This document shows positions 1 to 64,000 of a stretch of DNA of 64,000 nt, piece by piece. Each line of letters begins with the position of its first letter. Position 1 is the first letter of the stretch. The DNA lies in assembly GCA_024637145.1 (NCBI GenBank), contig JAGXFQ010000030.1, positions 43,873 through 107,872 on the forward strand. The letters are read 5' to 3'. The translations under genes were made by a program, and so were the position numbers. Source of the stretch: Desulfobulbaceae bacterium (GTDB lineage: Bacteria; Desulfobacterota; Desulfobulbia; Desulfobulbales; SURF-16). The notes beneath the pieces are model-generated. The model was not told where the DNA came from. It ran no database searches and was given only the letters and a program-made list of their open reading frames with translations.

Positions 1-197
1 TCCTTATTTTTTCCTTTTGCCATTTTCACCACTTCTTGGTTGACGCACTGGCCCTTCATCTTTTAATCTCTTTCCCTATCATCATCATGCTTAGCATAGT
101 GCGTGCTGCGCATTTTTTTAGGGGCTATCCCAGGCTGATCAGGGTATCTATATAAAAATAGCGCAGGCAACCTGATCAACTTATTCCGGTGGACAAT

Positions 198-527
198 ATG
201 GCAAAAATTTCAGAGAATCAGCGTAAACATGTACGAACCAACTCCCTCAATCTCTCCTTTTTCTGCACCGACCCGGAGGACCATGTCCTGGCCCAGGGCA
301 TGGGGCGGACCCTTAACCTTTCTGAGAGTGGCCTTCTCCTGGAGACCAGCATGCAGATGGCACCAGGTCAAGCCGTTGATATGGAAATTGCCCTGCAAAA
401 CGATCTCATTAACGCCCGCGGCGTTGTAGCCCACTCCAGTGCCGCTGACCAGGATCATTATCATACCGGTATTAAATTCAGCAAGATCAGCAGTGCGGAC
501 ATGGAGATTCTCAAAAAACATCTCTAA
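198..527 (+). CDS. PilZ domain protein (c-di-GMP binding)
   Basis: Single-domain PilZ protein of about 109 residues, the usual size. The two halves of the c-di-GMP site are visible: RKHVR near the N-terminus (RxxxR) and NLSESG about 30 residues later (D/NxSxxG). There is no signal peptide or membrane segment, so it is a cytoplasmic adaptor expected to change the activity of a partner on binding c-di-GMP; the partner cannot be told from the neighbours. The ORF track starts at a GTG (189), but GGTGG lies five bases before the ATG at 198, so I prefer that start. A diguanylate cyclase lies about 25 kb downstream in this window. Confidence 0.85.
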   Translation: MAKISENQRKHVRTNSLNLSFFCTDPEDHVLAQGMGRTLNLSESGLLLETSMQMAPGQAVDMEIALQNDLINARGVVAHSSAADQDHYHTGIKFSKISSADMEILKKHL

Positions 528-548
528 AAAAGAGGCCGGCGCCCTTTT

Positions 549-587
549 CAAAAACCACCTGAAAGAGAAACCGTGGTGGTTTTTTTA
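549..587 (+). terminator. Rho-independent terminator after PilZ gene
   Basis: AAAACCACC and GGTGGTTTT form a 9-bp stem and the 3' arm runs into a T tract. It lies between the PilZ gene and the convergent AIM24 gene. The 5' A run means it may work in both directions. Confidence 0.7.
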
Positions 588-619
588 TGGCCCCGTCTCT
601 GTTCCGGCAAAATCCCCTC

Positions 620-1345
620 TTACCGGGGATCCCTCTTTAGGGCGCCACCGGAAGAGTGAAACCAGGCCGCAGTGGCATTGGGATCGGACAGGATAGGTCT
701 GGCACGGGGCACCTTCAGGGTCAAAGGTTCATAAGGGGTTGTCATAGCGACCAGACCTCGCCCTTCCAGCTTGACGCAAAAGAGGCCGCTGGCCATCACA
801 TTGCCCCCCCGCTGCGTCATCTTGATATCCCAGGTGATGGAATCCTCAAAGGCCAGCAGATCATTGCCATTAACAAAGATGGCCTCCTTGTTGAGCTTCA
901 AGATGAAAATCTGTTTGCCGGCATCCGCCAGATAGAGTCGCCCCGCACCTTCGGCCCTGACCAGAAAAAACCATTGGCCGGACAAGACTTTTTTGACAAA
1001 CCTGCCAAATCCCTGACCTAGGATTGGCGGCCGGGCAAGGGTGATATCGCCGCCCCAGGAAACCATGGATCCCATCTTGAGCCAGACCAGACCCCGAAGG
1101 GTGATCCGCAACAGACGATCACCTTCCAACTCAAAAAAGTTATGCCCCTGGCCGGGCTCAGGCGCCCTGATCTCTTTGACAAATTGAGCCAGGGAGGAGT
1201 CTGTCTGTTCAGGAGGCGAAGCACCATGCCCACCTGCCGCCGGCCTGGGGATATGTTTCCCACAGGACAAACAGGTGATTTTCTTCCCGCCATCCTTATC
1301 CGCCACCGGCCGCTGCACACCGCAGTGGGGGCAATATAACTGCAT
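620..1345 (-). CDS. AIM24 (DUF124) family protein with N-terminal zinc ribbon
   Basis: The N-terminus carries a zinc ribbon of two CxxC knuckles (CPHC, CLSC) about 18 residues apart. A low-complexity linker leads into an AIM24/DUF124 beta domain at about residues 65-220; the run with GNDLLAFEDSITWDI and a later LKV strand is typical of the family. Bacterial AIM24 proteins have no settled biochemical role. The zinc ribbon in front of the domain is a variant on the bare form. Length (241 aa) matches family plus ribbon. The gene is convergent with the PilZ gene and divergent from the barrel gene, with no operon partner. Confidence 0.75.
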   Translation of the reverse strand: MQLYCPHCGVQRPVADKDGGKKITCLSCGKHIPRPAAGGHGASPPEQTDSSLAQFVKEIRAPEPGQGHNFFELEGDRLLRITLRGLVWLKMGSMVSWGGDITLARPPILGQGFGRFVKKVLSGQWFFLVRAEGAGRLYLADAGKQIFILKLNKEAIFVNGNDLLAFEDSITWDIKMTQRGGNVMASGLFCVKLEGRGLVAMTTPYEPLTLKVPRARPILSDPNATAAWFHSSGGALKRDPR

Positions 1346-1548
1346 AATATCCTCTTATTGTCTCTGGTATTGCTCAAGAAGCAAGAAGGCAGCATCAGCA
1401 AGCCAAACCAGCCCGTTTTTTAGTCTATGCCATGCAACCAGCAGGTGCCACTTATTTCGATCTACCCTTGACAACTCCTGCCCACTCTAAGATATTGAAC
1501 AATTCCTCTGCCTGCTGCACCTAACAACCCTTACCCAAGGTTACATCC

Positions 1549-2235
1549 ATGAAAACATTTCCCCTGGCCGCAATGCCCCTTTTTATGATCCTAATCTTAA
1601 CGGCCATGGCCCCTGCAGCCCGGGCCGCAACCGGCGATATCGCCTTGGGCGCCAGAATAAGCAGCCTGGGAATAGGTCCTGATCTCACCATCGGCCTTTC
1701 CCACCAGCTCAACATCAGGGTGGCCGGCCACTGGGGCTCCTATGATATTGACGGCACCAGTGAGGATATCGACTATGAATGTGACCTGGAACTCCTCTCC
1801 GGCCTGGTGAGCGCCGAATGGTTTCCCCTTAAGGGCCGCAGCTTTCATCTGGTGGCCGGCGCCCTCTTCAATGGCAATAATCTTGAGGCCAGGGGCGAGA
1901 CCAGCCCTTACCGCAGCTATACTCTGGGCGGCACCGATTACTCTGGTACGGATATCGGCCGCCTGCAAGGGGATATCGATTATAATCTCATTGCCCCCTA
2001 TGTCGGCCTGGGCTGGGGTAATCCGGTGCACAAAGATTCCAACTGGACCTTTTTCCTCGATCTTGGTGTCGCCTACCAGGGCGCCGCCGATGTCCGCCTC
2101 ACGGCCTCGGGAGCCGTGGCCAGCGATCCCGAATTTCAGAGGAACCTGCAGCAGGAAGAAGAAGACCTTGAAGATGACCTGGACCGGTTCAACTATTATC
2201 CGGTGGTCGCCTTGGGCCTCACCTATAAATTTTGA
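1549..2235 (+). CDS. Small outer-membrane beta-barrel protein
   Basis: A signal peptide (hydrophobic run, then APAARA before the cleavage site) is followed by about 200 residues of alternating short beta strands and a C-terminal strand ending in YKF, the terminal-aromatic signature recognised by the BAM machinery. The size suggests an 8-stranded barrel. An acidic stretch (QQEEEDLEDDLDR) near the C-terminus is probably a periplasmic or surface loop. I cannot assign a substrate or family; it resembles generic OmpW/OmpA-barrel-like proteins of Desulfobacterota. It is monocistronic, 146 bp before pgi. Confidence 0.65.
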   Translation: MKTFPLAAMPLFMILILTAMAPAARAATGDIALGARISSLGIGPDLTIGLSHQLNIRVAGHWGSYDIDGTSEDIDYECDLELLSGLVSAEWFPLKGRSFHLVAGALFNGNNLEARGETSPYRSYTLGGTDYSGTDIGRLQGDIDYNLIAPYVGLGWGNPVHKDSNWTFFLDLGVAYQGAADVRLTASGAVASDPEFQRNLQQEEEDLEDDLDRFNYYPVVALGLTYKF

Positions 2236-2308
2236 TGGATCCTGCCAGCCCTTGGCCTCTTTTTTTTGGCCGCGGGCCATCCTCCTGTTTGACAGGGGCC
2301 CTGCTTTT

Positions 2309-2335
2309 ATGGTGAGATGATTTTTATCTTACCAT
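2309..2335 (+). other. Hairpin upstream of pgi
   Basis: ATGGTGAGAT and ATCTTACCAT form a 10-bp stem (one G-U pair) around a 7-nt loop, about 45 nt before the pgi start. No T tract follows, so it is not a clear terminator. It could be part of the pgi leader or a weak terminator of the barrel gene. Confidence 0.4.
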
Positions 2336-2381
2336 ATCACGCTATTAGCATCCCCATCTGCCCCTTTACAGGATTTGAACC

Positions 2382-4001
2382 ATGGCCCCCTCTACCGATC
2401 TTGACACCCTGCCCGCCTTCGCCACCCTGCAGGCCTTAAGCCACCAGGTGCCGGACCTGACGGATCCGGCCCTCCTCACCCCGGACCGCCTCCAAAGCCT
2501 CCGGAGCCACAGTGCCGGCTTTGACCTCTTCTATGCCACCCAGCGGGTGGATGAGTCCATCCTCGCCGCCCTCCAGGCCCTGGCCGACCAGGGTGGTGTT
2601 ATTGAGCAATTCCTGGCCATGAAAAAGGGCGCGGTGATGAACAGGATCGAGGGCTGGCCAAGCGAAAACCGACAAGTGCTGCACACCGCCTGCCGTGATG
2701 TTTTTGGCGCTCCCCATGCCCCGGAGGCAACGGGCCAGACCGAGGCGGAACTCAAAAAACTTGCGGACTTCCTCGACGATCTGGACCAGGGCCGCCTCAC
2801 CAATGAACAGGGCCAGCCCTTCACAGACATGATCCAGGTCGGCATTGGCGGTTCCGACCTGGGCCCCCGCGCCCTCTACCTGGCCCTGGCCGCCTATAGC
2901 CGTCAGGGGCGGCAGATCCATTTCATCGCCAACGTCGATCCGGATGACGGCCTGGCCGTGCTCAAGGGTCTGGATCTCTCCCGCACCCTGGTCAATGTCG
3001 TCTCCAAGAGCGGCACCACCCTGGAGACCCTGACCAACGAGGAGCTGGTCAAGGCCGCCTTTATCCAGGCCGGTCTGGATCCGGCCCGCCATTTCCTGGC
3101 GGTCACCGGCCAGGGCAGTCCTATGGACGATCCGGCCAAATACCTGCGCTCCTTCTACATCTATGACTACATCGGCGGCCGCTACAGCGCCACCTCCATG
3201 GTGGGCGGCGTTATGCTCGGGTTTGCTCTGGGCGCGGAAAATTTCCGCGAAATCCTGCACGGTGCCCGCGACATGGACCGGGCCGCCGAGGAGAGAGAGA
3301 GCCGGCGCAACGTGCCGCTGCTCCTGGCCCTGCTGGGTATCTGGAACCGCAACTTCCTGCACCGGGAAACCTTGGCAATCCTACCCTACAGTCAGGGCCT
3401 CTGCCGCTTCACCGCCCATCTTCAGCAATGCGACATGGAGAGTAACGGCAAGAGCTGTAACCGCCAGGGCAAACCGCTCTTCTACCAGACCGGGCCCGTG
3501 GTGTGGGGTGAACCGGGCACCAATGGCCAACACGCTTTCTACCAGCTCATGCACCAGGGTACTGCCGTCATTCCTGCGGAATTTATCGGCTTCCGCGCCA
3601 ATCAATACGACGGCGACATCCTGGTCAAGAAAACCACGAGCCAGGAGAAGTTGACCGCCAATCTCCTGGCCCAGTCTCTGGCCCTGGCCCTGGGCCGGCA
3701 GCACGACAACCCCAACCGCTTCTTTGCCGGCAACCGCCCCAACTCCCTGCTCATGGCAGACCGGCTCACCCCCTACAGCATGGGGGCGCTGCTGGCCCTC
3801 TATGAGGCCAAGATCGTCTTCCAGGGTTTCTTGTGGAATATCAATTCCTTTGATCAGGAGGGGGTGCAGCTGGGAAAAATTCTGGCCAGCAGATTACTTG
3901 ACCACATGGCAGGCCAGCAAGAGGATGCCCAATATGACGGCAGCGGCACGGACGCCCTGGGCTGGGCCCTGATGCAGATCGCCGGGCTCACCAAAAGCTA
4001 A
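2382..4001 (+). CDS. pgi: Glucose-6-phosphate isomerase
   Basis: Interconverts glucose-6-P and fructose-6-P in the cytoplasm. The 539-residue length is that of the long bacterial PGI class. Visible family blocks: the sugar-phosphate loop VGIGGSDLGPRAL, VVSKSGTTLET, and the signature region around GPVVWGEPGTNGQHAFYQL, which contains the catalytic glutamate and histidine. The ATG at 2382 follows a weak purine-rich CAGGA. It stands alone between the barrel gene and the convergent shikimate operon and has its own strong terminator. With gap/pgk/tpiA downstream it supports a working hexose-phosphate/triose route. Confidence 0.97.
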   Translation: MAPSTDLDTLPAFATLQALSHQVPDLTDPALLTPDRLQSLRSHSAGFDLFYATQRVDESILAALQALADQGGVIEQFLAMKKGAVMNRIEGWPSENRQVLHTACRDVFGAPHAPEATGQTEAELKKLADFLDDLDQGRLTNEQGQPFTDMIQVGIGGSDLGPRALYLALAAYSRQGRQIHFIANVDPDDGLAVLKGLDLSRTLVNVVSKSGTTLETLTNEELVKAAFIQAGLDPARHFLAVTGQGSPMDDPAKYLRSFYIYDYIGGRYSATSMVGGVMLGFALGAENFREILHGARDMDRAAEERESRRNVPLLLALLGIWNRNFLHRETLAILPYSQGLCRFTAHLQQCDMESNGKSCNRQGKPLFYQTGPVVWGEPGTNGQHAFYQLMHQGTAVIPAEFIGFRANQYDGDILVKKTTSQEKLTANLLAQSLALALGRQHDNPNRFFAGNRPNSLLMADRLTPYSMGALLALYEAKIVFQGFLWNINSFDQEGVQLGKILASRLLDHMAGQQEDAQYDGSGTDALGWALMQIAGLTKS

Positions 4002-4002
4002 A

Positions 4003-4045
4003 GAGGGGCAGCAGGAGCAGGCCTCTTTCTCCTGCTGCCCCCTTT
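4003..4045. terminator. Terminator between convergent pgi and lipoprotein genes
   Basis: A perfect 13-bp stem (GGGGCAGCAGGAG / CTCCTGCTGCCCC) with an 11-nt loop. Short T-rich tails flank it on both strands, so it probably ends transcription from both sides. Confidence 0.7.
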
Positions 4046-4064
4046 ACTCGCTGCTGTTTTTTCT

Positions 4065-4256
4065 TTAGATGGGGACTTCATCGACGATATCAGCAGCCTG
4101 GTCAATGGCGTCATGGGCGGTATTGCCGGCCACCGGAATAATGGAAATCACCGCCGCTCCAAGGCGCATGGGCACGGTGACAACCTTGGTCAAGAAACAA
4201 CCGCTGACCATCAGGGCAACAACTACCAGCATAAGAGCTGTTTTCCACTTCATCAT
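4065..4256 (-). CDS. Small lipoprotein (DUF6726-like)
   Basis: Predicted 63-residue lipoprotein with a signal peptide ending in MVSGC, a lipobox with the acylated cysteine. A short mature region follows with a hydrophobic stretch (LGAAVISIIPVAG) and an acidic tail. It resembles the small DUF6726 lipoproteins of proteobacteria, whose function is not known. The track starts it at a TTG inside the end of aroA, but GAGGAG lies seven bases before the ATG at 4256, which also gives the clean signal peptide. It is the last gene of the aroD-aroE-aroA operon, about 26 bp after aroA. Confidence 0.7.
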   Translation of the reverse strand: MMKWKTALMLVVVALMVSGCFLTKVVTVPMRLGAAVISIIPVAGNTAHDAIDQAADIVDEVPI

Positions 4257-4282
4257 ATCTACTCTCCTCTTTTTTTTCGCCG

Positions 4283-5566
4283 TCAAAGACCAGGCCCCTC
4301 ATAGAGCCACTGAAACCGCTCCCAGAAGTCCGGAAAGGACTTCACCACACACTCTCTGTTTTTGATCTTCACCCCGGGGGTCACCAGGCCAGCCACCCCG
4401 AAACACATGGCAATGCGGTGGTCGTTATAGGTGTCGATCTCAGCCCCGTGCAGAGGAGCGCCGTTGGCGGCCCCCTCGATAATGAGGGCATCCGGCCTCT
4501 CCTCCACCCGGGCCCCCATCTTGCCAAGCTCAGTGGCCACGGCCGTTATCCTGTCACATTCCTTGATGCGCAGATGGGCGATATTCTTGATGATGGTCCT
4601 GCCCTTGGCATGGGCCGCCACAATGGCCAGGGTGGGGGCCACATCAGGGCAGTCTCCCATGTCCACCTCCACGCCGCGCAGCTCGCGGGGACCCACCACG
4701 GTGATGCCATCGCCATAGTCGACGGTGCAACCCATCCTGGCCAGGATCTCCACCAGGGCGGTATCCCCCTGCAGGGAGGGATGCGGCACATTCTGCACCC
4801 GGACCCTGCCGCCGGTGATGGCGGCTGCCGCAAAAAAATAGGAGGCGCTGGAGGCATCGCCCTCCACCTGATAGGTGGTGGCATGATAGGCCCTGGGGCG
4901 GATGGCAAAATAATTGAGCTGATCGCTGGCCGTAAGGTCGGCGCCAAAGGCGCGCATCACGGCCAGGGTCATGGTGACATAGGGCTTGGAAGGGACCTGG
5001 CCCTCCACATGGAGAATGGCCTGGTGCCGGGCATAGGGGGCAACCAGGAGCAGGGAAGAGAGATATTGGCTGGATTTGCCCGCCGGCAGGGTGGTCTCGC
5101 CGCCCTGGATGCCGCGGGCCTTGATGGCCAAGGGGGGACAGCCGGTGTTGTTGAGGGAGCGGATATCAACGCCCCAGCCGGTGAGGGCCTGGATCAGAGG
5201 CGCAATGGGGCGCTCCTCCATCCGCTTCTCGCCGGCAATAATAAAGTTCCCCTGGCCCAGGGCAACAACGGAGGCGAGAAAGCGGGTGGCGGTCCCGTTG
5301 TTGCCCAGGAAAATCTCCTGGGCCGGGGTGGCAATGCGGCCGCCGGTGCCCTTTATTGTCCACGACTCCTCGTTCCTGACCACCTCAATACCCATGGCCT
5401 GGAGGGCGGTGGCGGTATAGGCGGTATCCTCGCTGGCCAGGGGGCCGATCAAGGTGGAATCGCCCTGGGCCAGGGCGGCGGCAATGAGGGCGCGCTGGGT
5501 GATGGACTTGGAGCCCGGCACCTTCAGGTCAAGATCAACAGTGGCCAGGGGGGTTATTTCGTGCAT
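4283..5566 (-). CDS. aroA: 3-phosphoshikimate 1-carboxyvinyltransferase (EPSP synthase)
   Basis: Sixth step of the shikimate pathway: shikimate-3-P plus PEP gives EPSP. At 427 aa it is full length. Visible motifs: PGSKSITQRALIAAAL at the N-terminus (shikimate-P lysine/serine), LGNNGTATRFL (PEP loop, where class I enzymes have LGNAGTAMR), and DHRIAMCFGVAGL near the C-terminus. NNGTAT in place of NAGTAM may bear on glyphosate sensitivity, but that is inference. It is third in a leftward operon after aroD and aroE, 44 bp downstream of aroE. Confidence 0.96.
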   Translation of the reverse strand: MHEITPLATVDLDLKVPGSKSITQRALIAAALAQGDSTLIGPLASEDTAYTATALQAMGIEVVRNEESWTIKGTGGRIATPAQEIFLGNNGTATRFLASVVALGQGNFIIAGEKRMEERPIAPLIQALTGWGVDIRSLNNTGCPPLAIKARGIQGGETTLPAGKSSQYLSSLLLVAPYARHQAILHVEGQVPSKPYVTMTLAVMRAFGADLTASDQLNYFAIRPRAYHATTYQVEGDASSASYFFAAAAITGGRVRVQNVPHPSLQGDTALVEILARMGCTVDYGDGITVVGPRELRGVEVDMGDCPDVAPTLAIVAAHAKGRTIIKNIAHLRIKECDRITAVATELGKMGARVEERPDALIIEGAANGAPLHGAEIDTYNDHRIAMCFGVAGLVTPGVKIKNRECVVKSFPDFWERFQWLYEGPGL

Positions 5567-5610
5567 GATTCCCGTCTGAAAAATTCAATGAATAATAAAA
5601 AAGGGGCCTG

Positions 5611-6426
5611 TCAGCGGCCCAGGTTCGCCATCACTTCCCGGGCCATGACAGCCAGGGGCGCCGGGCGGCCGGTCCACAACTCAAACTGGGCAGCCCCCTG
5701 ATGCAGGAGCATCTGCAGGCCGTTAATGGTGACACAGCCCGCCTCTTTGGCCTCTTTGAGCAGCCTGGTCTCCAGGGGGGCATAGACAATGTCCATCACC
5801 ACCGGGAAATCGCCTATCTTGTCGGCCGGCACCAGACTCCTGTCCGCCAGGGCCGCCATGCCCACGGAGGTGGCATTAACCACGGCGTCCGCGGCCAGAC
5901 GGCTGATATCCGCCAGGGGATGCCAGGGGCAGGCCAGCTGTCTGGCCAGGGCCTGGCCCGGTCCGGGGCTGCGACTGGCAATGGTGAGCCGGGCCCCGGC
6001 CTCCAGGAGGCCAAAACCAATGGCCCGGGCCGAGCCGCCGGCCCCCAGGAGGAGGACCGAGGCCCCGTTAAGATCCATTTCGGCGGCCAGGGCCCGGTTG
6101 GCCCCCAGCCAGTCGGTATTATAACCCGTGACCCCGGCCGCGGAGAAAACCAAGGTATTCACCGCGCCGATCTTGGCCGCCACCGGGTCAATCTCATCCA
6201 GACAGGCCAGCACCGCCTGCTTATGGGGGATGGTGACGCTGACCCCCCGGATGCCAAGGGCCTTGCAGCCGATAATGGCAGCCGCCACATCCTCCACCGG
6301 AAAGGGGACATAAACCCCGTTGAGGCCGGTGGCAACAAAGGCGGCATTATGCATGGCCGGACTGAGACTGTGGCTCACCGGATTACCCATGATGCCATGC
6401 ACCAGGGTGGTGCCGCTGATCTTCAT
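5611..6426 (-). CDS. aroE: Shikimate dehydrogenase
   Basis: NADPH-dependent reduction of 3-dehydroshikimate to shikimate. The protein is 271 aa, normal length. Substrate motif SLSPAMHNAAF, catalytic lysine in VTIPHKQ, substrate aspartate in YNTDWLG and Rossmann loop LGAGGSARAI are all present in order. The start overlaps the aroD stop in an ATGA arrangement, so the two are translationally coupled. Dehydroquinate dehydratase and EPSP synthase on either side confirm the pathway. Confidence 0.96.
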   Translation of the reverse strand: MKISGTTLVHGIMGNPVSHSLSPAMHNAAFVATGLNGVYVPFPVEDVAAAIIGCKALGIRGVSVTIPHKQAVLACLDEIDPVAAKIGAVNTLVFSAAGVTGYNTDWLGANRALAAEMDLNGASVLLLGAGGSARAIGFGLLEAGARLTIASRSPGPGQALARQLACPWHPLADISRLAADAVVNATSVGMAALADRSLVPADKIGDFPVVMDIVYAPLETRLLKEAKEAGCVTINGLQMLLHQGAAQFELWTGRPAPLAVMAREVMANLGR

Positions 6427-7121
6427 CGAACAAGCTCCTGGATGGTATGCAGCTCGGCAAGAGTGAGCTGGCCCGGGGCTGTGCAGCTTTGCCGGTCCGC
6501 TGCCGCATAGGTAAGGACACCGCCCAGCTCCAGGGTGGCGGCCCGACTGATCTTACCGGCCTGGCCCATGCAAAAAGCGGCCAGGGGAAAGCGCTCCTGG
6601 GCAGCCAGGAGCTGGAGGCCAAGGACACGCAGGCAGTCGGTGTGATCATGGGCCATGGTGACCATTTTGCCGATATCCGCACCGCTTTGCAGCTGGCGCC
6701 TGAAGATATCGGCCAGCACCGCATCACCTGGTGTATCGCTGAAATTATGCCAGGAGACAATGACTTTTGTTTCTGCCAAGGCAGCGGCAGCGAGAATCTG
6801 CCGGCGGCTCTCGGCAGGGGCCAGCAATTCTATATCCACATAGGCGGCGCCGCTTTCTATGGCCTCCACAAGCAGGGCAAGGCGCTCCTCTTCAGAACCG
6901 TGCCAGCTGCCCCCCTCCCAGGAGGGGCGGTTGGTGAAGAGTAGCGGCGCCTCAACACCTTCCACAAAGGGCTGCACAGCGGGGTGATCTAGAAGATCAA
7001 GGCGGATTTCAACAAGATCAGCCCTCCCCTTGCTGCGGCGCGCCGTTGCAAGGGCCGCGGCCAGACCTGGCTCGGCAATGGAGAGACATATTTTCTGGGG
7101 GCTGGGCCGAGCATTATCCAT
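6423..7121 (-). CDS. aroD: 3-dehydroquinate dehydratase, type I
   Basis: Class I (Schiff-base) dehydroquinase, 232 aa. EIRLDLLD near residue 40 matches the substrate arginine region, SWHNFSDTP carries the catalytic histidine, and IGKMVTMA carries the Schiff-base lysine. Use of the type I enzyme, not the dodecameric type II, is notable but common in this phylum. It is the first gene of the leftward aroD-aroE-aroA-lipoprotein operon. The 148-bp gap to thpR must hold divergent promoters, though I see no clear -35/-10 pair. Confidence 0.93.
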   Translation of the reverse strand: MDNARPSPQKICLSIAEPGLAAALATARRSKGRADLVEIRLDLLDHPAVQPFVEGVEAPLLFTNRPSWEGGSWHGSEEERLALLVEAIESGAAYVDIELLAPAESRRQILAAAALAETKVIVSWHNFSDTPGDAVLADIFRRQLQSGADIGKMVTMAHDHTDCLRVLGLQLLAAQERFPLAAFCMGQAGKISRAATLELGGVLTYAAADRQSCTAPGQLTLAELHTIQELVR

Positions 7122-7269
7122 TATTTTTTCTCTTGTCTCCTGCCCTGTTTTAGAGGCATGATCGTCTGATAAAGAGGGAGAATTCTTCTTATTCCATCAC
7201 GACCTGAAAGTCAATATTGGCGCCGCCAGGTCCGGGGCAGCGCCCCTACCCCGGACCCGGAGACCGTCC

Positions 7270-7833
7270 ATGCCTCGACTCTTTATTGCCCTTGACCTGC
7301 CGGCAAAGATCAAGGCCGCAATAGGCCTGCTCTGCACCGGCCTGCCCGGGGCACGCTGGGTGCCGGCTGAGCAGCTCCATCTCACCCTGCGCTTTATCGG
7401 CGACCTGCCCCCCTCTCTGCTAACTGAAGTGAAGGGCCAGCTGGCTGCGGTCAGGGCCAAACCCTTTCCCCTCCAGCTCGAGGGCTTGGGCCTTTTTCCA
7501 CTTGTCGGCCGGCCCCGGGTGCTCTGGGTGGGGCTCAAGAAGAGCGATGCCCTGCTGGAGCTGCGCACCGAGGTGGATCGGGCCTTAGACCACCTCGACA
7601 TACCCCCGGACAAGAAACAATTCGCCCCCCATCTCACCCTTGCCCGGCTGGCCACGATACCGGCGCCCCTCCTGGATGCCTATCTCCTGACCCACAACCT
7701 CTGCCGGCAACCAGCCTTCCGGGTCAACTCCTTTCGCCTCTACTCAAGCATATTACGCCCGGAAGGGGCCGTCCACACCTGCGAGGCCCAATATCTTCTG
7801 CGAACGGATCCACGAGAAGTGGGTCAGAGATGA
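7270..7833 (+). CDS. thpR: RNA 2',3'-cyclic phosphodiesterase (LigT/ThpR family)
   Basis: A 187-residue 2H phosphoesterase. Both catalytic HxTx motifs are present: HLTLRFIG near residue 38 and HLTLARL near residue 120. The N-terminus (RLFIALDLP) is typical. The family opens 2',3'-cyclic phosphates on RNA to 2'-phosphates; its physiological substrate is unsettled. The ATG at 7270 follows CGGAG. It is convergent with ispDF and has no operon partner. Confidence 0.93.
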   Translation: MPRLFIALDLPAKIKAAIGLLCTGLPGARWVPAEQLHLTLRFIGDLPPSLLTEVKGQLAAVRAKPFPLQLEGLGLFPLVGRPRVLWVGLKKSDALLELRTEVDRALDHLDIPPDKKQFAPHLTLARLATIPAPLLDAYLLTHNLCRQPAFRVNSFRLYSSILRPEGAVHTCEAQYLLRTDPREVGQR

Positions 7834-7884
7834 AGCAGTTAGGTTGCCATACTCATCGCCAATAGTTCTTCACCACTGTTTTTT

Positions 7885-9081
7885 TTATGCATCCTGCTCA
7901 TTGGGAAGCATCAACACCACGGCGTGGGCGGCAATGCCCTCCCCGCGACCGGCAAAACCCATCTTCTCGGTGGTGGTGCCCTTGAGATTAAGCTGACTGG
8001 CGGCCACCTGACAGATCTGGCCGAGATTTTCCTGCATGGCCGCCCAATGAGGGGCAAGTTTGGGCTGCTGGGCAATAACCGTGATATCGGCATTGCCCAA
8101 CCGGTAGCCCTCGCCTCTGGCCAGGGCCATGACCTCTTCCAGCAAACGCAGGGAGGAGATGCCCGCATAGGCCGGCTCTGTATCGGGGAAATGGCGGCCG
8201 ATGTCACCCAGGCCCAGGGCGCCCAGGATGGCATCACAGAGGGCGTGGGTGAGGACATCGGCATCGGAATGGCCCAACAGACCACGCTCATGGGCAATAA
8301 TCACCCCCCCCAGGACCAGATCACGACCCGCCACCAGGGCATGGGCGTCATAGCCGTGACCAATGCGCTCTTTTTTGTTCTTATTATCCATGGCATCCAT
8401 ATTCTGGTCTGAGTGGAGAAGGGCGGCAGCAAGAAGGAGGTCTTCTGGCCGGGTTATCTTGATATTACGCTCCGAGCCTTCCACCACCACCATCTTTTCG
8501 CCCACGGCCTCCAGAAAGGCCGCCTCATCCGTGCCGACAAAGTCCGGCCCTACCCTGGCCATGGCCCGGCGCAGGACCTCGGGCCGCATCACCTGCGGGG
8601 TCTGGGCCTGCCAGAGGGCGCTGCGATCCACTGTGGAGCGGATGACGCCGCTTACCCCCACCTCCTTCAGGGTGTCCTTGACGGGCAGGGCGGCCAAGGC
8701 AGCGCCCTGCTCCCGGGCAGCCTGCAGACAACGGCTGATCAGCGCCGGGGTGACCAGGGGCCTGGCTCCGTCATGAACCGCGATGAATTCCGTCCCCGCC
8801 GGCAGGGCGACCAGGCCGCGGGCCACCGAGTCCTGACGCCGGCTCCCCCCCGCCACCACCTGCAGCACCTTGCGCAGACCATGGTCAGCCACCAGGGCGC
8901 GGGTGGCTAGGAGATGAGCACCCGGCACCACCACAATGACCCCGTCAATAGCAGGGGTGGCCTCAAAGGCCCGCAGGGTATGCACCAAAAGGGGCACCCC
9001 CAGAAGCTGACAATACTGCTTGGGCAGGGCCAGACCCATCCGGCTGCCCCTGCCGCCGGCCGGAATTATGGCGATGTTCAT
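7885..9081 (-). CDS. ispDF: Bifunctional IspD/IspF (MEP pathway)
   Basis: One 398-residue protein for two non-consecutive steps of isoprenoid synthesis. Residues 1-230 are the 4-diphosphocytidyl-2-C-methylerythritol synthase (IIPAGGRGSRMG nucleotide loop, LPKQY). Residues 240-398 are 2-C-methylerythritol 2,4-cyclodiphosphate synthase (GYDAH metal ligands, LGHSDADVLTHALCDAILGA, and GRGEGIAAHA). The junction is a short charged linker, DNKNKKER. Fused IspDF is known from Campylobacter, alphaproteobacteria and others. It is monocistronic, with an inverted repeat just upstream. The polyprenyl synthase later in the window uses its products. Confidence 0.95.
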   Translation of the reverse strand: MNIAIIPAGGRGSRMGLALPKQYCQLLGVPLLVHTLRAFEATPAIDGVIVVVPGAHLLATRALVADHGLRKVLQVVAGGSRRQDSVARGLVALPAGTEFIAVHDGARPLVTPALISRCLQAAREQGAALAALPVKDTLKEVGVSGVIRSTVDRSALWQAQTPQVMRPEVLRRAMARVGPDFVGTDEAAFLEAVGEKMVVVEGSERNIKITRPEDLLLAAALLHSDQNMDAMDNKNKKERIGHGYDAHALVAGRDLVLGGVIIAHERGLLGHSDADVLTHALCDAILGALGLGDIGRHFPDTEPAYAGISSLRLLEEVMALARGEGYRLGNADITVIAQQPKLAPHWAAMQENLGQICQVAASQLNLKGTTTEKMGFAGRGEGIAAHAVVLMLPNEQDA

Positions 9082-9129
9082 CTCTTTCAGGTTCTCCGCT
9101 CAAAATATCAGCCGCTAACTGGCCCGCAA

Positions 9130-9188
9130 ACCACAAAGGCACAGAGACACAAAGGAGGGAAACCTCTGTGCCTTTGTGCCTCTGTGGT
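9130..9188. repeat. CACAGAG-type imperfect inverted repeat
   Basis: Two 26-nt arms (ACCACAAAGGCACAGAG... and its near-complement ending CTCTGTGGT) with four transition differences around a 7-nt centre. It sits between ispDF and the RNase P RNA gene. Repeats made of ACACAGAGG-like words are familiar as dispersed palindromic intergenic elements in many Deltaproteobacteria and other genomes. This copy is solitary in the window. Confidence 0.7.
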
Positions 9189-9223
9189 AAACAGCTGCCT
9201 TGTCGACAGCACGAAAATAAAAA

Positions 9224-9573
9224 AAGTGGGCTATAAGCCGAATTCTGTACCAGCCCGGGGGCTGGCCATGATCATTTCTCTAAGAATGCCGGTCGCCCGG
9301 CATCTCAAGCAACCTACCCGAAGGCACGAGCGGGCAGCCCTTAACGCCTTCCTATTTGGTCTTGCTCCGGGTGGGGTTTACCCTGCCCCTGATGTCACCA
9401 CCAGGGCGGTGAGCTCTTACCTCGCCTTTTCACCCTTACCCCCGAGGGGGCGGTATCTTTTCTGTGGCACTTTCCCGGGGTCACCCCCGGTTCATGTTAT
9501 GAACCACCCTGCCCTGCGGAGTTCGGACTTTCCTCTGGCCGTTCAAGACGACCAGCGATCATGCACCCACTTA
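9224..9573 (-). ncRNA. rnpB: RNase P RNA, type A
   Basis: Catalytic RNA of the tRNA 5'-processing enzyme. On the minus strand the 5' region carries the conserved GAGGAAAGTCCGAACTCC core (CR-I) soon after a P1 strand, AAGTGGG. The 3' region has AGAATTCGGCTTATAG followed by the complementary CCCACTT closing P1, then a T tract that probably terminates it. Length of about 350 nt is normal. Ends were set from P1 pairing. The track ORF at 8914-9585 crosses this gene and is an artefact. Confidence 0.95.
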
Positions 9574-9664
9574 AAACTTTTTTGATCAGGGCAAAAAAAC
9601 CAGACCCCGATCAGCAAGAGATTGCCGGCAACTGGCCTGGGCCGCTGCCGGACAATCTCTCCCC

Positions 9665-10384
9665 TTATTCTTCTTCTTCCGGCTTATTGTACATCATGCG
9701 CTGACAGGTGGGACAGCTATGGAGCTGGTCGCCACGCAGCACCTCATTATATTGCTGGGCCGGGATATTCATATAACAGCCCTGACACACCCCATTGGTA
9801 ACCCCGACAATAGCCATGCCGTTGCGACGATCCCTGAGCTGCTCATAGCGCTTATATATGGCAGGCGATACCTTGTCGGCCTTTTCAGAACGCGCCTTGT
9901 CGATTTCCTTCTTCTGCTTGTCGAGTTCCTTGGCCAGGGCCGCCACCTTGGCCTTCTCCGCCAACAGCAGCTTCTCTTCCTCATCAGAGGTAGTGTTGAG
10001 CAGCTCGATTTTAGCAACCATGGCCTCGCCGATTTCCGTATAGCGCAGAATCTCTTCTTCGCGCTGCTTATTGGCCGCCTTGGTGCCTTCAATCTCCTTG
10101 AGCAAGGATTGATATTCACGATTGGTCTGGACATTCATCAGCTTGACCTGGCGATCCTTGAAACGAATGGTCTCCTCCTCAAGCTCCTGCTCAACATCCT
10201 TCTTTTCTTTTTCCACCACCTCCAGGCGCTCAGCAAGATCAACGGCCTCTTCCCGCCGGGCATCAATAACGGCCTGCCGCTGGTCCAGATCTCCGTAGCC
10301 CTTGGCTATTTCTTCATCAAGCCTACGGATCCGCAGGTCAATATCCTGCAATTCAAGCAGTTTTCCTAACTCTTTTTTCACCAT
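9665..10384 (-). CDS. C4-type zinc-ribbon coiled-coil protein (DUF164)
   Basis: 239 residues. About 165 N-terminal residues form a long coiled coil (heptad-like E/K/L-rich). The C-terminal zinc ribbon has CQGCYMN and CPTCQRMM as its two knuckles. This is the widespread zf-RING_7/DUF164 family, whose role is not settled; the fold resembles nucleic-acid-associated coiled-coil proteins. It follows the Nif3-like gene by 60 bp with GAGGA before the start, and rnpB lies just downstream on the same strand, an order I recall as recurrent in Deltaproteobacteria. Confidence 0.85.
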   Translation of the reverse strand: MVKKELGKLLELQDIDLRIRRLDEEIAKGYGDLDQRQAVIDARREEAVDLAERLEVVEKEKKDVEQELEEETIRFKDRQVKLMNVQTNREYQSLLKEIEGTKAANKQREEEILRYTEIGEAMVAKIELLNTTSDEEEKLLLAEKAKVAALAKELDKQKKEIDKARSEKADKVSPAIYKRYEQLRDRRNGMAIVGVTNGVCQGCYMNIPAQQYNEVLRGDQLHSCPTCQRMMYNKPEEEE

Positions 10385-10444
10385 ACTTTCCTCACTGGTA
10401 AAGGCCGCGTATTGGGCACTCTTATTAGTATCATTTATAAAGGT

Positions 10445-11260
10445 CTAGACGTCATCATTCTTAAAACAGCGTAACGGCCGGCGTTGCAGCGTTGTTGCCT
10501 TGACAGACACCGCCTCACCGCAGAAGGCCGCAATCTTTTCACAAAGCAGGGGCACCACCACCTGCTCTGTGGCATAATGGCCGCAATCAATCAGGCAAAA
10601 TCCCGCCTCCTCAGCCCAGCGGGCCTGGCTATGTTTCACCTCAGAGGTAAGAAAAAGCTGGGCACCGCCCTCCTGGGCCAGGGGTCCCATCTCACCGCCA
10701 CTGCCGCCGCAGACAGCCACTCGGGTAATTTCTGCCGGCAAAACACCTGCCACCAGAATATCGGGCTGATCCAGGGAGGTCCGCAGGTGGTGGAGAAAGT
10801 GGGGGCCGGTCATGGCCCTGGGCAAGGTCCCGATTCTGCCAAAGCCGCAGCTGCTGCCGCCCTGGTGGGCAACCAGGGGTTGGGTTGCCAGCAAGCCGAG
10901 CCGGGCAGCCAAGGCATCATTGACACCGCCTGAGACCAGGTCAAGATTGGTATGGCAGGCAATGATCTGCAGATCATCACGAAGGGCCTGGCGCAGGAGA
11001 CGGCCCTGCACCGTATTGGTGAGAATCTGCTTGAGGGGCTGAAAGAGAAGAGGATGGTGGCTGATCACGGTGTTACAGCCGGAGGCCTTGGCCTCGTCGA
11101 AGACTTGGAGAGTAGGATCAAGGGAGACAAGAATGCCGCTGACCGGGGCAGTGGTGCGGCCCACCATGAGGCCGACATTATCCCAGCTTTCTGCCAGGGC
11201 AAAGGGGGCATACCCATCCAGAAATTCAAGAAGAGCAGTGACGGTAAGGCTTTCAGCCAT
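10445..11260 (-). CDS. Nif3-like dinuclear metal centre protein
   Basis: Nif3/YbgI (DUF34) family, 271 aa from the chosen start. Family features: ESWDNVGLMVG near residue 20, a metal-site histidine pair in TVISHHPLLF, HTNLD, and a C-terminal H and E region in CGHYATEQ. Members form hexameric toroids with two metals. The function is debated (GTP cyclohydrolase-like fold; metal chaperone proposals). The track start at 11332 lies inside the upstream terminator hairpin. ATG 11260 (MAESLTV) has a G-rich Shine-Dalgarno sequence and matches the family N-terminus. Confidence 0.9.
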   Translation of the reverse strand: MAESLTVTALLEFLDGYAPFALAESWDNVGLMVGRTTAPVSGILVSLDPTLQVFDEAKASGCNTVISHHPLLFQPLKQILTNTVQGRLLRQALRDDLQIIACHTNLDLVSGGVNDALAARLGLLATQPLVAHQGGSSCGFGRIGTLPRAMTGPHFLHHLRTSLDQPDILVAGVLPAEITRVAVCGGSGGEMGPLAQEGGAQLFLTSEVKHSQARWAEEAGFCLIDCGHYATEQVVVPLLCEKIAAFCGEAVSVKATTLQRRPLRCFKNDDV

Positions 11261-11279
11261 GCTGCCCCCCAGGGGCCCA

Positions 11280-11316
11280 TAAAAAAAGGTGCAACCCCTG
11301 AGAGATTGCACCTTTA
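11280..11316 (-). terminator. Terminator after tRNA(CAT), before nif3-like gene
   Basis: On the minus strand AAAGGTGCAA and TTGCACCTTT form a perfect 10-bp stem followed by a T run. It sits between the tRNA and the Nif3-like start, so it ends the tRNA transcript. Confidence 0.8.
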
Positions 11317-11430
11317 GTCGCACCCCGACCAAGAAACCCGCGTCGGATATTTTCTATTTCAAACCAGATAATTAGGGGTATTGCCCAAGCTGCCAATTAC
11401 ATTCCCGCAAGTCGATTTCGTCTAAAAATG

Positions 11431-11507
11431 TGGTGGGCCCACCTGGACTCGAACCAGGGACCTACCGGTTATGAGCCGGTGGCTCTAGCCAACTGAGCTA
11501 TAGGCCC
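11431..11507 (-). tRNA. tRNA with CAT anticodon, probably tRNA-Ile2 (lysidine)
   Basis: A 77-nt cloverleaf with encoded CCA. The acceptor stem GGGCCTA pairs with TGGGCCC, the D arm contains AGCTCAGTTGG, and the anticodon stem-loop is ACCGG-CTCATAA-CCGGT with anticodon CAT. CAT can be elongator Met or AUA-reading Ile. The acceptor pairs C4-G69 and C5-G68 match recognition features of E. coli tRNA-Ile2 for TilS and differ from E. coli elongator tRNA-Met, so I favour Ile2. It is not an initiator: no run of three G-C pairs closes the anticodon loop in the initiator pattern. Confidence 0.9.
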
Positions 11508-11629
11508 ATAAAACGCTTCAAAAAGCCAAGATATTATAGCACCATAATTACCTTTGTCAACCATATTACCTTTGTCAACGACGATATTCAGCCGTCTGGC
11601 GACAACGGCAGACAGGGGCCCTCTTTTTT

Positions 11630-12292
11630 TCAGGAAGCGTCCGGACAGACCGCGGCCTTGAAGGAATCAAAACCAATGCGGTCGATAAAGCGGCCCAGCC
11701 GTTCTGACTTCTTGCCGTTTTCCTTGAAATAGTGCAGGATCTTTGCCGCCAGATCCAGGGACTCTGCCTGGCTCAGCCCCTGGCAAAGCTCAACAGCAAG
11801 CTGAGGACGGGAAGCGGCATTACCGCCCACCGAGACAGTCCAGCCATCTTTTTTACCCACAAAACCCAGGTCCTTAATCGGGGTCTCCGCACAGTTATTC
11901 ATGCACCCCGAAACACCCATCTTGCATTTATTAGGCAGGGCAAAGCCATGAAAGCGTTCATCCAGGGCCAAGCCGAGCCCCAGGGCGTCCTGCTTGCCCA
12001 GGCGGCAGACCGTGGTGCCGGGACAGGCCTTAATGGAACGCACGCAAAGACCAACCGCATGACCAACGCCGGGATTGAGCTCCTGCCAGGCCGACTCAAG
12101 ATCCTCTTCTTTGAACCCCACCATGGCAAGGCGGGCGGCACTGGTGATCTTCAGAATGGGCACCTTATACCTCTCAGCCACAGCCGCCACATTGCGCAGA
12201 TCGGCCGGGGTAATGAGACCCAGGGGGAAATGGGGAACAATGGCATAGGTGCCATCTTTCTGCTGCACAGCGCCTTTGTCGCCGTCTTTCAT
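11630..12292 (-). CDS. Assimilatory-type low-molecular-weight sulfite reductase (siroheme, 4Fe-4S)
   Basis: A 220-residue nitrite/sulfite reductase half-module, matching the small monomeric assimilatory-type sulfite reductase of Desulfovibrio. The siroheme/cluster ligand motifs are CPGTTVC (Cx5C) and CMNNC (Cx3C), with the conserved KCKMGVSG just before the second. There is no ferredoxin domain, unlike DsrA/B, and the single-repeat size excludes CysI. It is divergent from cysK across a 252-bp gap, consistent with sulfite to sulfide to cysteine. AGGAGG lies seven bases before the ATG. Its role in assimilation is inferred from context. Confidence 0.88.
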   Translation of the reverse strand: MKDGDKGAVQQKDGTYAIVPHFPLGLITPADLRNVAAVAERYKVPILKITSAARLAMVGFKEEDLESAWQELNPGVGHAVGLCVRSIKACPGTTVCRLGKQDALGLGLALDERFHGFALPNKCKMGVSGCMNNCAETPIKDLGFVGKKDGWTVSVGGNAASRPQLAVELCQGLSQAESLDLAAKILHYFKENGKKSERLGRFIDRIGFDSFKAAVCPDAS

Positions 12293-12356
12293 AATAAACC
12301 TCCTCTTATCTTAAAATTTTCTATACGGATCATCCTGAAGTTAGATATACTCAAAA

Positions 12357-12385
12357 ATTATACTCGAGACCAGTGACCCTTTCAA
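12357..12385 (-). promoter_or_regulatory. Sigma70-type promoter for sulfite reductase
   Basis: Minus strand: TTGAAA, a 17-bp spacer, then TATAAT. Both boxes are near or at consensus and the position, about 60 bp before the start codon, is right. Transcription should begin near 12350. Confidence 0.75.
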
Positions 12386-12518
12386 GGCTACTAGTAATGA
12401 TTATCACCTGTAGCGTGCTGGAGATTTTCTTGCCGAGAACAGGACCCGCTCCGCCTCTCTGCCTTTTTCTCCCTGCCCGGCCTGAAAAACCTATGCCCTT
12501 TTTATAGAGAAACAAAAA

Positions 12519-12541
12519 GGGTGTAACCCTAGAGGAGGGTT
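12519..12541 (+). promoter_or_regulatory. Alternative hairpins over the cysK ribosome-binding site
   Basis: AGGGT-GTA-ACCCT can fold, or the same ACCCT can pair with the downstream AGGGTT to give AACCCT-AGAGG-AGGGTT, which buries the GAGGAGG Shine-Dalgarno sequence. The two folds exclude each other. That layout suits translational control, but the stems are only 5-6 bp and this is inference. Confidence 0.35.
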
Positions 12542-12544
12542 GCC

Positions 12545-13474
12545 GTGCACATCTATCCGGACATCACCGCCACCATCGGCAATACCCCCCTTGTTGCCCT
12601 TAATCAACTGACCCGGGCTTGTCAGGCTCGCATCGTGGCCAAGCTGGAAAGTTTTAACCCCTGTGGCTCAGTCAAAGATCGCCTGGCCCTCACGCTCATT
12701 GATACCGCCCAAAGAGAGGGGCGCATCACGGCCCAGACCACCATTATCGAACCCACTTCCGGCAATACCGGCATCGGCCTGGCCAGTGTGGCCGCAGCCC
12801 GCAGGCTCCGTCTCATCCTGACCATGCCGGAAACCATGAGCCAGGAGCGTCGCAAACTTCTGCAGCTCCTGGGCGCCGAACTTGTGCTCACCCCCGGCAG
12901 TGAAGGCATGAAAGGTGCTATTGCCAGGGCCAAGGAGCTTTGTGAGGAGATTCCCGACTCCTATATGCCCCAGCAGTTTGACAATCCTGCCAACCCCGCC
13001 ATCCACCGCCGAACCACGGCAGAAGAGATCTGGCGGGATACGGAGGGGACAGTGGACATTATTGTGGCCGGCATCGGCACCGGCGGGACCATCACCGGCA
13101 TTGGCGAGGCCCTCCCCCGGCGCCGGAAAATGCAGATCATCGGCGTGGAGCCGGCAGAATCCCCGGTCCTGGCCGGCGGCAAACCCGCCCCCCATCGCAT
13201 CCAGGGTATCGGCGCCGGCTTCATTCCCGCCGTCTTGAACCAGAACGTCATAGATGAGGTGATACATGTGACCTCAGAGGAGGCAGTGGAGCTGACCATC
13301 AGACTGGCCCGGGAGGAAGGAATCCTGGCGGGCATCTCTGCCGGTGCCGCTCTGCATGCCGCCCTCACCGTGGCCGGCCGCGAGGAAAACCGCAACAAGC
13401 TCCTGGTGGTGATCTTTCCAGACACCGGTGAGCGCTACCTCTCAAACCTTGACCCAGGCCCCCCATCCAGGTAA
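12545..13474 (+). CDS. cysK: Cysteine synthase A (O-acetylserine sulfhydrylase)
   Basis: PLP enzyme joining O-acetylserine and sulfide to give cysteine. 309 aa, normal. The lysine that binds PLP is in NPCGSVKDR near residue 44, the substrate loop is PTSGNTGIG, the phosphate loop is GTGGTITG, and ISAGAA lies near the C-terminus. The start is GTG at 12545, supported by GAGGAGG seven bases upstream and by a normal N-terminus ([15 protein letters not shown]). It is divergent from the siroheme sulfite reductase that would supply sulfide. Confidence 0.96.
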
Positions 13475-13531
13475 TCCTCCGGGCCAAAAGGCTTTTGGGG
13501 CCAGGCTTTTTGGAAAAGACCATAGTTTTAC

Positions 13532-13560
13532 TTGCACACAAAATCATCCTTATTTATAGT
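13532..13560 (+). promoter_or_regulatory. Sigma70-type promoter of gap
   Basis: TTGCAC, 17-bp spacer, TATAGT. With transcription starting near 13567, the gap mRNA would have a leader of about 280 nt. Confidence 0.65.
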
Positions 13561-13848
13561 TAAATTTATCGGGATCTTAGCCATGGGCAGGAATTTTTTA
13601 AAAAGAATTTGCCCCTCCCCCCGGGCCCTCTGCAGAAAAGGCACGGGCCACGGCAAAAGACTATGCCGTGTAACCAATGGACCTATGACAAAAAAACGGC
13701 CCAAAAAGCACCATGAGTGCGTTTTGGCGGGCCGCGACTGCGCCTGACAACAACCATCCTCCCGCTCCCCTTGAGGGGTAGCGGTGGAATCTGCAGGCGT
13801 ACTCTTTTTTTTAACCCCCTGCTCAAACAAACAAGGAGATTTCACCAG
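13561..13848 (+). other. Long non-coding leader of gap
   Basis: Between cysK and gap there is no convincing reading frame: the track ORFs here have no family features. Visible structure includes CCGCT-CCCC-TTGA-GGGG-AGCGG (13762-13784, one bulged T), a strong hairpin with a four-base loop. The T tract that follows is about 20 nt away, too far for a simple terminator. I recognise no known riboswitch. The stretch just after cysK (13475-13530) has CCAAAA/TTTTGG pairing that may be a weak terminator. Confidence 0.5.
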
Positions 13849-15069
13849 ATGAAACTCGGATTAAACGGCCTCGGTCGTATCGGCAAATTATCCCTCTGGC
13901 ACCATGTTGGTCGTAAACATTTCTCCGGCATTGTTGCCAACACCGGCCGTGAAATCGGTCAAAGCTTGGAAGATCTGGCCGCATCCATAGAAAAAGACAG
14001 CAGCTATGGCCGCCTCAGCACTTTTTTACATGGCTGGAAAGGGGGCAGGGTTATTGAGAACATCAATCACGCCGAAGGCACCATGACCGTCAACGGCATG
14101 CCCGTCAAGATTCTGCGCGAATCCCGCAACCCCAAGGATATCAAGTGGAAAGAAAATGACGTGCGCGTCGTGGTGGACACCACCGGCGTCTTCACTGATC
14201 CCACCGCTGATGCCGACGCCCCTGCCGGAGCCTTCCGCGGCCACCTGGTGGGCGGTGCCGAAAAGGTTATTCTTTCCGCGCCCTTTAAAATCAAGGCCAA
14301 GGGGATGGAGATGCCCGATGACGCCGTCACCACGGTGATGGGCATCAATGGCGATGACTATATCCCCTCCCAGCACAACCTCATTTCAGCGGCCTCCTGC
14401 ACCACCACCTGCCTCTCCTACATGTTGAAACCGCTCCTGGACAATTTTGGCGCTGACAATTTCCTCTCCGCTTCCATGGTCACCGTCCATGCCGCAACTG
14501 GCAGCCAGAAGGTCCTTGACTCCCTGCCCAAGACCGGCGACTCTGACCTGCGCAAGAACCGCTCCATCTTGAACAATATCATCCTCACCACCACCGGGGC
14601 GGCCAAGGCCCTGCGTCTCGTTATTCCGGAGATGAAGGATATCGGTTTTATCGCTGAGTCCGTCCGGATCCCCACCTCCACAGGTTCACTCATCGTCCTG
14701 GTACTCAACCTGCAGGACACCCTGGAAGACCCCATTAACCGCGCCAAAATTAACGGGATCTATAGCCAGTTCAGCAAGACCAACCCCTACCTGATCTATT
14801 CGGAGGAGCAGAACGTCTCTTCCGACATCATCGGCGTTCCTGCTGCTGCCACCATTATTGAGGGCACCGAGACCCACACCCGCACCGCTGCCATCCGGGT
14901 CAACATGGACCGTCTTGGCTGTGCCGGCAAAGGCAACAGCAATGACCCCAACTTCCTGACGGTGCCGGTGACCCAGGCCGTTATTTACGGCTGGTACGAC
15001 AATGAACTGGGCAGCTACACCAACATGCTGGCAGACCGGGTTGTGTCCATTGCCGACCAGCTGGTATAA
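13849..15069 (+). CDS. gap: Glyceraldehyde-3-phosphate dehydrogenase, long atypical form
   Basis: Oxidative phosphorylation of glyceraldehyde-3-P. From the ATG at 13849 (AAGGAG ten bases before) the protein has 406 residues, against about 335 in the classical enzyme. GLNGLGRIGK is the Rossmann loop. The catalytic cysteine lies in SAASCTTTCLS, where most GAPDHs have SCTTNC, and the catalytic histidine region is TVHAATGSQK. The usual aspartate after the second strand (NDL) is replaced by ANTGRE, so NAD/NADP preference may be altered (inference). YDNELGSYTNM at the C-terminus is classical. The track start at 13717 adds an unrelated extension. Confidence 0.92.
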   Translation: MKLGLNGLGRIGKLSLWHHVGRKHFSGIVANTGREIGQSLEDLAASIEKDSSYGRLSTFLHGWKGGRVIENINHAEGTMTVNGMPVKILRESRNPKDIKWKENDVRVVVDTTGVFTDPTADADAPAGAFRGHLVGGAEKVILSAPFKIKAKGMEMPDDAVTTVMGINGDDYIPSQHNLISAASCTTTCLSYMLKPLLDNFGADNFLSASMVTVHAATGSQKVLDSLPKTGDSDLRKNRSILNNIILTTTGAAKALRLVIPEMKDIGFIAESVRIPTSTGSLIVLVLNLQDTLEDPINRAKINGIYSQFSKTNPYLIYSEEQNVSSDIIGVPAAATIIEGTETHTRTAAIRVNMDRLGCAGKGNSNDPNFLTVPVTQAVIYGWYDNELGSYTNMLADRVVSIADQLV

Positions 15070-15091
15070 CCACCGGAGACCATCCCAAGGC

Positions 15092-15130
15092 ACGCGAGGA
15101 TCTCTTGGCCTAACCAAGAGATCCTCGCGT
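15092..15130 (+). repeat. Perfect 17-bp hairpin between gap and pgk
   Basis: ACGCGAGGATCTCTTGG, a 5-nt loop (CCTAA), then the exact reverse complement. It starts 22 nt after the gap stop. No T tract follows, so it is not a standard terminator. It may be an mRNA-stabilising or processing structure between gap and pgk, or a protein-binding palindrome. Confidence 0.85.
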
Positions 15131-15158
15131 CTCCCGACATGTCGCATAAAAGAGCGAT

Positions 15159-15181
15159 GGCCCGGCCCGTTGGGCCGGGCC
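15159..15181 (+). repeat. Second GC-rich hairpin between gap and pgk
   Basis: GGCCCGGCCC-GTT-GGGCCGGGCC, a perfect 10-bp all-GC stem, 28 nt after the first hairpin. The remaining sequence up to pgk (15182-15463) shows no gene; it has a pyrimidine-rich run and an eight-T tract at about 15312 but no convincing stem directly before it. Confidence 0.8.
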
Positions 15182-15463
15182 GGACAGGCGAGGAAAATGC
15201 CCTGACCCTGCCACCAGCCGGCTCACCTCCCTGCCCCCCCCTGTCCTCCTTAAGGAGTATTTTTCGGGCTCCTCAACTGGCAAGGCATGGTCGGAGCCGC
15301 CATCTGCAGGCCTTTTTTTTGCAGCAGCCCACCCCCTCTGACCTTATAAAAAAAAGTACAACTCCCCAGGGGGAATGCTATCATCAGGAGAGTGCGCAAA
15401 AAACAGCGCCAACCACATGGCCTGCGGCCCGGCTCCCCCCTTCTTTTCATCTGGAGACTTTCT

Positions 15464-16648
15464 GTGAAAAATATCCGCGACATTGACATCAAAAGCAAAA
15501 AGATCCTCATCCGGGTGGACTTCAATGTCCCCCTGGACGACCAGGGCAACATCACCAATGACACCAGGATCAGCGGTGTCCTGCCCACCATCAACCACGC
15601 CCTGGATGAGCACGCCAAGATCATCATCATGTCCCACATGGGACGCCCCAAAGGCCAGCGCCAGGACAAATTGAGCCTGGCCCCTGCAGCCAAGCGCCTG
15701 GGCCGCCTGATCAACAAAGAGGTGAAACTGGCACCGGACTGCATCGGCCCGGAGGTGGAGAAGATGGTTGCAGCCATGCAACCAGGAGATGTTATCCTGC
15801 TGGAAAACCTGCGGTTTCACAGGGAAGAACAGGAAAACGACCCTGAATTTGCCAAGAAACTGGCCGGGCTGGCCGATATCTACATCAATGACGCCTTTGC
15901 CGTGGCCCATCGGGCCCATGCCTCGGTGGTGGGGGTCACCCACCATGTTGCAACCTGTGCTGCCGGCTTTCTGCTCCAGAAGGAAATGGATTATTTCCAT
16001 CGCTCCGTTGCCGACCCCAAGCGGCCCCTGGTGGCCATTATCGGCGGCGCCAAGGTCTCAAGCAAACTCGGGGCCCTGCGCAACCTCATGGACCGAGTGG
16101 ACAAGATGATCATCGGCGGCGCCATGGCCAACACCTTTCTCAAGGCCATGGGATATCAGGTGGGCAAATCCCTGGTGGAAGAAGAGCTGCTGGAAACCGC
16201 CAAAGAGCTGATCTGCAAGGCCCAGGCACAAAATGTCAAGTTCTACCTGCCGGTGGACTGCGTTGTCGCCGACAAATTCGCCCCTGATGCCGAGACCAAG
16301 CGGACCACCGCCCAGGAGGTGCCGGCCGACTGGATCATCCTGGATATCGGCCCGGCCTCCACCACCCTCTTCAACGAGGCCCTGGATTCGGCAAAGACCA
16401 TCATCTGGAACGGCCCCATGGGTGCCTTTGAGATGGACGCTTTTTCCAGGGGCACCCTGGCCATGGTTTCCCATGTTGCCGCCTCTCATGCCCTGACCAT
16501 TGTCGGGGGCGGCGATACCGACGTGGCCGTGCACAAGGCGGGCGAAACCAGCAACATCTCCTACATGTCCACCGGCGGCGGGGCCTTTCTCATGCTCATG
16601 GAAGGCAAGGATCTCCCTGGAGTTGTGGCCCTAAATAATAAAGAGTAA
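15464..16648 (+). CDS. pgk: Phosphoglycerate kinase
   Basis: ATP-forming step after GAPDH. The protein has 394 aa from GTG 15464, which has GGAG eight bases upstream and gives the family N-terminus ([22 protein letters not shown]). Other landmarks: [38 protein letters not shown], and the nucleotide-site run [10 protein letters not shown] and [10 protein letters not shown]. The track start at 15392 adds 24 unrelated residues. It is separated from gap by 394 bp with two hairpins and followed by tpiA after 13 bp. Confidence 0.96.
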
Positions 16649-16661
16649 GCGAGGAATGACC

Positions 16662-17420
16662 ATGGAAAGAACTCCCCTGCTGGCCGGCAACTGGAAGATG
16701 TTCACCACCGTTGCCGAGGCCACAGAGCTGGCCCGCGCCATTGCCGTTGAACCCGTACCCCCTGGCCGTCAGGTCATGGTGGCCCCCTCGGCCCCGGCCT
16801 TAAATGCCGTGGGTGCGGTGCTGCGCGCCACCCCTATTGCCCTTTCCGCCCAGAATATCTGCTGGGAGGAAAGGGGGGCCTTCACCGGCGAGATTTCTCC
16901 GCTTCTGCTCAAAGAGGCCGGCGCCACCATGGCCATCGTCGGCCATTCAGAGCGGCGCCACCTTTTTGCCGAGAGCAACGCCCTGATCAACAAACGGCTT
17001 CGAGGCGCCCTCCGTTTTGAGATCATTCCCCTGCTCTGCATTGGCGAAACCATGGCGGAGAGGGAGGATAACGCCACCGAAGAGGTTCTTGAAAAACAGC
17101 TGCGTCAGGGCCTAGCAGGGGTCACTCTCAAAAGCGGCCACCAGATCATTATCGCCTATGAACCGGTATGGGCCATTGGCACCGGCAGGACGGCCTCGGC
17201 AGCGCAGGCCCAGAAGGCCCATGCCTTCTGCCGTTCTCTTCTTGGTGATATTTTTGACAAAGGTATTGCTCAGCAAATAAGAATACTGTATGGTGGCTCG
17301 GTCAATCCGGCTACTATTGCTGAAATCATGGCCCAGGCCGATATCGACGGCGCCCTAGTTGGCGGTGCCGCCCTCAAGGCGGATTCATTTCTGTCCATTA
17401 TACATTACAAAACGCTGTAG
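16662..17420 (+). CDS. tpiA: Triose-phosphate isomerase
   Basis: Interconverts DHAP and glyceraldehyde-3-P. 252 aa. Active-site landmarks: AGNWKM (lysine), VGHSERR (catalytic histidine), and AYEPVWAIGTG (catalytic glutamate and flexible loop), with the phosphate-binding LYGGSVNP. I prefer the ATG at 16662 because GAGGA sits six bases before it; the track ATG at 16656 touches that Shine-Dalgarno sequence directly. It lies between pgk and secG in one transcription unit. Confidence 0.97.
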   Translation: MERTPLLAGNWKMFTTVAEATELARAIAVEPVPPGRQVMVAPSAPALNAVGAVLRATPIALSAQNICWEERGAFTGEISPLLLKEAGATMAIVGHSERRHLFAESNALINKRLRGALRFEIIPLLCIGETMAEREDNATEEVLEKQLRQGLAGVTLKSGHQIIIAYEPVWAIGTGRTASAAQAQKAHAFCRSLLGDIFDKGIAQQIRILYGGSVNPATIAEIMAQADIDGALVGGAALKADSFLSIIHYKTL

Positions 17421-17426
17421 AATATT

Positions 17427-17786
17427 ATGACCACTTTTCTGATTATCCTCCACATTCTTGTCTGCCTGTTTCTCATCGGCATTGTTCTGCTTCAGCAGGG
17501 CAAGGGTGGCGGCATGGGCGCAGCCTTAGGCGGTGGCGGCTCCAATCAGTCGGTCTTTGGCGCTGATGGCCCCATGCCCATCTTAAGCAAGGTCACCACG
17601 GGCGCCGCGGTTATTTTCATGCTCACCAGTCTGGCCCTGGCCTATATCTCGTCCCATGACTCTTCGAGCTCAGTGATGAAACAAATTTCCGTGCCAAAGC
17701 AAAATGAAAGTGGTATAGAAAAAACTCTGGTGCCGGCCCCTGATGTCAGCCGCCAGAGTGAACAAGATGCACCGGTAAGCAAATAA
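17427..17786 (+). CDS. secG: Preprotein translocase subunit SecG
   Basis: Small auxiliary subunit of the SecYEG channel in the inner membrane. It has two hydrophobic segments, at about residues 3-23 and 50-72. Between them is the conserved QQGKGGGMGAALGGGGS region. The C-terminal tail is longer and more polar than in the shortest homologues (119 aa total). It starts 6 bp after the tpiA stop, in the common tpiA-secG pairing, and tRNA-Leu follows directly. Confidence 0.94.
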   Translation: MTTFLIILHILVCLFLIGIVLLQQGKGGGMGAALGGGGSNQSVFGADGPMPILSKVTTGAAVIFMLTSLALAYISSHDSSSSVMKQISVPKQNESGIEKTLVPAPDVSRQSEQDAPVSK

Positions 17787-17804
17787 CGATATATTAAATT
17801 TTGT

Positions 17805-17890
17805 GCCGAAGTGGTGGAATTGGTAGACACGCTATCTTGAGGGGGTAGTGGCCCACGGCCGTGCGAGTTCGATTCTCGCCTTCGGCACCA
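17805..17890 (+). tRNA. tRNA-Leu (GAG)
   Basis: An 86-nt class II tRNA with long variable arm and encoded CCA. Acceptor GCCGAAG pairs with CTTCGGC, the D arm holds TGGTGGAATTGGTAGACACG, and the anticodon stem-loop is CTATC-TTGAGGG-GGTAG with anticodon GAG. It lies 18 bp after secG and could be read through from the tpiA-secG transcript. Confidence 0.96.
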
Positions 17891-17905
17891 TTTTTTTATT
17901 GTTAA

Positions 17906-17937
17906 GCCCGTAACGTTTTTCGTTGCGGGCTTTTTTT
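17906..17937 (+). terminator. Terminator after tRNA-Leu
   Basis: GCCCGTAACG-TTTTT-CGTTGCGGGC followed by seven T. A classical rho-independent terminator closing the pgk-tpiA-secG-tRNA unit. Confidence 0.92.
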
Positions 17938-18041
17938 ATGCATCCCCCCACAGAGCCTCCTGACCAGGAGCGGCCCCATCCCCTTGACCTCTGGCGAACA
18001 AGGGGGCTTCCTTTTTTTCCGCTTTTTATCAGACAAAGTCC

Positions 18042-18069
18042 TTGAAAAAAAAATGGTACCCTCTACAGT
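18042..18069 (+). promoter_or_regulatory. Possible promoter of the hybrid kinase gene
   Basis: TTGAAA, 16-bp spacer, TACAGT, about 85 bp before the start codon. Plausible but unremarkable; the long A run next to the -35 box makes it less certain. Confidence 0.35.
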
Positions 18070-18152
18070 GAGCAGAAGCTTGTTGAGCGCTCTCCTCTTT
18101 CATTATCCTTTGCAGGTGGGCAACCCCTCCCCTGACCAGATGCGTATAACCC

Positions 18153-20117
18153 ATGGCCAATCCTCCCAGTTATGAAGAGCTGCGCAAGCAGAATCAGATC
18201 CTTGTCAAGGAGGCTGCCCACCAGGCCCTGACCAGGAAGGCCCTGGAAAACGATATTGAGCAATATCGTGCGCTGGTGGAAAATGCCCCTGACCTGATTC
18301 ATAGTGTCACCCCGGATGGCTCTTTTCTCTATACCAACCAGGCCTGGAAAAATGCCCTGGGCTATACCGCAGAGGAGCTCAAAACCCTCAAGCTCATGGA
18401 TATCGTCGAAGAGGGCTGCCGTGACAAATGCCATTGCATTTTCGAGAATCTCCTGAGTGGTGAAAATATTGCCCGCAACGAGACCGTTTTTGTGGCCAAG
18501 GATGGCCATAAGGTCCTGGTGGAGGGCCAGTGCACCACCAGTTTCCTGGATGGCAAGGCGACCCGGATGACCGGTTTTTTTCGGGACATAGGGGAGCGCA
18601 GCCACAACGAACAGGCCCTGCGGGAAAGCGAGAGCAGATACCGTGACCTCTTTGAAAATGCCCACGACATCATCCAGATTCTCCAACCGGACGGCAAACT
18701 CCTCTACGTGAACAACTCCTGGCGGCAGACCTTTGGCTATGACGAAGAGGAAATTAAAGACCTCTCCATCTTTGACATCATCTCTCCGGACTGCCAGGAC
18801 CACTGCGAGGATACCTTCGGCAAAATCATCTCCGAAGAAAAGACCCATTACATCACCACAATTTTTACCGCCAAAAACGGCAGACAGGTCCTGATTGAGG
18901 GCAATGCCATCTGTAAATTTGAGGGGGGAAAACCCCTTTACACCCAGTGTATCTTCCGCGATGTCACAGAAAAAAAGAGGATGGAAGAGGAACTGATCAA
19001 GGCCCAGAAACTGGAATCCGTGGGCGTTTTTGCCGGCGGCATTGCCCATGACTTCAACAATCTCCTCCAGGCCATTATCGGCAACATCTCCCTGGCCAAA
19101 ATGTACATCGACCCCCAGAACAAGGCCTATGAACGGCTGGAAAAGACGGAAAAGGCCTCTGTGCTGGCCCAAAACCTTACCCAGCAGCTCCTCACCTTCT
19201 CCAAAGGCGGTGAACCCATCAAGAGCGTCACCGCCCTCAGCGAAATCGTCACAGAGGCCACCACCTTCAGCCTCCGGGGCTCCAAAGTCAAATGCCACTA
19301 TCAGCTGGCAGACAATCTGTGGCCGGTTGAGGCCGACAAGGGCCAGCTCAGCCAGGTTACCCAGAATCTGGCCATTAATGCCAGTCAGGCCATGCCTGAG
19401 GGTGGCATCTTGACCATCAGAGCCACCAATATCACCCTTGACGCCTCCACCATAGCCACCCTGCCTGACGGCAATTATATCAAGATCACCTTCCAGGATC
19501 AGGGCAGCGGCATCAGCAAAGAAAATATCACGAAGATATTTGACCCTTATTTTTCCAGTAAAAAGGCAGGCAGCGGCCTGGGACTGGCCATCTCCTACTC
19601 CATCATCAACAACCATGGCGGCCTGATCACTGCGGATTCGCAACCTGGCCAGGGCGCTCTTTTCACCATCTATCTGCCGGCGGCCCAAGGCATAATTCCT
19701 GCCCAAAAAAAAGTTGCCAGCCAATCAACCTTAGAGAAGGGACGCATTCTGGTTCTTGATGACGATGAGATTGTTCTGGATGTCTTGCATGAAATGCTCA
19801 CCGTCCTGGGCTGTGAAAACGATGCAGCAAAGGAGGGGAACCAGGCCATTGCCCTCTACAAAAAGGCCTTCCAGGCCGGCAAACCCTATAGCGGGGTGAT
19901 TATGGACCTCACCATACCGGGGGGCATGGGTGGCAAAGAGACCCTGGCCCTGCTTCAACAAATCAATCCGGAAGTGCGGGCCATTGTTTCAAGTGGCTAT
20001 GCCAATGATCCCATCATGGCCAACTTCAGGGCACACGGCTTCTGCGGGGTATTTCCCAAGCCTTACACCATTGAAGATCTGAGCCAGGCCCTCACCGCCA
20101 TTTTCAGCCCCACCTGA
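18153..20117 (+). CDS. PAS-PAS hybrid sensor histidine kinase with receiver domain
   Basis: A 654-residue cytoplasmic sensor. It has a short N-terminal coiled coil, then two PAS domains (about 30-145 and 155-275; both begin with a YRxLxENAxD-like run). The phosphoacceptor helix has [14 protein letters not shown] with the histidine near 297. The ATPase domain has an N-box ([13 protein letters not shown]) and G-boxes ([15 protein letters not shown]). A C-terminal receiver (about 530-650) has the phospho-aspartate in VIMDLTIPG. No membrane segment is seen. HDFNN-type kinases often end in a receiver; the output partner is unknown. It is monocistronic. Confidence 0.9.
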
Positions 20118-20380
20118 GATTCCCCTTTCCGAAACCTCTCCTTCCAGCTGGCTCCAAAAGCCCTTCCCCTTCTTTATCAGTATATTCTTTTATCTCTTTG
20201 GCTCTGCAAAGGGCAGAGGCCATGCCTTGCCCCGCACCGCCTACCCTCAATGGGGGGAAAGCCCTCTTCTTTTTTTGAGTTGCTGTTCTTCAGCCAAGCA
20301 TTTAGAATAAAATAAATAAGTTATCTTTTTTTCAAAAGCCAAACCTTGTGCGGGCCCTAAAAAAAAGAGGAGAAGATCAC

Positions 20381-21844
20381 GTGCCATCACCCATTGCCAG
20401 TTTGTGGCCCATCACCACGCCGTCTATTTTCATTCTCACCCTGATAGCGGCCATGGTTTTACTCTATTTTGGCCGCGCCCCTGCCCACAACAGCATCAGT
20501 TCTTTTTGCCGGGTCATCAGAAACGGGCTGCGCCTTGCCTCTTTTGCCGTGTTGCGGAGCGAAAAACGTCTCCATATCCGCAACAGAGAAGTCCTTTTGG
20601 CGGCGGGCCTGCTCAGGATGGAGCGCGACATAGAAAAGGAGTTTCAGCGGGTGGAGCGGATTGTCCAGCGCGACATGCAGGGCTACCCATCCTTGCACCG
20701 TAAACTTTCCGAAGAAATCAGCCGCCTCGACCAAGACTATAGTGAAAGCACCGAGGCGCCCCCCACGCCGCCGGTCTGGGTCAATGCCGTGGAGTCCGTG
20801 GCTGATCTAGCCCAGAAAAACGGCGGCGATAGTATGGTGGGTTCCATCCTCAAAGATGTCCACACCACCATTATCAGGCAGCAGCAAACAGCCATGGCGG
20901 CATATAGGGAAAATACCGGCCGGCGCCACAAGATCCTTGGCAGTATGATGCCCTACTGGCGCCGGTTGGCCAAGGTTCTTGAGGAGGTGGGCAGCACTGT
21001 CAATAATCTTGGCGATCGCGCCAAGATTATTGACCAGAAGATGGCGGCCTACGAAGAAATCAGAAGCGACTCGAACAAGGCGGCAATCATTCTGCACTCC
21101 TCATCCTTAACCCAGTTTTTCATTGCTGCTTTCTGGGTCTTGGTGGCCATGGGCGCTATTGTCGTCAATTTCCACCTTATCTCCCTGCCCATGGCGGAAA
21201 TGGTGGGCGGCAGCGCCCACATCGGCGGCTATCCACTCAATGAAATTGCCGCCCTGGTCGTGATTCTCATTGCCACCTTTGCCGGCCTGGCCCTGCTGGA
21301 GGCGTTGCGCATCACCAAATTTTTTCCCGGAATCGGCAGCCTGGACGCCAAAGAGCGCCGGTTTATCGCCCTGGTGGCTGTGGGCTTTCTCTTTGCCATG
21401 GCCGGCATCGAATCCGCCCTGGCCTATATGCGCGATCTGATTGCCGCCAACGATGAGGCCCTGCGCCTCTCCCTTCTCATGGAGTCGGGCGAGACCATGG
21501 ACGTCGCCCGCAGCATCATCCCCACCGTGGCCCAGATGCTGCTTGGCTTCATTCTGCCCTTTGCCCTCACCTTTGCCCTCATTCCCTTTGAGGCCTTTGT
21601 CCATTCCGCCCGCACTGTTTTGGGGTATGGGCTTGAGCTTCTCCTCCGCCTGGGAGCGGGCCTGATCCGCCTGGTGGCCAATCTGGTTCATTATTCAGGA
21701 TCTCTTCTGGTGGCACTCTACGACCTTATTATCTTCCTGCCCCTCTGGGTGGAAAAAAAGCTGCAAGGCCTGGGCCGCCCCCAGGAATCCTCCCACCAGA
21801 AGAACAAAGAGGAGACTAGGGCCAAAGAGGCCAAGGCCCTTTGA
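20381..21844 (+). CDS. Polytopic membrane protein with large soluble N-terminal region (unknown)
   Basis: I do not recognise this family. From GTG 20381 (GAGGAG eight bases upstream) it has 487 residues. Residues 14-35 are a first membrane segment. About 180 helical, charged residues follow, probably coiled coil, with repeated E/R/Q patterns. Four or five further membrane segments lie at about 245-270, 290-315, 330-355, 385-410 and 425-455, and the tail is short, basic and acidic. The next gene, 46 bp on, encodes a VWA-like lipoprotein; the pair looks like one operon acting at the inner membrane/periplasm. The track start at 20348 precedes the ribosome-binding site. Confidence 0.6.
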   Translation: MPSPIASLWPITTPSIFILTLIAAMVLLYFGRAPAHNSISSFCRVIRNGLRLASFAVLRSEKRLHIRNREVLLAAGLLRMERDIEKEFQRVERIVQRDMQGYPSLHRKLSEEISRLDQDYSESTEAPPTPPVWVNAVESVADLAQKNGGDSMVGSILKDVHTTIIRQQQTAMAAYRENTGRRHKILGSMMPYWRRLAKVLEEVGSTVNNLGDRAKIIDQKMAAYEEIRSDSNKAAIILHSSSLTQFFIAAFWVLVAMGAIVVNFHLISLPMAEMVGGSAHIGGYPLNEIAALVVILIATFAGLALLEALRITKFFPGIGSLDAKERRFIALVAVGFLFAMAGIESALAYMRDLIAANDEALRLSLLMESGETMDVARSIIPTVAQMLLGFILPFALTFALIPFEAFVHSARTVLGYGLELLLRLGAGLIRLVANLVHYSGSLLVALYDLIIFLPLWVEKKLQGLGRPQESSHQKNKEETRAKEAKAL

Positions 21845-21890
21845 AAAAGCAGCGCCACCCTGAAGAAGGACTGGCCCGGGAAAAAAGGGC

Positions 21891-22565
21891 ATGCATAAAA
21901 TAAAATCCTCTTTGGCCCTGCCGGCCCTTGTCTTTTTTGCCCTCCTCATGCTCAGCGGCTGCAGGGAGCCCCAGCCCCCCCTTAGCCACAGCCAGGGCAT
22001 CTACATGCTGCTGGACACCTCCGACATCTCCGCCTTTGAGCTCAAAAAGGCCCAGGCTCTTAGCAACTATATCCTCGGCTCCCTGAATCCAGCTGATTCT
22101 TTTGCTGTGGCTCCGCTGGGCAGCCAGAGTGTCCAGGAAAAGACGAGCATCCACCAAATTACCTTTGCCAAACGGCCCTCTGTGGCCACCAATCAGAAAA
22201 GGGTCTTTGCCCACAAGGTGGATTCCTTTCTCAAGAAGCGCCCCCAGAGCCCCGGCCCCGACATCGCGGGCGGCCTGCTCCTGGCCGTGGAGTGGCTCAG
22301 TCAGACAAAGGCCGGCAAGAAGAAGATCCTTATCTTTTCCGACATGAAGGAGGAGGGCAGCGCCGGCCCCCCTGGCGAATTGCAGATTCCTCTGCAAGGA
22401 TTTACGGTCATCGCCCTTAATGTCACGACGCTCCGCTCCGACAACACAGATCCGCGCGACTACCTGGACCGCCTCAATGGCTGGCGCCTCCAGGTGGAGA
22501 ATGGCGGCGGCACCTGGCTCCTCATCAATGATCTGACACGACTGGAACCCGTCATCGATCCTTAA
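21891..22565 (+). CDS. Lipoprotein with VWA-like fold
   Basis: The signal peptide ends in LMLSGC, a lipobox. The mature part reads like a von Willebrand A domain: a first strand with YMLLDTSD (MIDAS-like DxS), a second strand with KILIFSDMKEEG, and a later strand FTVIALNV. The full MIDAS (DxSxS) is not clean, so metal binding is uncertain. It is periplasmic and membrane-anchored, probably on the inner or outer membrane. It forms an operon with the preceding polytopic protein; a VWA domain beside a membrane protein suggests a protein-protein scaffold. The terminator follows directly. Confidence 0.65.
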   Translation: MHKIKSSLALPALVFFALLMLSGCREPQPPLSHSQGIYMLLDTSDISAFELKKAQALSNYILGSLNPADSFAVAPLGSQSVQEKTSIHQITFAKRPSVATNQKRVFAHKVDSFLKKRPQSPGPDIAGGLLLAVEWLSQTKAGKKKILIFSDMKEEGSAGPPGELQIPLQGFTVIALNVTTLRSDNTDPRDYLDRLNGWRLQVENGGGTWLLINDLTRLEPVIDP

Positions 22566-22586
22566 CAAGGCCCCGGCAACGCCCTG

Positions 22587-22631
22587 AAAAAGAGGACCTG
22601 CACCGGCTAAGCGTTGCAGACCCTCTTTTTT
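22587..22631 (+). terminator. Terminator after VWA lipoprotein
   Basis: AAAAAGAGG pairs with CCTCTTTTT and an inner CTGCA/TGCAG stem stacks inside it, ending in a T tract. It closes the two-gene operon. Confidence 0.75.
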
Positions 22632-22720
22632 AGGGGTACCATCACCAGATACTGCAAAAGATCTTTTCCCACCCCTGCCCGAAAACCAGGCCGGGGTTAT
22701 ATATCAGTTATATCCTTCCT

Positions 22721-23482
22721 ATGCCCTTCACCAGCCCCATCGCCCCCACCAGCTGCTCCGGTTATTGCCAGCGCTGCCGCACCCACCATGTTCTGCCTCA
22801 GGGCAGCAGTGGCGGGCCCGCCCTGGCCCTGCAGGTTGAGCTTGAGAAAAAAGGACGCCTTGATCTGCAGGCTGCCGCGCACCAGGCCAATCCCCTTTAC
22901 CGCCTGGACTATCTCTTTGGCCCGGCCCGAGGCCAGATGTTCGGGGTCATGGAGTTCCGGGCCCCGGACAATAGCCGCGGGGTAATGCGCGCCTTTTCCG
23001 GCCAATATAACGGCAGGTGGCAGGTGGAGGGTTGGGCCCCGCCCCTCTTTGCCGAAGAGGTGTGGCAGCAGACCAATCAGGTCAAGGAACGGCAGATAAA
23101 GGAGCTGAGCCGCACCATTGCGCAGCTTAAGGCCGACATACCCCACCGCCAGGAACTGATCAAGGCGCGGCGCAGCCTTTCACAAGGCCTGATGCAAGAG
23201 TTGCATGCCATCTACCGCCTCACTAATTTCCGCGGCGAGACCAAATCCCTCCCCGAGGTCTTTGCCAGCCAGGGCGGCATTCCCACCGGCACCGGTGACT
23301 GCTGCGCCCCCAAGCTTCTCAACTACGCGGCCCGCCACGCCCTTACCCCCCTTGGCATCAGCGAGTTTTATCTGGGCCGGCCAAACCCCTCCCGGACCAG
23401 GCAGCATGGCCATTTCTATTCATCCTGCCCGGGAAAATGCCAACCCATCCTGGGCTTTCTGCTCTGCGGTCTGGAGCAGTGA
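22721..23482 (+). CDS. N-terminal module of a two-gene RluA-type pseudouridine synthase
   Basis: 253 residues without the pseudouridine-synthase catalytic motif. The C-terminal block GTGDCCAPKLLNYAA ... GISEFYLG ... QHGHFY is one I recall from the N-terminal half of about 550-residue RluA-family proteins of Vibrio/Shewanella type, where the catalytic half follows in the same chain. Here a TGA ends it, and the catalytic half starts one base later in another frame. The N-terminus has CSGYCQRC, a possible metal site, and the middle (about 120-165) is a coiled coil. Natural split, frameshift or sequencing error are all possible. No clear Shine-Dalgarno sequence is seen. Confidence 0.65.
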   Translation: MPFTSPIAPTSCSGYCQRCRTHHVLPQGSSGGPALALQVELEKKGRLDLQAAAHQANPLYRLDYLFGPARGQMFGVMEFRAPDNSRGVMRAFSGQYNGRWQVEGWAPPLFAEEVWQQTNQVKERQIKELSRTIAQLKADIPHRQELIKARRSLSQGLMQELHAIYRLTNFRGETKSLPEVFASQGGIPTGTGDCCAPKLLNYAARHALTPLGISEFYLGRPNPSRTRQHGHFYSSCPGKCQPILGFLLCGLEQ

Positions 23483-23483
23483 G

Positions 23484-24131
23484 ATGACTGCCGACGGCAG
23501 CCTCGACATCCTGCACCGTGATGACCACCTGGTGGTGGTGAACAAGCCTGGGGGCCTGCTGTCCGTGCCCGGTCGCGGCCCCGACAAACAGGAGTGTGTG
23601 GTCAATCACCTCAAAGAGCTGATTCCCGCCTGCATAGCCCAGCCTGCTGTCCACCGCCTGGACATGGCCACCTCCGGCCTCATGGTGCTGGCCCTGACCG
23701 CCGCCGCCCACGCCGCCCTGTCCCGCCAATTTGCCCAGCGCCAGGTGAGCAAAAAATATATTGCGCTGCTGGCAGGCCTCCCGAAAGGGTGCAGCGGCGA
23801 AAAAATCGAGCTGGCCTTCCGTCTTGACCCGGACAACCGACCTCACCAGGTGTATGACCCGCTCCGCGGCAAAACAGGGGTGACCAGATGGAGTTTGCTC
23901 CGCACAGAGCAGGGCCTGAGCCGGGTGGAGTTCAGCCCCCTCACCGGCCGCACCCACCAGTTACGGCTCCATGCCGCCCATGAGCTGGGCCTCCATTGTC
24001 CCATTGTCGGCGACCCCTTGTACGGCACAGGCCGGGAGGGTGAGCAACTCATGCTCCATGCCACCTTTCTCGCCTTTTTTCATCCAGCCACTGGACAGAG
24101 GCTCTGCTTCACCTCCAGACCGCCCTTTTAA
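23484..24131 (+). CDS. RluA-family pseudouridine synthase (catalytic part)
   Basis: A 215-residue catalytic domain that isomerises uridine to pseudouridine in rRNA or tRNA. VVVNKPGGLLSVPG opens the fold, HRLDMATSGLMV holds the catalytic aspartate, and TGRTHQLRLHAAHELGLHCPIVGDPLYG is the classical C-terminal block. There is no S4 domain, so it is of the RluA/TruC size class. The ATG is one base after the stop of the preceding gene, in a different frame. The track ORF from 23205 includes out-of-frame upstream sequence. Confidence 0.9.
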   Translation: MTADGSLDILHRDDHLVVVNKPGGLLSVPGRGPDKQECVVNHLKELIPACIAQPAVHRLDMATSGLMVLALTAAAHAALSRQFAQRQVSKKYIALLAGLPKGCSGEKIELAFRLDPDNRPHQVYDPLRGKTGVTRWSLLRTEQGLSRVEFSPLTGRTHQLRLHAAHELGLHCPIVGDPLYGTGREGEQLMLHATFLAFFHPATGQRLCFTSRPPF

Positions 24132-24477
24132 TTTTTTTTTAAAAAGTCACCAAAATTCTGCCCGCCCTTGCTCATAATCGGCATTTCATTGCATGTCCGG
24201 CATCATGAAAAAGCGCCCCAGAGAAAAGGCGATCAGCACTCCAGGCCGCCTCTTAAGGAGAGCCTGCTTTCTTTTTTTTCATCCTAAAGGAGAGCAAGGA
24301 GCCTTAGGTGTTTCTTCTCCTCCTTTAGGAGCCATTCCAGCCTCGCTGCTCTTTTTTTCGCTGATTCCGGAGGGATGGACCTTTTTTATCCATATTTGCT
24401 ATTCATCTTTACTTCATTACCTGCTAAGGTACGGTCACAAATTGATATTGCCCTCAGCATTTCCTTAACTGAAGACT
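24132..24477 (+). other. Intergenic region with inverted repeat
   Basis: 346 bp without a gene. It contains an 11-bp perfect inverted repeat, TCCTAAAGGAG (24282-24292) and CTCCTTTAGGA (24320-24330), with a 27-nt loop. A direct AAGGAGAGC word is also repeated (about 24255 and 24288). T tracts follow, and the repeat may terminate the RluA transcript or bind a regulator. Just before the next gene TTGATA-17-TTAACT could be a promoter, but it would give an almost leaderless message. Confidence 0.4.
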
Positions 24478-24843
24478 ATGAAAATACTCATTGTTGACGA
24501 CAGCAAGCTCTCTCGCCTCACCATCCTGAAAAGAATGCCGGCCGCCATCAAGGAGTCGGCCGACATCTGGCAGGGCGCAAACGGTGTTGAGGCCATTGCC
24601 CTGTACAAAGAACATCGACCGGACATTGTCTTTCTCGACCTCACCATGCCGGTCATGGATGGTTTCCAGGCCCTGACCCAGATCAGGGCTTTTGATCAGA
24701 CCTCCAGGGTCCACATCGTCACCGCTGATATCCAGACCAAATCGCAGGAAAAGGTTATGGCTCTGGGGGCCGTTGCTGTGGAGGCCAAACCCATAGACAG
24801 CGCCAGACTGGCCGAAATATTCGCAGCATTACCCACGGGCTAA
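24478..24843 (+). CDS. Single-domain response regulator (CheY-like)
   Basis: A 121-residue receiver alone. The acidic pair DD is at residues 7-8 (IVDDSKLSR), the phospho-aspartate is in IVFLDLTMPVMDGF near 53, the switch T is in HIVTAD, and the lysine is in VEAKPID. There is no output domain. It is first in a three-gene cassette with a CheC phosphatase and a diguanylate cyclase, so phosphoryl flow through this receiver likely gates the cyclase or another partner. No Shine-Dalgarno sequence is obvious. Confidence 0.93.
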   Translation: MKILIVDDSKLSRLTILKRMPAAIKESADIWQGANGVEAIALYKEHRPDIVFLDLTMPVMDGFQALTQIRAFDQTSRVHIVTADIQTKSQEKVMALGAVAVEAKPIDSARLAEIFAALPTG

Positions 24844-24846
24844 TCC

Positions 24847-25455
24847 ATGATCCAGGAAGAACTTCAGGAGGTTCTCAGCGAACTGATCAATATCTCCTTT
24901 GGCACGGCCACGGCCACCATTGCTGAGCTGTTTGATAATTTTGCCACCCTCCATGTTCCGGATATCAGCTTCATCGCTATAGATGATCTCCACAAATTCA
25001 TCCTCAACCACTTCAATTGCCAGCAGGTCTATACCACCACCCAGCAATTCAAGGGCAAATTCCAGGGGGAAATCGTCTTTGCCATGGATCCGCAAAGCGC
25101 CCAGAACATGCAGGGCATTATCTTCAGCGATGAGGATCTTGACGGTGCCGCCCTGCTCAGCCAAGATGAAATCAAGCAGAGCATCCTGGAAATTTCCAAT
25201 ATCCTGGGCTCATCCTGCCTGGGCAAACTGGCCCAGCTCTTAAACACCAATATCACCTTTGCCCCACCGGCCATAGAATTTTCCCAAACCCTGCTCAAAA
25301 CCCCGGCTGAGATGCCCTACCAGCATGTGATTGTGATCAGCACGGTGCTGGATTTCAACGCCATGGAAATCCGCGGCAACCTCTTTATCATGTGCACGGA
25401 TGAGATGTTCAGCTGGCTGGAAAGGGCCTTAGAAGATTATCTGGAAACCCTGTAG
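24847..25455 (+). CDS. CheC-like CheY-P phosphatase
   Basis: 202 residues of the CheC/CheX/FliY class. Both pseudo-repeats keep an ExxN phosphatase signature: ELIN near residue 12 and EISN near residue 115, each followed about 22 residues on by a proline (HVP, APP). Two intact sites suggest active dephosphorylation. It starts 3 bp after the CheY-like gene, its likely substrate. No cheA, cheW, cheD or receptor gene is nearby, so it may serve a c-di-GMP circuit, not taxis. Confidence 0.82.
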   Translation: MIQEELQEVLSELINISFGTATATIAELFDNFATLHVPDISFIAIDDLHKFILNHFNCQQVYTTTQQFKGKFQGEIVFAMDPQSAQNMQGIIFSDEDLDGAALLSQDEIKQSILEISNILGSSCLGKLAQLLNTNITFAPPAIEFSQTLLKTPAEMPYQHVIVISTVLDFNAMEIRGNLFIMCTDEMFSWLERALEDYLETL

Positions 25456-26394
25456 ATGCCTGACCAGAAAGCGATCCTTGACACCATTGAAAACGGTATT
25501 CTGGTGGTGACGCCAGATCTGCAGATACGTTTCTGGAACAGATGGCTGACTCTGCAGACCGGCATCAGCAAAGAGGAGGCCGTGGGCCATTTCCTGCCCA
25601 CCCTCTTTCCCGGCACGAGCTTCAACCTCCTGAAACGCAAGGTCAAGATTGCCCTCAAACTCAAATCCTCCACCTTCACCAACTCCTCGGTGGAAAAATT
25701 CATCATCCCCATCAAGCTCCACAATATCACGAAATCCATCTTTCACCATATGCGGCAAGACGTGGTAATCACCCCCCTTGGCGAAGGAGAGGCCAGCATT
25801 ATCATCTACGACACCTCCGCCTTGTTAGAGGCGAAGGCTGTTATCCAGAACCAGCTTCTGGTCATGGAGAAGCAGGCCACCACTGATACCCTCACCGGTT
25901 GCTATAATCGCAAGATGTTTAACGATCTGCTCAAGAGTGAGGTAAAAAAGGCTGACCGCTACCACCATATCTTCTCCCTGATCATCATGGATATCGATAA
26001 TTTCAAGGCAGTCAATGATACCTATGGTCACCTGGCCGGCGATGAGGTCTTAAAGGAGATGGCCACCATTACCGGCTGCACCGTCCGGGAAAGTGATCTT
26101 TTTGCCCGCTGGGGCGGGGAGGAATTCTCCATTTTACTGCCCGAGACCACCCTGGAAGGGGCGGCCATCCTGGCGGACAAAATAAGGCGCACCATTGCCG
26201 CCAATGACTTCAGCAACATAGGCAACCTTACCTGCAGTCTCGGCGTGGCGCAGTACCATAAAACCGAACACCGGGACACCCTGATCAGCAATGCGGACTG
26301 GGCCCTCTATCACGCCAAAAACCATGGCAAGAACCAGGTAGCTGTCTTTGACCAGGGAGAGATACAAACCTGGCCGGGCGCCAACGGGAACTAA
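25456..26394 (+). CDS. PAS-GGDEF diguanylate cyclase
   Basis: Makes c-di-GMP from two GTP. The 312 residues hold an N-terminal PAS-like domain (about 1-125), a short helix, then GGDEF from TDTLTGCYNRKMF. The active-site loop is RWGGEEF near 217, intact, with an RxxD inhibitory site (RESD) five residues before it, so product inhibition is expected. There is no membrane segment. The ATG directly follows the TAG of the CheC gene. The cassette CheY-CheC-DGC implies that receiver phosphorylation and cyclase output are linked. Confidence 0.93.
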   Translation: MPDQKAILDTIENGILVVTPDLQIRFWNRWLTLQTGISKEEAVGHFLPTLFPGTSFNLLKRKVKIALKLKSSTFTNSSVEKFIIPIKLHNITKSIFHHMRQDVVITPLGEGEASIIIYDTSALLEAKAVIQNQLLVMEKQATTDTLTGCYNRKMFNDLLKSEVKKADRYHHIFSLIIMDIDNFKAVNDTYGHLAGDEVLKEMATITGCTVRESDLFARWGGEEFSILLPETTLEGAAILADKIRRTIAANDFSNIGNLTCSLGVAQYHKTEHRDTLISNADWALYHAKNHGKNQVAVFDQGEIQTWPGANGN

Positions 26395-26404
26395 TTGCCC
26401 CCCT

Positions 26405-27787
26405 TTATATCTCCACCCCATACTCCTTGATCTTACTGAGCAGCGACGGATAGCTCACCTCAAGCATCTCGGCGGCCCGGGAGCGGTTGCCCTGGCACAG
26501 AACCAGGCTTTTGTGGATGAGATTTTTCTCCCACACCTTCTTGGCCTCCTTCAGGGAATAGCCGTCAAAAGGGAGGGCTCCCCCGCCGGCAGCGCCTCCT
26601 TCCTGGAGCAGCGGGAAATTCTCCGCAACCAGGGTCTCGCCCTCCGCCAGCACCAGGGCCCGTTCAATGGTATTTTCCAGTTCACGCACATTGCCGGGCC
26701 ACGGGTATTTCAGCAGCATCTTCATGGCCCCCTTATCGATCCGCACGGCCACTGAGCCCATCCGGTCCCTGAATTTAGCCATGAAATGGTCGCAGAGCAG
26801 AGGGATATCGGCCGGCCGCTGCCGCAATGGCGGCAGCGTGATGGGCAGGACATTGAGTCGATAATAGAGATCCTGCCGGAAACGGCCCTCCGCCACCTCC
26901 CGGCCCAGATCGCGGGCTGTGGCCGCCACCACCCTGACATCAACCCGGATGGCCTGGGAGGCACCCACCGGCCTGATCTCCCCTTCCTGCAGGACCCGGA
27001 GGAGCTTGACCTGGAGCAGCAGAGGCAGGTCCCCTATTTCATCCAAAAAAATAGTGCCCTTGTCCGCCTCTTCAAAAAGCCCCTTTTTGTCACGATCCGC
27101 CCCGGTAAAGGCCCCTTTGACATGGCCGAAGAAAAGGCTCTCCAACAGATTCTCCGGCACGCAGCCACAGTTTTCCACCACCAGGGCTCTCTTGGCCCGA
27201 GCAGAGGCAAAATGGATGGCCTGGGCCACCAGTTCCTTGCCCGTGCCTGACTCGCCGCTGATCAGCACCGTGGTATCAAACCGGGCAACCTTGGCCCCCA
27301 GCCGGAAAACATCACGCATGGCCTTGGAATGGGCCAGCATGGTGCCGAACCGGTATTCATCCTTGACCTGGCTTATCTGCAGCTTGAGGCTGCGATTCTC
27401 CCTCTTCAGATTTTCCCTCTCCTCCGCCTTTTTCAGGGTCAACAGGACCTCATCACCCTTAAAGGGCTTGGAGATGAAATCATAGGCCCCCAGCTTCATG
27501 GCCTCAATGGCAATATCAAGGGTGCCATAGGCGGACATCATAATGACGGTGGCCTCCCCGCGCCGGTTAGCGGAGGCCTGCAGGAAATCCATACCGGTCA
27601 TCCTGGGCATCTTGATATCACAGAGGATAAAATCAAATTGCCGGTGCTGCAGAAGATCGAGCCCTTCCTGACCGTCAGCGCCGGACCGCACCTGATAACC
27701 GGCCTTTTCCAGCATCATGGTGAGCATGTGGCGCATATTGGGCTCATCATCAAGGATGAGGATTTTCTTGCCGCCTTCCTCTCTCAT
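26405..27787 (-). CDS. Sigma54-dependent response regulator (NtrC family)
   Basis: 460 residues in three domains: receiver (5-120; phospho-Asp in ILCDIKMPRMTG), AAA+ (about 140-375; Walker A GESGTGKE, sigma54-contact loop GAFTGA, Walker B IFLDEIGDL), and a Fis-type HTH (NRSRAAEMLEVSYPSLLSKIKEYG). All key residues are intact, so it should activate sigma54 promoters. The start overlaps the upstream kinase stop (ATGA). It converges on the diguanylate cyclase gene with only 10 bp between stops. Confidence 0.95.
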   Translation of the reverse strand: MREEGGKKILILDDEPNMRHMLTMMLEKAGYQVRSGADGQEGLDLLQHRQFDFILCDIKMPRMTGMDFLQASANRRGEATVIMMSAYGTLDIAIEAMKLGAYDFISKPFKGDEVLLTLKKAEERENLKRENRSLKLQISQVKDEYRFGTMLAHSKAMRDVFRLGAKVARFDTTVLISGESGTGKELVAQAIHFASARAKRALVVENCGCVPENLLESLFFGHVKGAFTGADRDKKGLFEEADKGTIFLDEIGDLPLLLQVKLLRVLQEGEIRPVGASQAIRVDVRVVAATARDLGREVAEGRFRQDLYYRLNVLPITLPPLRQRPADIPLLCDHFMAKFRDRMGSVAVRIDKGAMKMLLKYPWPGNVRELENTIERALVLAEGETLVAENFPLLQEGGAAGGGALPFDGYSLKEAKKVWEKNLIHKSLVLCQGNRSRAAEMLEVSYPSLLSKIKEYGVEI

Positions 27788-29337
27788 TTTTCTCCATGGG
27801 GGTGCTTATTAGTCTCTGCCGCCGCCAGGGGGAGCAGAACCGTGAAAACAGTGCCGCCCTGGGGCCGCCTGGCGGCCGTAATCTTGCCCTTGGCATTGTC
27901 AATGATCATATAACTGACCGACAGACCAAGGCCCGTACCCTTGCCCGGCTCCTTGGTGGTGAAAAAAGGGTCAAAAAGGGTCTCCACATTTTCCGTGGCA
28001 ATGCCCGGGCCGTTATCCGTGCAGGAGATCACCAGCACCGGCACCTCTGCCTGGCCGGGCTGGAGAGAGGCCGTGGCCGTGGTCGTGGCTATGGTCAGCA
28101 GGCCGGCCGGCTCTGCCCCGTTGGCCTGCACGGCGTCGGCAGCATTCATGATGATATTCAAAAAGACCTGGCGCAGCTTATCTGCTATGGCCTCCACGGC
28201 ATCGTTGTCGGCCCTGAGATCAAGAACAATGGTCATCACCGCCAGCAGGGGCTGGTCTTTGAGGCGATGGTGCATGTCGGTGAGCAGCTCATGGAGATGC
28301 ACCCTGCCCTGCTCCTCATCCCCGCTGCGAGCCAGATCAAGAAGCTGACGGATAATGGTATTAATCCTGTTGATCTCATCAATGGCGCGCCGGATAAAGT
28401 CAAGCCGCTCCCCAGGCGCCAGATTCTCCTGCTGCAAGAGTTCCAGATAGCCCAGGACAATACCCACCGGATTACCTATCTCGTGGGCGATGCCGGCAGA
28501 AAGGCGCCCCACGGAAGCCAGTTTTTCGGCCTGGATCACCTCCTGCTGGGCCCGTATCAAAGAGACATTGGCCTCTTCCAGGGCCACCACCATCTCCTGC
28601 AGCTTCTGGCGATCGGTATTAATGCGGCGCAGCATGCGGTTCAGGGAGGCGGAAAGGGCGCTCACATCATCCCCCTTTCTGTCGCTCAAAAAATAAAAGC
28701 TCGCATCATCCTGATACTCCTCTGCCCGCCTGGCCAGCAACTGCAAGGGTTTGATGAGCAGACCGGCCAGCCGGTGATAGGCGAAAAAGGTGAGAACAGC
28801 CAGATTCAAGGCAAAATAGATGGCAATGAGCCGTTGGCCGGCCAAGAGCTCCTGATAGAGGGGGGCCAGGGCCAGTGCCACGCCCACTCCGGCCAGTTCC
28901 TGCCCCATGGGAACGGGCATGGCCGCCAGAAAATAATCATGGCGTCTGCCGAGCAAACCAAAACTGCTTCCCGAGGCCCCCTTGGTCATGGCCTCGCCAA
29001 AAACAGCCCGCCGGGTCACTTGTTCCAGATCCAGGCGGGCGCTGCTCCCGGGCCGGGAATGGAAGCGGGCCTGGCCTTGGTCATCCAGCACCACCAGATC
29101 CAGGCGGGTCTGGTGGGCCAGGGCCGCAAGTTCCTCAGAGAAGGAGGGGGACATTTTCTTTTCCTGGCCCAGACGATCGGCCAAAAGGGTCACCACCACC
29201 TGGGCCTTGTCCATCTCGACCGTCAGCAGCCGTTTCTGGCTGCTGACGCTGAGCACCACATCAATAAGCAACATGCCGCTGCCGATAAAGAAGGCCAGGG
29301 CCAGGATGGTTTTAATCTGCAGCCGGTGGGAGTGCAC
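27784..29337 (-). CDS. Membrane histidine kinase, partner of NtrC-type regulator
   Basis: 517 residues. It has an N-terminal membrane segment (about 8-30), a periplasmic sensor (about 30-160), a second segment near 165-190, then HAMP (to about 245) and a coiled coil. The phosphoacceptor is in [16 protein letters not shown], with the N-box in [10 protein letters not shown] and G-boxes in DNGPGI and GTGLGLSVS. The start is GTG, with only AGG directly before it. Translational coupling to the NtrC-type regulator marks them as a cognate pair. The transglycosylase gene lies 30 bp upstream on the same strand. Confidence 0.92.
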
Positions 29338-29366
29338 CTGATCACATCTTCTGGCAAGGGGCCATT

Positions 29367-30410
29367 TTATTTATCTCCGGCCAGAAGTTCACTCAGTTCA
29401 CTGACGGCCATGGCATAACGATTAGAGTGATTCCAGGCCGTAATCGCCTGGAAGTTTGGATACCCGGCCACAAAGCGCATGCCGCCCTGCTCAGCAAGTT
29501 CCAGGCCCACCACGGAGAGCTCCTGGTCGCCTGGCACCGCCGGCAGTTGCCGGCCCTGGACCGCCTCAATCCGGGATCTGCTGACCCGGCCCTTACGGCC
29601 CTTGGCATAGGCTTCTTGCAGATCCTGGGCCTGCAGGGCAGAACCGATTTCAGCATAGAGAGGGGCATCTTGGACCCAGCCAAACTGCTTGAGATAATTG
29701 GCAATAGAGGCCAGGATATCAGGGACATTGTTCCAGACATCCCGCCGACCGTCCTTGTCAAAGTCCACGGCATAGGCACGAAAACTAGAGGGAATGAACT
29801 GGGTCTGACCAAAGGCGCCGCCATAGGAGCCGGGCACGGATTTGGCATCGACCTGGTTCTCCCGGCAGAGCAGAAGAAAATGAATGAGCTGCTTGCGATA
29901 AAAGGCGGCGCGGCGCGGATAGGCATCAAACATGGTGTTTAAGGTCTGCAGCATGTCAAAGCCGCCTGTGTGGGTGCCGAAACGACTCTCAATGGCCCAA
30001 ATGGCCACCACCACCTCACGATCAACCCCTATCTCCTTTTCCACCCGGTCCAGGATCTCTTTGTGCTCCTTGAGTTTCTCCCTGCCCTCCTTGATCACCG
30101 CCTGGGTGATAAAACGTGGATAATACTCAAAATAGGGCTTGGCCTCCCACTGGGAGTCCATGAGGACCAGCACCCTTTTCTTGATGGTCAGGCCACTAAA
30201 GAGTGTGTCCAATTCCTCCTGGCTGAAATGATGCTCGGCGCGCAGCTCAGCAAAGAGCTCCTGATAGCGCTTACTGCTCAGATCAATGGGCTGGCCGTCC
30301 GTGACCAGATCAGCGGCCTTGGGTTTTTCAGGGCCGGCCTGGAGGGAAGCAGGAAGCAGGCAAAAAAGGGTAACCAGGAGGAGGGGGAGACAATTTTTTC
30401 TCAATTCCAT
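29367..30410 (-). CDS. mltB: Lytic murein transglycosylase B family
   Basis: Cleaves peptidoglycan to 1,6-anhydro ends in the periplasm. A signal peptide at the N-terminus (LLLVTLFCLLPASLQAG) has no lipobox cysteine at the cleavage site, so a soluble form is likely. The catalytic glutamate lies in AIWAIESRFG, followed by GSYGGAFGQTQFIPSSF and the goose-lysozyme-like DGRRDVWNN region. About 347 aa. The track start is a GTG at 30422; ATG 30410 gives a more usual N-terminus, but neither has a clear Shine-Dalgarno sequence. It may be co-transcribed with the kinase-regulator pair. Confidence 0.88.
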   Translation of the reverse strand: MELRKNCLPLLLVTLFCLLPASLQAGPEKPKAADLVTDGQPIDLSSKRYQELFAELRAEHHFSQEELDTLFSGLTIKKRVLVLMDSQWEAKPYFEYYPRFITQAVIKEGREKLKEHKEILDRVEKEIGVDREVVVAIWAIESRFGTHTGGFDMLQTLNTMFDAYPRRAAFYRKQLIHFLLLCRENQVDAKSVPGSYGGAFGQTQFIPSSFRAYAVDFDKDGRRDVWNNVPDILASIANYLKQFGWVQDAPLYAEIGSALQAQDLQEAYAKGRKGRVSRSRIEAVQGRQLPAVPGDQELSVVGLELAEQGGMRFVAGYPNFQAITAWNHSNRYAMAVSELSELLAGDK

Positions 30411-30689
30411 GGGCAGGCTCACATTCTTGATAAAGGAGGAGAAGCGGAAACCACTGAGGTGGCCAAGATATTTATCAGACTTTATTTATATGTAGACAAC
30501 CATAGAGTGCAGAAGGTTACAAAGTTTTTTTCTCCTCAAGAAGCTGCCGCCCACAAATCGACTTTAAGCCCCCCTTGCCGGCCCGATTACGGTTGTCCCC
30601 ATACGTGACCTTGGTTATGACGGGCAGGCCCTGATAATCCAAATCATCCTTGTTGCCGCTCAAAAAAAGGGCCGTGAAAATGGGTCCTT

Positions 30690-31655
30690 TCAGTCCTTGA
30701 AGGCGGCAAAAAAAGCAGCCGTAAACTCCTCAACCCTGTCGGCCGGCAGGTGATTAATGCCGGCCGCAGCGGCCCGACCACCGCCTGAGGGAAAGGCTTG
30801 ACAGAGCTCCACCGCCCCTTTTTTCCGGGCCAGAGGGGCCCGGACACTGACCACATAACCGCCCATACCATCTGCCACCAGCAGGGCATGGGCCCTTGCC
30901 GGCTCTTCCCGGGCCCGCTCATTACTCAAGACCCCGGCCGTGCGCCGGGCCCAGGCCTGGCCGGGAAAGATGTAGATCCGCCCCTGCTCCTGCTGGGCCT
31001 CAGGAAGCACGGACCGGGCCCGGGCCATATCATCATGAAAGCCCTGCCGCAGGGTGGCCAGGGTAGTACTCTCGGCATAAAAGTGCAGGGGGTCCTGGTA
31101 GGGACGCACCGCCTGAAAGAGCTCCACCGGGTCAAAATGAAGATCCGCCACCTCTTTGCCATAGCCGTTATAGTTGAGCAACTCGCCAAGTTCGCGCAGA
31201 GCCGCCATCTCCCGGGCCGAGAAACCGGCCTGCCGCCCCAGAGAGGCCGCCGGGTGGTGCAGGTTATCCCCGAAGGCAGCAACCACCGCCCAGCCGGGAA
31301 ATCGTCCGGCCAGCAGCCGGTTGACAATGAGGCCTGTACAGATCTCCGGGTCCTCATCAAGGTGACAGGTAAGGCCGCTGTGCCCGGGAATTTCACCGGC
31401 GTGGTGATGATCAACATAGAAAACCTCGCAGCCGGCAGCCAGCAGGAGGCGCAGCGGCTCCTTATTGGTGGCCATGGAGATATCAAGCACCGTCAGACGG
31501 GCGCCGGCGTGGTCAGCCCGGGCCACCACCCGGTCCAGAAGCCGGATATCCCTCTTCACCCCGGAGAGCAGCAGAGCAGCCCGGGGCTCGGCCAGGCGCA
31601 GCTGCTGCAGGGCTGCAATACCATCGGCGTCGCCATTGAAAATATCTATAGCCAT
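30690..31655 (-). CDS. DHH-family phosphoesterase
   Basis: 321 residues. FNGDADGIAA gives the first metal aspartates, YVDHHHAG is the DHH(H) motif, and the C-terminal DHHA1-like segment has SGGGRAAAAGINHL. The family includes nanoRNases and cyclic dinucleotide or pAp phosphatases; the substrate cannot be told from sequence. The first motif reads DAD where RecJ/NrnA have DxD, so the metal site looks intact. The gene follows lptD by 36 bp on the same strand. The 267-bp region downstream holds no gene; an imperfect stem with a T run just past the stop may terminate. Confidence 0.82.
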   Translation of the reverse strand: MAIDIFNGDADGIAALQQLRLAEPRAALLLSGVKRDIRLLDRVVARADHAGARLTVLDISMATNKEPLRLLLAAGCEVFYVDHHHAGEIPGHSGLTCHLDEDPEICTGLIVNRLLAGRFPGWAVVAAFGDNLHHPAASLGRQAGFSAREMAALRELGELLNYNGYGKEVADLHFDPVELFQAVRPYQDPLHFYAESTTLATLRQGFHDDMARARSVLPEAQQEQGRIYIFPGQAWARRTAGVLSNERAREEPARAHALLVADGMGGYVVSVRAPLARKKGAVELCQAFPSGGGRAAAAGINHLPADRVEEFTAAFFAAFKD

Positions 31656-31691
31656 GACTGAAACTCTGAGAGGTGATTATAACCTGGTCTT

Positions 31692-33974
31692 CTAAAAATT
31701 ATCATGTTCAAGGGGGCGGGTGCTGGTGGTAAAACTGGTATCAGCACTGAAATTATCCTCATAGCCGAGCCCAAAGGCCTGACCCACGGCAACCAGGGAA
31801 AACATAACGGTAAGCTGGCGGTCGCCACCACTCTCGGAGAGCTCGACCTGCATGCCCCAGCACCCCGGCTGATAGATAACTGACAGCGATTGACTCACCA
31901 CATTGTTGACGGCCAGGGATTGTTTGATATCCGCCCTGAGGGAAATCGCCTCGGTGAGACGGACCTGGCCGCTGGCGTTGATCTCATGAATATCGCTATC
32001 CTTATTATATCGGTAATCCGCTGCCAGAAAATCGCCGCGCTGATTGGTATAGCGGGTCAGCAGGTCATAGGAGACAAAGCCGCGGCCATAGACGCTGAGG
32101 GCGGTGGAGTAATTGACCCGCAACTGCCTGAGGGGATAAATATCCAGGTCGAACAAAAGATTGCCATAGGGCTGAAAATCCTTGCGGTGGTCATAGGAGT
32201 GGTTGACCTTGAAGGAGCCGAAATAGCGACTGTAGGCCTGCTCCTCTTCATCGCCACTAACACCGCCGATAAGAAAGTGGTTTTCCAGACCGTAGCCCAC
32301 CACGCTCTGGGCCACCAGGGTATCCTTGCTGTCAAAGTCAGGCATCACCTCTTCCTCCTGGTCGGTATCCAGATAGGCATAAGAGGCGTGGGGCTTGAGG
32401 GTATGGTTAAGCCAGCGCCAGGAGCCGACCCTGACCTTAAAATCACGCTGCAAGGTGGTGGAAAGATCAACAGCACCGTCCCAGGCCAGCCTGCCGGGGG
32501 TGGTGTCACCGCTGTAGAGGGCCTTGTCGGATGATTCCATCTGATAAGAGGTCTGGCGCAAACCACCGGTGGCCTGCGCCTCCAGCCAAGGACCCAGGGC
32601 AAGGGGGGTGGTAAGACGGGGATGGAGATCCAAGCGCTGCATGCCCACCCCCTCCTTACGCCAATAATGAACATATTCGGCGTCCCAGTTGAGGTTGACC
32701 CTGGTGGCCGATAGGGCCAGGCTGCCGGCGTTGACCACCTTGGGCAGGGTCTGGACAACCGTGCTCTCCGGCGTGGAGCCGGGCCGCAGATCATCCACAT
32801 ACGTGGTTTCAGCGCCGAGATAGAGATGGGACCAGTGCTTGACAAGCTGCAGGCTGGATGGCCGCCAGGGCAGAGAGGGTTCGGCCAGGCCGCGGTCAAA
32901 ATCGTTAAGAAAGTCCGCATGGGACGCCTCAGAGCCGATCATGCCATTATTAAACTCCATGAGGAAGTCTGGATCTGAGGCAAAATCAACATCAAGAAGC
33001 ACCTTGAAATCATCGCCCAGATCATAATCGCCCTTACTGCGCAGCCAATAGCGGTTTGACCGGGTGCGCAGATAGCCGTCATCCAGGTAATCATCATCAA
33101 TCTCATCCTGGAGTTGGTCATCCAGAAAGGTGGCCTGGATGCCGAACCGGGAGTCATAATCGTGGATAAAGCGGAACTCGCCGCCGATCATGGGGCCGCG
33201 CTCGGCATAATACGCAGGATAGAGGGTGATATCGGCGCTGGGGGAGAGGTCAACAAAAAAGGGGGTCATGAGCCCGGAACCACCCCGGTCGGAGCTTGAT
33301 ATTTCCGGATCGAGAAAACCGGTCTGCCGGCTCATCCGGCCGGGAAAGGCCATAAAGGGCAGATAAAGGACAGGCACATCCTTGATGCGCAGCACGCTGT
33401 GCTTCATAAAGATGAAGCCGTCCACATCGATATCCGCCTCCTTCATGGTGAGACTCCACACCGGACTGTGCTCATCATCATAGTCACAGGTGGTGAAGAC
33501 ACCATCCCGGAAAAAATAGACCATCTCCCCTTCCTTGCGCGCCTCGGCGCTGGCGAAATGGATATTGGTCTGCGGGAAAAAGATCGTGCTGTCGACCATC
33601 TGCGCCGTTTCATCACCAAGAGAGATGGTGGCCTGGCGGGCCTCGGCCCTTTCCATTTTGGAAAGCATCTTGACATGGCCCCGGGCATGGACCATGCCCG
33701 CCTCGGCGTCATAACGGATCCAGTCGGCCTCAATGGTCATGGGCCGGTCAGGGTTGCCGGTACGCTGGAGCACCACATTGCCCTCGGCAACGACCTCATT
33801 CTCCTTGTCACCGCGGCTGAGCTTATCCGCCTCCACCTTCCACGGCTGATTGAGGAGACCTTCGGCATGCCCTGGGGAGCCGAAAAAGACCGCGCCAAAA
33901 ATGAGCAGGCAGGCCAGAAAATTTCTTATCAAGAAGAGAGTCGACACGTTTATCCGTATAGGGGTGAAGGGCAA
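31692..33974 (-). CDS. lptD: LPS-assembly protein LptD
   Basis: Outer-membrane translocon placing LPS on the surface. A signal peptide (LLIFGAVFFGSPGHA) is followed by an N-terminal OstA/LptA-like beta-jellyroll (about 45-160; VEADKLSRG, VVAEGNVVLQR), then a large barrel to residue 760. The length is close to E. coli LptD (784 aa). The track start is TTG; a GTG at 33947 is an alternative and neither has a strong Shine-Dalgarno sequence. A strong terminator separates it from ilvD upstream, so it has its own promoter, not clearly seen. Confidence 0.9.
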   Translation of the reverse strand: MPFTPIRINVSTLFLIRNFLACLLIFGAVFFGSPGHAEGLLNQPWKVEADKLSRGDKENEVVAEGNVVLQRTGNPDRPMTIEADWIRYDAEAGMVHARGHVKMLSKMERAEARQATISLGDETAQMVDSTIFFPQTNIHFASAEARKEGEMVYFFRDGVFTTCDYDDEHSPVWSLTMKEADIDVDGFIFMKHSVLRIKDVPVLYLPFMAFPGRMSRQTGFLDPEISSSDRGGSGLMTPFFVDLSPSADITLYPAYYAERGPMIGGEFRFIHDYDSRFGIQATFLDDQLQDEIDDDYLDDGYLRTRSNRYWLRSKGDYDLGDDFKVLLDVDFASDPDFLMEFNNGMIGSEASHADFLNDFDRGLAEPSLPWRPSSLQLVKHWSHLYLGAETTYVDDLRPGSTPESTVVQTLPKVVNAGSLALSATRVNLNWDAEYVHYWRKEGVGMQRLDLHPRLTTPLALGPWLEAQATGGLRQTSYQMESSDKALYSGDTTPGRLAWDGAVDLSTTLQRDFKVRVGSWRWLNHTLKPHASYAYLDTDQEEEVMPDFDSKDTLVAQSVVGYGLENHFLIGGVSGDEEEQAYSRYFGSFKVNHSYDHRKDFQPYGNLLFDLDIYPLRQLRVNYSTALSVYGRGFVSYDLLTRYTNQRGDFLAADYRYNKDSDIHEINASGQVRLTEAISLRADIKQSLAVNNVVSQSLSVIYQPGCWGMQVELSESGGDRQLTVMFSLVAVGQAFGLGYEDNFSADTSFTTSTRPLEHDNF

Positions 33975-33990
33975 GGAGAATCTGCAGGCG

Positions 33991-34017
33991 TAAAAAAGGG
34001 GGCGCAGGCGCCCCCTT
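33991..34017 (-). terminator. Terminator after ilvD
   Basis: On the minus strand AGGGGGCGC-CT-GCGCCCCCT followed by a T run. Its short 2-nt apparent loop means the inner pairs open in practice. It sits 7 nt after the ilvD stop. Confidence 0.9.
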
Positions 34018-34023
34018 GGCCAA

Positions 34024-35691
34024 TTACTCGTCTTTCAATACCGCGCCGGTGGCCCCTGAGGTCACCATCCGGGCATAGCGGGCCATATAGCCGGTGGTGA
34101 TCTTGGGGGCCGGGGGCTGCCACCCTTCCTTGCGCCTGGCCAGCTCGGCATCGTCAACCTCCACTTTCAGGACATTGTTGGGGATATCAATCACCACCAC
34201 ATCACCCTCTGCCACCAGGGCAATGGGGCCGCCGTCGGCCGCCTCCGGGGAGACATGGCCGATACAGGCACCCTGGGTCCCGCCACTGAAGCGGCCATCC
34301 GTGATGAGCGCCACGCTGGTGCCGAGACCCATGCCGATAATGGCCGAGGTGGGCGACAGCATCTCCGGCATACCAGGCCCCCCCCTGGGGCCGCAATAGC
34401 GGATGATGACCACATCGCCGGCCTTGATCTGGCCGCCTAGAATGGCCTTCTGGGCCTCCTCCTCAGAGTTATAGAGCCGGGCCGGGCCCTTATGGGTGAG
34501 CATCTCATCAGCCACGGCCGATTGTTTGACCACAGCGCCCTGGGGCGCCAGGTTGCCGTAGAGCACGGCAATGCCGCCCACCTTGTGGTAGGGTTCAGCC
34601 ACGGTGCGGATCACCTCGCGGTCCTTGACCCGGGCCTTCTTGAGATTCTTGCCCAGGGTCTGGCCGGTGACGGTCATGACATCCTGATGCAGACCATCCC
34701 GGCTGGCCAGGAGCTCATGCATGACGGCCTGAACCCCGCCCGCCTCATGAAGCTGTTCCATGGAGTGGGGACCGCCGGGAATCAGGCTGCAGATATGGGG
34801 CACCCTTTTGGAGACCTTGTTGAAGGAGTCCAGCGGCAGATCCACCCCCGCCTCCTTGGCAATGGCCGGCACATGGAGCACCGTGTTGGTGGAGCAGCCC
34901 AGGGCCATATCCACGGCCATGGCGTTCTCAAAGGCCTGGCGGGTGGCAATATCGCGGGGTCGGATATTTTCGTGAAACAGGTTCATCACTGCCATGCCGG
35001 CCTGCTTGGCCAGCCGGATACGGGCGGCATGGACCGCCGGAATGGTGCCGTTGCCGGGCAGGCCCAGGCCGATGGCCTCGGTGAGGCAGTTCATGGAGTT
35101 GGCGGTGAACATGCCGGCACAGGAACCGCAGCCGGGACAGGCGTCATCTTCCAGCTCCGCCAGCTCTTCGAGGCTCATGGTCTTGGCCTTCACCCGGCCG
35201 ACGCCCTCGAAGACCGAAACGAGATGGACATCTTTGCCCCGGTGGCGGCCGGTGAGCATGGGGCCGCCGCTGACCATAATGGCCGGGATATTGAGCCGGA
35301 GCATGGCCATGAGCATGCCCGGCACCACCTTGTCGCAGTTGGGGATGAGAATCATGGCATCAAAAGGATGGGCCTGGCCGACAATCTCCACGGAATCAGC
35401 AATGATCTCACGGCTGGCCAGGGAGTATTTCATGCCGGTATGACCCATGGCAATGCCGTCGCAGACCCCGATGGTGGCAAAGGCGGCGGGTGTACCGCCG
35501 GCCATCCGCACCCCGGTCTTCACCGCCTCGACAATCTTGTCCAGATGGGCATGGCCGGGAATAATCTCATTATGGGCATGACAGACACCGATCAGGGGCC
35601 GGCTCAATTCTTCATTGGTATACCCCATGGCCTTGAACAAAGAACGATGAGGGGCCCGTTCCAGACCTTTGGTAACGACATCACTGCGCAT
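34024..35691 (-). CDS. ilvD: Dihydroxy-acid dehydratase
   Basis: Fe-S enzyme of valine/isoleucine/leucine synthesis. 555 aa, normal. The N-terminus begins [18 protein letters not shown], the short form common in anaerobes. Cluster cysteines appear in [11 protein letters not shown] and [21 protein letters not shown], and [17 protein letters not shown] is the C-terminal signature. It is monocistronic here, with no ilvBCN nearby. It has its own near-consensus promoter and a leader of about 175 nt. Confidence 0.97.
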
Positions 35692-35872
35692 GTTTTTTCC
35701 TTTTTCTGAGAAGAATTTTTAGAGATATTTCTCTGGCGGCGCCAGGAATCCTGAGCCAGCCTCTGCAACTGTTGCCACTTAAGGGAAAAAATCTCCCTGC
35801 CACCTGTAAGGACAGGTCGCTTTTTTGTGGTGGCCGCCGCCAAGAGGCCTCTGAGGCAGGCAGGAAGGCCAA

Positions 35873-35901
35873 AATTTACGCTCTGGCTCCATGGGTGTCA
35901 A
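35873..35901 (-). promoter_or_regulatory. Sigma70-type promoter of ilvD
   Basis: Minus strand TTGACA (perfect), 17-bp spacer, TAAATT. Transcription would start near 35866, giving a leader of about 175 nt. The leader contains ACCTGT-CCTT-ACAGGT and further small stems; I see no leader peptide rich in branched-chain residues. The rest of the 307-bp ilvD/radical SAM gap shows no gene. Confidence 0.75.
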
Positions 35902-35944
35902 GGAAAAGTTCCCCCCTTTCTCTCTGAGAAAACGGGCTTTTCTC

Positions 35945-35973
35945 TTGCCGGAACAAAAAATGCTTGGTATAGA
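35945..35973 (+). promoter_or_regulatory. Sigma70-type promoter of radical SAM gene
   Basis: TTGCCG, 17-bp spacer, TATAGA followed by AT. Start of transcription near 35980, about 20 nt before the first ATG. Confidence 0.6.
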
Positions 35974-35998
35974 ATTATCCTTATTGTTTTGTTAGCGG

Positions 35999-36997
35999 AT
36001 GACACCTGCTCATAAAAAAGAGGTGTTTCCCCCTTCTCCTGCCCGTACTGCCACTCCTATGAAATATCTCTTTGGCCCGGTCAATTCCCGGAGACTCGGT
36101 CTGTCCATGGGCATTGATCTCCTCACCACCAAGACCTGCAATTTTGATTGTATCTATTGCGAGGTGGGGGGCACAACCATTCACACCTGTGAACGTAAAG
36201 AGTATACACCCACAGCGGAAATTCTGGCGGAGATTGACGAACTGCTCAGTAATGAGGATCTGGCAAAACCCATTGATGTCTACACCATCACTGCCATGGG
36301 GGAGCCCACCCTGCACACGGGAATTGGCGAGATCATCCGCCATATCAAGGAGAAGACCGGCAAACCTGTTGCCGTCCTGACCAATGGCGGTCTGCTGCAC
36401 CGCCAGGATGTCCGCCGGGAACTGCAGGCCGCTGACATCGTCATCCCGTCGCTGGATTCCGCCCGGGCAGCAAGCTTCAGAAAGATTGACCGGCCGGCCC
36501 AATGTGTGGATTTAGAGGAGATCATTACCGGTCTTGCCCTTTTCTGCCGGGAATTTTCCGGCCAGGTATGGCTGGAAGTAATGCTGGTCAAAAACATCAA
36601 TGACCAGCCCCGCGACATAGAGGCCTTACAGCAGGCCATCAGGCGCATTAACCCGGATCGGGTCCAATTAAATACAGTGGTTCGGCCTCCTCTGGAGAGT
36701 TTTGCCGCACCCCTGAGTCAAGAGGATTTAACGCACCTTGCCGGACAGTTGCCGGGCAAGGTTGAGATTATTGCCAGTTTTGCCAAACGTGAACACGACT
36801 CCTGGCGCTCACCTGAAGCGGCTGAGATCCTGGAGATGCTGCAACGCAGACCCTGCACCGCTTCAGATATCAGCGAGGCCCTCAACTTCGAGCCCAGCCA
36901 AACCAAGAGGCTCATGGAAGAACTTGCGGACCAGGGTCAGGTGCTGAAGATGCTCCACCAAGGCAAAACCTATTACCAGCCGCCCCATCCGCACTAA
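35999..36997 (+). CDS. Radical SAM protein with C-terminal winged helix (COG0731-like)
   Basis: The radical SAM cluster motif CNFDCIYC (CxxxCxxC) lies near residue 46, in FGPVNSRRLG...TTKTCNFDCIYCEVGG, the pattern of COG0731 proteins related to wyosine-type enzymes. TAMGEPTLH follows as the GEP SAM motif. Residues about 270-330 resemble a winged helix (ASDISEALNFEPSQTKRLMEEL). Substrate unknown; bacterial members are not shown to modify tRNA-Phe. Most family members begin at MKYLFGPV, here an ATG at 36059. The track ATG at 35999 fits the promoter better, so the start is open. Confidence 0.82.
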   Translation: MTPAHKKEVFPPSPARTATPMKYLFGPVNSRRLGLSMGIDLLTTKTCNFDCIYCEVGGTTIHTCERKEYTPTAEILAEIDELLSNEDLAKPIDVYTITAMGEPTLHTGIGEIIRHIKEKTGKPVAVLTNGGLLHRQDVRRELQAADIVIPSLDSARAASFRKIDRPAQCVDLEEIITGLALFCREFSGQVWLEVMLVKNINDQPRDIEALQQAIRRINPDRVQLNTVVRPPLESFAAPLSQEDLTHLAGQLPGKVEIIASFAKREHDSWRSPEAAEILEMLQRRPCTASDISEALNFEPSQTKRLMEELADQGQVLKMLHQGKTYYQPPHPH

Positions 36998-37136
36998 ACG
37001 GTGGCGGCGTTATCAAACTGATGACGGCATCCCGGCTCTCGAGGCCGGCATGCCGCCGGACACATGCAAAAATATCCCAGGCCCTGCTGATTGCCTTCAG
37101 CACGTGGTGCCAGATTTTTTTGCCAAAGGAATATTC

Positions 37137-39242
37137 ATGACCGAAGAAAAAACTAAACCGGAAAACAAAGAAAAAATCAGCTCCGAAGCCGCCAACAGCA
37201 CCGCGCCAGCCCCGGAAACAGAAAAACCAAAAACAAAGCGGGCTCCGCGTAAACGCGCGCCCCGCAAGACCACCGCGGCCAAAAAAAGTGCCGAACCCCA
37301 GCTGAGCCCGGAAACGGAAACCAAGGGCGCTGAGAGCAAGACGGAGACCACCACCGCTCCTGAGCCAACTCAGGAGGCGCTGAGCCAGGAAACGGAAAAA
37401 CCGCGGCCCAAACGGCGACCCCGGAAACGGGCCCCCCGCAAAACTACCGCGGCCCAATCAGCTGACCAGGAGCAGGAGGCCAAGGTTGAAGAGAGCAGCC
37501 CTGAGCCTGTGGTTGCCGCCCCAGAGACTGACCAGGAATCCCCCAGCCTGGAAGCAGAAAAACCACGGCCCAAACGGCGACCCCGGAAACGGACCCCCCG
37601 CAAAACAGAACCTGCCCAATCAGCTGACCAGGGCCCGGAGCAGGAGGCCCAGGCCGAAGAAAGCAGTCCCAGGGCTGCTGTACCGAGAAAGGCCCCGGCC
37701 AGAAAACCAGCCGCCAAGAGCAGCCCCAAAACCGAGAGCGACAAAAAGATCTCCTACAAATTGCTGATCAATGCGGACGAGCCGGAAGAATGCCGCATCG
37801 CCCTGCTGGAAAACGGCAAGGTGGAATCCTTTAATGTGGAGACCGTGGTCCAGGCCCAGTCCAAGGGCAATATTTACAAAGGTATTATCTCGGCCATTGA
37901 ACCCAATCTCCAGGCCGCCTTTGTGGATATGGGCACCGGCAAAAACGGTTTCCTCGCCTTTGGCGATATCCATCCCGAGTATTATTGCAAGGAGGTGGGC
38001 CGCAACAGCCACTGGAAATCTCTGAATATCCAAGATGTCATCATGAAAGGCCAGGAGGTTCTGGTGGAGGTGGTCAAGGATACCACCGGCAACAAAGGCG
38101 CCAGCATCACCACCTACCTCTCCATGCCCGGCCGCTATATCGTGCTCATGCCGGGCAGCGATTCCCACGGCATCTCCCGCCAGATCAACGATGAGGAACG
38201 GCGCACCAAGCTCCGCGAAATCATCGAGTCTGCCAAGCTCCCTGAAGAGATCGGTTATATCATCCGCACCGCCAGTGAAGATGTCACCAAAACCGCGCTC
38301 ATGCAGGATATCACCTACCAGCTCAACCTCTGGAATGATATCAAGGAAAAAGGCCAGACCATGAAAGCGCCGGCCTTGATTTATAAGGAACAGGATGTGG
38401 TATCGCGCTTTCTGCGCGACCACTTCACCACGGACATCGAGGAGATCCTGGTTGACAATGAAGAGGTGTTTGCCAAGGTCAACGACTTCATGCAGCTCCT
38501 GCCGGCCCGCCAACGCAAAACCAAGGTCCAGCTCCACAAGGGTTCCAAGCCCATTTTCAACCAGTACCAGGTGGAGGAGCAGATTGAGCAGATGTATCTG
38601 CCCACCGTTCCCCTGCCCTCGGGCGGTTCCATTGTCATCAACCCCACCGAGGCCCTGGTGGCCATTGACGTCAACTCCGGCCGCACCTCCAAGGACAAAA
38701 ATTTTGAGAAGACCATCTTTCTGGTCAACATGGAGGCTGCGGATGAACTGGCCCGCCAGCTCCGCCTCCGCGACCTGGGCGGCCTTATTGTCGTTGACTT
38801 CATCGACATGCGGGACAAGAAGAATATCCGCGATGTGGAAAAACAGATGACCCTGGCCATGAAAAAGGACAAGGCCAAGGTGGACACCAGCCGCATCTCG
38901 AAATTCGGCCTCATGCAGATCTCCCGCCAGCGCCTGGGACCCCCCATCCAGAAGGGCAATTACATCATCTGTGACCATTGCCAGGGGCACGGCATGGTCA
39001 AATCCGTGGAGACCACGGCCCTGGCCCTGATGCGCCGGATTCAGACCTCGGCGGTCAAACGCCATATCACGGCCATCCATTGTGATCTGCCCCTGAAAGT
39101 GGCCCAGTATCTCCTCAACCAGAAACGCTCTGAACTGGTGGAACTTGAGCAGCGCTACAAGGTGGAGATCCGCATCACCGCCAACCCGGAATTCACCCCG
39201 GCCCAGGCGGAGCTGAAGTTTCTCAAACACAACAACGCCTAA
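37137..39242 (+). CDS. Ribonuclease E/G with repetitive N-terminal tail
   Basis: Endoribonuclease of RNA decay and rRNA processing. From ATG 37137 (AAAGGA upstream) it has 701 residues. The first ~200 are low-complexity, alternating acidic and basic, with three copies of an EKPxPKRxPRKRxPRKT element. The catalytic core starts near KLLINADEPEECRIALL. It has an S1 domain (KGIISAIEPNLQAAFVDMG), metal aspartates in AIDVNSGR (~510) and VVDFIDMR (~552), and the zinc-link CDHC (~612). E. coli RNase E has its disordered scaffold at the C-terminus; here it is N-terminal. I cannot decide between rne and rng. The track start at 37050 precedes the Shine-Dalgarno sequence. Confidence 0.93.
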   Translation: MTEEKTKPENKEKISSEAANSTAPAPETEKPKTKRAPRKRAPRKTTAAKKSAEPQLSPETETKGAESKTETTTAPEPTQEALSQETEKPRPKRRPRKRAPRKTTAAQSADQEQEAKVEESSPEPVVAAPETDQESPSLEAEKPRPKRRPRKRTPRKTEPAQSADQGPEQEAQAEESSPRAAVPRKAPARKPAAKSSPKTESDKKISYKLLINADEPEECRIALLENGKVESFNVETVVQAQSKGNIYKGIISAIEPNLQAAFVDMGTGKNGFLAFGDIHPEYYCKEVGRNSHWKSLNIQDVIMKGQEVLVEVVKDTTGNKGASITTYLSMPGRYIVLMPGSDSHGISRQINDEERRTKLREIIESAKLPEEIGYIIRTASEDVTKTALMQDITYQLNLWNDIKEKGQTMKAPALIYKEQDVVSRFLRDHFTTDIEEILVDNEEVFAKVNDFMQLLPARQRKTKVQLHKGSKPIFNQYQVEEQIEQMYLPTVPLPSGGSIVINPTEALVAIDVNSGRTSKDKNFEKTIFLVNMEAADELARQLRLRDLGGLIVVDFIDMRDKKNIRDVEKQMTLAMKKDKAKVDTSRISKFGLMQISRQRLGPPIQKGNYIICDHCQGHGMVKSVETTALALMRRIQTSAVKRHITAIHCDLPLKVAQYLLNQKRSELVELEQRYKVEIRITANPEFTPAQAELKFLKHNNA
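37221..37650 (+). repeat. Direct repeats coding the RNase E/G tail
   Basis: Three copies of a GAAAAACC...CGCAAR element begin at 37221, 37395 and 37557 (spacings 174 and 162 bp). The last two are nearly identical over about 55 bp, including GGCGACCCCGGAAACGG, and again at CAATCAGCTGACCAGG. In-frame spacing keeps the basic PKRRPRKR motif repeated in the protein. Confidence 0.85.
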
Positions 39243-39253
39243 GCTTTCAGCCG

Positions 39254-39308
39254 GCACCATAAAAAAAAGGGCGATTGAAGAAATTCAATCGCCCTTTTTT
39301 TATGGTGC
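39254..39308. terminator. Long bidirectional terminator between RNase E/G and mltG genes
   Basis: GGGCGATTGAA-GAAA-TTCAATCGCCC extends outward through A and T tracts and GGCACCAT/ATGGTGCC to a stem of about 26 bp with one extra A. T runs on both strands make it active for both convergent genes. Confidence 0.92.
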
Positions 39309-39344
39309 CCTGCCCCTTTGGAATAACAGAAATCGCCAGGGGAG

Positions 39345-40406
39345 TCAGCGGCCTTGCTTCTGGAACCGGGAGACGGCCCGGTTATGCTCTTTGAGATCTT
39401 TTGAAAAATAATGGGTGCCGTCACCGCGGCCCACAAAATAGAGCCAGTCACCGTCCGCCGGCTGCAGAACAGCCCGGAGGGCAGCCCTGCCTGGATTGGC
39501 GATGGGGCCGGCAGGCAGCCCGCTGACAACATAGGTATTATAAGCGGAAGGAGTGCGCAGATCCTGGCGGGTGAGATCGCCATTAAAGTCGGTTATGCCA
39601 TAGATCACGGTGGGATCGGCCTGCAGACGCATCTTGCGGGCCAGGCGGTTAAGAAAGACCCGGGAGATCTGGGGCCGTTCAAAGGCAACCCCGGTCTCTT
39701 TTTCAATAATGGAGGCCAGGATAACGACCTCATGGAGGCCCATGGCGCCCCCCCCATTGCCCGCATGGTCCGCGCTGGGCAAACCCAGCGGCTCAAGGGA
39801 TTTAGCCACCTCAAAAAAGCGGGCCACCATCATAGCGAGCACATCCCGACTGTTTTGGTCCCGGGAAAGATAATAGGTGTCAGGGAAAAGATACCCCTCA
39901 AGAGTAGGGGCATCTACACCCAAAGAGGCGATAAACTCCTGGTCATGACAGAGGGCCCAAAGTTCCTCCTGGCTCCCCCAGCCCCGTTGACTCAACTCCC
40001 TGGTCACCTGGGAGATGGTGAGTCCCTCCTGAAAGGTGAGGGGGTGCAGCAGGGTGGTGCCGGTGCTGAGACTTTCCAGGACCTCAGAGGGGGTGGTTGG
40101 CCGCCTGAAAATATATTCACCGGCCTTGAGCTTCTTGGAAACCCCGCGCCAACTGGCCAGCAAACCAAAACGGCGATCCTTCTCCAGCACCCCCCCCTCC
40201 ACCAGGGCGTTATAGACCCCCTGAAACCCCTGGCCCTGGGGAATAACAACCCGCACTTCATCGCCCCCTGCCGGGCCGGGCCCGGCCAAGAGGGCATAGG
40301 AGTAAAACCAGTAGAAGGGACCCAAGACCAGCATGGCCGGGATGATGAACCAAGCCATGATTATCGCCCCTTTGCGCAGGGCGGTTGCCAATGCATTGCA
40401 GGCCAT
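39345..40406 (-). CDS. mltG: Endolytic murein transglycosylase MltG (YceG-like)
   Basis: Inner-membrane enzyme that cuts nascent glycan strands. One N-terminal membrane segment (about 17-40), then a LysM-like region (VVIPQGQGFQGVYNALVE), then the YceG catalytic domain with the active glutamate in LASIIEKETG and later DLTRQDLRTPSAYNTY and GPIANPGRAAL. 353 aa. ATG 40406 lies 8 bp after the lon stop, with AAGGAA close before it; ATG 40358, with AAAGGGG upstream, is an alternative. It is cotranscribed with lon. Confidence 0.93.
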   Translation of the reverse strand: MACNALATALRKGAIIMAWFIIPAMLVLGPFYWFYSYALLAGPGPAGGDEVRVVIPQGQGFQGVYNALVEGGVLEKDRRFGLLASWRGVSKKLKAGEYIFRRPTTPSEVLESLSTGTTLLHPLTFQEGLTISQVTRELSQRGWGSQEELWALCHDQEFIASLGVDAPTLEGYLFPDTYYLSRDQNSRDVLAMMVARFFEVAKSLEPLGLPSADHAGNGGGAMGLHEVVILASIIEKETGVAFERPQISRVFLNRLARKMRLQADPTVIYGITDFNGDLTRQDLRTPSAYNTYVVSGLPAGPIANPGRAALRAVLQPADGDWLYFVGRGDGTHYFSKDLKEHNRAVSRFQKQGR

Positions 40407-40413
40407 GGGTTCC

Positions 40414-42786
<2,373 letters not shown>

Positions 42787-42916
42787 AAAAACCTCCAAAT
42801 AAAATGAATGCCTTCGCCAAGAAGGCAGAGAGTGCAACAAGGTAATCCCCTGCCAGGACAATGGATCCGTGGCCAGGGGTATCGCGCCCCGAACGGGCGG
42901 GAGTCAAAGTCGTATA

Positions 42917-42945
42917 AACGTAAACATTGGAGCAGACGAAGTCAA
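42917..42945 (-). promoter_or_regulatory. Possible lon promoter; leader region 42787-43119
   Basis: Minus strand TTGACT, 17-bp spacer, TACGTT; no sigma32-type pair is apparent. The leader then holds CCCCTG(G)CCA / TGGCCAGGGG pairing (about 42847-42880) with a 14-nt loop. The rest of the 333-bp gap has no gene. On the plus strand, TTGAAC-17-CATGAT (43026-43054) overlaps the short palindrome ACCAT-GAT-ATGGT and may be the promoter for the next gene. Confidence 0.4.
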
Positions 42946-43119
42946 GGGAGACGAGCACGGATCAGCAAGAGGCGGCGCTTTCCTGCTAACAAGGTGTTTT
43001 TTCCGGCAAAACAGCCACAAATTTCTTGAACAAAGATGGATTTTACACCATGATATGGTTGTATTTTTTGCAGTTATGCCGCTACCTTCCCCAAAACTCC
43101 CAACCCACTATTTCTCCCC

Positions 43120-43923
43120 ATGCTCACCTCTGCCTCTTTTTTTGACCTTAGCGACACCACCTTTGCCGGGCTCTTCATGGACACCGAGCAGGTCTGGGAG
43201 GGGCTCAACCGCCTCAAATCATACATGATCACCGTAAGCTACCCTGATTTCAGCCACATCTTCCCCAAAAACGGCGAACCTTTAGCCAAGACCCTTGTCT
43301 TACATGAGGCAGATGTCTACAGCGGCGCTGAGGTGGATATCCACTTTGGCGATGCCCCCAAGGGCTTACTCAAGGTGAGCCGCCACGGCAGGCCCCTGGA
43401 AGGCGCTACCGTGATCATGGCCGGGGTCTCTTTGCTGGGCAACCAGATTCAGATAGGCAAGGGGGTACTCATGGAGCCGGGCGCCATGATCTCATCGCCG
43501 ACCATTATTGATGATCAGACCGTGATCCGGCAGGGTGCCTATATCCGGGGATACTGTCTGTTTGGTAAGCGCTGCGTGGTGGGGCATGTGACGGAGGTAA
43601 AACATTCCATCTTTTTGAATGATGCCAAGGCCGGCCATTTCGCCTACCTGGGCGACTCCATTCTGGGCAACCATGCCAACCTGGGGGCAGGCACCAAGCT
43701 CGCCAACCTCCGCTTCACCAGCGGCACAGTCCAGATAAAGACCCCGGATGGCTTCCTCGATTCAGGTCTGCGTAAATTGGGCGCCATCCTGGGGGACCAT
43801 GTGCAAACCGGCTGCAACTCGGTGACCAATCCCGGCACCCTGCTGGGCCCCCGCTCCCTGGTCCTGCCGAACACCACCGTGCCGTCAGGGCTGCATAAGG
43901 CGGGTTCCATCATACGGCGCTGA
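43120..43923 (+). CDS. Left-handed beta-helix (hexapeptide-repeat) protein, GlmU C-terminal-like
   Basis: 267 residues. The first ~60 are not repeat-like; from about 65 on there are hexapeptide turns (GVSLLGNQIQIGKGVLMEPGAMI, TVIRQGAYIRGYCLFGKRCVVGHVTEVK) like those of the acyltransferase half of GlmU and sugar-phosphate nucleotidyltransferase-like proteins. The run HFAYLGDSILGNHANLGAGT is very close to GlmU's acetyl-CoA region. There is no pyrophosphorylase domain. A sugar-nucleotide or sugar-phosphate acetyltransferase role is likely; substrate unknown. No clear Shine-Dalgarno sequence before the ATG. Confidence 0.8.
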   Translation: MLTSASFFDLSDTTFAGLFMDTEQVWEGLNRLKSYMITVSYPDFSHIFPKNGEPLAKTLVLHEADVYSGAEVDIHFGDAPKGLLKVSRHGRPLEGATVIMAGVSLLGNQIQIGKGVLMEPGAMISSPTIIDDQTVIRQGAYIRGYCLFGKRCVVGHVTEVKHSIFLNDAKAGHFAYLGDSILGNHANLGAGTKLANLRFTSGTVQIKTPDGFLDSGLRKLGAILGDHVQTGCNSVTNPGTLLGPRSLVLPNTTVPSGLHKAGSIIRR

Positions 43924-44046
43924 TTTTTCATACCCTTGTCGATTACAGCAGATCAGCCAAGGTGAGAACGTTTTCCCCTTATGCTTATGATTAGATGCTC
44001 TCGTCACGAGAACTTGTTATCCCTATACCTTACAGGAGCAACGTGC

Positions 44047-44904
44047 ATGCAGAAAAAAATGATCCTTCCCCTTCTCTGTGGCCTCTTATTTTTATCCGCA
44101 CAGTTGAGCATGGCCGCAGACAGTGCCAAGGTGCTGGTTACTGCCGGGGCAGAAACCCTGACCCAGGCCGAATTTGAGCGGATGCTGGTGGGTATGCCCC
44201 CGGAACTCAAAGCCATGATGGAGGGCCAACCCGAACTGCAGCAGAGCATGCTCCGGCGCTGGGCTGATTTCTCCATCCTGGCCCAGGAGGCCAAGGCCCA
44301 GGGAATCGACCAGGACGCCGACGTTCAAGGCAAACTCAAGGATATGACCAGCCGCATTCTGGTTGAGGAGTTCATTATCCGCAATACCGGCAAGACAGAG
44401 GTAACGGAGAAGGCCATCCAGGCCTATTACGACACGCACAAGAGTGAATATGCCCATGAGGAGATGGTCAAGGCCCAACATATTCTGATCAAGGTTGCCG
44501 ATGCCGCGGACCAAAAGCAGGTGGCTGCTGCCAAGGGAAAAATCATGGCTATCAAAGCCGGCCTTGAGCGGGGAGACTCCTTTGCGGATCAGGCCCAGAA
44601 GCTCTCAGATGACCCGGGCTCCAAGATGAATGGCGGCGATCTCGGCTTTTTCGCCCGGGGTAGCATGGTCCCGGAATTTGAGACGGCCGCCTTCAGCACC
44701 AAGAAAGGCGAAATCAGCGCCCCCGTCCAGACCCAGTTCGGCTGGCACCTGATCAAGGTCACCGACACCAAGGCCGCGGGCCACACCCCCCTGGCTGAGG
44801 TCCGTGACGAAATCAAGACCAAAGTGCAGGAAGAAAACCACCAGGCAGAGGTGGAAAACCTCCTGGCCGACCTGAAAAAGAAGTTCCCGGTGACCATCCA
44901 CTAA
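44047..44904 (+). CDS. Periplasmic peptidyl-prolyl isomerase (PpiC/parvulin type)
   Basis: Assists folding of exported proteins. From ATG 44047 (AGGAG eight bases upstream) a signal peptide ends near SMAADS. Then comes a SurA-like N-terminal helical region, and a parvulin domain at about 140-245 (KAQHILIKV, GGDLGFFARGSMVPEFETAAF, QTQFGWHLIKV). 285 aa. The short charged C-terminal helix is usual for this class. The track start at 43981 lies before the ribosome-binding site. A bidirectional terminator follows. Confidence 0.92.
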   Translation: MQKKMILPLLCGLLFLSAQLSMAADSAKVLVTAGAETLTQAEFERMLVGMPPELKAMMEGQPELQQSMLRRWADFSILAQEAKAQGIDQDADVQGKLKDMTSRILVEEFIIRNTGKTEVTEKAIQAYYDTHKSEYAHEEMVKAQHILIKVADAADQKQVAAAKGKIMAIKAGLERGDSFADQAQKLSDDPGSKMNGGDLGFFARGSMVPEFETAAFSTKKGEISAPVQTQFGWHLIKVTDTKAAGHTPLAEVRDEIKTKVQEENHQAEVENLLADLKKKFPVTIH

Positions 44905-44950
44905 CCAGCTCCCAGGGGGCGAAAATAGCCACCTTCTTCTTAACGAGATC

Positions 44951-44997
44951 AAAAAAAAACCGCAGACCTTTTTTTCTGAAAGATCTGCGGTTTTTTT
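44951..44997. terminator. Bidirectional terminator after PPIase gene
   Basis: AAACCGCAGA pairs with TCTGCGGTTT, flanked by A9 and T7 runs, between the PPIase gene and the convergent small membrane protein gene. Confidence 0.88.
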
Positions 44998-45023
44998 ATA
45001 CCTGCTTGACCACCCTTTTATGA

Positions 45024-45323
45024 TCAGCCCGCAGCCGGTGCTAAATAATTATACACCCCGACAAAGATTTCGATTATGATGGCGAACCATAAATAAAAGC
45101 GTAAAATCCGGTTCCAGGCCAGTTTCTCACCGACAATTTTCTGCATGACCGTCACCATGACAATGGTCAAGGCCACGGCAAAAGGCGCCAGGGTCAGAAA
45201 GCTCTTGGCCGTGTGATAGAGGGTCAGGCCCAAATCGCCTGGGATATAACGGACCGCGCAGAGAAGATAAAAAAGCACCAGTCCGGTCAAGGATATTTTC
45301 TCTTTGATTGGCATTTCTGTCAT
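45024..45323 (-). CDS. Small integral membrane protein (unknown)
   Basis: 99 residues with about three hydrophobic segments (LTGLVLFYLLCAV, FLTLAPFAVALTIVMVTVMQ, FYLWFAIIIEIFVGVYNYL). No motif tells a function. AAGGA lies somewhat far (about 12 nt) upstream of the first ATG. It is convergent with the PPIase gene and divergent from the next operon, with no partner gene. Confidence 0.6.
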   Translation of the reverse strand: MTEMPIKEKISLTGLVLFYLLCAVRYIPGDLGLTLYHTAKSFLTLAPFAVALTIVMVTVMQKIVGEKLAWNRILRFYLWFAIIIEIFVGVYNYLAPAAG

Positions 45324-45416
45324 AACTTATTGTATTCCTTAGAGGACATTGGCGGCGGGCACTCCCTTGACTTACGTCCTTTACCATTTTTGTCTCCCTT
45401 TCTGTAGAAAAATATC

Positions 45417-46508
45417 ATGACCTCTCTTACTGCCTACCATTTTCCAGAAACCAATATCAGCCCCCAGGATGTCGGCTGTCAGCTTCTTTTCTTCTCCCAG
45501 ATCTTCTCTCTTGCCCCCCTTGAAGATGACCAGGGGGGGCAAGATGAACGCTGCCCGACCTATGCCCCCGCCCCCTTAGGCGATGACCTCCAGCGCTTCC
45601 GGCAGTTGCTGGCTGAACTCAAGGGCAATGGGGGCGCCTTCTACCAGGGTCATCTCTCCAGGCTGGCCCTGGAGCATCTGGAGCAGCGCGCCCCGGAAAC
45701 GGTCCGCGATATCATCAGCGGCCTGCAACGGCCGGGGAGCCCGCCGGCTGCTGACCCGAGCATTGCCAAAACCAGGGAAGAACTGTGGCAGGCCAGACTC
45801 CTGCTCAAGCTGGCGGAAATGCAGAACAAAGAGGAAAAAGAGCTTGCCGAAGGGCTGACCCGGCTGGAGGAGCGGCAGGGCGAGCTGCTCCAGGAACTCA
45901 AAGGCGAGGAGTTTGCGGATCTGCTGCAGACCTCAAATAACACCCCCCGCCCCCCCGCTGCTCTGCACCAGGAGCCTCTGGTCAAGGCGTGGGGCCGTCT
46001 GCTTCTGGCCGGTGAGCGCCGGCCCTGGTTTTTAAACTGCTTTTGCCCTGAGGCAGCGGAACCTTTTTTTGCGACCAATGAAAAGCTGAGCGGCCAGCGG
46101 CCGGTGCGCCTGCTGCGCCTGGCCCTGCCTCACTGCAGCCACGACCCGGAAAACTATGAGGAGAAGCGGCAGCTGTGGCTGGCCGGCCAGAATGACTGCC
46201 GCCAAAAAATCAGCGCCAGCCTCCACGATATTGCCGCCCAGGGCCTGGGCCCAAACAGTCTGGCCGACCTCACCCGGCTGGCCGCCCTCTGGACCACTTC
46301 CGCGACCCAGGAGATCTGGACGCCGCCGCCTGCGACCGGCTGCCGGCAAAAAAGCGGCGCCCCCCACCTGGAAATCTACCTTCTCAACCACCCCATCGCT
46401 GAGCTGGTGGCCAGCCTCTGCGCCCGGCAATACACCCCTGATCACAGCGAACCATGGCGCCACGGCCTGCTGGCCGTGCTCTCCAGCCGATCCGCCACAT
46501 GCAAGTGA
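45417..46508 (+). CDS. Uncharacterised protein, first gene of the dinG operon
   Basis: 363 residues I do not recognise. The middle (about 115-165) is a charged helical region likely to be a coiled coil (TREELWQARLLLKLAEMQNKE). The rest is helical and rich in L, E, P and W, with several cysteines (NCFCPEAA, HCSHD, GCRQ). There is no signal peptide or membrane segment. The 3' end overlaps dinG by up to 10 bp, so the two are coupled in translation; a role beside the DinG helicase is possible but unproven. Confidence 0.55.
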   Translation: MTSLTAYHFPETNISPQDVGCQLLFFSQIFSLAPLEDDQGGQDERCPTYAPAPLGDDLQRFRQLLAELKGNGGAFYQGHLSRLALEHLEQRAPETVRDIISGLQRPGSPPAADPSIAKTREELWQARLLLKLAEMQNKEEKELAEGLTRLEERQGELLQELKGEEFADLLQTSNNTPRPPAALHQEPLVKAWGRLLLAGERRPWFLNCFCPEAAEPFFATNEKLSGQRPVRLLRLALPHCSHDPENYEEKRQLWLAGQNDCRQKISASLHDIAAQGLGPNSLADLTRLAALWTTSATQEIWTPPPATGCRQKSGAPHLEIYLLNHPIAELVASLCARQYTPDHSEPWRHGLLAVLSSRSATCK

Positions 46509-48487
46509 CCACTCCAGAGCTCAGCTTCGACCTGGGCACGGAAACGCGGCAGATCTTCAGTCCAGGCGGCCTCCTCTCGAAAAAACTACGCCATTATGAT
46601 CCGCGGCCGGGCCAGCTCCACATGGCCCAGGCCATTGCCGATATCCTCCATGAGGATGACCCGTGGGGCCACAACCCCACCATGGGGCGCAAACTAGCCA
46701 TTGAGGCGGAAACCGGCATCGGCAAGACCCTGGCCTACCTCATTCCGGCGGCCTTAAGCGGCCAGAAGATTGTGGTCTCCACCGGCACCATCAATCTGCA
46801 GGAACAGATTCTCCATAAAGAGATCCCCTTTATCAGAGAGCATATTGATCCAACCCTGACGGCCCTCTGCGTCAAGGGCAGGCAGAATTATCTCTGCGCT
46901 TACCGCTATCAGCAGTTCATTGCCTCCCCCCAGACCCCCCTCTTTGAAAACAGCCGGCTGGCCGCCCTGCAGGAGTGGCTGCAAGAGACGGCGACCGGCG
47001 ACCGGGCCGAGCTCGACTGGCTGCCGGACCAAAGCCCGCTGTGGCGTGAAATCAGCGCCACCACCAGCCAGTGCCTGGGCACCAGCTGCCCGGACTACAC
47101 CGCCTGTTTCATCACCCGGCTCCGTAAAGAGGCGGGCAAGGCCCGACTGCTCATTGTCAACCACCACCTCTTTTTCTCCGACCTGGCCTTGCGCAGACAC
47201 GGCTTTGCCGAGGTCCTGCCCCGCTACGAGTCGGTGATCTTTGACGAGGCCCATCACATTGAAAATATCGCAACCCGCTATTTCGGCATCAGCCTCAGCC
47301 ATTTTCAATTTATGGACCTGGCCCGCGATATTGAAAAGGCCCATGCCGCCTCTGTGGGCGACAAAGAGCAGGAAAAGGCCCTGACCCTGGCCCAGAGCCT
47401 GAGCCAACAGGCCCTCCGTCTCGGCACCCTCTTTCCCCTGGAAAAGGGGCGCTTCCCCCTCACGGACTTCAGCGCTGACAATGACGAATGGTACAGGGAA
47501 AGCGCCTTGCTGGCCAACCGCCTTGTGGCCCTGGCCAACCAGCTGGAAACCGTGGCCCTGCGTTATGAGAGCTGGAACGGCTTTCTGCGCCGCACCTCGG
47601 AGGCCAGCGTGGCCCTGGAACATTTCACTGCTCCGCCAGACCCGTCCTATGTCTACTGGTATGAACGAAGAGACAAGAGCGTCTCCCTCACCGCCTCTCC
47701 CATCGATATTGCCCACGATCTCCACAGATCCTTCTACAACACGGTTAAATCGGTGACCTTCACCTCGGCGACCCTGACCACCGGCGCCAATTTTTCCTAT
47801 TTTTTCGGACGGCTGGGCTTGGACGACAGCACCAAGACCCTGCAGCTCCCCACCCCCTTTGACTATAAGAACCGAACCCGCCTCTATATCCCGCCGCGCG
47901 GCTTTCCCCTCCCCAGTGAACGCGGCTTTTTCAGCGCGGTGCAGGAAGAGATCTATGAACTGCTCATGGCCTCTGCGGGCCGAGCCCTGGTGCTCTTCAC
48001 CAGTATCCGGGCCATGGACCATATGCACAGCTATCTCAGCGACCGCCTGCCCTTTCCCATCTTTGTCCAGGGTGAGGCCCCCAAACAGAAATTACTGGAC
48101 AGTTTCCGGGAGGACACCCATTCCGTGCTGCTGGCCGTGGCCTCCTTCTGGGAGGGGGTGGATGTACCGGGCAACACCTTGAGCGCCGTTATCATCGACA
48201 AACTTCCATTTGAAGTTCCCTCTGATCCTGTTATCATGGCCCGGGCGGACAAGATAACAGAGGCAGGCGGCAATCCTTTCTTTGACTTTCAGGTGCCCCG
48301 CGCCATCCTCACCCTGCGCCAGGGCCTGGGCAGACTGATGCGCTCACCCTCTGACCAGGGCCTGCTGGCCATCCTTGACGCCCGCCTCTATGCAAAATCT
48401 TATGGCCGGATCTTTTTAAAAAGCACTCCGCCCAGCCCTGTCATTCGCAGCCTCGATGAGGTGCGTGCCTTTTTCAACAAGGAGTAA
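46499..48487 (+). CDS. dinG: ATP-dependent DNA helicase DinG-like (XPD/Rad3 family)
   Basis: 5'-3' superfamily 2 helicase. 662 residues from ATG 46499; a GTG at 46505 overlapping the previous TGA is an alternative. Walker A EAETGIGKTLAYL (~80), four cysteines for an Fe-S cluster (CVKGRQNYLC, then CLGTSCPDYTAC), DEAH box in VIFDEAHHIENIA, and the late motif QGLGRLMRSPSDQG. The Fe-S cluster places it with DinG/YoaA. It sits in a five-gene operon ending with a SAM-hydroxide adenosyltransferase. Confidence 0.93.
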   Translation: MQVTTPELSFDLGTETRQIFSPGGLLSKKLRHYDPRPGQLHMAQAIADILHEDDPWGHNPTMGRKLAIEAETGIGKTLAYLIPAALSGQKIVVSTGTINLQEQILHKEIPFIREHIDPTLTALCVKGRQNYLCAYRYQQFIASPQTPLFENSRLAALQEWLQETATGDRAELDWLPDQSPLWREISATTSQCLGTSCPDYTACFITRLRKEAGKARLLIVNHHLFFSDLALRRHGFAEVLPRYESVIFDEAHHIENIATRYFGISLSHFQFMDLARDIEKAHAASVGDKEQEKALTLAQSLSQQALRLGTLFPLEKGRFPLTDFSADNDEWYRESALLANRLVALANQLETVALRYESWNGFLRRTSEASVALEHFTAPPDPSYVYWYERRDKSVSLTASPIDIAHDLHRSFYNTVKSVTFTSATLTTGANFSYFFGRLGLDDSTKTLQLPTPFDYKNRTRLYIPPRGFPLPSERGFFSAVQEEIYELLMASAGRALVLFTSIRAMDHMHSYLSDRLPFPIFVQGEAPKQKLLDSFREDTHSVLLAVASFWEGVDVPGNTLSAVIIDKLPFEVPSDPVIMARADKITEAGGNPFFDFQVPRAILTLRQGLGRLMRSPSDQGLLAILDARLYAKSYGRIFLKSTPPSPVIRSLDEVRAFFNKE

Positions 48488-48491
48488 TGTT

Positions 48492-49514
48492 GTGGACATA
48501 GAACAGCTTCTTTTCCGCCTGCAGCCCGAGGTCAAACAGATCAACCAGACCATGGCCGCGGAATTTACCAGCATCAAGAGCTCCCGCCTGGCCCAGGTGG
48601 TTGAACACGGAATTTTCAACGGCGGCAAGCGATTCCGACCCCTGCTCACGGTGCTGACGGCCAGGCTGGTGACCTACACCCGCATGCCGGAGGGCATTGC
48701 TGAGGAAGAAGAACTCTCCCCGCCGCCTGATCTCTACCGCCTGGCCATGGTCTTCGAGTTTCTCCACGCAGCCAGCCTGCTCCACGACGATGTCCTTGAC
48801 CATGCCGAGACCAGAAGGGGCAAAAAGAGCGCCAACCAGATCTGGGATGCCACCACCGCTATCCTGGCCGGCGATTATCTCCACACCCGGGCCATGACCC
48901 TGGCCGGCCTGGTGGGTGGTGAAAAAAGCCTGGCCCTGATCGGCGCGGCCACCAGCGCCATGATCGACGCTGAATTTCGCCAGGCCCAGGCGGTGGACGA
49001 AACCAACCTGTCTGAGGAAAATTATTTTGCCGTGCTGCGCGGCAAGACCGGCGCCCTCATCGGCGCAGCCTGCGAGGTGGGGGCCCTTTTTGCCGGGGCA
49101 GACAAGGAGCAGCGGGCAGCCATGCGCACCTTTGGCGATGCCCTGGGCCTGGCCTTTCAGATGGTGGATGATCTTCTTGATTATCTGGGTGATGCCGCCA
49201 AGACGGGCAAGGCCATTGGTAATGATTTTGTGGAGGGCAAGATGACCCTGCCCCTTATTTATGCCCTGGCCGAGAGCGGGGCTGCTAAGCGCCAGATCCT
49301 CGTTGACCTGCTGGCCGGCGAAGCTGCCGAGCGCCAGGCCCGCCTCCAGGAGGTTACCGCCATCATTGAGGAGACAGGAGGGTTTGCCTATGCCCGGGAG
49401 GGTGCGGAGACCCTTATCAGCGCCGCCCTTGAATCTCTGCAGACCTTTAAGGAGTGCGATTCAAGGGATACCCTGCAGGGCCTGGCCCACTATGTGCTGA
49501 GTCGCAACAAATAA
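48492..49514 (+). CDS. ispB: Polyprenyl diphosphate synthase (long-chain, IspB-like)
   Basis: Elongates isoprenyl chains, probably for the quinone side chain. 340 residues from GTG 48492 with AAGGAG seven bases upstream; the track start overlaps dinG. First aspartate-rich motif DDVLDHAETRRG, then the second, DDLLDYLGD, and the pair FNGGKRFRP/GKMTLPLIYAL. The residues before the first motif (SLLH) suit a long product, but chain length is inference. It follows dinG by 4 bp. Confidence 0.92.
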   Translation: MDIEQLLFRLQPEVKQINQTMAAEFTSIKSSRLAQVVEHGIFNGGKRFRPLLTVLTARLVTYTRMPEGIAEEEELSPPPDLYRLAMVFEFLHAASLLHDDVLDHAETRRGKKSANQIWDATTAILAGDYLHTRAMTLAGLVGGEKSLALIGAATSAMIDAEFRQAQAVDETNLSEENYFAVLRGKTGALIGAACEVGALFAGADKEQRAAMRTFGDALGLAFQMVDDLLDYLGDAAKTGKAIGNDFVEGKMTLPLIYALAESGAAKRQILVDLLAGEAAERQARLQEVTAIIEETGGFAYAREGAETLISAALESLQTFKECDSRDTLQGLAHYVLSRNK

Positions 49515-50470
49515 TGGCGAAAAAGGCAGTGCAGAAAAAGAAGCCGGCCGCCCGCCGGGTGAAAAAATCAAAGAGCCGCTTCCTCTGGCCCCTTTTCCTG
49601 GTCATAATTGTCGGCGCCACCCTGGCGGCCACGGCCTATTTCATCTTTCTCACTCCGGGGACGGGCCGGCTTAGCCAGGGAGCTCTGCCCGGGCTTACGG
49701 CCGGCAGCAAGAGCCAGCCGGTCAAACCACAGATTGCCTATGAGGAGACAGCGCTGCCTGAGCCGGCAGAGGACGTTCGCCAACCAGAGGCAACAGAGGT
49801 TGTGGCCAGTGGCAAGCCCCGCCTGGCCCTGCTCATTGATGACATGGGCAACCGCCAGCAGCTGGGCCAGCAGCTCATCGAGCTTGACCTCAATCTCTCT
49901 TTTGCCATCCTGCCCTTTACGCCCCATGCCCACAGCCTCATGGAGATGGCCCGCTCCCGCCAGCGGGAAATCCTCCTCCACCTGCCCATGGAGGCCACGC
50001 TGGCCAAATGGGATCCGGGGCCAGGGGCCCTCACCACCTCCATGTCAGCAGGGGCCATCAAAGCCCAGGTCCGCAAGGACCTGGAGGATATTCCCTATGC
50101 CGTGGGGGTCAACAACCATATGGGCTCCAAATTCACCAGCAACAAAGAGGCCATGCGGGCCGCCCTGGCTCCCCTTAAGGCCCGCAACCTCTTCTTTGTA
50201 GACAGCATCACCATTGCCGGTTCCGTGGCCTATGACGAGGCCCGGGCCATGGCCATGAAAACCGGGCGCCGCGATATCTTCATTGACAATGACCAGGATG
50301 AGGCCAAAATCAAGGCCCAACTGATCCGCCTGGTCCAGATTGCCAGGAAACACGGCTCAGCCATTGGTATCGGCCATCCCCACCCGGCCACCATTGCCAC
50401 CCTGCAAAAAGAAGGGGCCTGGCTCCGGGAGCAGGTCGACCTGGTGGGGATCAGCACCCTCATGGAGTAG
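49514..50470 (+). CDS. Divergent polysaccharide deacetylase family protein (YibQ/DUF610-like)
   Basis: 318 residues. A lysine-rich N-terminus, one membrane segment (about 24-48), a linker, then the deacetylase-like domain from LALLIDDMGNRQQL. Metal-site-like pieces are IDDMG, LLHLPMEA, NNHMGSKFTS and IGIGHPHPATI. It is predicted periplasmic, tethered to the inner membrane. The activity of the divergent family is not well shown. Its ATG overlaps the polyprenyl synthase stop (TAATG). Confidence 0.87.
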   Translation: MAKKAVQKKKPAARRVKKSKSRFLWPLFLVIIVGATLAATAYFIFLTPGTGRLSQGALPGLTAGSKSQPVKPQIAYEETALPEPAEDVRQPEATEVVASGKPRLALLIDDMGNRQQLGQQLIELDLNLSFAILPFTPHAHSLMEMARSRQREILLHLPMEATLAKWDPGPGALTTSMSAGAIKAQVRKDLEDIPYAVGVNNHMGSKFTSNKEAMRAALAPLKARNLFFVDSITIAGSVAYDEARAMAMKTGRRDIFIDNDQDEAKIKAQLIRLVQIARKHGSAIGIGHPHPATIATLQKEGAWLREQVDLVGISTLME

Positions 50471-50477
50471 GATCACC

Positions 50478-51263
50478 ATGCTCATCACCCTGACCACTGA
50501 TTTCGGCCTTGATGACCCCTTTGTGGCCATGATGAAGGGGGTGATTCTCGGCCGCTCTCCCCAGAGCCGCCTGGTTGACATCTGCCACACCATCCCGCCC
50601 CAGGATGTGGAGGCCGCCAGTCTGGTTCTGCAGATGGCAGCCCCTTCTTTTCCCGGTGCCACCATCCATGTGGCCGTGGTGGATCCCGGGGTCGGCACCA
50701 GCCGCCGGATCATCTGTCTGGCGGCGCATGACCAGCTCTTTCTGGCCCCTGACAACGGCCTGCTCACCCCTTTTCTCTCAGAGAGCGGCCGCGCCTTTGA
50801 GCTCAGCAACGAGGAGTTCTTTTTGCAGCCGGTCTCAGCAACCTTTCACGGCCGCGATATCTTGGCGCCGGTGGCAGCAGCCCTGGCCAGGGGCCTTGAC
50901 CCCCAAGAGCTGGGGCCGGCCGTGCCGGTGAGTGGGCTGGTCCATCTGCCCCTGCCCAGACCCATTAGGGAAAAGGGCCAACTCCGGGGTCAATGCCTCA
51001 GGGCCGACCATTTCGGCAATATGGCCACCAATATCAGCAAAAAAGAGCTGGCCTCCTTTCTGGGCCCAGACGAGATCCCTGTGATCCGCCTGGCCGGCAC
51101 CACCATCATCGGTCTCAGCCCCAGCTATGGCCAAAAGCAGGCAGGGGCCCTTGCCCTGCTCAACAGCAGCGATCATCTTGAAATCAGCGTCTCCCACGGC
51201 AATGCCAGCCGTGAGCTGGCCCTGTGTCCCGGCACCCCGGTCATTGTCACCAAAAAAGGGTGA
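50478..51263 (+). CDS. SAM-hydroxide adenosyltransferase (DUF62)
   Basis: 261 residues. The family cleaves S-adenosylmethionine with hydroxide to adenosine and methionine and is related to fluorinase. ITLTTDFGLDDPFVAMMKG begins the N-domain, VDPGVGTSRR holds the conserved D, R-type site, and LAPDNGLLTPF follows. The later RADHFGNMATNI opens the C-domain. ATG 50478 follows GGAG/AGGA; the track start at 50340 is out of family. Last gene of the operon. Confidence 0.9.
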   Translation: MLITLTTDFGLDDPFVAMMKGVILGRSPQSRLVDICHTIPPQDVEAASLVLQMAAPSFPGATIHVAVVDPGVGTSRRIICLAAHDQLFLAPDNGLLTPFLSESGRAFELSNEEFFLQPVSATFHGRDILAPVAAALARGLDPQELGPAVPVSGLVHLPLPRPIREKGQLRGQCLRADHFGNMATNISKKELASFLGPDEIPVIRLAGTTIIGLSPSYGQKQAGALALLNSSDHLEISVSHGNASRELALCPGTPVIVTKKG

Positions 51264-51588
51264 TTTCCGGCACGGAGAGGGCAAACAGAGCGTCTGCTGC
51301 TTCGCCCTGAATGAGCACCCTCAGGCCAGGATTTGCCCTGGGAGCAAATAATAAACCAAACATATTGACGCCTTGTGACAATATGTCATACACTGGCCTG
51401 GCCTGGGCAAGAGCAACCCTTCTTTTCTGTCCCTGACCCGGGCGGGGCCCCCAGACCCCGCTGTCAGACTTCAAAGGGCCACAGGGTGGCAAACGATTGT
51501 TATGGAAAAGGGCTGATTCCTGCCGTGCATCTCCATTTTACGGGAAAGATCCACTTATTCAGCTTTTAATTAAATTGCATAAAAACGA
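51264..51588 (+). other. Non-coding region before the arsR-like promoter
   Basis: About 325 bp with no convincing gene; short track ORFs here lack family features. I see no clear terminator for the preceding operon. The stretch becomes A/T-rich towards 51540-51600, where the next promoter begins. Confidence 0.5.
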
Positions 51589-51616
51589 TTGAAAAATTCA
51601 AGGAAGGGGCTATGAT
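51589..51616 (+). promoter_or_regulatory. Sigma70-type promoter of the ArsR-RND operon
   Basis: TTGAAA, 16-bp spacer, TATGAT. The start of transcription would be near 51623, about 75 nt before the regulator gene. Confidence 0.7.
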
Positions 51617-51680
51617 CCTCCTTTTATGAAAAAATGAAATATCATCCCGCAGCACGCTGTAGTTAACCTTAAAAAATCAA

Positions 51681-51693
51681 ATACCTAAGGTAT
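51681..51693 (+). promoter_or_regulatory. Operator-like palindrome before arsR-type gene
   Basis: ATACCT-A-AGGTAT, perfect 6-bp arms around one base, ending four bases before the start codon and covering the ribosome-binding region. ArsR-family repressors often bind such palindromes in their own promoter region; autoregulation is inference. Confidence 0.5.
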
Positions 51694-51697
51694 CATT

Positions 51698-51994
51698 TTG
51701 GAAAACGATCAGATTGCCTCCATTGCCGGCATGTTGAAAACCATGGCGCACCCCATTCGGCTCAAGATCCTTTGCCTTCTCCAGGACAGGGAAATGACTG
51801 TCGGCGATATCAGGGAAGAGGTCAAGACCACCAACGCCAATGTCTCCCAACACCTTTCCATCCTGCGCAACCAGGGCATTATCGACTACCGGAAAGATGC
51901 CAATTTCATCTACAATCGGATCAATGATACCCGCGTCCTGGAGTTGATGCAGATCATGCATAAACTCTACTGTGAGGAGCGCGTTCCCGCCTAA
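51698..51994 (+). CDS. ArsR-family transcriptional regulator
   Basis: 98 residues of winged-helix fold: MAHPIRLKILCLLQDREMTVGDI then the recognition helix in NANVSQHLSILRNQGII and the wing YRKDANFIYNRI. The metal-binding ELCVCD motif is absent: the aligned stretch reads NANVSQHLS, so it is probably not a metal sensor; redox or small-molecule sensing is open. One cysteine (ILCLL) and another near the C-terminus (LYCEE) remain. The start is TTG at 51698. It heads the RND-LolA-barrel operon. Confidence 0.85.
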   Translation: MENDQIASIAGMLKTMAHPIRLKILCLLQDREMTVGDIREEVKTTNANVSQHLSILRNQGIIDYRKDANFIYNRINDTRVLELMQIMHKLYCEERVPA

Positions 51995-52134
51995 AAGAGT
52001 ACAAGAGAGCGGCCTTGTCATGCCTCATAGGCCCTGTTGACAACCGCCATACCGCCTCCCCTTCCGGGACGCGTCTCCCCGAGCTTGCCTCCCCCCCCTA
52101 TTTGCCGGCCCAGCCGATTCCAGGAAGAGCAATC

Positions 52135-54741
52135 ATGAACCATGGCAGCAGACTCGTCCAGACCTCCATCTTGAGACCAAAACTGATCACCACCCTCATG
52201 GTGCTCTTTACCCTGGCCCTGGCCGCCTTCATCCCCCAGGTCCATGTTGACACTGATCCGGAAAACATGCTCGCCGAGGATGAAGCGGTCCGACTCTTTC
52301 ACACCAATACCAAAAAGGAATTTGCCCTCCATGACCTCCTTATTGTCGGGGTGGTCAATGAAAAGCATGAGCACGGCGTCTTCAACCCCGAGACCCTGGG
52401 CCATGTCTTTGCCCTCACGGAATTTGCCGCCAGCCTCTCTGACCCGGACAACCCCGACTACAAGGTGGTTGCCCGGGATATCATCGCCCCTTCCACGGTT
52501 GATGCCATTACCCAGGCCGGCCCGGGGCAGGTGAGCTTTGACTGGCTCATGGCCGCACCGCCCACCAGCCAGGAAGAGGCCCTGCGGATCCGCGATCTGG
52601 CCATGGACAACCCCCTTCTCAAGGGCACCCTGGTGGCTGAAGACGGCAAGGCCGTGGGTATCTATCTGCCCATCACCTCAAAAAAATTCGCCCATACCCT
52701 GAGCCAGCAACTTGAAGAAAAAATCGCCACCTTCAACACCAACGGTGACAAATTCTTCATCACCGGCCTGCCCGTGGCAGAAGACACCTTTGGCAATGAG
52801 ATGTTCATCCAGATGGCCATCTCCGCCCCCCTGGCCATGCTGGTCATCTTCCTGCTCATGCTCTATTTTTTCCGACAGTTCCGTCTCATCATCTCCCCCA
52901 TGATCGTTGCCATGGTGACCGTGATTTCCACCATGGGCCTGCTCATCGGCACGGGCCATACCCTGCACATCATGAGCTCCATGATCCCCATCTTTCTCAT
53001 GCCCATTGCCGTGGTGGATTCCATCCATATCATGAGCGAATTCTTTGATGAATATAAAAAGATAGGGGAGCGGCGCAAGACCCTGGAGCATGTGATGAGC
53101 CAACTCTTCACCCCCATGCTCTACACCTCGCTCACCTCGGCGGCCGGTTTCGCCTCCCTGGCCTTCACCCCCATTCCGCCGGTGCAGGCCTTTGGTATCT
53201 TTGTGGCCATCGGCATCATGATCGCCTGGCTCACCACCATCCTTTTCATCCCGGCCTATATCATGCTGATGCCGGAATCGAGCCTGCGCAATTTCGGGGT
53301 CAAAGAGAAGAGCGACCTTGCCGTCAACAATACGGCTCTGGCCCGCGCCCTCCGCCCCTTAGGCATTTTTGTCCACCGCTGGCCCAAGATCATCATCAGC
53401 GTCTGCCTGCTGCTCACCCTGGTGGCCTTGTACGGAATCAGCAAGATCCAGGTGAACGACAACCCGGTGAACTGGTTCACCAAGAACCACCAGATCCGGG
53501 TGGCTGACCGCGTGCTCAACAACCATTTCAGCGGCACCTATGAGGCCTACCTGATCCTGGAATCAAAGCTGGCACCGCTTTCGCCGGCCCAGGCCCAACA
53601 GGAGCTGGCCATTCTCTTCAGGGACCAGGCCCTGGATGCCACCAGCAAGGCCGTGGTGGCCAAGGCCCTGGCCATTTTAACCAGAACGGCCCAGCAGGGC
53701 TCCACCGAGGCCATGCTCGCCCTTCTGGAGGCAGACCTGCTGGAGAGCCAGGCCGTAGCCGATGACCCCTCCTATGAGGTGTGGGCCGATCTCCTTGCCC
53801 AGATCGACATTCTACGCAACCGCAGCCAGATTTTCAAAAGGCCCGACGTCCTCCGTTATATCGAAGGGCTCCAGGCGCACCTCCTCAACAGCGGCCTGGT
53901 GGGCAAGAGCAGCTCCATAGCCGATCTGACCAAAAAGATTCACAAGGAGCTCTTTGAAGCAGATCCAGGCCATTACACCATCCCCGACAGCGTCGGCGGG
54001 GTGGCCCAGTCTCTCATCTCCTTTCAAAACAGTCATAAGCCGGGCGACCTCTATCATCTGGTCACTCCGGACTACCAGAAGGCAAATATCTGGGTCCAGC
54101 TCCAAAACGGCGACAACAAGGCCATGGAGGCCGTGGTCAGAGCGGTGCGAATCTACATGATAGGGCACCCGCCACCGGTGCAGATCAGCCATAAGTGGGC
54201 CGGACTCACCTACCTTAATGTGGTCTGGCAGGACAAAATGGTTTCCGGCATGCGCGATGCCTTCCTGTCGAGCTTTATCATCGTCTTTGTCATGATGATG
54301 ATTCTCTTCCGCTCACCCACCTGGGGCCTGCTGGCCATGGTGCCGCTGACCATGACCATTGCCTGGATCTACGGCATTATCGGCTTTGTCGGCAAGGAGT
54401 ATGACATGCCGGTGGCAGTGCTATCGTCGCTCACCCTGGGGCTGGCCGTGGATTTCGCCATCCATTTCCTGCAACGCGCCCGGACTATCTTTACCAGAAC
54501 CGGCTCCTGGCACGCGACCATCACAGCCATGTTCGAGGAACCGGGCCGGGCCATCAGCCGCAACGTCATCGTCATTGCCCTGGGCTTTACCCCCCTGCTG
54601 CTGGCGCCGCTGGTGCCCTATAAGACGGTGGGCATCTTCCTGGCCTCCATCATGGCCATCTCCGGCCTGGCAACCATGGTTATCCTGCCCGCTCTGATCA
54701 CCATCATGCAGGGCTGGCTCTTTGGCAAGACCAACTCATAA
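52135..54741 (+). CDS. RND/MMPL superfamily transporter
   Basis: 868 residues from ATG 52135 (AGGA upstream), inner membrane. Topology is RND-like: one N-terminal segment, a periplasmic domain, a six-helix bundle (from about 220; VVDSIHIMSEFFDEYKK carries the charged helix motif), a second segment and larger periplasmic domain, then the second bundle (LGLAVDFAIHFLQRAR). Each bundle keeps an acidic residue in the fourth-helix position, so it is likely proton-driven. This size and form resembles HpnN/MmpL-type lipid exporters more than AcrB. The track ORF from 52015 adds out-of-family residues. Confidence 0.9.
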   Translation: MNHGSRLVQTSILRPKLITTLMVLFTLALAAFIPQVHVDTDPENMLAEDEAVRLFHTNTKKEFALHDLLIVGVVNEKHEHGVFNPETLGHVFALTEFAASLSDPDNPDYKVVARDIIAPSTVDAITQAGPGQVSFDWLMAAPPTSQEEALRIRDLAMDNPLLKGTLVAEDGKAVGIYLPITSKKFAHTLSQQLEEKIATFNTNGDKFFITGLPVAEDTFGNEMFIQMAISAPLAMLVIFLLMLYFFRQFRLIISPMIVAMVTVISTMGLLIGTGHTLHIMSSMIPIFLMPIAVVDSIHIMSEFFDEYKKIGERRKTLEHVMSQLFTPMLYTSLTSAAGFASLAFTPIPPVQAFGIFVAIGIMIAWLTTILFIPAYIMLMPESSLRNFGVKEKSDLAVNNTALARALRPLGIFVHRWPKIIISVCLLLTLVALYGISKIQVNDNPVNWFTKNHQIRVADRVLNNHFSGTYEAYLILESKLAPLSPAQAQQELAILFRDQALDATSKAVVAKALAILTRTAQQGSTEAMLALLEADLLESQAVADDPSYEVWADLLAQIDILRNRSQIFKRPDVLRYIEGLQAHLLNSGLVGKSSSIADLTKKIHKELFEADPGHYTIPDSVGGVAQSLISFQNSHKPGDLYHLVTPDYQKANIWVQLQNGDNKAMEAVVRAVRIYMIGHPPPVQISHKWAGLTYLNVVWQDKMVSGMRDAFLSSFIIVFVMMMILFRSPTWGLLAMVPLTMTIAWIYGIIGFVGKEYDMPVAVLSSLTLGLAVDFAIHFLQRARTIFTRTGSWHATITAMFEEPGRAISRNVIVIALGFTPLLLAPLVPYKTVGIFLASIMAISGLATMVILPALITIMQGWLFGKTNS

Positions 54742-54768
54742 ACACCGTGATTTACGGAGGATACTCCC

Positions 54769-55557
54769 ATGCGCCCCAAGAACCTCTTTCCTCTTCTGCT
54801 CCTGAGCGCCCTGCTGGCCGGCCCTGCCCTGGCGGCCCCGGACCTTGATGACATCATCAGCCAGGCCAACAATGTCGCCTATTACAGCGGCGATGACGGC
54901 CGCGCTGATGTGGCCATGACCATCCTCGACAATCAGAGCCGCACCAGGGAGCGCCTCTTCACCATCCTCCGCAAGGATATTGAGGAGGGCGGCGACCAGC
55001 TCTACTTCGTCTATTTCAAACGGCCCAGCGATGTCCGCAAAACCACCTTCCTGGTCCATAAGTATATGGACCGGGATGATGATCGCTGGATGTATCTGCC
55101 GAGTCTCGATTTGGTGAAGCGTATTGCCGCTTCTGACCAGCGCACCAGCTTCATGGGCTCCCATTTTTTCCATGAGGATCTCTCCGGCCGCCACCTGGAT
55201 GCCGACCACCATGCGCTGCTTGAGGAGAACGACACCTTCTATGTCATCAAGAACATCCCCAAGGAGCCGGCCGACGTCGAGTTTGCCTCCTACACCGTCT
55301 GGATCGACAAGAAGAACTTCCTGCCCATGAAGGCGGAGTACCTTGACAAAAGCGGCGCCCTCTACCGCACCATGGAGGTGCTGGAGGTGGCGACCATTGC
55401 AGGCTACCCCACGGTGCTTAAATCAAGGATCAGCGACCTGGAGGCAGGCGGCAGCACCGTAACCCGGTTCAGCAATGTCAAATATAACCTGGGTCTGGAC
55501 GACAATCTCTTTTCCGAGCGCTACCTGCGGCGTCCCCCCAGAGAGGCCCGCCAGTAA
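54769..55557 (+). CDS. Periplasmic LolA-like protein (outer membrane lipoprotein-sorting type)
   Basis: 262 residues. Signal peptide ending near ALAAPD, then a LolA-like half-barrel fold (RLFTILRKDIEEGGDQLYFVYF, VRKTTFLVHKY, RWMYLPSLDLVKRIAASDQ, FMGSHFFHEDL). It is of the PF17131 type that co-occurs with MMPL/RND exporters, not the classical LolA of the Lol system. It would carry a hydrophobic molecule across the periplasm. It starts 27 bp after the RND gene and 2 bp before the barrel gene. Confidence 0.85.
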   Translation: MRPKNLFPLLLLSALLAGPALAAPDLDDIISQANNVAYYSGDDGRADVAMTILDNQSRTRERLFTILRKDIEEGGDQLYFVYFKRPSDVRKTTFLVHKYMDRDDDRWMYLPSLDLVKRIAASDQRTSFMGSHFFHEDLSGRHLDADHHALLEENDTFYVIKNIPKEPADVEFASYTVWIDKKNFLPMKAEYLDKSGALYRTMEVLEVATIAGYPTVLKSRISDLEAGGSTVTRFSNVKYNLGLDDNLFSERYLRRPPREARQ

Positions 55558-55559
55558 CC

Positions 55560-56849
55560 ATGATGAAGCCCCGGCGCTTAAACCTGCTCCTTCTCCCCGG
55601 CCTGCTGCTCCTCCTGGCCCTGCCGGCTCAGGGGGCCATGGACCAGCTCAGGGAGCGCCTCTATGCGGATTACGGCCTGGACCTCACCGGCTTCGTGGAG
55701 ACCAGGGCCGGCCTGCGCACCCAGAACGACGACTATGCGGACGATCTCACCCTGGCCGAGGCCCGGCTGCAACTCCATCTGAGCAAGGATTTGGGCTGGG
55801 GCATCTTCAAGGCCAAGGGCGACCTGCTGGCTGACGGGGTGGTTGACCGCGTCAGCGGCCGGCTGCGGGACCTCAACCTGCTCTTCTTTCCTGCCCACAA
55901 CATAGACATGAAGATCGGCCGCCAGGTCTTGACCTGGGGCACCGGCGACCTCCTCTTTATCAACGATTTCTTTGCCAAGGACTGGCAAGCCTTTTTCATC
56001 GGCCGCGATGACGAATATCTGAAGGCGCCAAGCAATGCCCTCAAGTCCAGTATTTTTTTTGAGCTGATCAACATCGACCTGGTCTATATCCCGGTCTTTG
56101 AGGGTTCCGCCCACATCAGCGGCGAACGGCTCTCTTACTGGAACGGCGTCCTGGGCCGGACCGCCGGCAACGACTTTATCTTTGACCTGGAAGAACGAAA
56201 CAGTGCCGGCCAGGACAGCGAATATGCCGTGCGCCTCTCCCGCCATATCTCCTCCATGGAGGTGGCCCTTTATGGGTATAACGGCTTCTGGCAGACCCCG
56301 GAGGGCATGGTGGTGCCTGCCATGCAGCTGCGCTATCCGCGTCTCCAGATCTATGGGGCCTCCCTGCGCAACCCCATCTGGGGCGGCATCGGCAATATCG
56401 AGACCGGCTACTACCATTCCAGCCAGGCCGACCATGGCCGCGACCCCCTGACCAGAAACAGCGAATACCGTCTGCTCCTGGGCTTTGAACGGGAGATCGG
56501 CCACAACTTCACCGCTGCCGGCCAGGCATACCTGGAATGGCTGATGGATTATGAGGAGTATAAAGAAACCCTCAGCCCGGGAACCCCGGCCAAGGACGAG
56601 TATCGCCAGGTGGTCACCCTGCGCCTCACCAAATTACTAATGAACCAGAACCTGATCCTCTCCCTGTTCACCTACTACTCGCCCACGGATAAGGATGGCT
56701 ATATCAGACCCAAGGTTCAGTACAAACTCACGGATCAATGGCTCCTGGAAGGCGGCGGCAACATCTTCTTCGGCGCCGACAACCACACCTTCTTCGGCCA
56801 GTTTCAAGATAACACCAATGTCTATGGGGGGGTGCGTTGGAGTTTTTAG
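55560..56849 (+). CDS. Outer-membrane beta-barrel protein (DUF1302-like)
   Basis: 429 residues. Signal peptide LLLLALPAQGA, then an N-terminal helical piece and about 16 beta strands, ending VYGGVRWSF with the terminal phenylalanine of BAM substrates. It resembles DUF1302-type barrels that occur beside RND exporters and LolA-like proteins. It lies 2 bp after the LolA-like gene and completes an inner-membrane/periplasm/outer-membrane set. The substrate is unknown. Its stop is directly followed by a tandem repeat. Confidence 0.78.
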   Translation: MMKPRRLNLLLLPGLLLLLALPAQGAMDQLRERLYADYGLDLTGFVETRAGLRTQNDDYADDLTLAEARLQLHLSKDLGWGIFKAKGDLLADGVVDRVSGRLRDLNLLFFPAHNIDMKIGRQVLTWGTGDLLFINDFFAKDWQAFFIGRDDEYLKAPSNALKSSIFFELINIDLVYIPVFEGSAHISGERLSYWNGVLGRTAGNDFIFDLEERNSAGQDSEYAVRLSRHISSMEVALYGYNGFWQTPEGMVVPAMQLRYPRLQIYGASLRNPIWGGIGNIETGYYHSSQADHGRDPLTRNSEYRLLLGFEREIGHNFTAAGQAYLEWLMDYEEYKETLSPGTPAKDEYRQVVTLRLTKLLMNQNLILSLFTYYSPTDKDGYIRPKVQYKLTDQWLLEGGGNIFFGADNHTFFGQFQDNTNVYGGVRWSF

Positions 56850-56851
56850 AG

Positions 56852-57160
56852 CCTCTGGAGGCGAAAACACCCCAGAAGTTCTCGCCAACGCCGGCGGTGA
56901 AACACCTAAAGAAGCGCAGCGAACCGTAGAGGCTCTTATACCCGAAGGGTGTTAGAGAGGCTTCCTCTGGAGGCGAAAACACCCCAAAAGCCCTCGCCAG
57001 CGCCGGCGGCGAAACACTAAAGAAGCGCAGCGAACCGTAGAGGCTCTTATACCCGAAGGGTGTTAGAGAGACTTCCTCTGGTGGCGAAAACACCAAAAAA
57101 GCCCTCAGCTGTCCCCCCGGCCAAACACCCGCAGAAGCTTATCGAACCGCAGCGACTTCT
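56852..57160 (+). repeat. Tandem ~111-bp repeat, 2.8 copies
   Basis: Units start with CCTCTGGAGGCGAAAACACC at 56852 and 56964 and the variant CCTCTGGTGGCGAAAACACC at 57075 (periods 112 and 111). Units 1 and 2 are nearly identical; unit 3 diverges after about 25 bp, with AAGCTTATCGAACCGCAGCG still recognisable. Each of the first two includes ATACCCGAAGGGTGTTA, a small hairpin. It starts two bases after the barrel gene stop. The minus strand reads an open frame through it, which I judge an artefact. 57161-57331 has no gene. Confidence 0.9.
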
Positions 57161-57331
57161 ACAAAAGACCCCAAACACATTCCGGCTACATAAAAATTAT
57201 CCCAGCAAAAAGATACCCTCTCTTTTTTGTGATAAGATACAATTAACTCTTTCCGCCTTCACTCAGACCCAATTGCCTTGCCAGAAACGCCAGCAAGGTT
57301 CACCGCCATTATCTAAACAAAGGAGATTGCC

Positions 57332-57550
57332 ATGATTATTACTGACTGGGTCCGTGCCATTGCCGGCCTTTTCATCCTCATTTCCCTGACCCTGGGAGTT
57401 GAGGCCAGCCCCCTTTTCGTCCATAAATATTGGCTCTTTTTCACCGCCTTTGTAGGCGCCAACCTCCTGCAATCAGGATTCAGCAAGTTCTGCCCCTTGG
57501 CAATGATCCTGAAGGCCCTGGGGGTGCCGGAGAGTAGAAAGGGCTTTTGA
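57332..57550 (+). CDS. DUF2892 family small membrane protein
   Basis: 72 residues, two membrane segments ([32 protein letters not shown]) and the family ending [16 protein letters not shown]2892 corresponds to the membrane part of YgaP-like rhodanese proteins; here no rhodanese domain is attached. The cysteine in FCPLA is family-typical. AAGGAG lies six bases before the ATG. It could take part in sulfur-compound handling, which is inference. Confidence 0.85.
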
Positions 57551-57651
57551 GGATAAAAAATGCGGCGAAAAAGCACCCCCATTGGTGGCCAGCCGCGGCT
57601 TTCAGATGTTGGACCTCGTAAAAATATACGAATGAATGAGGTAGCATCGCC

Positions 57652-58998
57652 ATGAGAGTAAAGGTTTTCAAAACATGGGACCGCGTTCGTTCCAGTTTCT
57701 GGTTTCTCCCGGCAGTCATGGCCGGCGGGGCGATGGTGTTGGCTTTCGTAACCGTCGCCCTGGATAAGCCGGCCAGGGACTGGTTGACGCTTAACTGGGG
57801 CTTGAGTTTCACCGGCGGAGCAGAGGGGGCGAGTTCCTTGCTGGGGACCATCGCCGGATCAATGATCACCATCGCCGGGGTGGTCTTCTCCATGACCCTG
57901 GTCGCCCTGTCGCTTGCCTCGTCACAGTTCGGGCCCCGTCTGCTCCGCAGTTTCATGCGCGACACCACGACCCAAATGGTACTCGGCACATTCGTCGCTA
58001 CCTTCCTGTACTGCCTGCTCGTCCTCCGCACCATCCGCCATCCTGAGGAGGTCGTCTTCGTCCCCCACCTGTCTGTCAGCCTCGGTGTGGTGCTCGCGGT
58101 GATGAGCGTGGGGGTGTTGATCTACTTCATCCATCACGTGTCCGTTTCTATCCAGGCCAACGAGATCGTGGCGCGGGTCGGAAAGGAGTTGATTGAGGGA
58201 ATAGAGCGACTGTTTCCGGAAAACATCGGCCGGGGAGCGCCAGAGATTCCGGCGGAGCCACCTGCCGCAGGCTTTCTCGACACTTTCGATCAGGAGGCGC
58301 GTCTAATTGGGGCTACCGGGTACGGCTACCTACAGTTCGTCGATGGGGACGCTTTGATGGCATTGGCCATGCAGGAAGATGTCATTATTCGACTGGAGCG
58401 ACGACCTGGCCATTATGTCATTGCCTCCCGCCCGCTGGCGCAGGTCTGGCCAGAAGAGAGGGTTACCGATCAGCTGGTGCAACAGATCAATTTCGCGTTC
58501 GCCCTGGGTAACCAGAGAACGCCCGGTCAGGACATTGAATTCGCCGTCAACCAGCTTGCCGAAATCGCGATACGAGCCCTTTCCACCGGGGTGAATGACC
58601 CGTTCACGGCGATGACGTGTGTGGACCACTTGGGGTCGGCACTGTGCCGCCTGGCGCAACGAAACATGCCGTCGCCTTATCGCCATGACAGTCAGGATCA
58701 GCTTCGGCTCATTACGCCTGTCTTCACGTTCCCGGACGTCACGGACGCGGCGTTCAACCAGATCCGGCAATATGGCCGTGCCAGCGCTGCGGTGACCATC
58801 CGTCTCCTTGAAACGATTGCCGATGTCGCGGCATCCGTACATCAACCAGAGGACCGCGCTGCGCTGTTACGGCACGCCAGGATGATCGCCCGCGGGGCAC
58901 GCCACGGGTTGCCGGAAGACGAGGACCGTCAAGAGGTGGAAGAACGCTTTCAAAGCGTAAACCAATTGTTGAGCAGGGCGCCAGATTATAACCTGTGA
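57652..58998 (+). CDS. DUF2254 domain membrane protein
   Basis: 448 residues. Four hydrophobic segments in the first 170 residues (FWFLPAVMAGGAMVLAFVTV, TIAGSMITIAGVVFSMTLVAL, VLGTFVATFLYCLLVL, VVLAVMSVGVLIYFI) and a large cytoplasmic remainder. SMTLVALSLASSQFGPRLLRSF and LSTGVNDPFTA are hallmarks of DUF2254. No function is established. GAGG precedes the ATG. Codon choice (frequent CGC/GTC/ATC with fewer GCC/GGC) looks different from the core genes, by eye. Confidence 0.88.
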   Translation: MRVKVFKTWDRVRSSFWFLPAVMAGGAMVLAFVTVALDKPARDWLTLNWGLSFTGGAEGASSLLGTIAGSMITIAGVVFSMTLVALSLASSQFGPRLLRSFMRDTTTQMVLGTFVATFLYCLLVLRTIRHPEEVVFVPHLSVSLGVVLAVMSVGVLIYFIHHVSVSIQANEIVARVGKELIEGIERLFPENIGRGAPEIPAEPPAAGFLDTFDQEARLIGATGYGYLQFVDGDALMALAMQEDVIIRLERRPGHYVIASRPLAQVWPEERVTDQLVQQINFAFALGNQRTPGQDIEFAVNQLAEIAIRALSTGVNDPFTAMTCVDHLGSALCRLAQRNMPSPYRHDSQDQLRLITPVFTFPDVTDAAFNQIRQYGRASAAVTIRLLETIADVAASVHQPEDRAALLRHARMIARGARHGLPEDEDRQEVEERFQSVNQLLSRAPDYNL

Positions 58999-59186
58999 AA
59001 TGCAGGTGCCCAGCCAAGCATCGGCACAAACACAACCATATTCGGAATGGGGTTTGCTGTGCGGCACATATCCCTCTTAGGCAAATGCCGGCAAAAGGTA
59101 TCCTGACACAGGGGGCCATGATGTTTCCCCTGTTTTTTGGCTTTACCCGATGTAAATGAAGCAAACAGATCACGGCACTTGCTCGT

Positions 59187-60008
59187 CTACATCTTAAAAA
59201 AAGCAAACAGATCCTCGTTGACCCGGTCTTTGAGGGTCGAGCAGAGGCCGTGCGGGGCTCCCGGATAGATTTTTAATTGCGACCCCTTGAGGATCTTGGC
59301 CGAGAGCAAAGCCGAATCAGCGATGGGGACGATCTGGTCGTCGTCGCCATGCATGATCAGTGTCGGCACGTCGAACTTCTTGAGATCATCCGTAAAGTCC
59401 GTCTCGGAAAATTCCTTGATGCAATCGACCACAGCTTTGAACCCAGCCTGCATCCCCTGGAGCCAGAACGAATCCCGCAGACCTTGTGAAACCTTGGCGC
59501 CCTTTCGGTTGGCGCCATAAAACGGCGTGGCAAGCTCCTTGAAAAACTGCGAGCGGTCGGCAAGGACGCCGGCCCGAATCTGGTCGAACTCCTCCATGGG
59601 CAGACCGCCAGGGTTTGCGGTCGTCTTCAGCATCAGGGGCGTCACCGAGCCGATCAGCACGGTCTTGGCCACACGTTTTGTCCCAAAGCGGCCGATATAG
59701 CGGGCCACTTCGCCACCGCCCGTGGAGTGGCCGACATGAATCGCCTTTTTCAGGTCGAGTACTGTGACGAGTTCGGCAAGGTCGGCGGCATAGGTGTCCA
59801 TGTCGTTGCCATCCCAGGGTTGACTGGATCGTCCGTGGCCCCGGCGATCATGGGCTATACAGCGGAATCCACGGGCGGCCAGAAACAGCATCTGGTCTTC
59901 CCAGGCGTCCGCGCTCAGCGGCCAGCCATGACTGAAGACCACGGGCTGGCCGCTCCCCCAGTCTTTATAAGAGATCCGCGTACCGTCTTTCGTCATAATC
60001 GTGCTCAT
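59187..60008 (-). CDS. Alpha/beta hydrolase (chloroperoxidase/esterase type)
   Basis: 273 residues, cytoplasmic. Oxyanion [14 protein letters not shown], nucleophile serine in GHSTGGGE, acid in [10 protein letters not shown], histidine in [10 protein letters not shown]. The arrangement matches cofactor-free haloperoxidase-like esterases. The natural substrate is unknown. AAGGAGG precedes the ATG. It lies 152 bp before the SoxB-like phosphatase on the same strand. Confidence 0.93.
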
Positions 60009-60160
60009 TATTTTGCCTCCTTTTCATGGGCGGGGGTGTCGATTGGGTCGATTGCCTGGTTTCAGGCGTGCTTGCCGGCAATCAGGACAGTCGACCATAA
60101 GATTGAATCTTCCTTGGAAAATCATCGTTTTCCAGGCGCGTGTGCGAGCGCGCCACGGCC

Positions 60161-61612
60161 TTATACCGCGACAAACGTGCCGCGTAGTTCTGCGCGCAGG
60201 GGGCGGTGTCTGCTTAGATATGTTCTTAACGCCTCTATGCTTCGCTCTGGGTGCTGTTGGCGATTGCGCCCGTACTTCGGCGCGACGCCCTGTTCGGTAA
60301 CAAAAGCCGTGGGGTAATAGCGCCCGGGTTGCATTTCTTCATCACCGACAAACACTTGCTGGACGCGCTGGCCAGGAGGATTCTCGATCTTGATGTAGGC
60401 GTTGAGACCAAGGCTGCGTTTGACGTAACCACCCATCTGGTCGTACGGATCGCGGGCAAAGGTGCGTTGCAGATTTTCCTCCAGCATCGCGACAATTTCC
60501 TCGCCCGTCAGCTCGACTGTTGAGATCGGCGGGTTCATGGGAATGATATTGTAGAGGTCATTGAGGATGACCTCCCCTGGAATGATCGGGGCGCCATAGC
60601 GCCAGCCATTCGAGAATGCCAATTGCGCACCCGTGCTTTCCTGCAACGCCTGCAACAGAAAATTATCCATCGTCGTTTCCAGCGTAGTACCCCGGTTGAG
60701 CGCCGTCGCCGTTTTGCCCACAACCGTTGAGAGTTCATCTTGATAAGGCGCGAGCGCTTGCCGTATGAGGTCACCTACTGCGGGATCGGGGGCTATCTTG
60801 GCTTCCACCTCAAGCAGTTGATGTTGGTAGTCAACGACGCGGCCGCCATCAATTTCCAGATCCAGGCGGCCTAAAAAAGAACCATGGCAACCTGACTGGA
60901 TTACCAGCGTTTTCCCCTGGAGTGCCGGTTTATACAGGCGGTTATGGGTGTGGCCGCTCAGGCAGACATCAATACCCTCCACCTCTGATAGCAGCTTCAT
61001 ATCCTGGGAAAACCCGAGATGAGAAATGAGAACGATCAGCTCCACCTTCTCCTGGGTGCGCAAAACGTCGATGATCGGCGGCAGCTCTTCTCGCCCAAGG
61101 GTGAACTCCACTCCTGCGCTGAAGGAAGGCGGCATGGTTTTGTCTATAATGTTGGAGGCAACACCCACGATGCCAATCCGCCAGCCACCGATCTCCTTGA
61201 CGCTGTACGGTGGGAAAAACCGCTCTTTTGTCGCCTGATCGTATACATTGATCGCCAGCATCGGATAGCTGAGCTCCGCGGCGCGCTGTTTGAAAGCCGC
61301 GGGACCATACGCAAATTCCCAATGGGCCGTCATCGCATCAAGACCCAATGAGTTCAAGACAGGGATCAATGCTTGTCCCTGCGTCTTCAGGACGGGATAG
61401 GTGCCGTGGAGCGTATCGCCGCAATCGCAAAAGAGTACACGCTCCGGGTTCGCAGCCCGGATTTGCTTTACGAGGGTGGCGATGCGGGCATATCCTCCCG
61501 CAGGACGATAGACTGCCTGATTACCCTGCCAGAACATCTCCTGGTGCAAATCAAAATAGGCATGGCTATCATTGAGTTGAATGACTGTGAGTGAATTTTT
61601 GCTTTTCGTCAT
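60161..61612 (-). CDS. 5'-nucleotidase / SoxB-like metallophosphatase
   Basis: 483 residues, two domains. The N-domain is a metallophosphatase: QLNDSHAYFD, CDCGDTLHG, then AHWEFAYG where most nucleotidases have GNHEFDYG; the HWEFxYG form is like SoxB. ISHLGFSQD and SGHTHNRLYKP follow. The C-domain has the nucleotidase substrate pieces GTTLETTMDNFLL and FSNGWRYGAPI. There is no signal peptide and no sox gene nearby, so the periplasmic thiosulfate role of SoxB is unlikely without more evidence. GGAGG precedes the ATG. Confidence 0.8.
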   Translation of the reverse strand: MTKSKNSLTVIQLNDSHAYFDLHQEMFWQGNQAVYRPAGGYARIATLVKQIRAANPERVLFCDCGDTLHGTYPVLKTQGQALIPVLNSLGLDAMTAHWEFAYGPAAFKQRAAELSYPMLAINVYDQATKERFFPPYSVKEIGGWRIGIVGVASNIIDKTMPPSFSAGVEFTLGREELPPIIDVLRTQEKVELIVLISHLGFSQDMKLLSEVEGIDVCLSGHTHNRLYKPALQGKTLVIQSGCHGSFLGRLDLEIDGGRVVDYQHQLLEVEAKIAPDPAVGDLIRQALAPYQDELSTVVGKTATALNRGTTLETTMDNFLLQALQESTGAQLAFSNGWRYGAPIIPGEVILNDLYNIIPMNPPISTVELTGEEIVAMLEENLQRTFARDPYDQMGGYVKRSLGLNAYIKIENPPGQRVQQVFVGDEEMQPGRYYPTAFVTEQGVAPKYGRNRQQHPERSIEALRTYLSRHRPLRAELRGTFVAV

Positions 61613-61806
61613 GGCAAAAAGGACCTCCAGCTAGGTTCTTCCATCATGGGTGTTGGCATGATGACTCTGATGATCGCCATGCCGCCATGATCATCGTTTT
61701 CGCCATGGGTTTCGTGATTATCGTGGGCGTGCCTGTTCAAATTTCCTTGGCCAGGGTGCTAATTTTTATGATTCTGCTGATTGGATTCCAGACTCATATT
61801 TTATTA

Positions 61807-62727
61807 CTATCTTAAAAACCCCTGTATAATCCGGTTAACCGCCGCATCATAATCAAGTCCGAGGCTCATAAGCTTCATCAGCTGATCATTGGCGATTTTG
61901 CCGATAGACGCTTCGTGCGTCAGTTCGGCATCCGGGTGCAGCGCGCGCAGGGCCGGGACCGTCTGGTTTCTGCCGTTGTCCATAATGATGGCATCGCATT
62001 CAATATGACCGTAGCATCTGGCAGATGCCGTCAGGTTGACGTAAAAATCCTGGGAGGAATTGCCTTTTATAACGGAACGGGAAACGATATTCGTCTTGCT
62101 GTCAGTTCCGGCCAGTTCGATTTCATTTCTGGATTCAGCCATCTGATTCCCGTCGGTCATCACCCGTTCGGTGATGAGCAGCACGCTGCCCGCGCCGATT
62201 TTAGCTTCATTGAAGCGCCTGGCTTCATCCACCCCGCCCAACTGGGTCAGTTCCATTTCCACCTGGGCGTTTTCCGCCATAAACACTTTTGTGGTGGGAT
62301 TTAGAATACGCCGGCCGGTGCCTTCACCAATGGCAATATGCTTTTCCACATATTTGACTTTTGCGCCGGCCTTGATCTGAAATTCATGAATGCCGGAATG
62401 GCCTTCGGATTCTTTGCCCCCACAGTGAATGCCGCATCCGGCAATAATGGTCACATCCGATCCTTCCCCGACAATAAAGGTATTGTGGACCGTATCATGA
62501 AGACCTGCCTGGGATAAAATAACCGGAATATGAACTGACTCATTCACCGTGCCCGGCTTGATATCAATGATGATGCCATCGCCTTTTTCATTGGTTTCGA
62601 TAGTGATATTGGCGGAGACCTCGCGACCCAGAAGTTTGCCGTTTTTCCGGATATTGTAAGCGCCCTTGGGAATTCCTTCGAGGCCCGCGACTTCCTTTAA
62701 TACCTGTTTATCGATAGCATTGAGCAT
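61807..62727 (-). CDS. SufB/SufD-family scaffold (minimal SUF-like type)
   Basis: 306 residues from ATG 62727, which has GGAG six bases upstream; the track start 62766 is longer. The beta-helix core of SufB/SufD is clear (VIIAGCGIHCGGKESEGHSGIHEFQ... CYGHIECDAIIMDNG...). It is only about 300 aa against 450-500 for SufB, like the archaeal/anaerobic short forms. The first part overlaps sufC by 20 bp. Fe-S cluster assembly on this scaffold with the ATPase is the likely job. Confidence 0.88.
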   Translation of the reverse strand: MLNAIDKQVLKEVAGLEGIPKGAYNIRKNGKLLGREVSANITIETNEKGDGIIIDIKPGTVNESVHIPVILSQAGLHDTVHNTFIVGEGSDVTIIAGCGIHCGGKESEGHSGIHEFQIKAGAKVKYVEKHIAIGEGTGRRILNPTTKVFMAENAQVEMELTQLGGVDEARRFNEAKIGAGSVLLITERVMTDGNQMAESRNEIELAGTDSKTNIVSRSVIKGNSSQDFYVNLTASARCYGHIECDAIIMDNGRNQTVPALRALHPDAELTHEASIGKIANDQLMKLMSLGLDYDAAVNRIIQGFLR

Positions 62728-63472
62728 TAACTTCTCCGTGACATAATTCATTGAACGCACAGACACTTAAATCCTCGAGTATCGGCACGGCGCCGGCCAG
62801 ATCACCGGAATAACCGATTTTGCCGTCTCTGATCAGCAAAAGCGTATCAGCGGCTTCAAGAAATGCTTTGTTGTGACTCACCACAATGGTGGTGGTTTTG
62901 TTTTCTTTCTGTTCGCGTTTGAGCAGTTCCACCATTGGACCGATGGTCCAGAGATCAATGCCGGTGTCCGGTTCATCATAGATGGCCACTTTTGGATTTT
63001 TCGCAATGACCGTGGCCAGTTCGATTTTTTTGATTTCCCCGCCGGACAGTTTGCTGTCCACACGTTTGTCCAGAAAAGCCAGAGAGCAGACGCCCACCCG
63101 GGAAATGATCTTAGCGAGTTTTTCCTCGTCATCAGTCCCGGCGGCAATCGATAACAGATCCCGAAAAGTCGTTCCCTTGAAGCGGGCCGGATGCTGAAAT
63201 CCATAAACAATGCCAACGTTGGATCGTTCATGAATGGCAAGCTTGCTGATGTCTGACCCGTTGAAAATTATTTTTCCGGACGTGAGTTCATTGATCCCCA
63301 TAATCAGCTTGGCCAGGGTGGTTTTGCCCGACCCGTTGGGTCCGGTAATGGCGCAAAATACACCGGACTCAAAGGTAAAACTCAAATCATGGATAATGGT
63401 CCGGCCGGATGGACTTTGAGCGCCGTCATCCGATTCCGGGGTTCTGAACGAAATATTTTTTAATTCCAGCAT
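62708..63472 (-). CDS. sufC: SufC-family ABC ATPase
   Basis: 254 residues. Walker A TGPNGSGKTT, Q-loop GFQHPARFKG, signature LSGGEIKKIE, Walker B VAIYDEPDTGIDLW and switch histidine VVSHN. These are all present, so it is an active ATPase. The SufC-type Q-loop (FQxP) and the overlapping SufB-like gene fix the family. No sufS, sufE, sufU or sufD lies in the window, so the cysteine desulfurase would have to be elsewhere. Confidence 0.93.
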   Translation of the reverse strand: MLELKNISFRTPESDDGAQSPSGRTIIHDLSFTFESGVFCAITGPNGSGKTTLAKLIMGINELTSGKIIFNGSDISKLAIHERSNVGIVYGFQHPARFKGTTFRDLLSIAAGTDDEEKLAKIISRVGVCSLAFLDKRVDSKLSGGEIKKIELATVIAKNPKVAIYDEPDTGIDLWTIGPMVELLKREQKENKTTTIVVSHNKAFLEAADTLLLIRDGKIGYSGDLAGAVPILEDLSVCAFNELCHGEVNAQCYR

Positions 63473-63580
63473 GGCTGCTCGCTTTCACTTAAATTTTGGT
63501 TTCAAATATCCAATTCGGTGTTGGACGTATACAATGCGCATGCTCGACCTCGATTTATTTTGCCTGTCATTTTCCACGAG

Positions 63581-64000
63581 CTACCCCAAGTACTCATGTG
63601 CCAATCGATGTAAAAGTGCATGAAACTCCTCATGTTTACCCGGACCGATGCGCTCTTCTTCGAGTTGCTCGAAAGCCTCGAAAAGTTCATTATCTTTAGC
63701 AGTGTCCAGTTTGGCATCCGCCATTGCAAAAAGAACATTGGTCTCTTTTTCGATATGCTGTGTCAGCAGCGCTACATATTCATCGACGATTACCTGAACG
63801 TTGGCTGTGGCTGTTTTATCTCCTGATGTGTAGTTGATCACAGCTTTTTCAAGTCTTGCAACCAGTCTACGGCCTTGTTCGTGCTCATCCATCAAAACGC
63901 CTATCGGACCACCTTCACGCGGTACGCCTGCAGCTTCCAATGCGGGGAACAGGAACTCCTCTTCCTTGGCATGATGGCATTTGTCGACAAAAACCGACAA
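63581..64000 (-). CDS. Hemerythrin domain protein (5' part outside window)
   Basis: Partial: the reading frame is open at the window edge and the track start (TTG at 64000) is forced by it. Visible iron ligands: CHHAKEE, DEHEQGRR and HIEKETNVLF, plus a late HEEFHALLHRL. The first helix and its histidine lie beyond the window. Such proteins bind O2, NO or iron in anaerobes. It lies 108 bp downstream of the sufC start on the same strand. Confidence 0.85.
   Translation of the reverse strand: MSVFVDKCHHAKEEEFLFPALEAAGVPREGGPIGVLMDEHEQGRRLVARLEKAVINYTSGDKTATANVQVIVDEYVALLTQHIEKETNVLFAMADAKLDTAKDNELFEAFEQLEEERIGPGKHEEFHALLHRLAHEYLG

Follow-up and report, generated by a model that had tools for sequence, protein, structure and literature searches.

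A candidate reactive-sulfur-responsive RND, LolA-like and outer-membrane barrel cassette with a dithiol ArsR regulator and a YgaP-like protein in Desulfobulbaceae

Described relatives and the genes of the cassette

Cassettes that combine an HAE3-type RND transporter with a LolA-like protein and an outer-membrane barrel are widespread in bacteria, and their signal and substrate are mostly without assignment. AmeABCD of Castellaniella defragrans (PMC6394551) brings together an HAE3 RND protein, a LolA-superfamily periplasmic protein and a DUF1302-type outer-membrane protein in one cluster. The TOL_3187/TOL_3188 system of Thalassolituus (PMC6304351) is comparable in its part composition, with MMPL and LolA-like parts and an adjacent porin-like protein, but there the RND and LolA-like domains are fused. 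The HpnN and BstA lipid transporters share the RND fold and, by the proposal made here, a hydrophobic cargo directed to the outer membrane. Sulfane-sulfur ArsR proteins have already been linked in general terms with RND pumps (PMC12423496), which limits the novelty of finding such genes side by side; neither the five-part cassette nor its swap with a classical efflux pump was found in the literature that we searched.

The window, by which we mean the whole 64,000-nucleotide stretch of a Desulfobulbaceae contig (JAGXFQ010000030.1) that was analysed, contains such a cassette (Table 1). The earlier note had described a four-gene unit consisting of an ArsR regulator, an RND exporter, a LolA-like protein and a barrel. 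All four genes were confirmed in place by open reading frames and family searches, with profile matches to HTH_5, MMPL and PF17131 and a sub-threshold match to DUF1302, but a fifth member encoding a YgaP-like transmembrane protein had been missed. Intergenic gaps of 140 bp (ArsR to RND), 27 bp (RND to LolA-like) and 2 bp (LolA-like to barrel) place the last three of the four genes in a tight array, as had been stated. A longer reading frame from 52015 represents an upstream extension of the RND gene. The barrel and YgaP-like genes are separated by 482 bp containing a 111-bp tandem repeat, of which no other copy was found across the organism's own genome.

Table 1. Cassette genes and neighbouring features, in window coordinates
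Feature	Position	Strand	Remarks
Perfect palindrome ATACCTAAGGTAT before ArsR	51681..51693	.	Present; probably not an operator
ArsR-family regulator (A)	51698..51994	+	98 aa, TTG start, dithiol pair C26/C92
HAE3/MMPL-type RND transporter (R)	52135..54741	+	868 aa from ATG 52135
LolA-like periplasmic protein (L)	54769..55557	+	262 aa, apparent signal peptide
Outer-membrane beta-barrel (B), distant DUF1302	55560..56849	+	429 aa, ~18 strands in model
111-bp tandem repeat	56852..57106		2.3 copies, between barrel and YgaP-like gene
YgaP-like transmembrane protein (PF11127/DUF2892) (D)	57332..57550	+	72 aa, AAAGGAG ribosome-binding site

Several features set this locus apart from AmeABCD. Its LolA-like protein has PF17131 as its main family whereas AmeB is a DUF1329 protein, no gene resembling the fourth, periplasmic protein AmeC is apparent among the cassette genes, the barrel scores below the DUF1302 threshold, and the cassette is linked with a YgaP-like protein and often also with a dithiol ArsR. 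With moderate confidence, we read these five genes as a reactive-sulfur-responsive, proton-driven HAE3-type exporter that would carry hydrophobic molecules across both membranes. The association with a predicted reactive-sulfur sensor and with a YgaP-like protein, which recurs in several phyla and arrangements, makes both the signal and the substrate of the cassette directly testable.

Transporter, carrier and barrel

The RND protein matches MMPL (PF03176, 2.2e-28), and its best NCBIfam match is HAE3 (TIGR00921) at 170.9 bits, under the curated cut-off of 351.9, so the protein is described here as HAE3-like only. Scores against HpnN (TIGR03480; 96.6 bits, cut-off 751.85) and BstA (20.6 bits, cut-off 1400) led us to reject membership of either family; of the MMPL/HpnN-type exporter that had been suggested, the MMPL assignment holds, while the HpnN label applies to the fold only. 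The AF2 model of the transporter (pLDDT 87) matches the folds of transporters for lipids or siderophores, namely MmpL4/MmpL5, NPC1-type proteins and HpnN. Relatives of the HAE3/MmpL type are exporters. D773 is found in 38 of 38 orthologues and D295 in 34 of 38, as would fit proton coupling through TM10 and TM4. The second periplasmic loop varies greatly among orthologues (for example in G134, G231, G070 and G126), whose open frames range from ~770 to 1200 residues.

The PF17131 identity of the LolA-like protein is borne out by a match of 5e-58 and 196.2 bits, over the gathering cut-off of 30, and its PDB matches are 9tp6, 4z48 and 3bk5. The LolA-superfamily part of the cassette also reaches 31.9 bits against DUF1329 (cut-off 23.1). 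A second PF17131 LolA-like gene in the same genome (L033, 7134-7856 on contig C10) lies near a MacB/FtsX-type gene with no RND gene and was rejected as a cassette part.

For the barrel, the DUF1302 (PF06980) match of 8.5e-4 and 18.9 bits falls under the gathering cut-off of 23.2, and a sequence profile found no match in the PDB. Its AF2 model (pLDDT 91.2, pTM 0.85) is matched by Foldseek to OmpM1, MOMP, chitoporin and AlgE, with the general porins and AlgE at TM ~0.5. The predicted fold is thus that of an outer-membrane barrel, as the earlier note had it, although the DUF1302-like label it used lies below threshold. Together, the collinear R, L and B genes, the barrel model and the RND fold support the idea of an inner-membrane, periplasmic and outer-membrane unit that probably handles a hydrophobic substrate.

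The ArsR regulator, its upstream region and the YgaP-like partner

The regulator matches HTH_5 at 4.7e-16 in a Pfam profile search, and its best PDB matches are HlyU (6.4e-18) and the biofilm growth-associated repressor BigR (3.9e-16). In common with the sensors SqrR, BigR, HlyU and YgaV, it has an ArsR fold with two cysteines in the alpha2/alpha5 positions, and it is accompanied by a YgaP-like partner as in ygaVP. Unlike them, it scores under the BigR equivalog cut-off (NF040642; 75.1 bits, cut-off 155), its neighbours form a transport cassette, and no SqrR-type ATTC-N8-GAAT operator was found with up to one mismatch between 44371 and 53263. When aligned to HlyU, C26 and C92 lie 66 residues apart, which is also the spacing of the HlyU pair C38/C104 (PMC10509353) and of the sHdrR pair C50/C116 (PMC12423496); the YgaV pair C31/C98 is spaced by 67 (PMC9774250). 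Both cysteines are invariant in the alignment of order orthologues (43/43), and both are present in the ArsR protein that adjoins the same transporter at 10 loci of Alpha- and Gammaproteobacteria. The protein had been called a metal-motif-free ArsR; the family was correct, but the description passed over the invariant dithiol pair. Because this pair is that of reactive-sulfur sensors (PMC9774250, PMC10509353), a signal can be predicted, and the regulator probably senses reactive sulfur species (RSS). A protein named 'SqrR' in P. putida was considered as a further comparison and set aside, as it concerns a putative sigma-54-dependent regulator with no bearing here (PMC10128140).

The dithiol pair is not universal to the cassette, since most ArsR proteins at Planctomycetota cassettes have E or D at position 26. 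In a number of these (L160, L163, L166, L172, L173, L176, L178, L179, L181, L198 and L200) the first cysteine is absent and a C-x4-C pair lies near the C-terminus, possibly forming another thiol sensor.

Upstream of the regulator, the earlier note had proposed a sigma70-like promoter and a palindrome. The promoter was rejected, as the number of sigma70-like sites (5 observed, 2.9 +/- 1.5 in shuffles) is near chance. The palindrome ATACCTAAGGTAT exists, but a regulatory role for it is unsupported: it is one of 32 perfect 6+1+6 palindromes in the window, it overlaps the AAGG ribosome-binding site of ArsR, and its absence from three aligned congeners (L104, L105 and L108) led us to discard it as an operator. 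No conserved palindrome was found upstream of ArsR. A different element, CTTTACA...ATTAAATTAAA, precedes ArsR in conserved form in much of the order and is degenerate in the window.

The YgaP-like protein scores 39.6 bits against PF11127, over the gathering cut-off of 25.3, and its gene is linked to the cassette in 31 of the 50 full-flank loci defined below, in several arrangements. Genomes carry between one and three PF11127 copies (nine genomes checked), and G195, G240 and G247 each yielded a single copy, which adjoins the cassette. Where the transporter is absent, the YgaP-like gene usually adjoins the ArsR gene. Rhodanese genes were also sought in the cassette, with only occasional ones found nearby.

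Gene neighbourhoods, exchange in the slot and possible cargo

Our neighbourhood sample comprised 80 loci from GTDB genomes of Desulfobacterota, Planctomycetota, Alpha- and Gammaproteobacteria and others, 50 of them with full flanks. Far from rarely occurring together, the outcome named in advance as counting against the unit, R, L and B are collinear in 46 of the 50 full-flank loci across several phyla, with L beside R in 49 and B in 46. The conservation across Desulfobacterota that had been suggested as a check was likewise found: among 40 relative loci of the phylum, nearly all whose contig allows it keep the order R-L-B. An ArsR-family gene lies no more than 1 kb upstream in 28/50 full-flank loci, R-L-B stands without either ArsR or YgaP-like partner in 13/50, and some cassette loci have MarR-type regulators. 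With the letters of Table 1, and a for a divergent ArsR, the four main arrangements are ARLBD, ARDLB, aDRLB and aRLBD. Pairs of loci with similar R proteins tend also to have similar L (r 0.83 for pairwise identities) and B (r 0.80) proteins, the loci being non-independent samples. In the window's own order, 18 of 19 assessable genomes have ArsR no more than ~520 bp from R, and in G240 the distance is 7 kb. This adjacency could be one inherited event within the order; simple hitch-hiking is argued against because the arrangement changes between groups.

These linkages, together with the dithiol pair, suggest how the cassette may operate. A rise in persulfides or polysulfides would bridge C26 and C92 of ArsR, which probably represses its neighbours, and the bridged SqrR/BigR/YgaV-like repressor would leave its operator and allow the cassette to be expressed. 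Driven by the proton gradient, the RND protein would then take a hydrophobic molecule out of the inner membrane or the periplasm and pass it to the LolA-like protein, and this carrier would in turn deliver the molecule to the barrel. Our confidence declines from the switch to the direction of transport and from there to the substrate, which we would guess to be either a lipid that reactive sulfur has damaged or a sulfane-sulfur compound, meaning polysulfane or elemental sulfur. The narrower version, a dedicated RSS-induced trans-envelope exporter, controlled through ArsR, of zero-valent sulfur (polysulfane/elemental sulfur) or sulfane-sulfur-loaded lipids, seems unlikely to us; if true, it could explain how hydrophobic sulfur leaves bacterial cells.

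A cargo free of any sulfur link is also conceivable, with the cassette acting as an HpnN/AmeABCD-like lipid- or hydrocarbon-trafficking unit for envelope lipids and ArsR as an unrelated neighbour kept by synteny. The regulator is an order-wide orthologue (60-89% identity in ~44/58 relatives) that in most order genomes comes after genes for a polyprenyl synthase, a deacetylase and a SAM hydrolase, and it keeps this position even in genomes without R. The RND fold resembles those of MmpL, NPC1 and HpnN, AmeABCD handles monoterpenes (PMC6394551), and the Thalassolituus RND-LolA fusion and its adjacent porin are induced by an n-C28 alkane (PMC6304351), which by analogy points to hydrocarbons or lipids as cargo. 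We nevertheless regard the absence of a sulfur connection as somewhat doubtful, because dithiol ArsR and YgaP-like genes recur at R-L-B in Alpha- and Gammaproteobacteria in another arrangement, and because sulfur-related neighbours occur: sulfide:quinone-oxidoreductase (SQR)-like genes near the cassette in 6 loci and DUF302 genes in 13. Among five SQR-like proteins scanned, that of L211 scores over the cut-off of the type III SQR model and the other four match the model below it. For the window organism itself no argument from SQR is made, since a search of its own genome gave weak matches only.

The reading of the cassette as a reactive-sulfur-responsive exporter draws its direction mainly from what replaces the transporter in related genomes. 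L134 and L142 lack R; downstream of ArsR they carry an OEP/HlyD/ACR_tran operon and, after it, the YgaP-like gene, the L142 copy of which was missed by Pfam and detected by a purpose-built profile. HAE1 RND/MFP/TolC efflux pumps thus occupy the same slot between ArsR and the YgaP-like gene in two related genomes, although their periplasmic and outer-membrane parts are non-homologous to those of the cassette. Since a classical tripartite efflux pump exchanges into this slot, we infer that the cassette exports. The same replacement by a TolC/MFP/AcrB-type pump would also suit a general detoxification pump, for which reactive sulfur would serve just as a warning signal and which would expel hydrophobic toxins or drugs of various kinds; in E. 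coli, tolerance to antibiotics is affected by YgaV (PMC9774250), and Li et al. described RND pumps in the neighbourhood of ArsR genes that respond to sulfane sulfur (PMC12423496). The RND, LolA-like and barrel proteins are highly conserved, with mean column identities of 51-55%, which suggests a defined substrate instead, and we consider so broad a role improbable. The reverse direction, in which the barrel and LolA-like protein would bring a hydrophobic compound inward for the RND protein to act on at the inner membrane, could draw on the barrel's matches to general porins and on the interpretation of the Thalassolituus system as a passage for alkanes into the cell (PMC6304351). With HAE3/MmpL relatives exporting (PMC6394551) and an HAE1 efflux pump taking the place of the cassette transporter, import appears very improbable.

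Other genomes of the order without R show further contents of the slot. The YgaP-like gene directly follows ArsR in eight of them, and in L109 a LolA-like gene and then a YgaP-like gene come after ArsR. TolC/MFP/AcrB-type pump genes also lie directly downstream of the same ArsR in L121 and L143, and in L135, L137 and L139 the gene after ArsR resembles, by eye, ATP sulfurylase/APS kinase. In L114, L115, L117 and L120 the contig breaks off 270-470 bp past ArsR, at the place expected for the start of R, and the stretch after ArsR in L115 still holds a YgaP-like gene.
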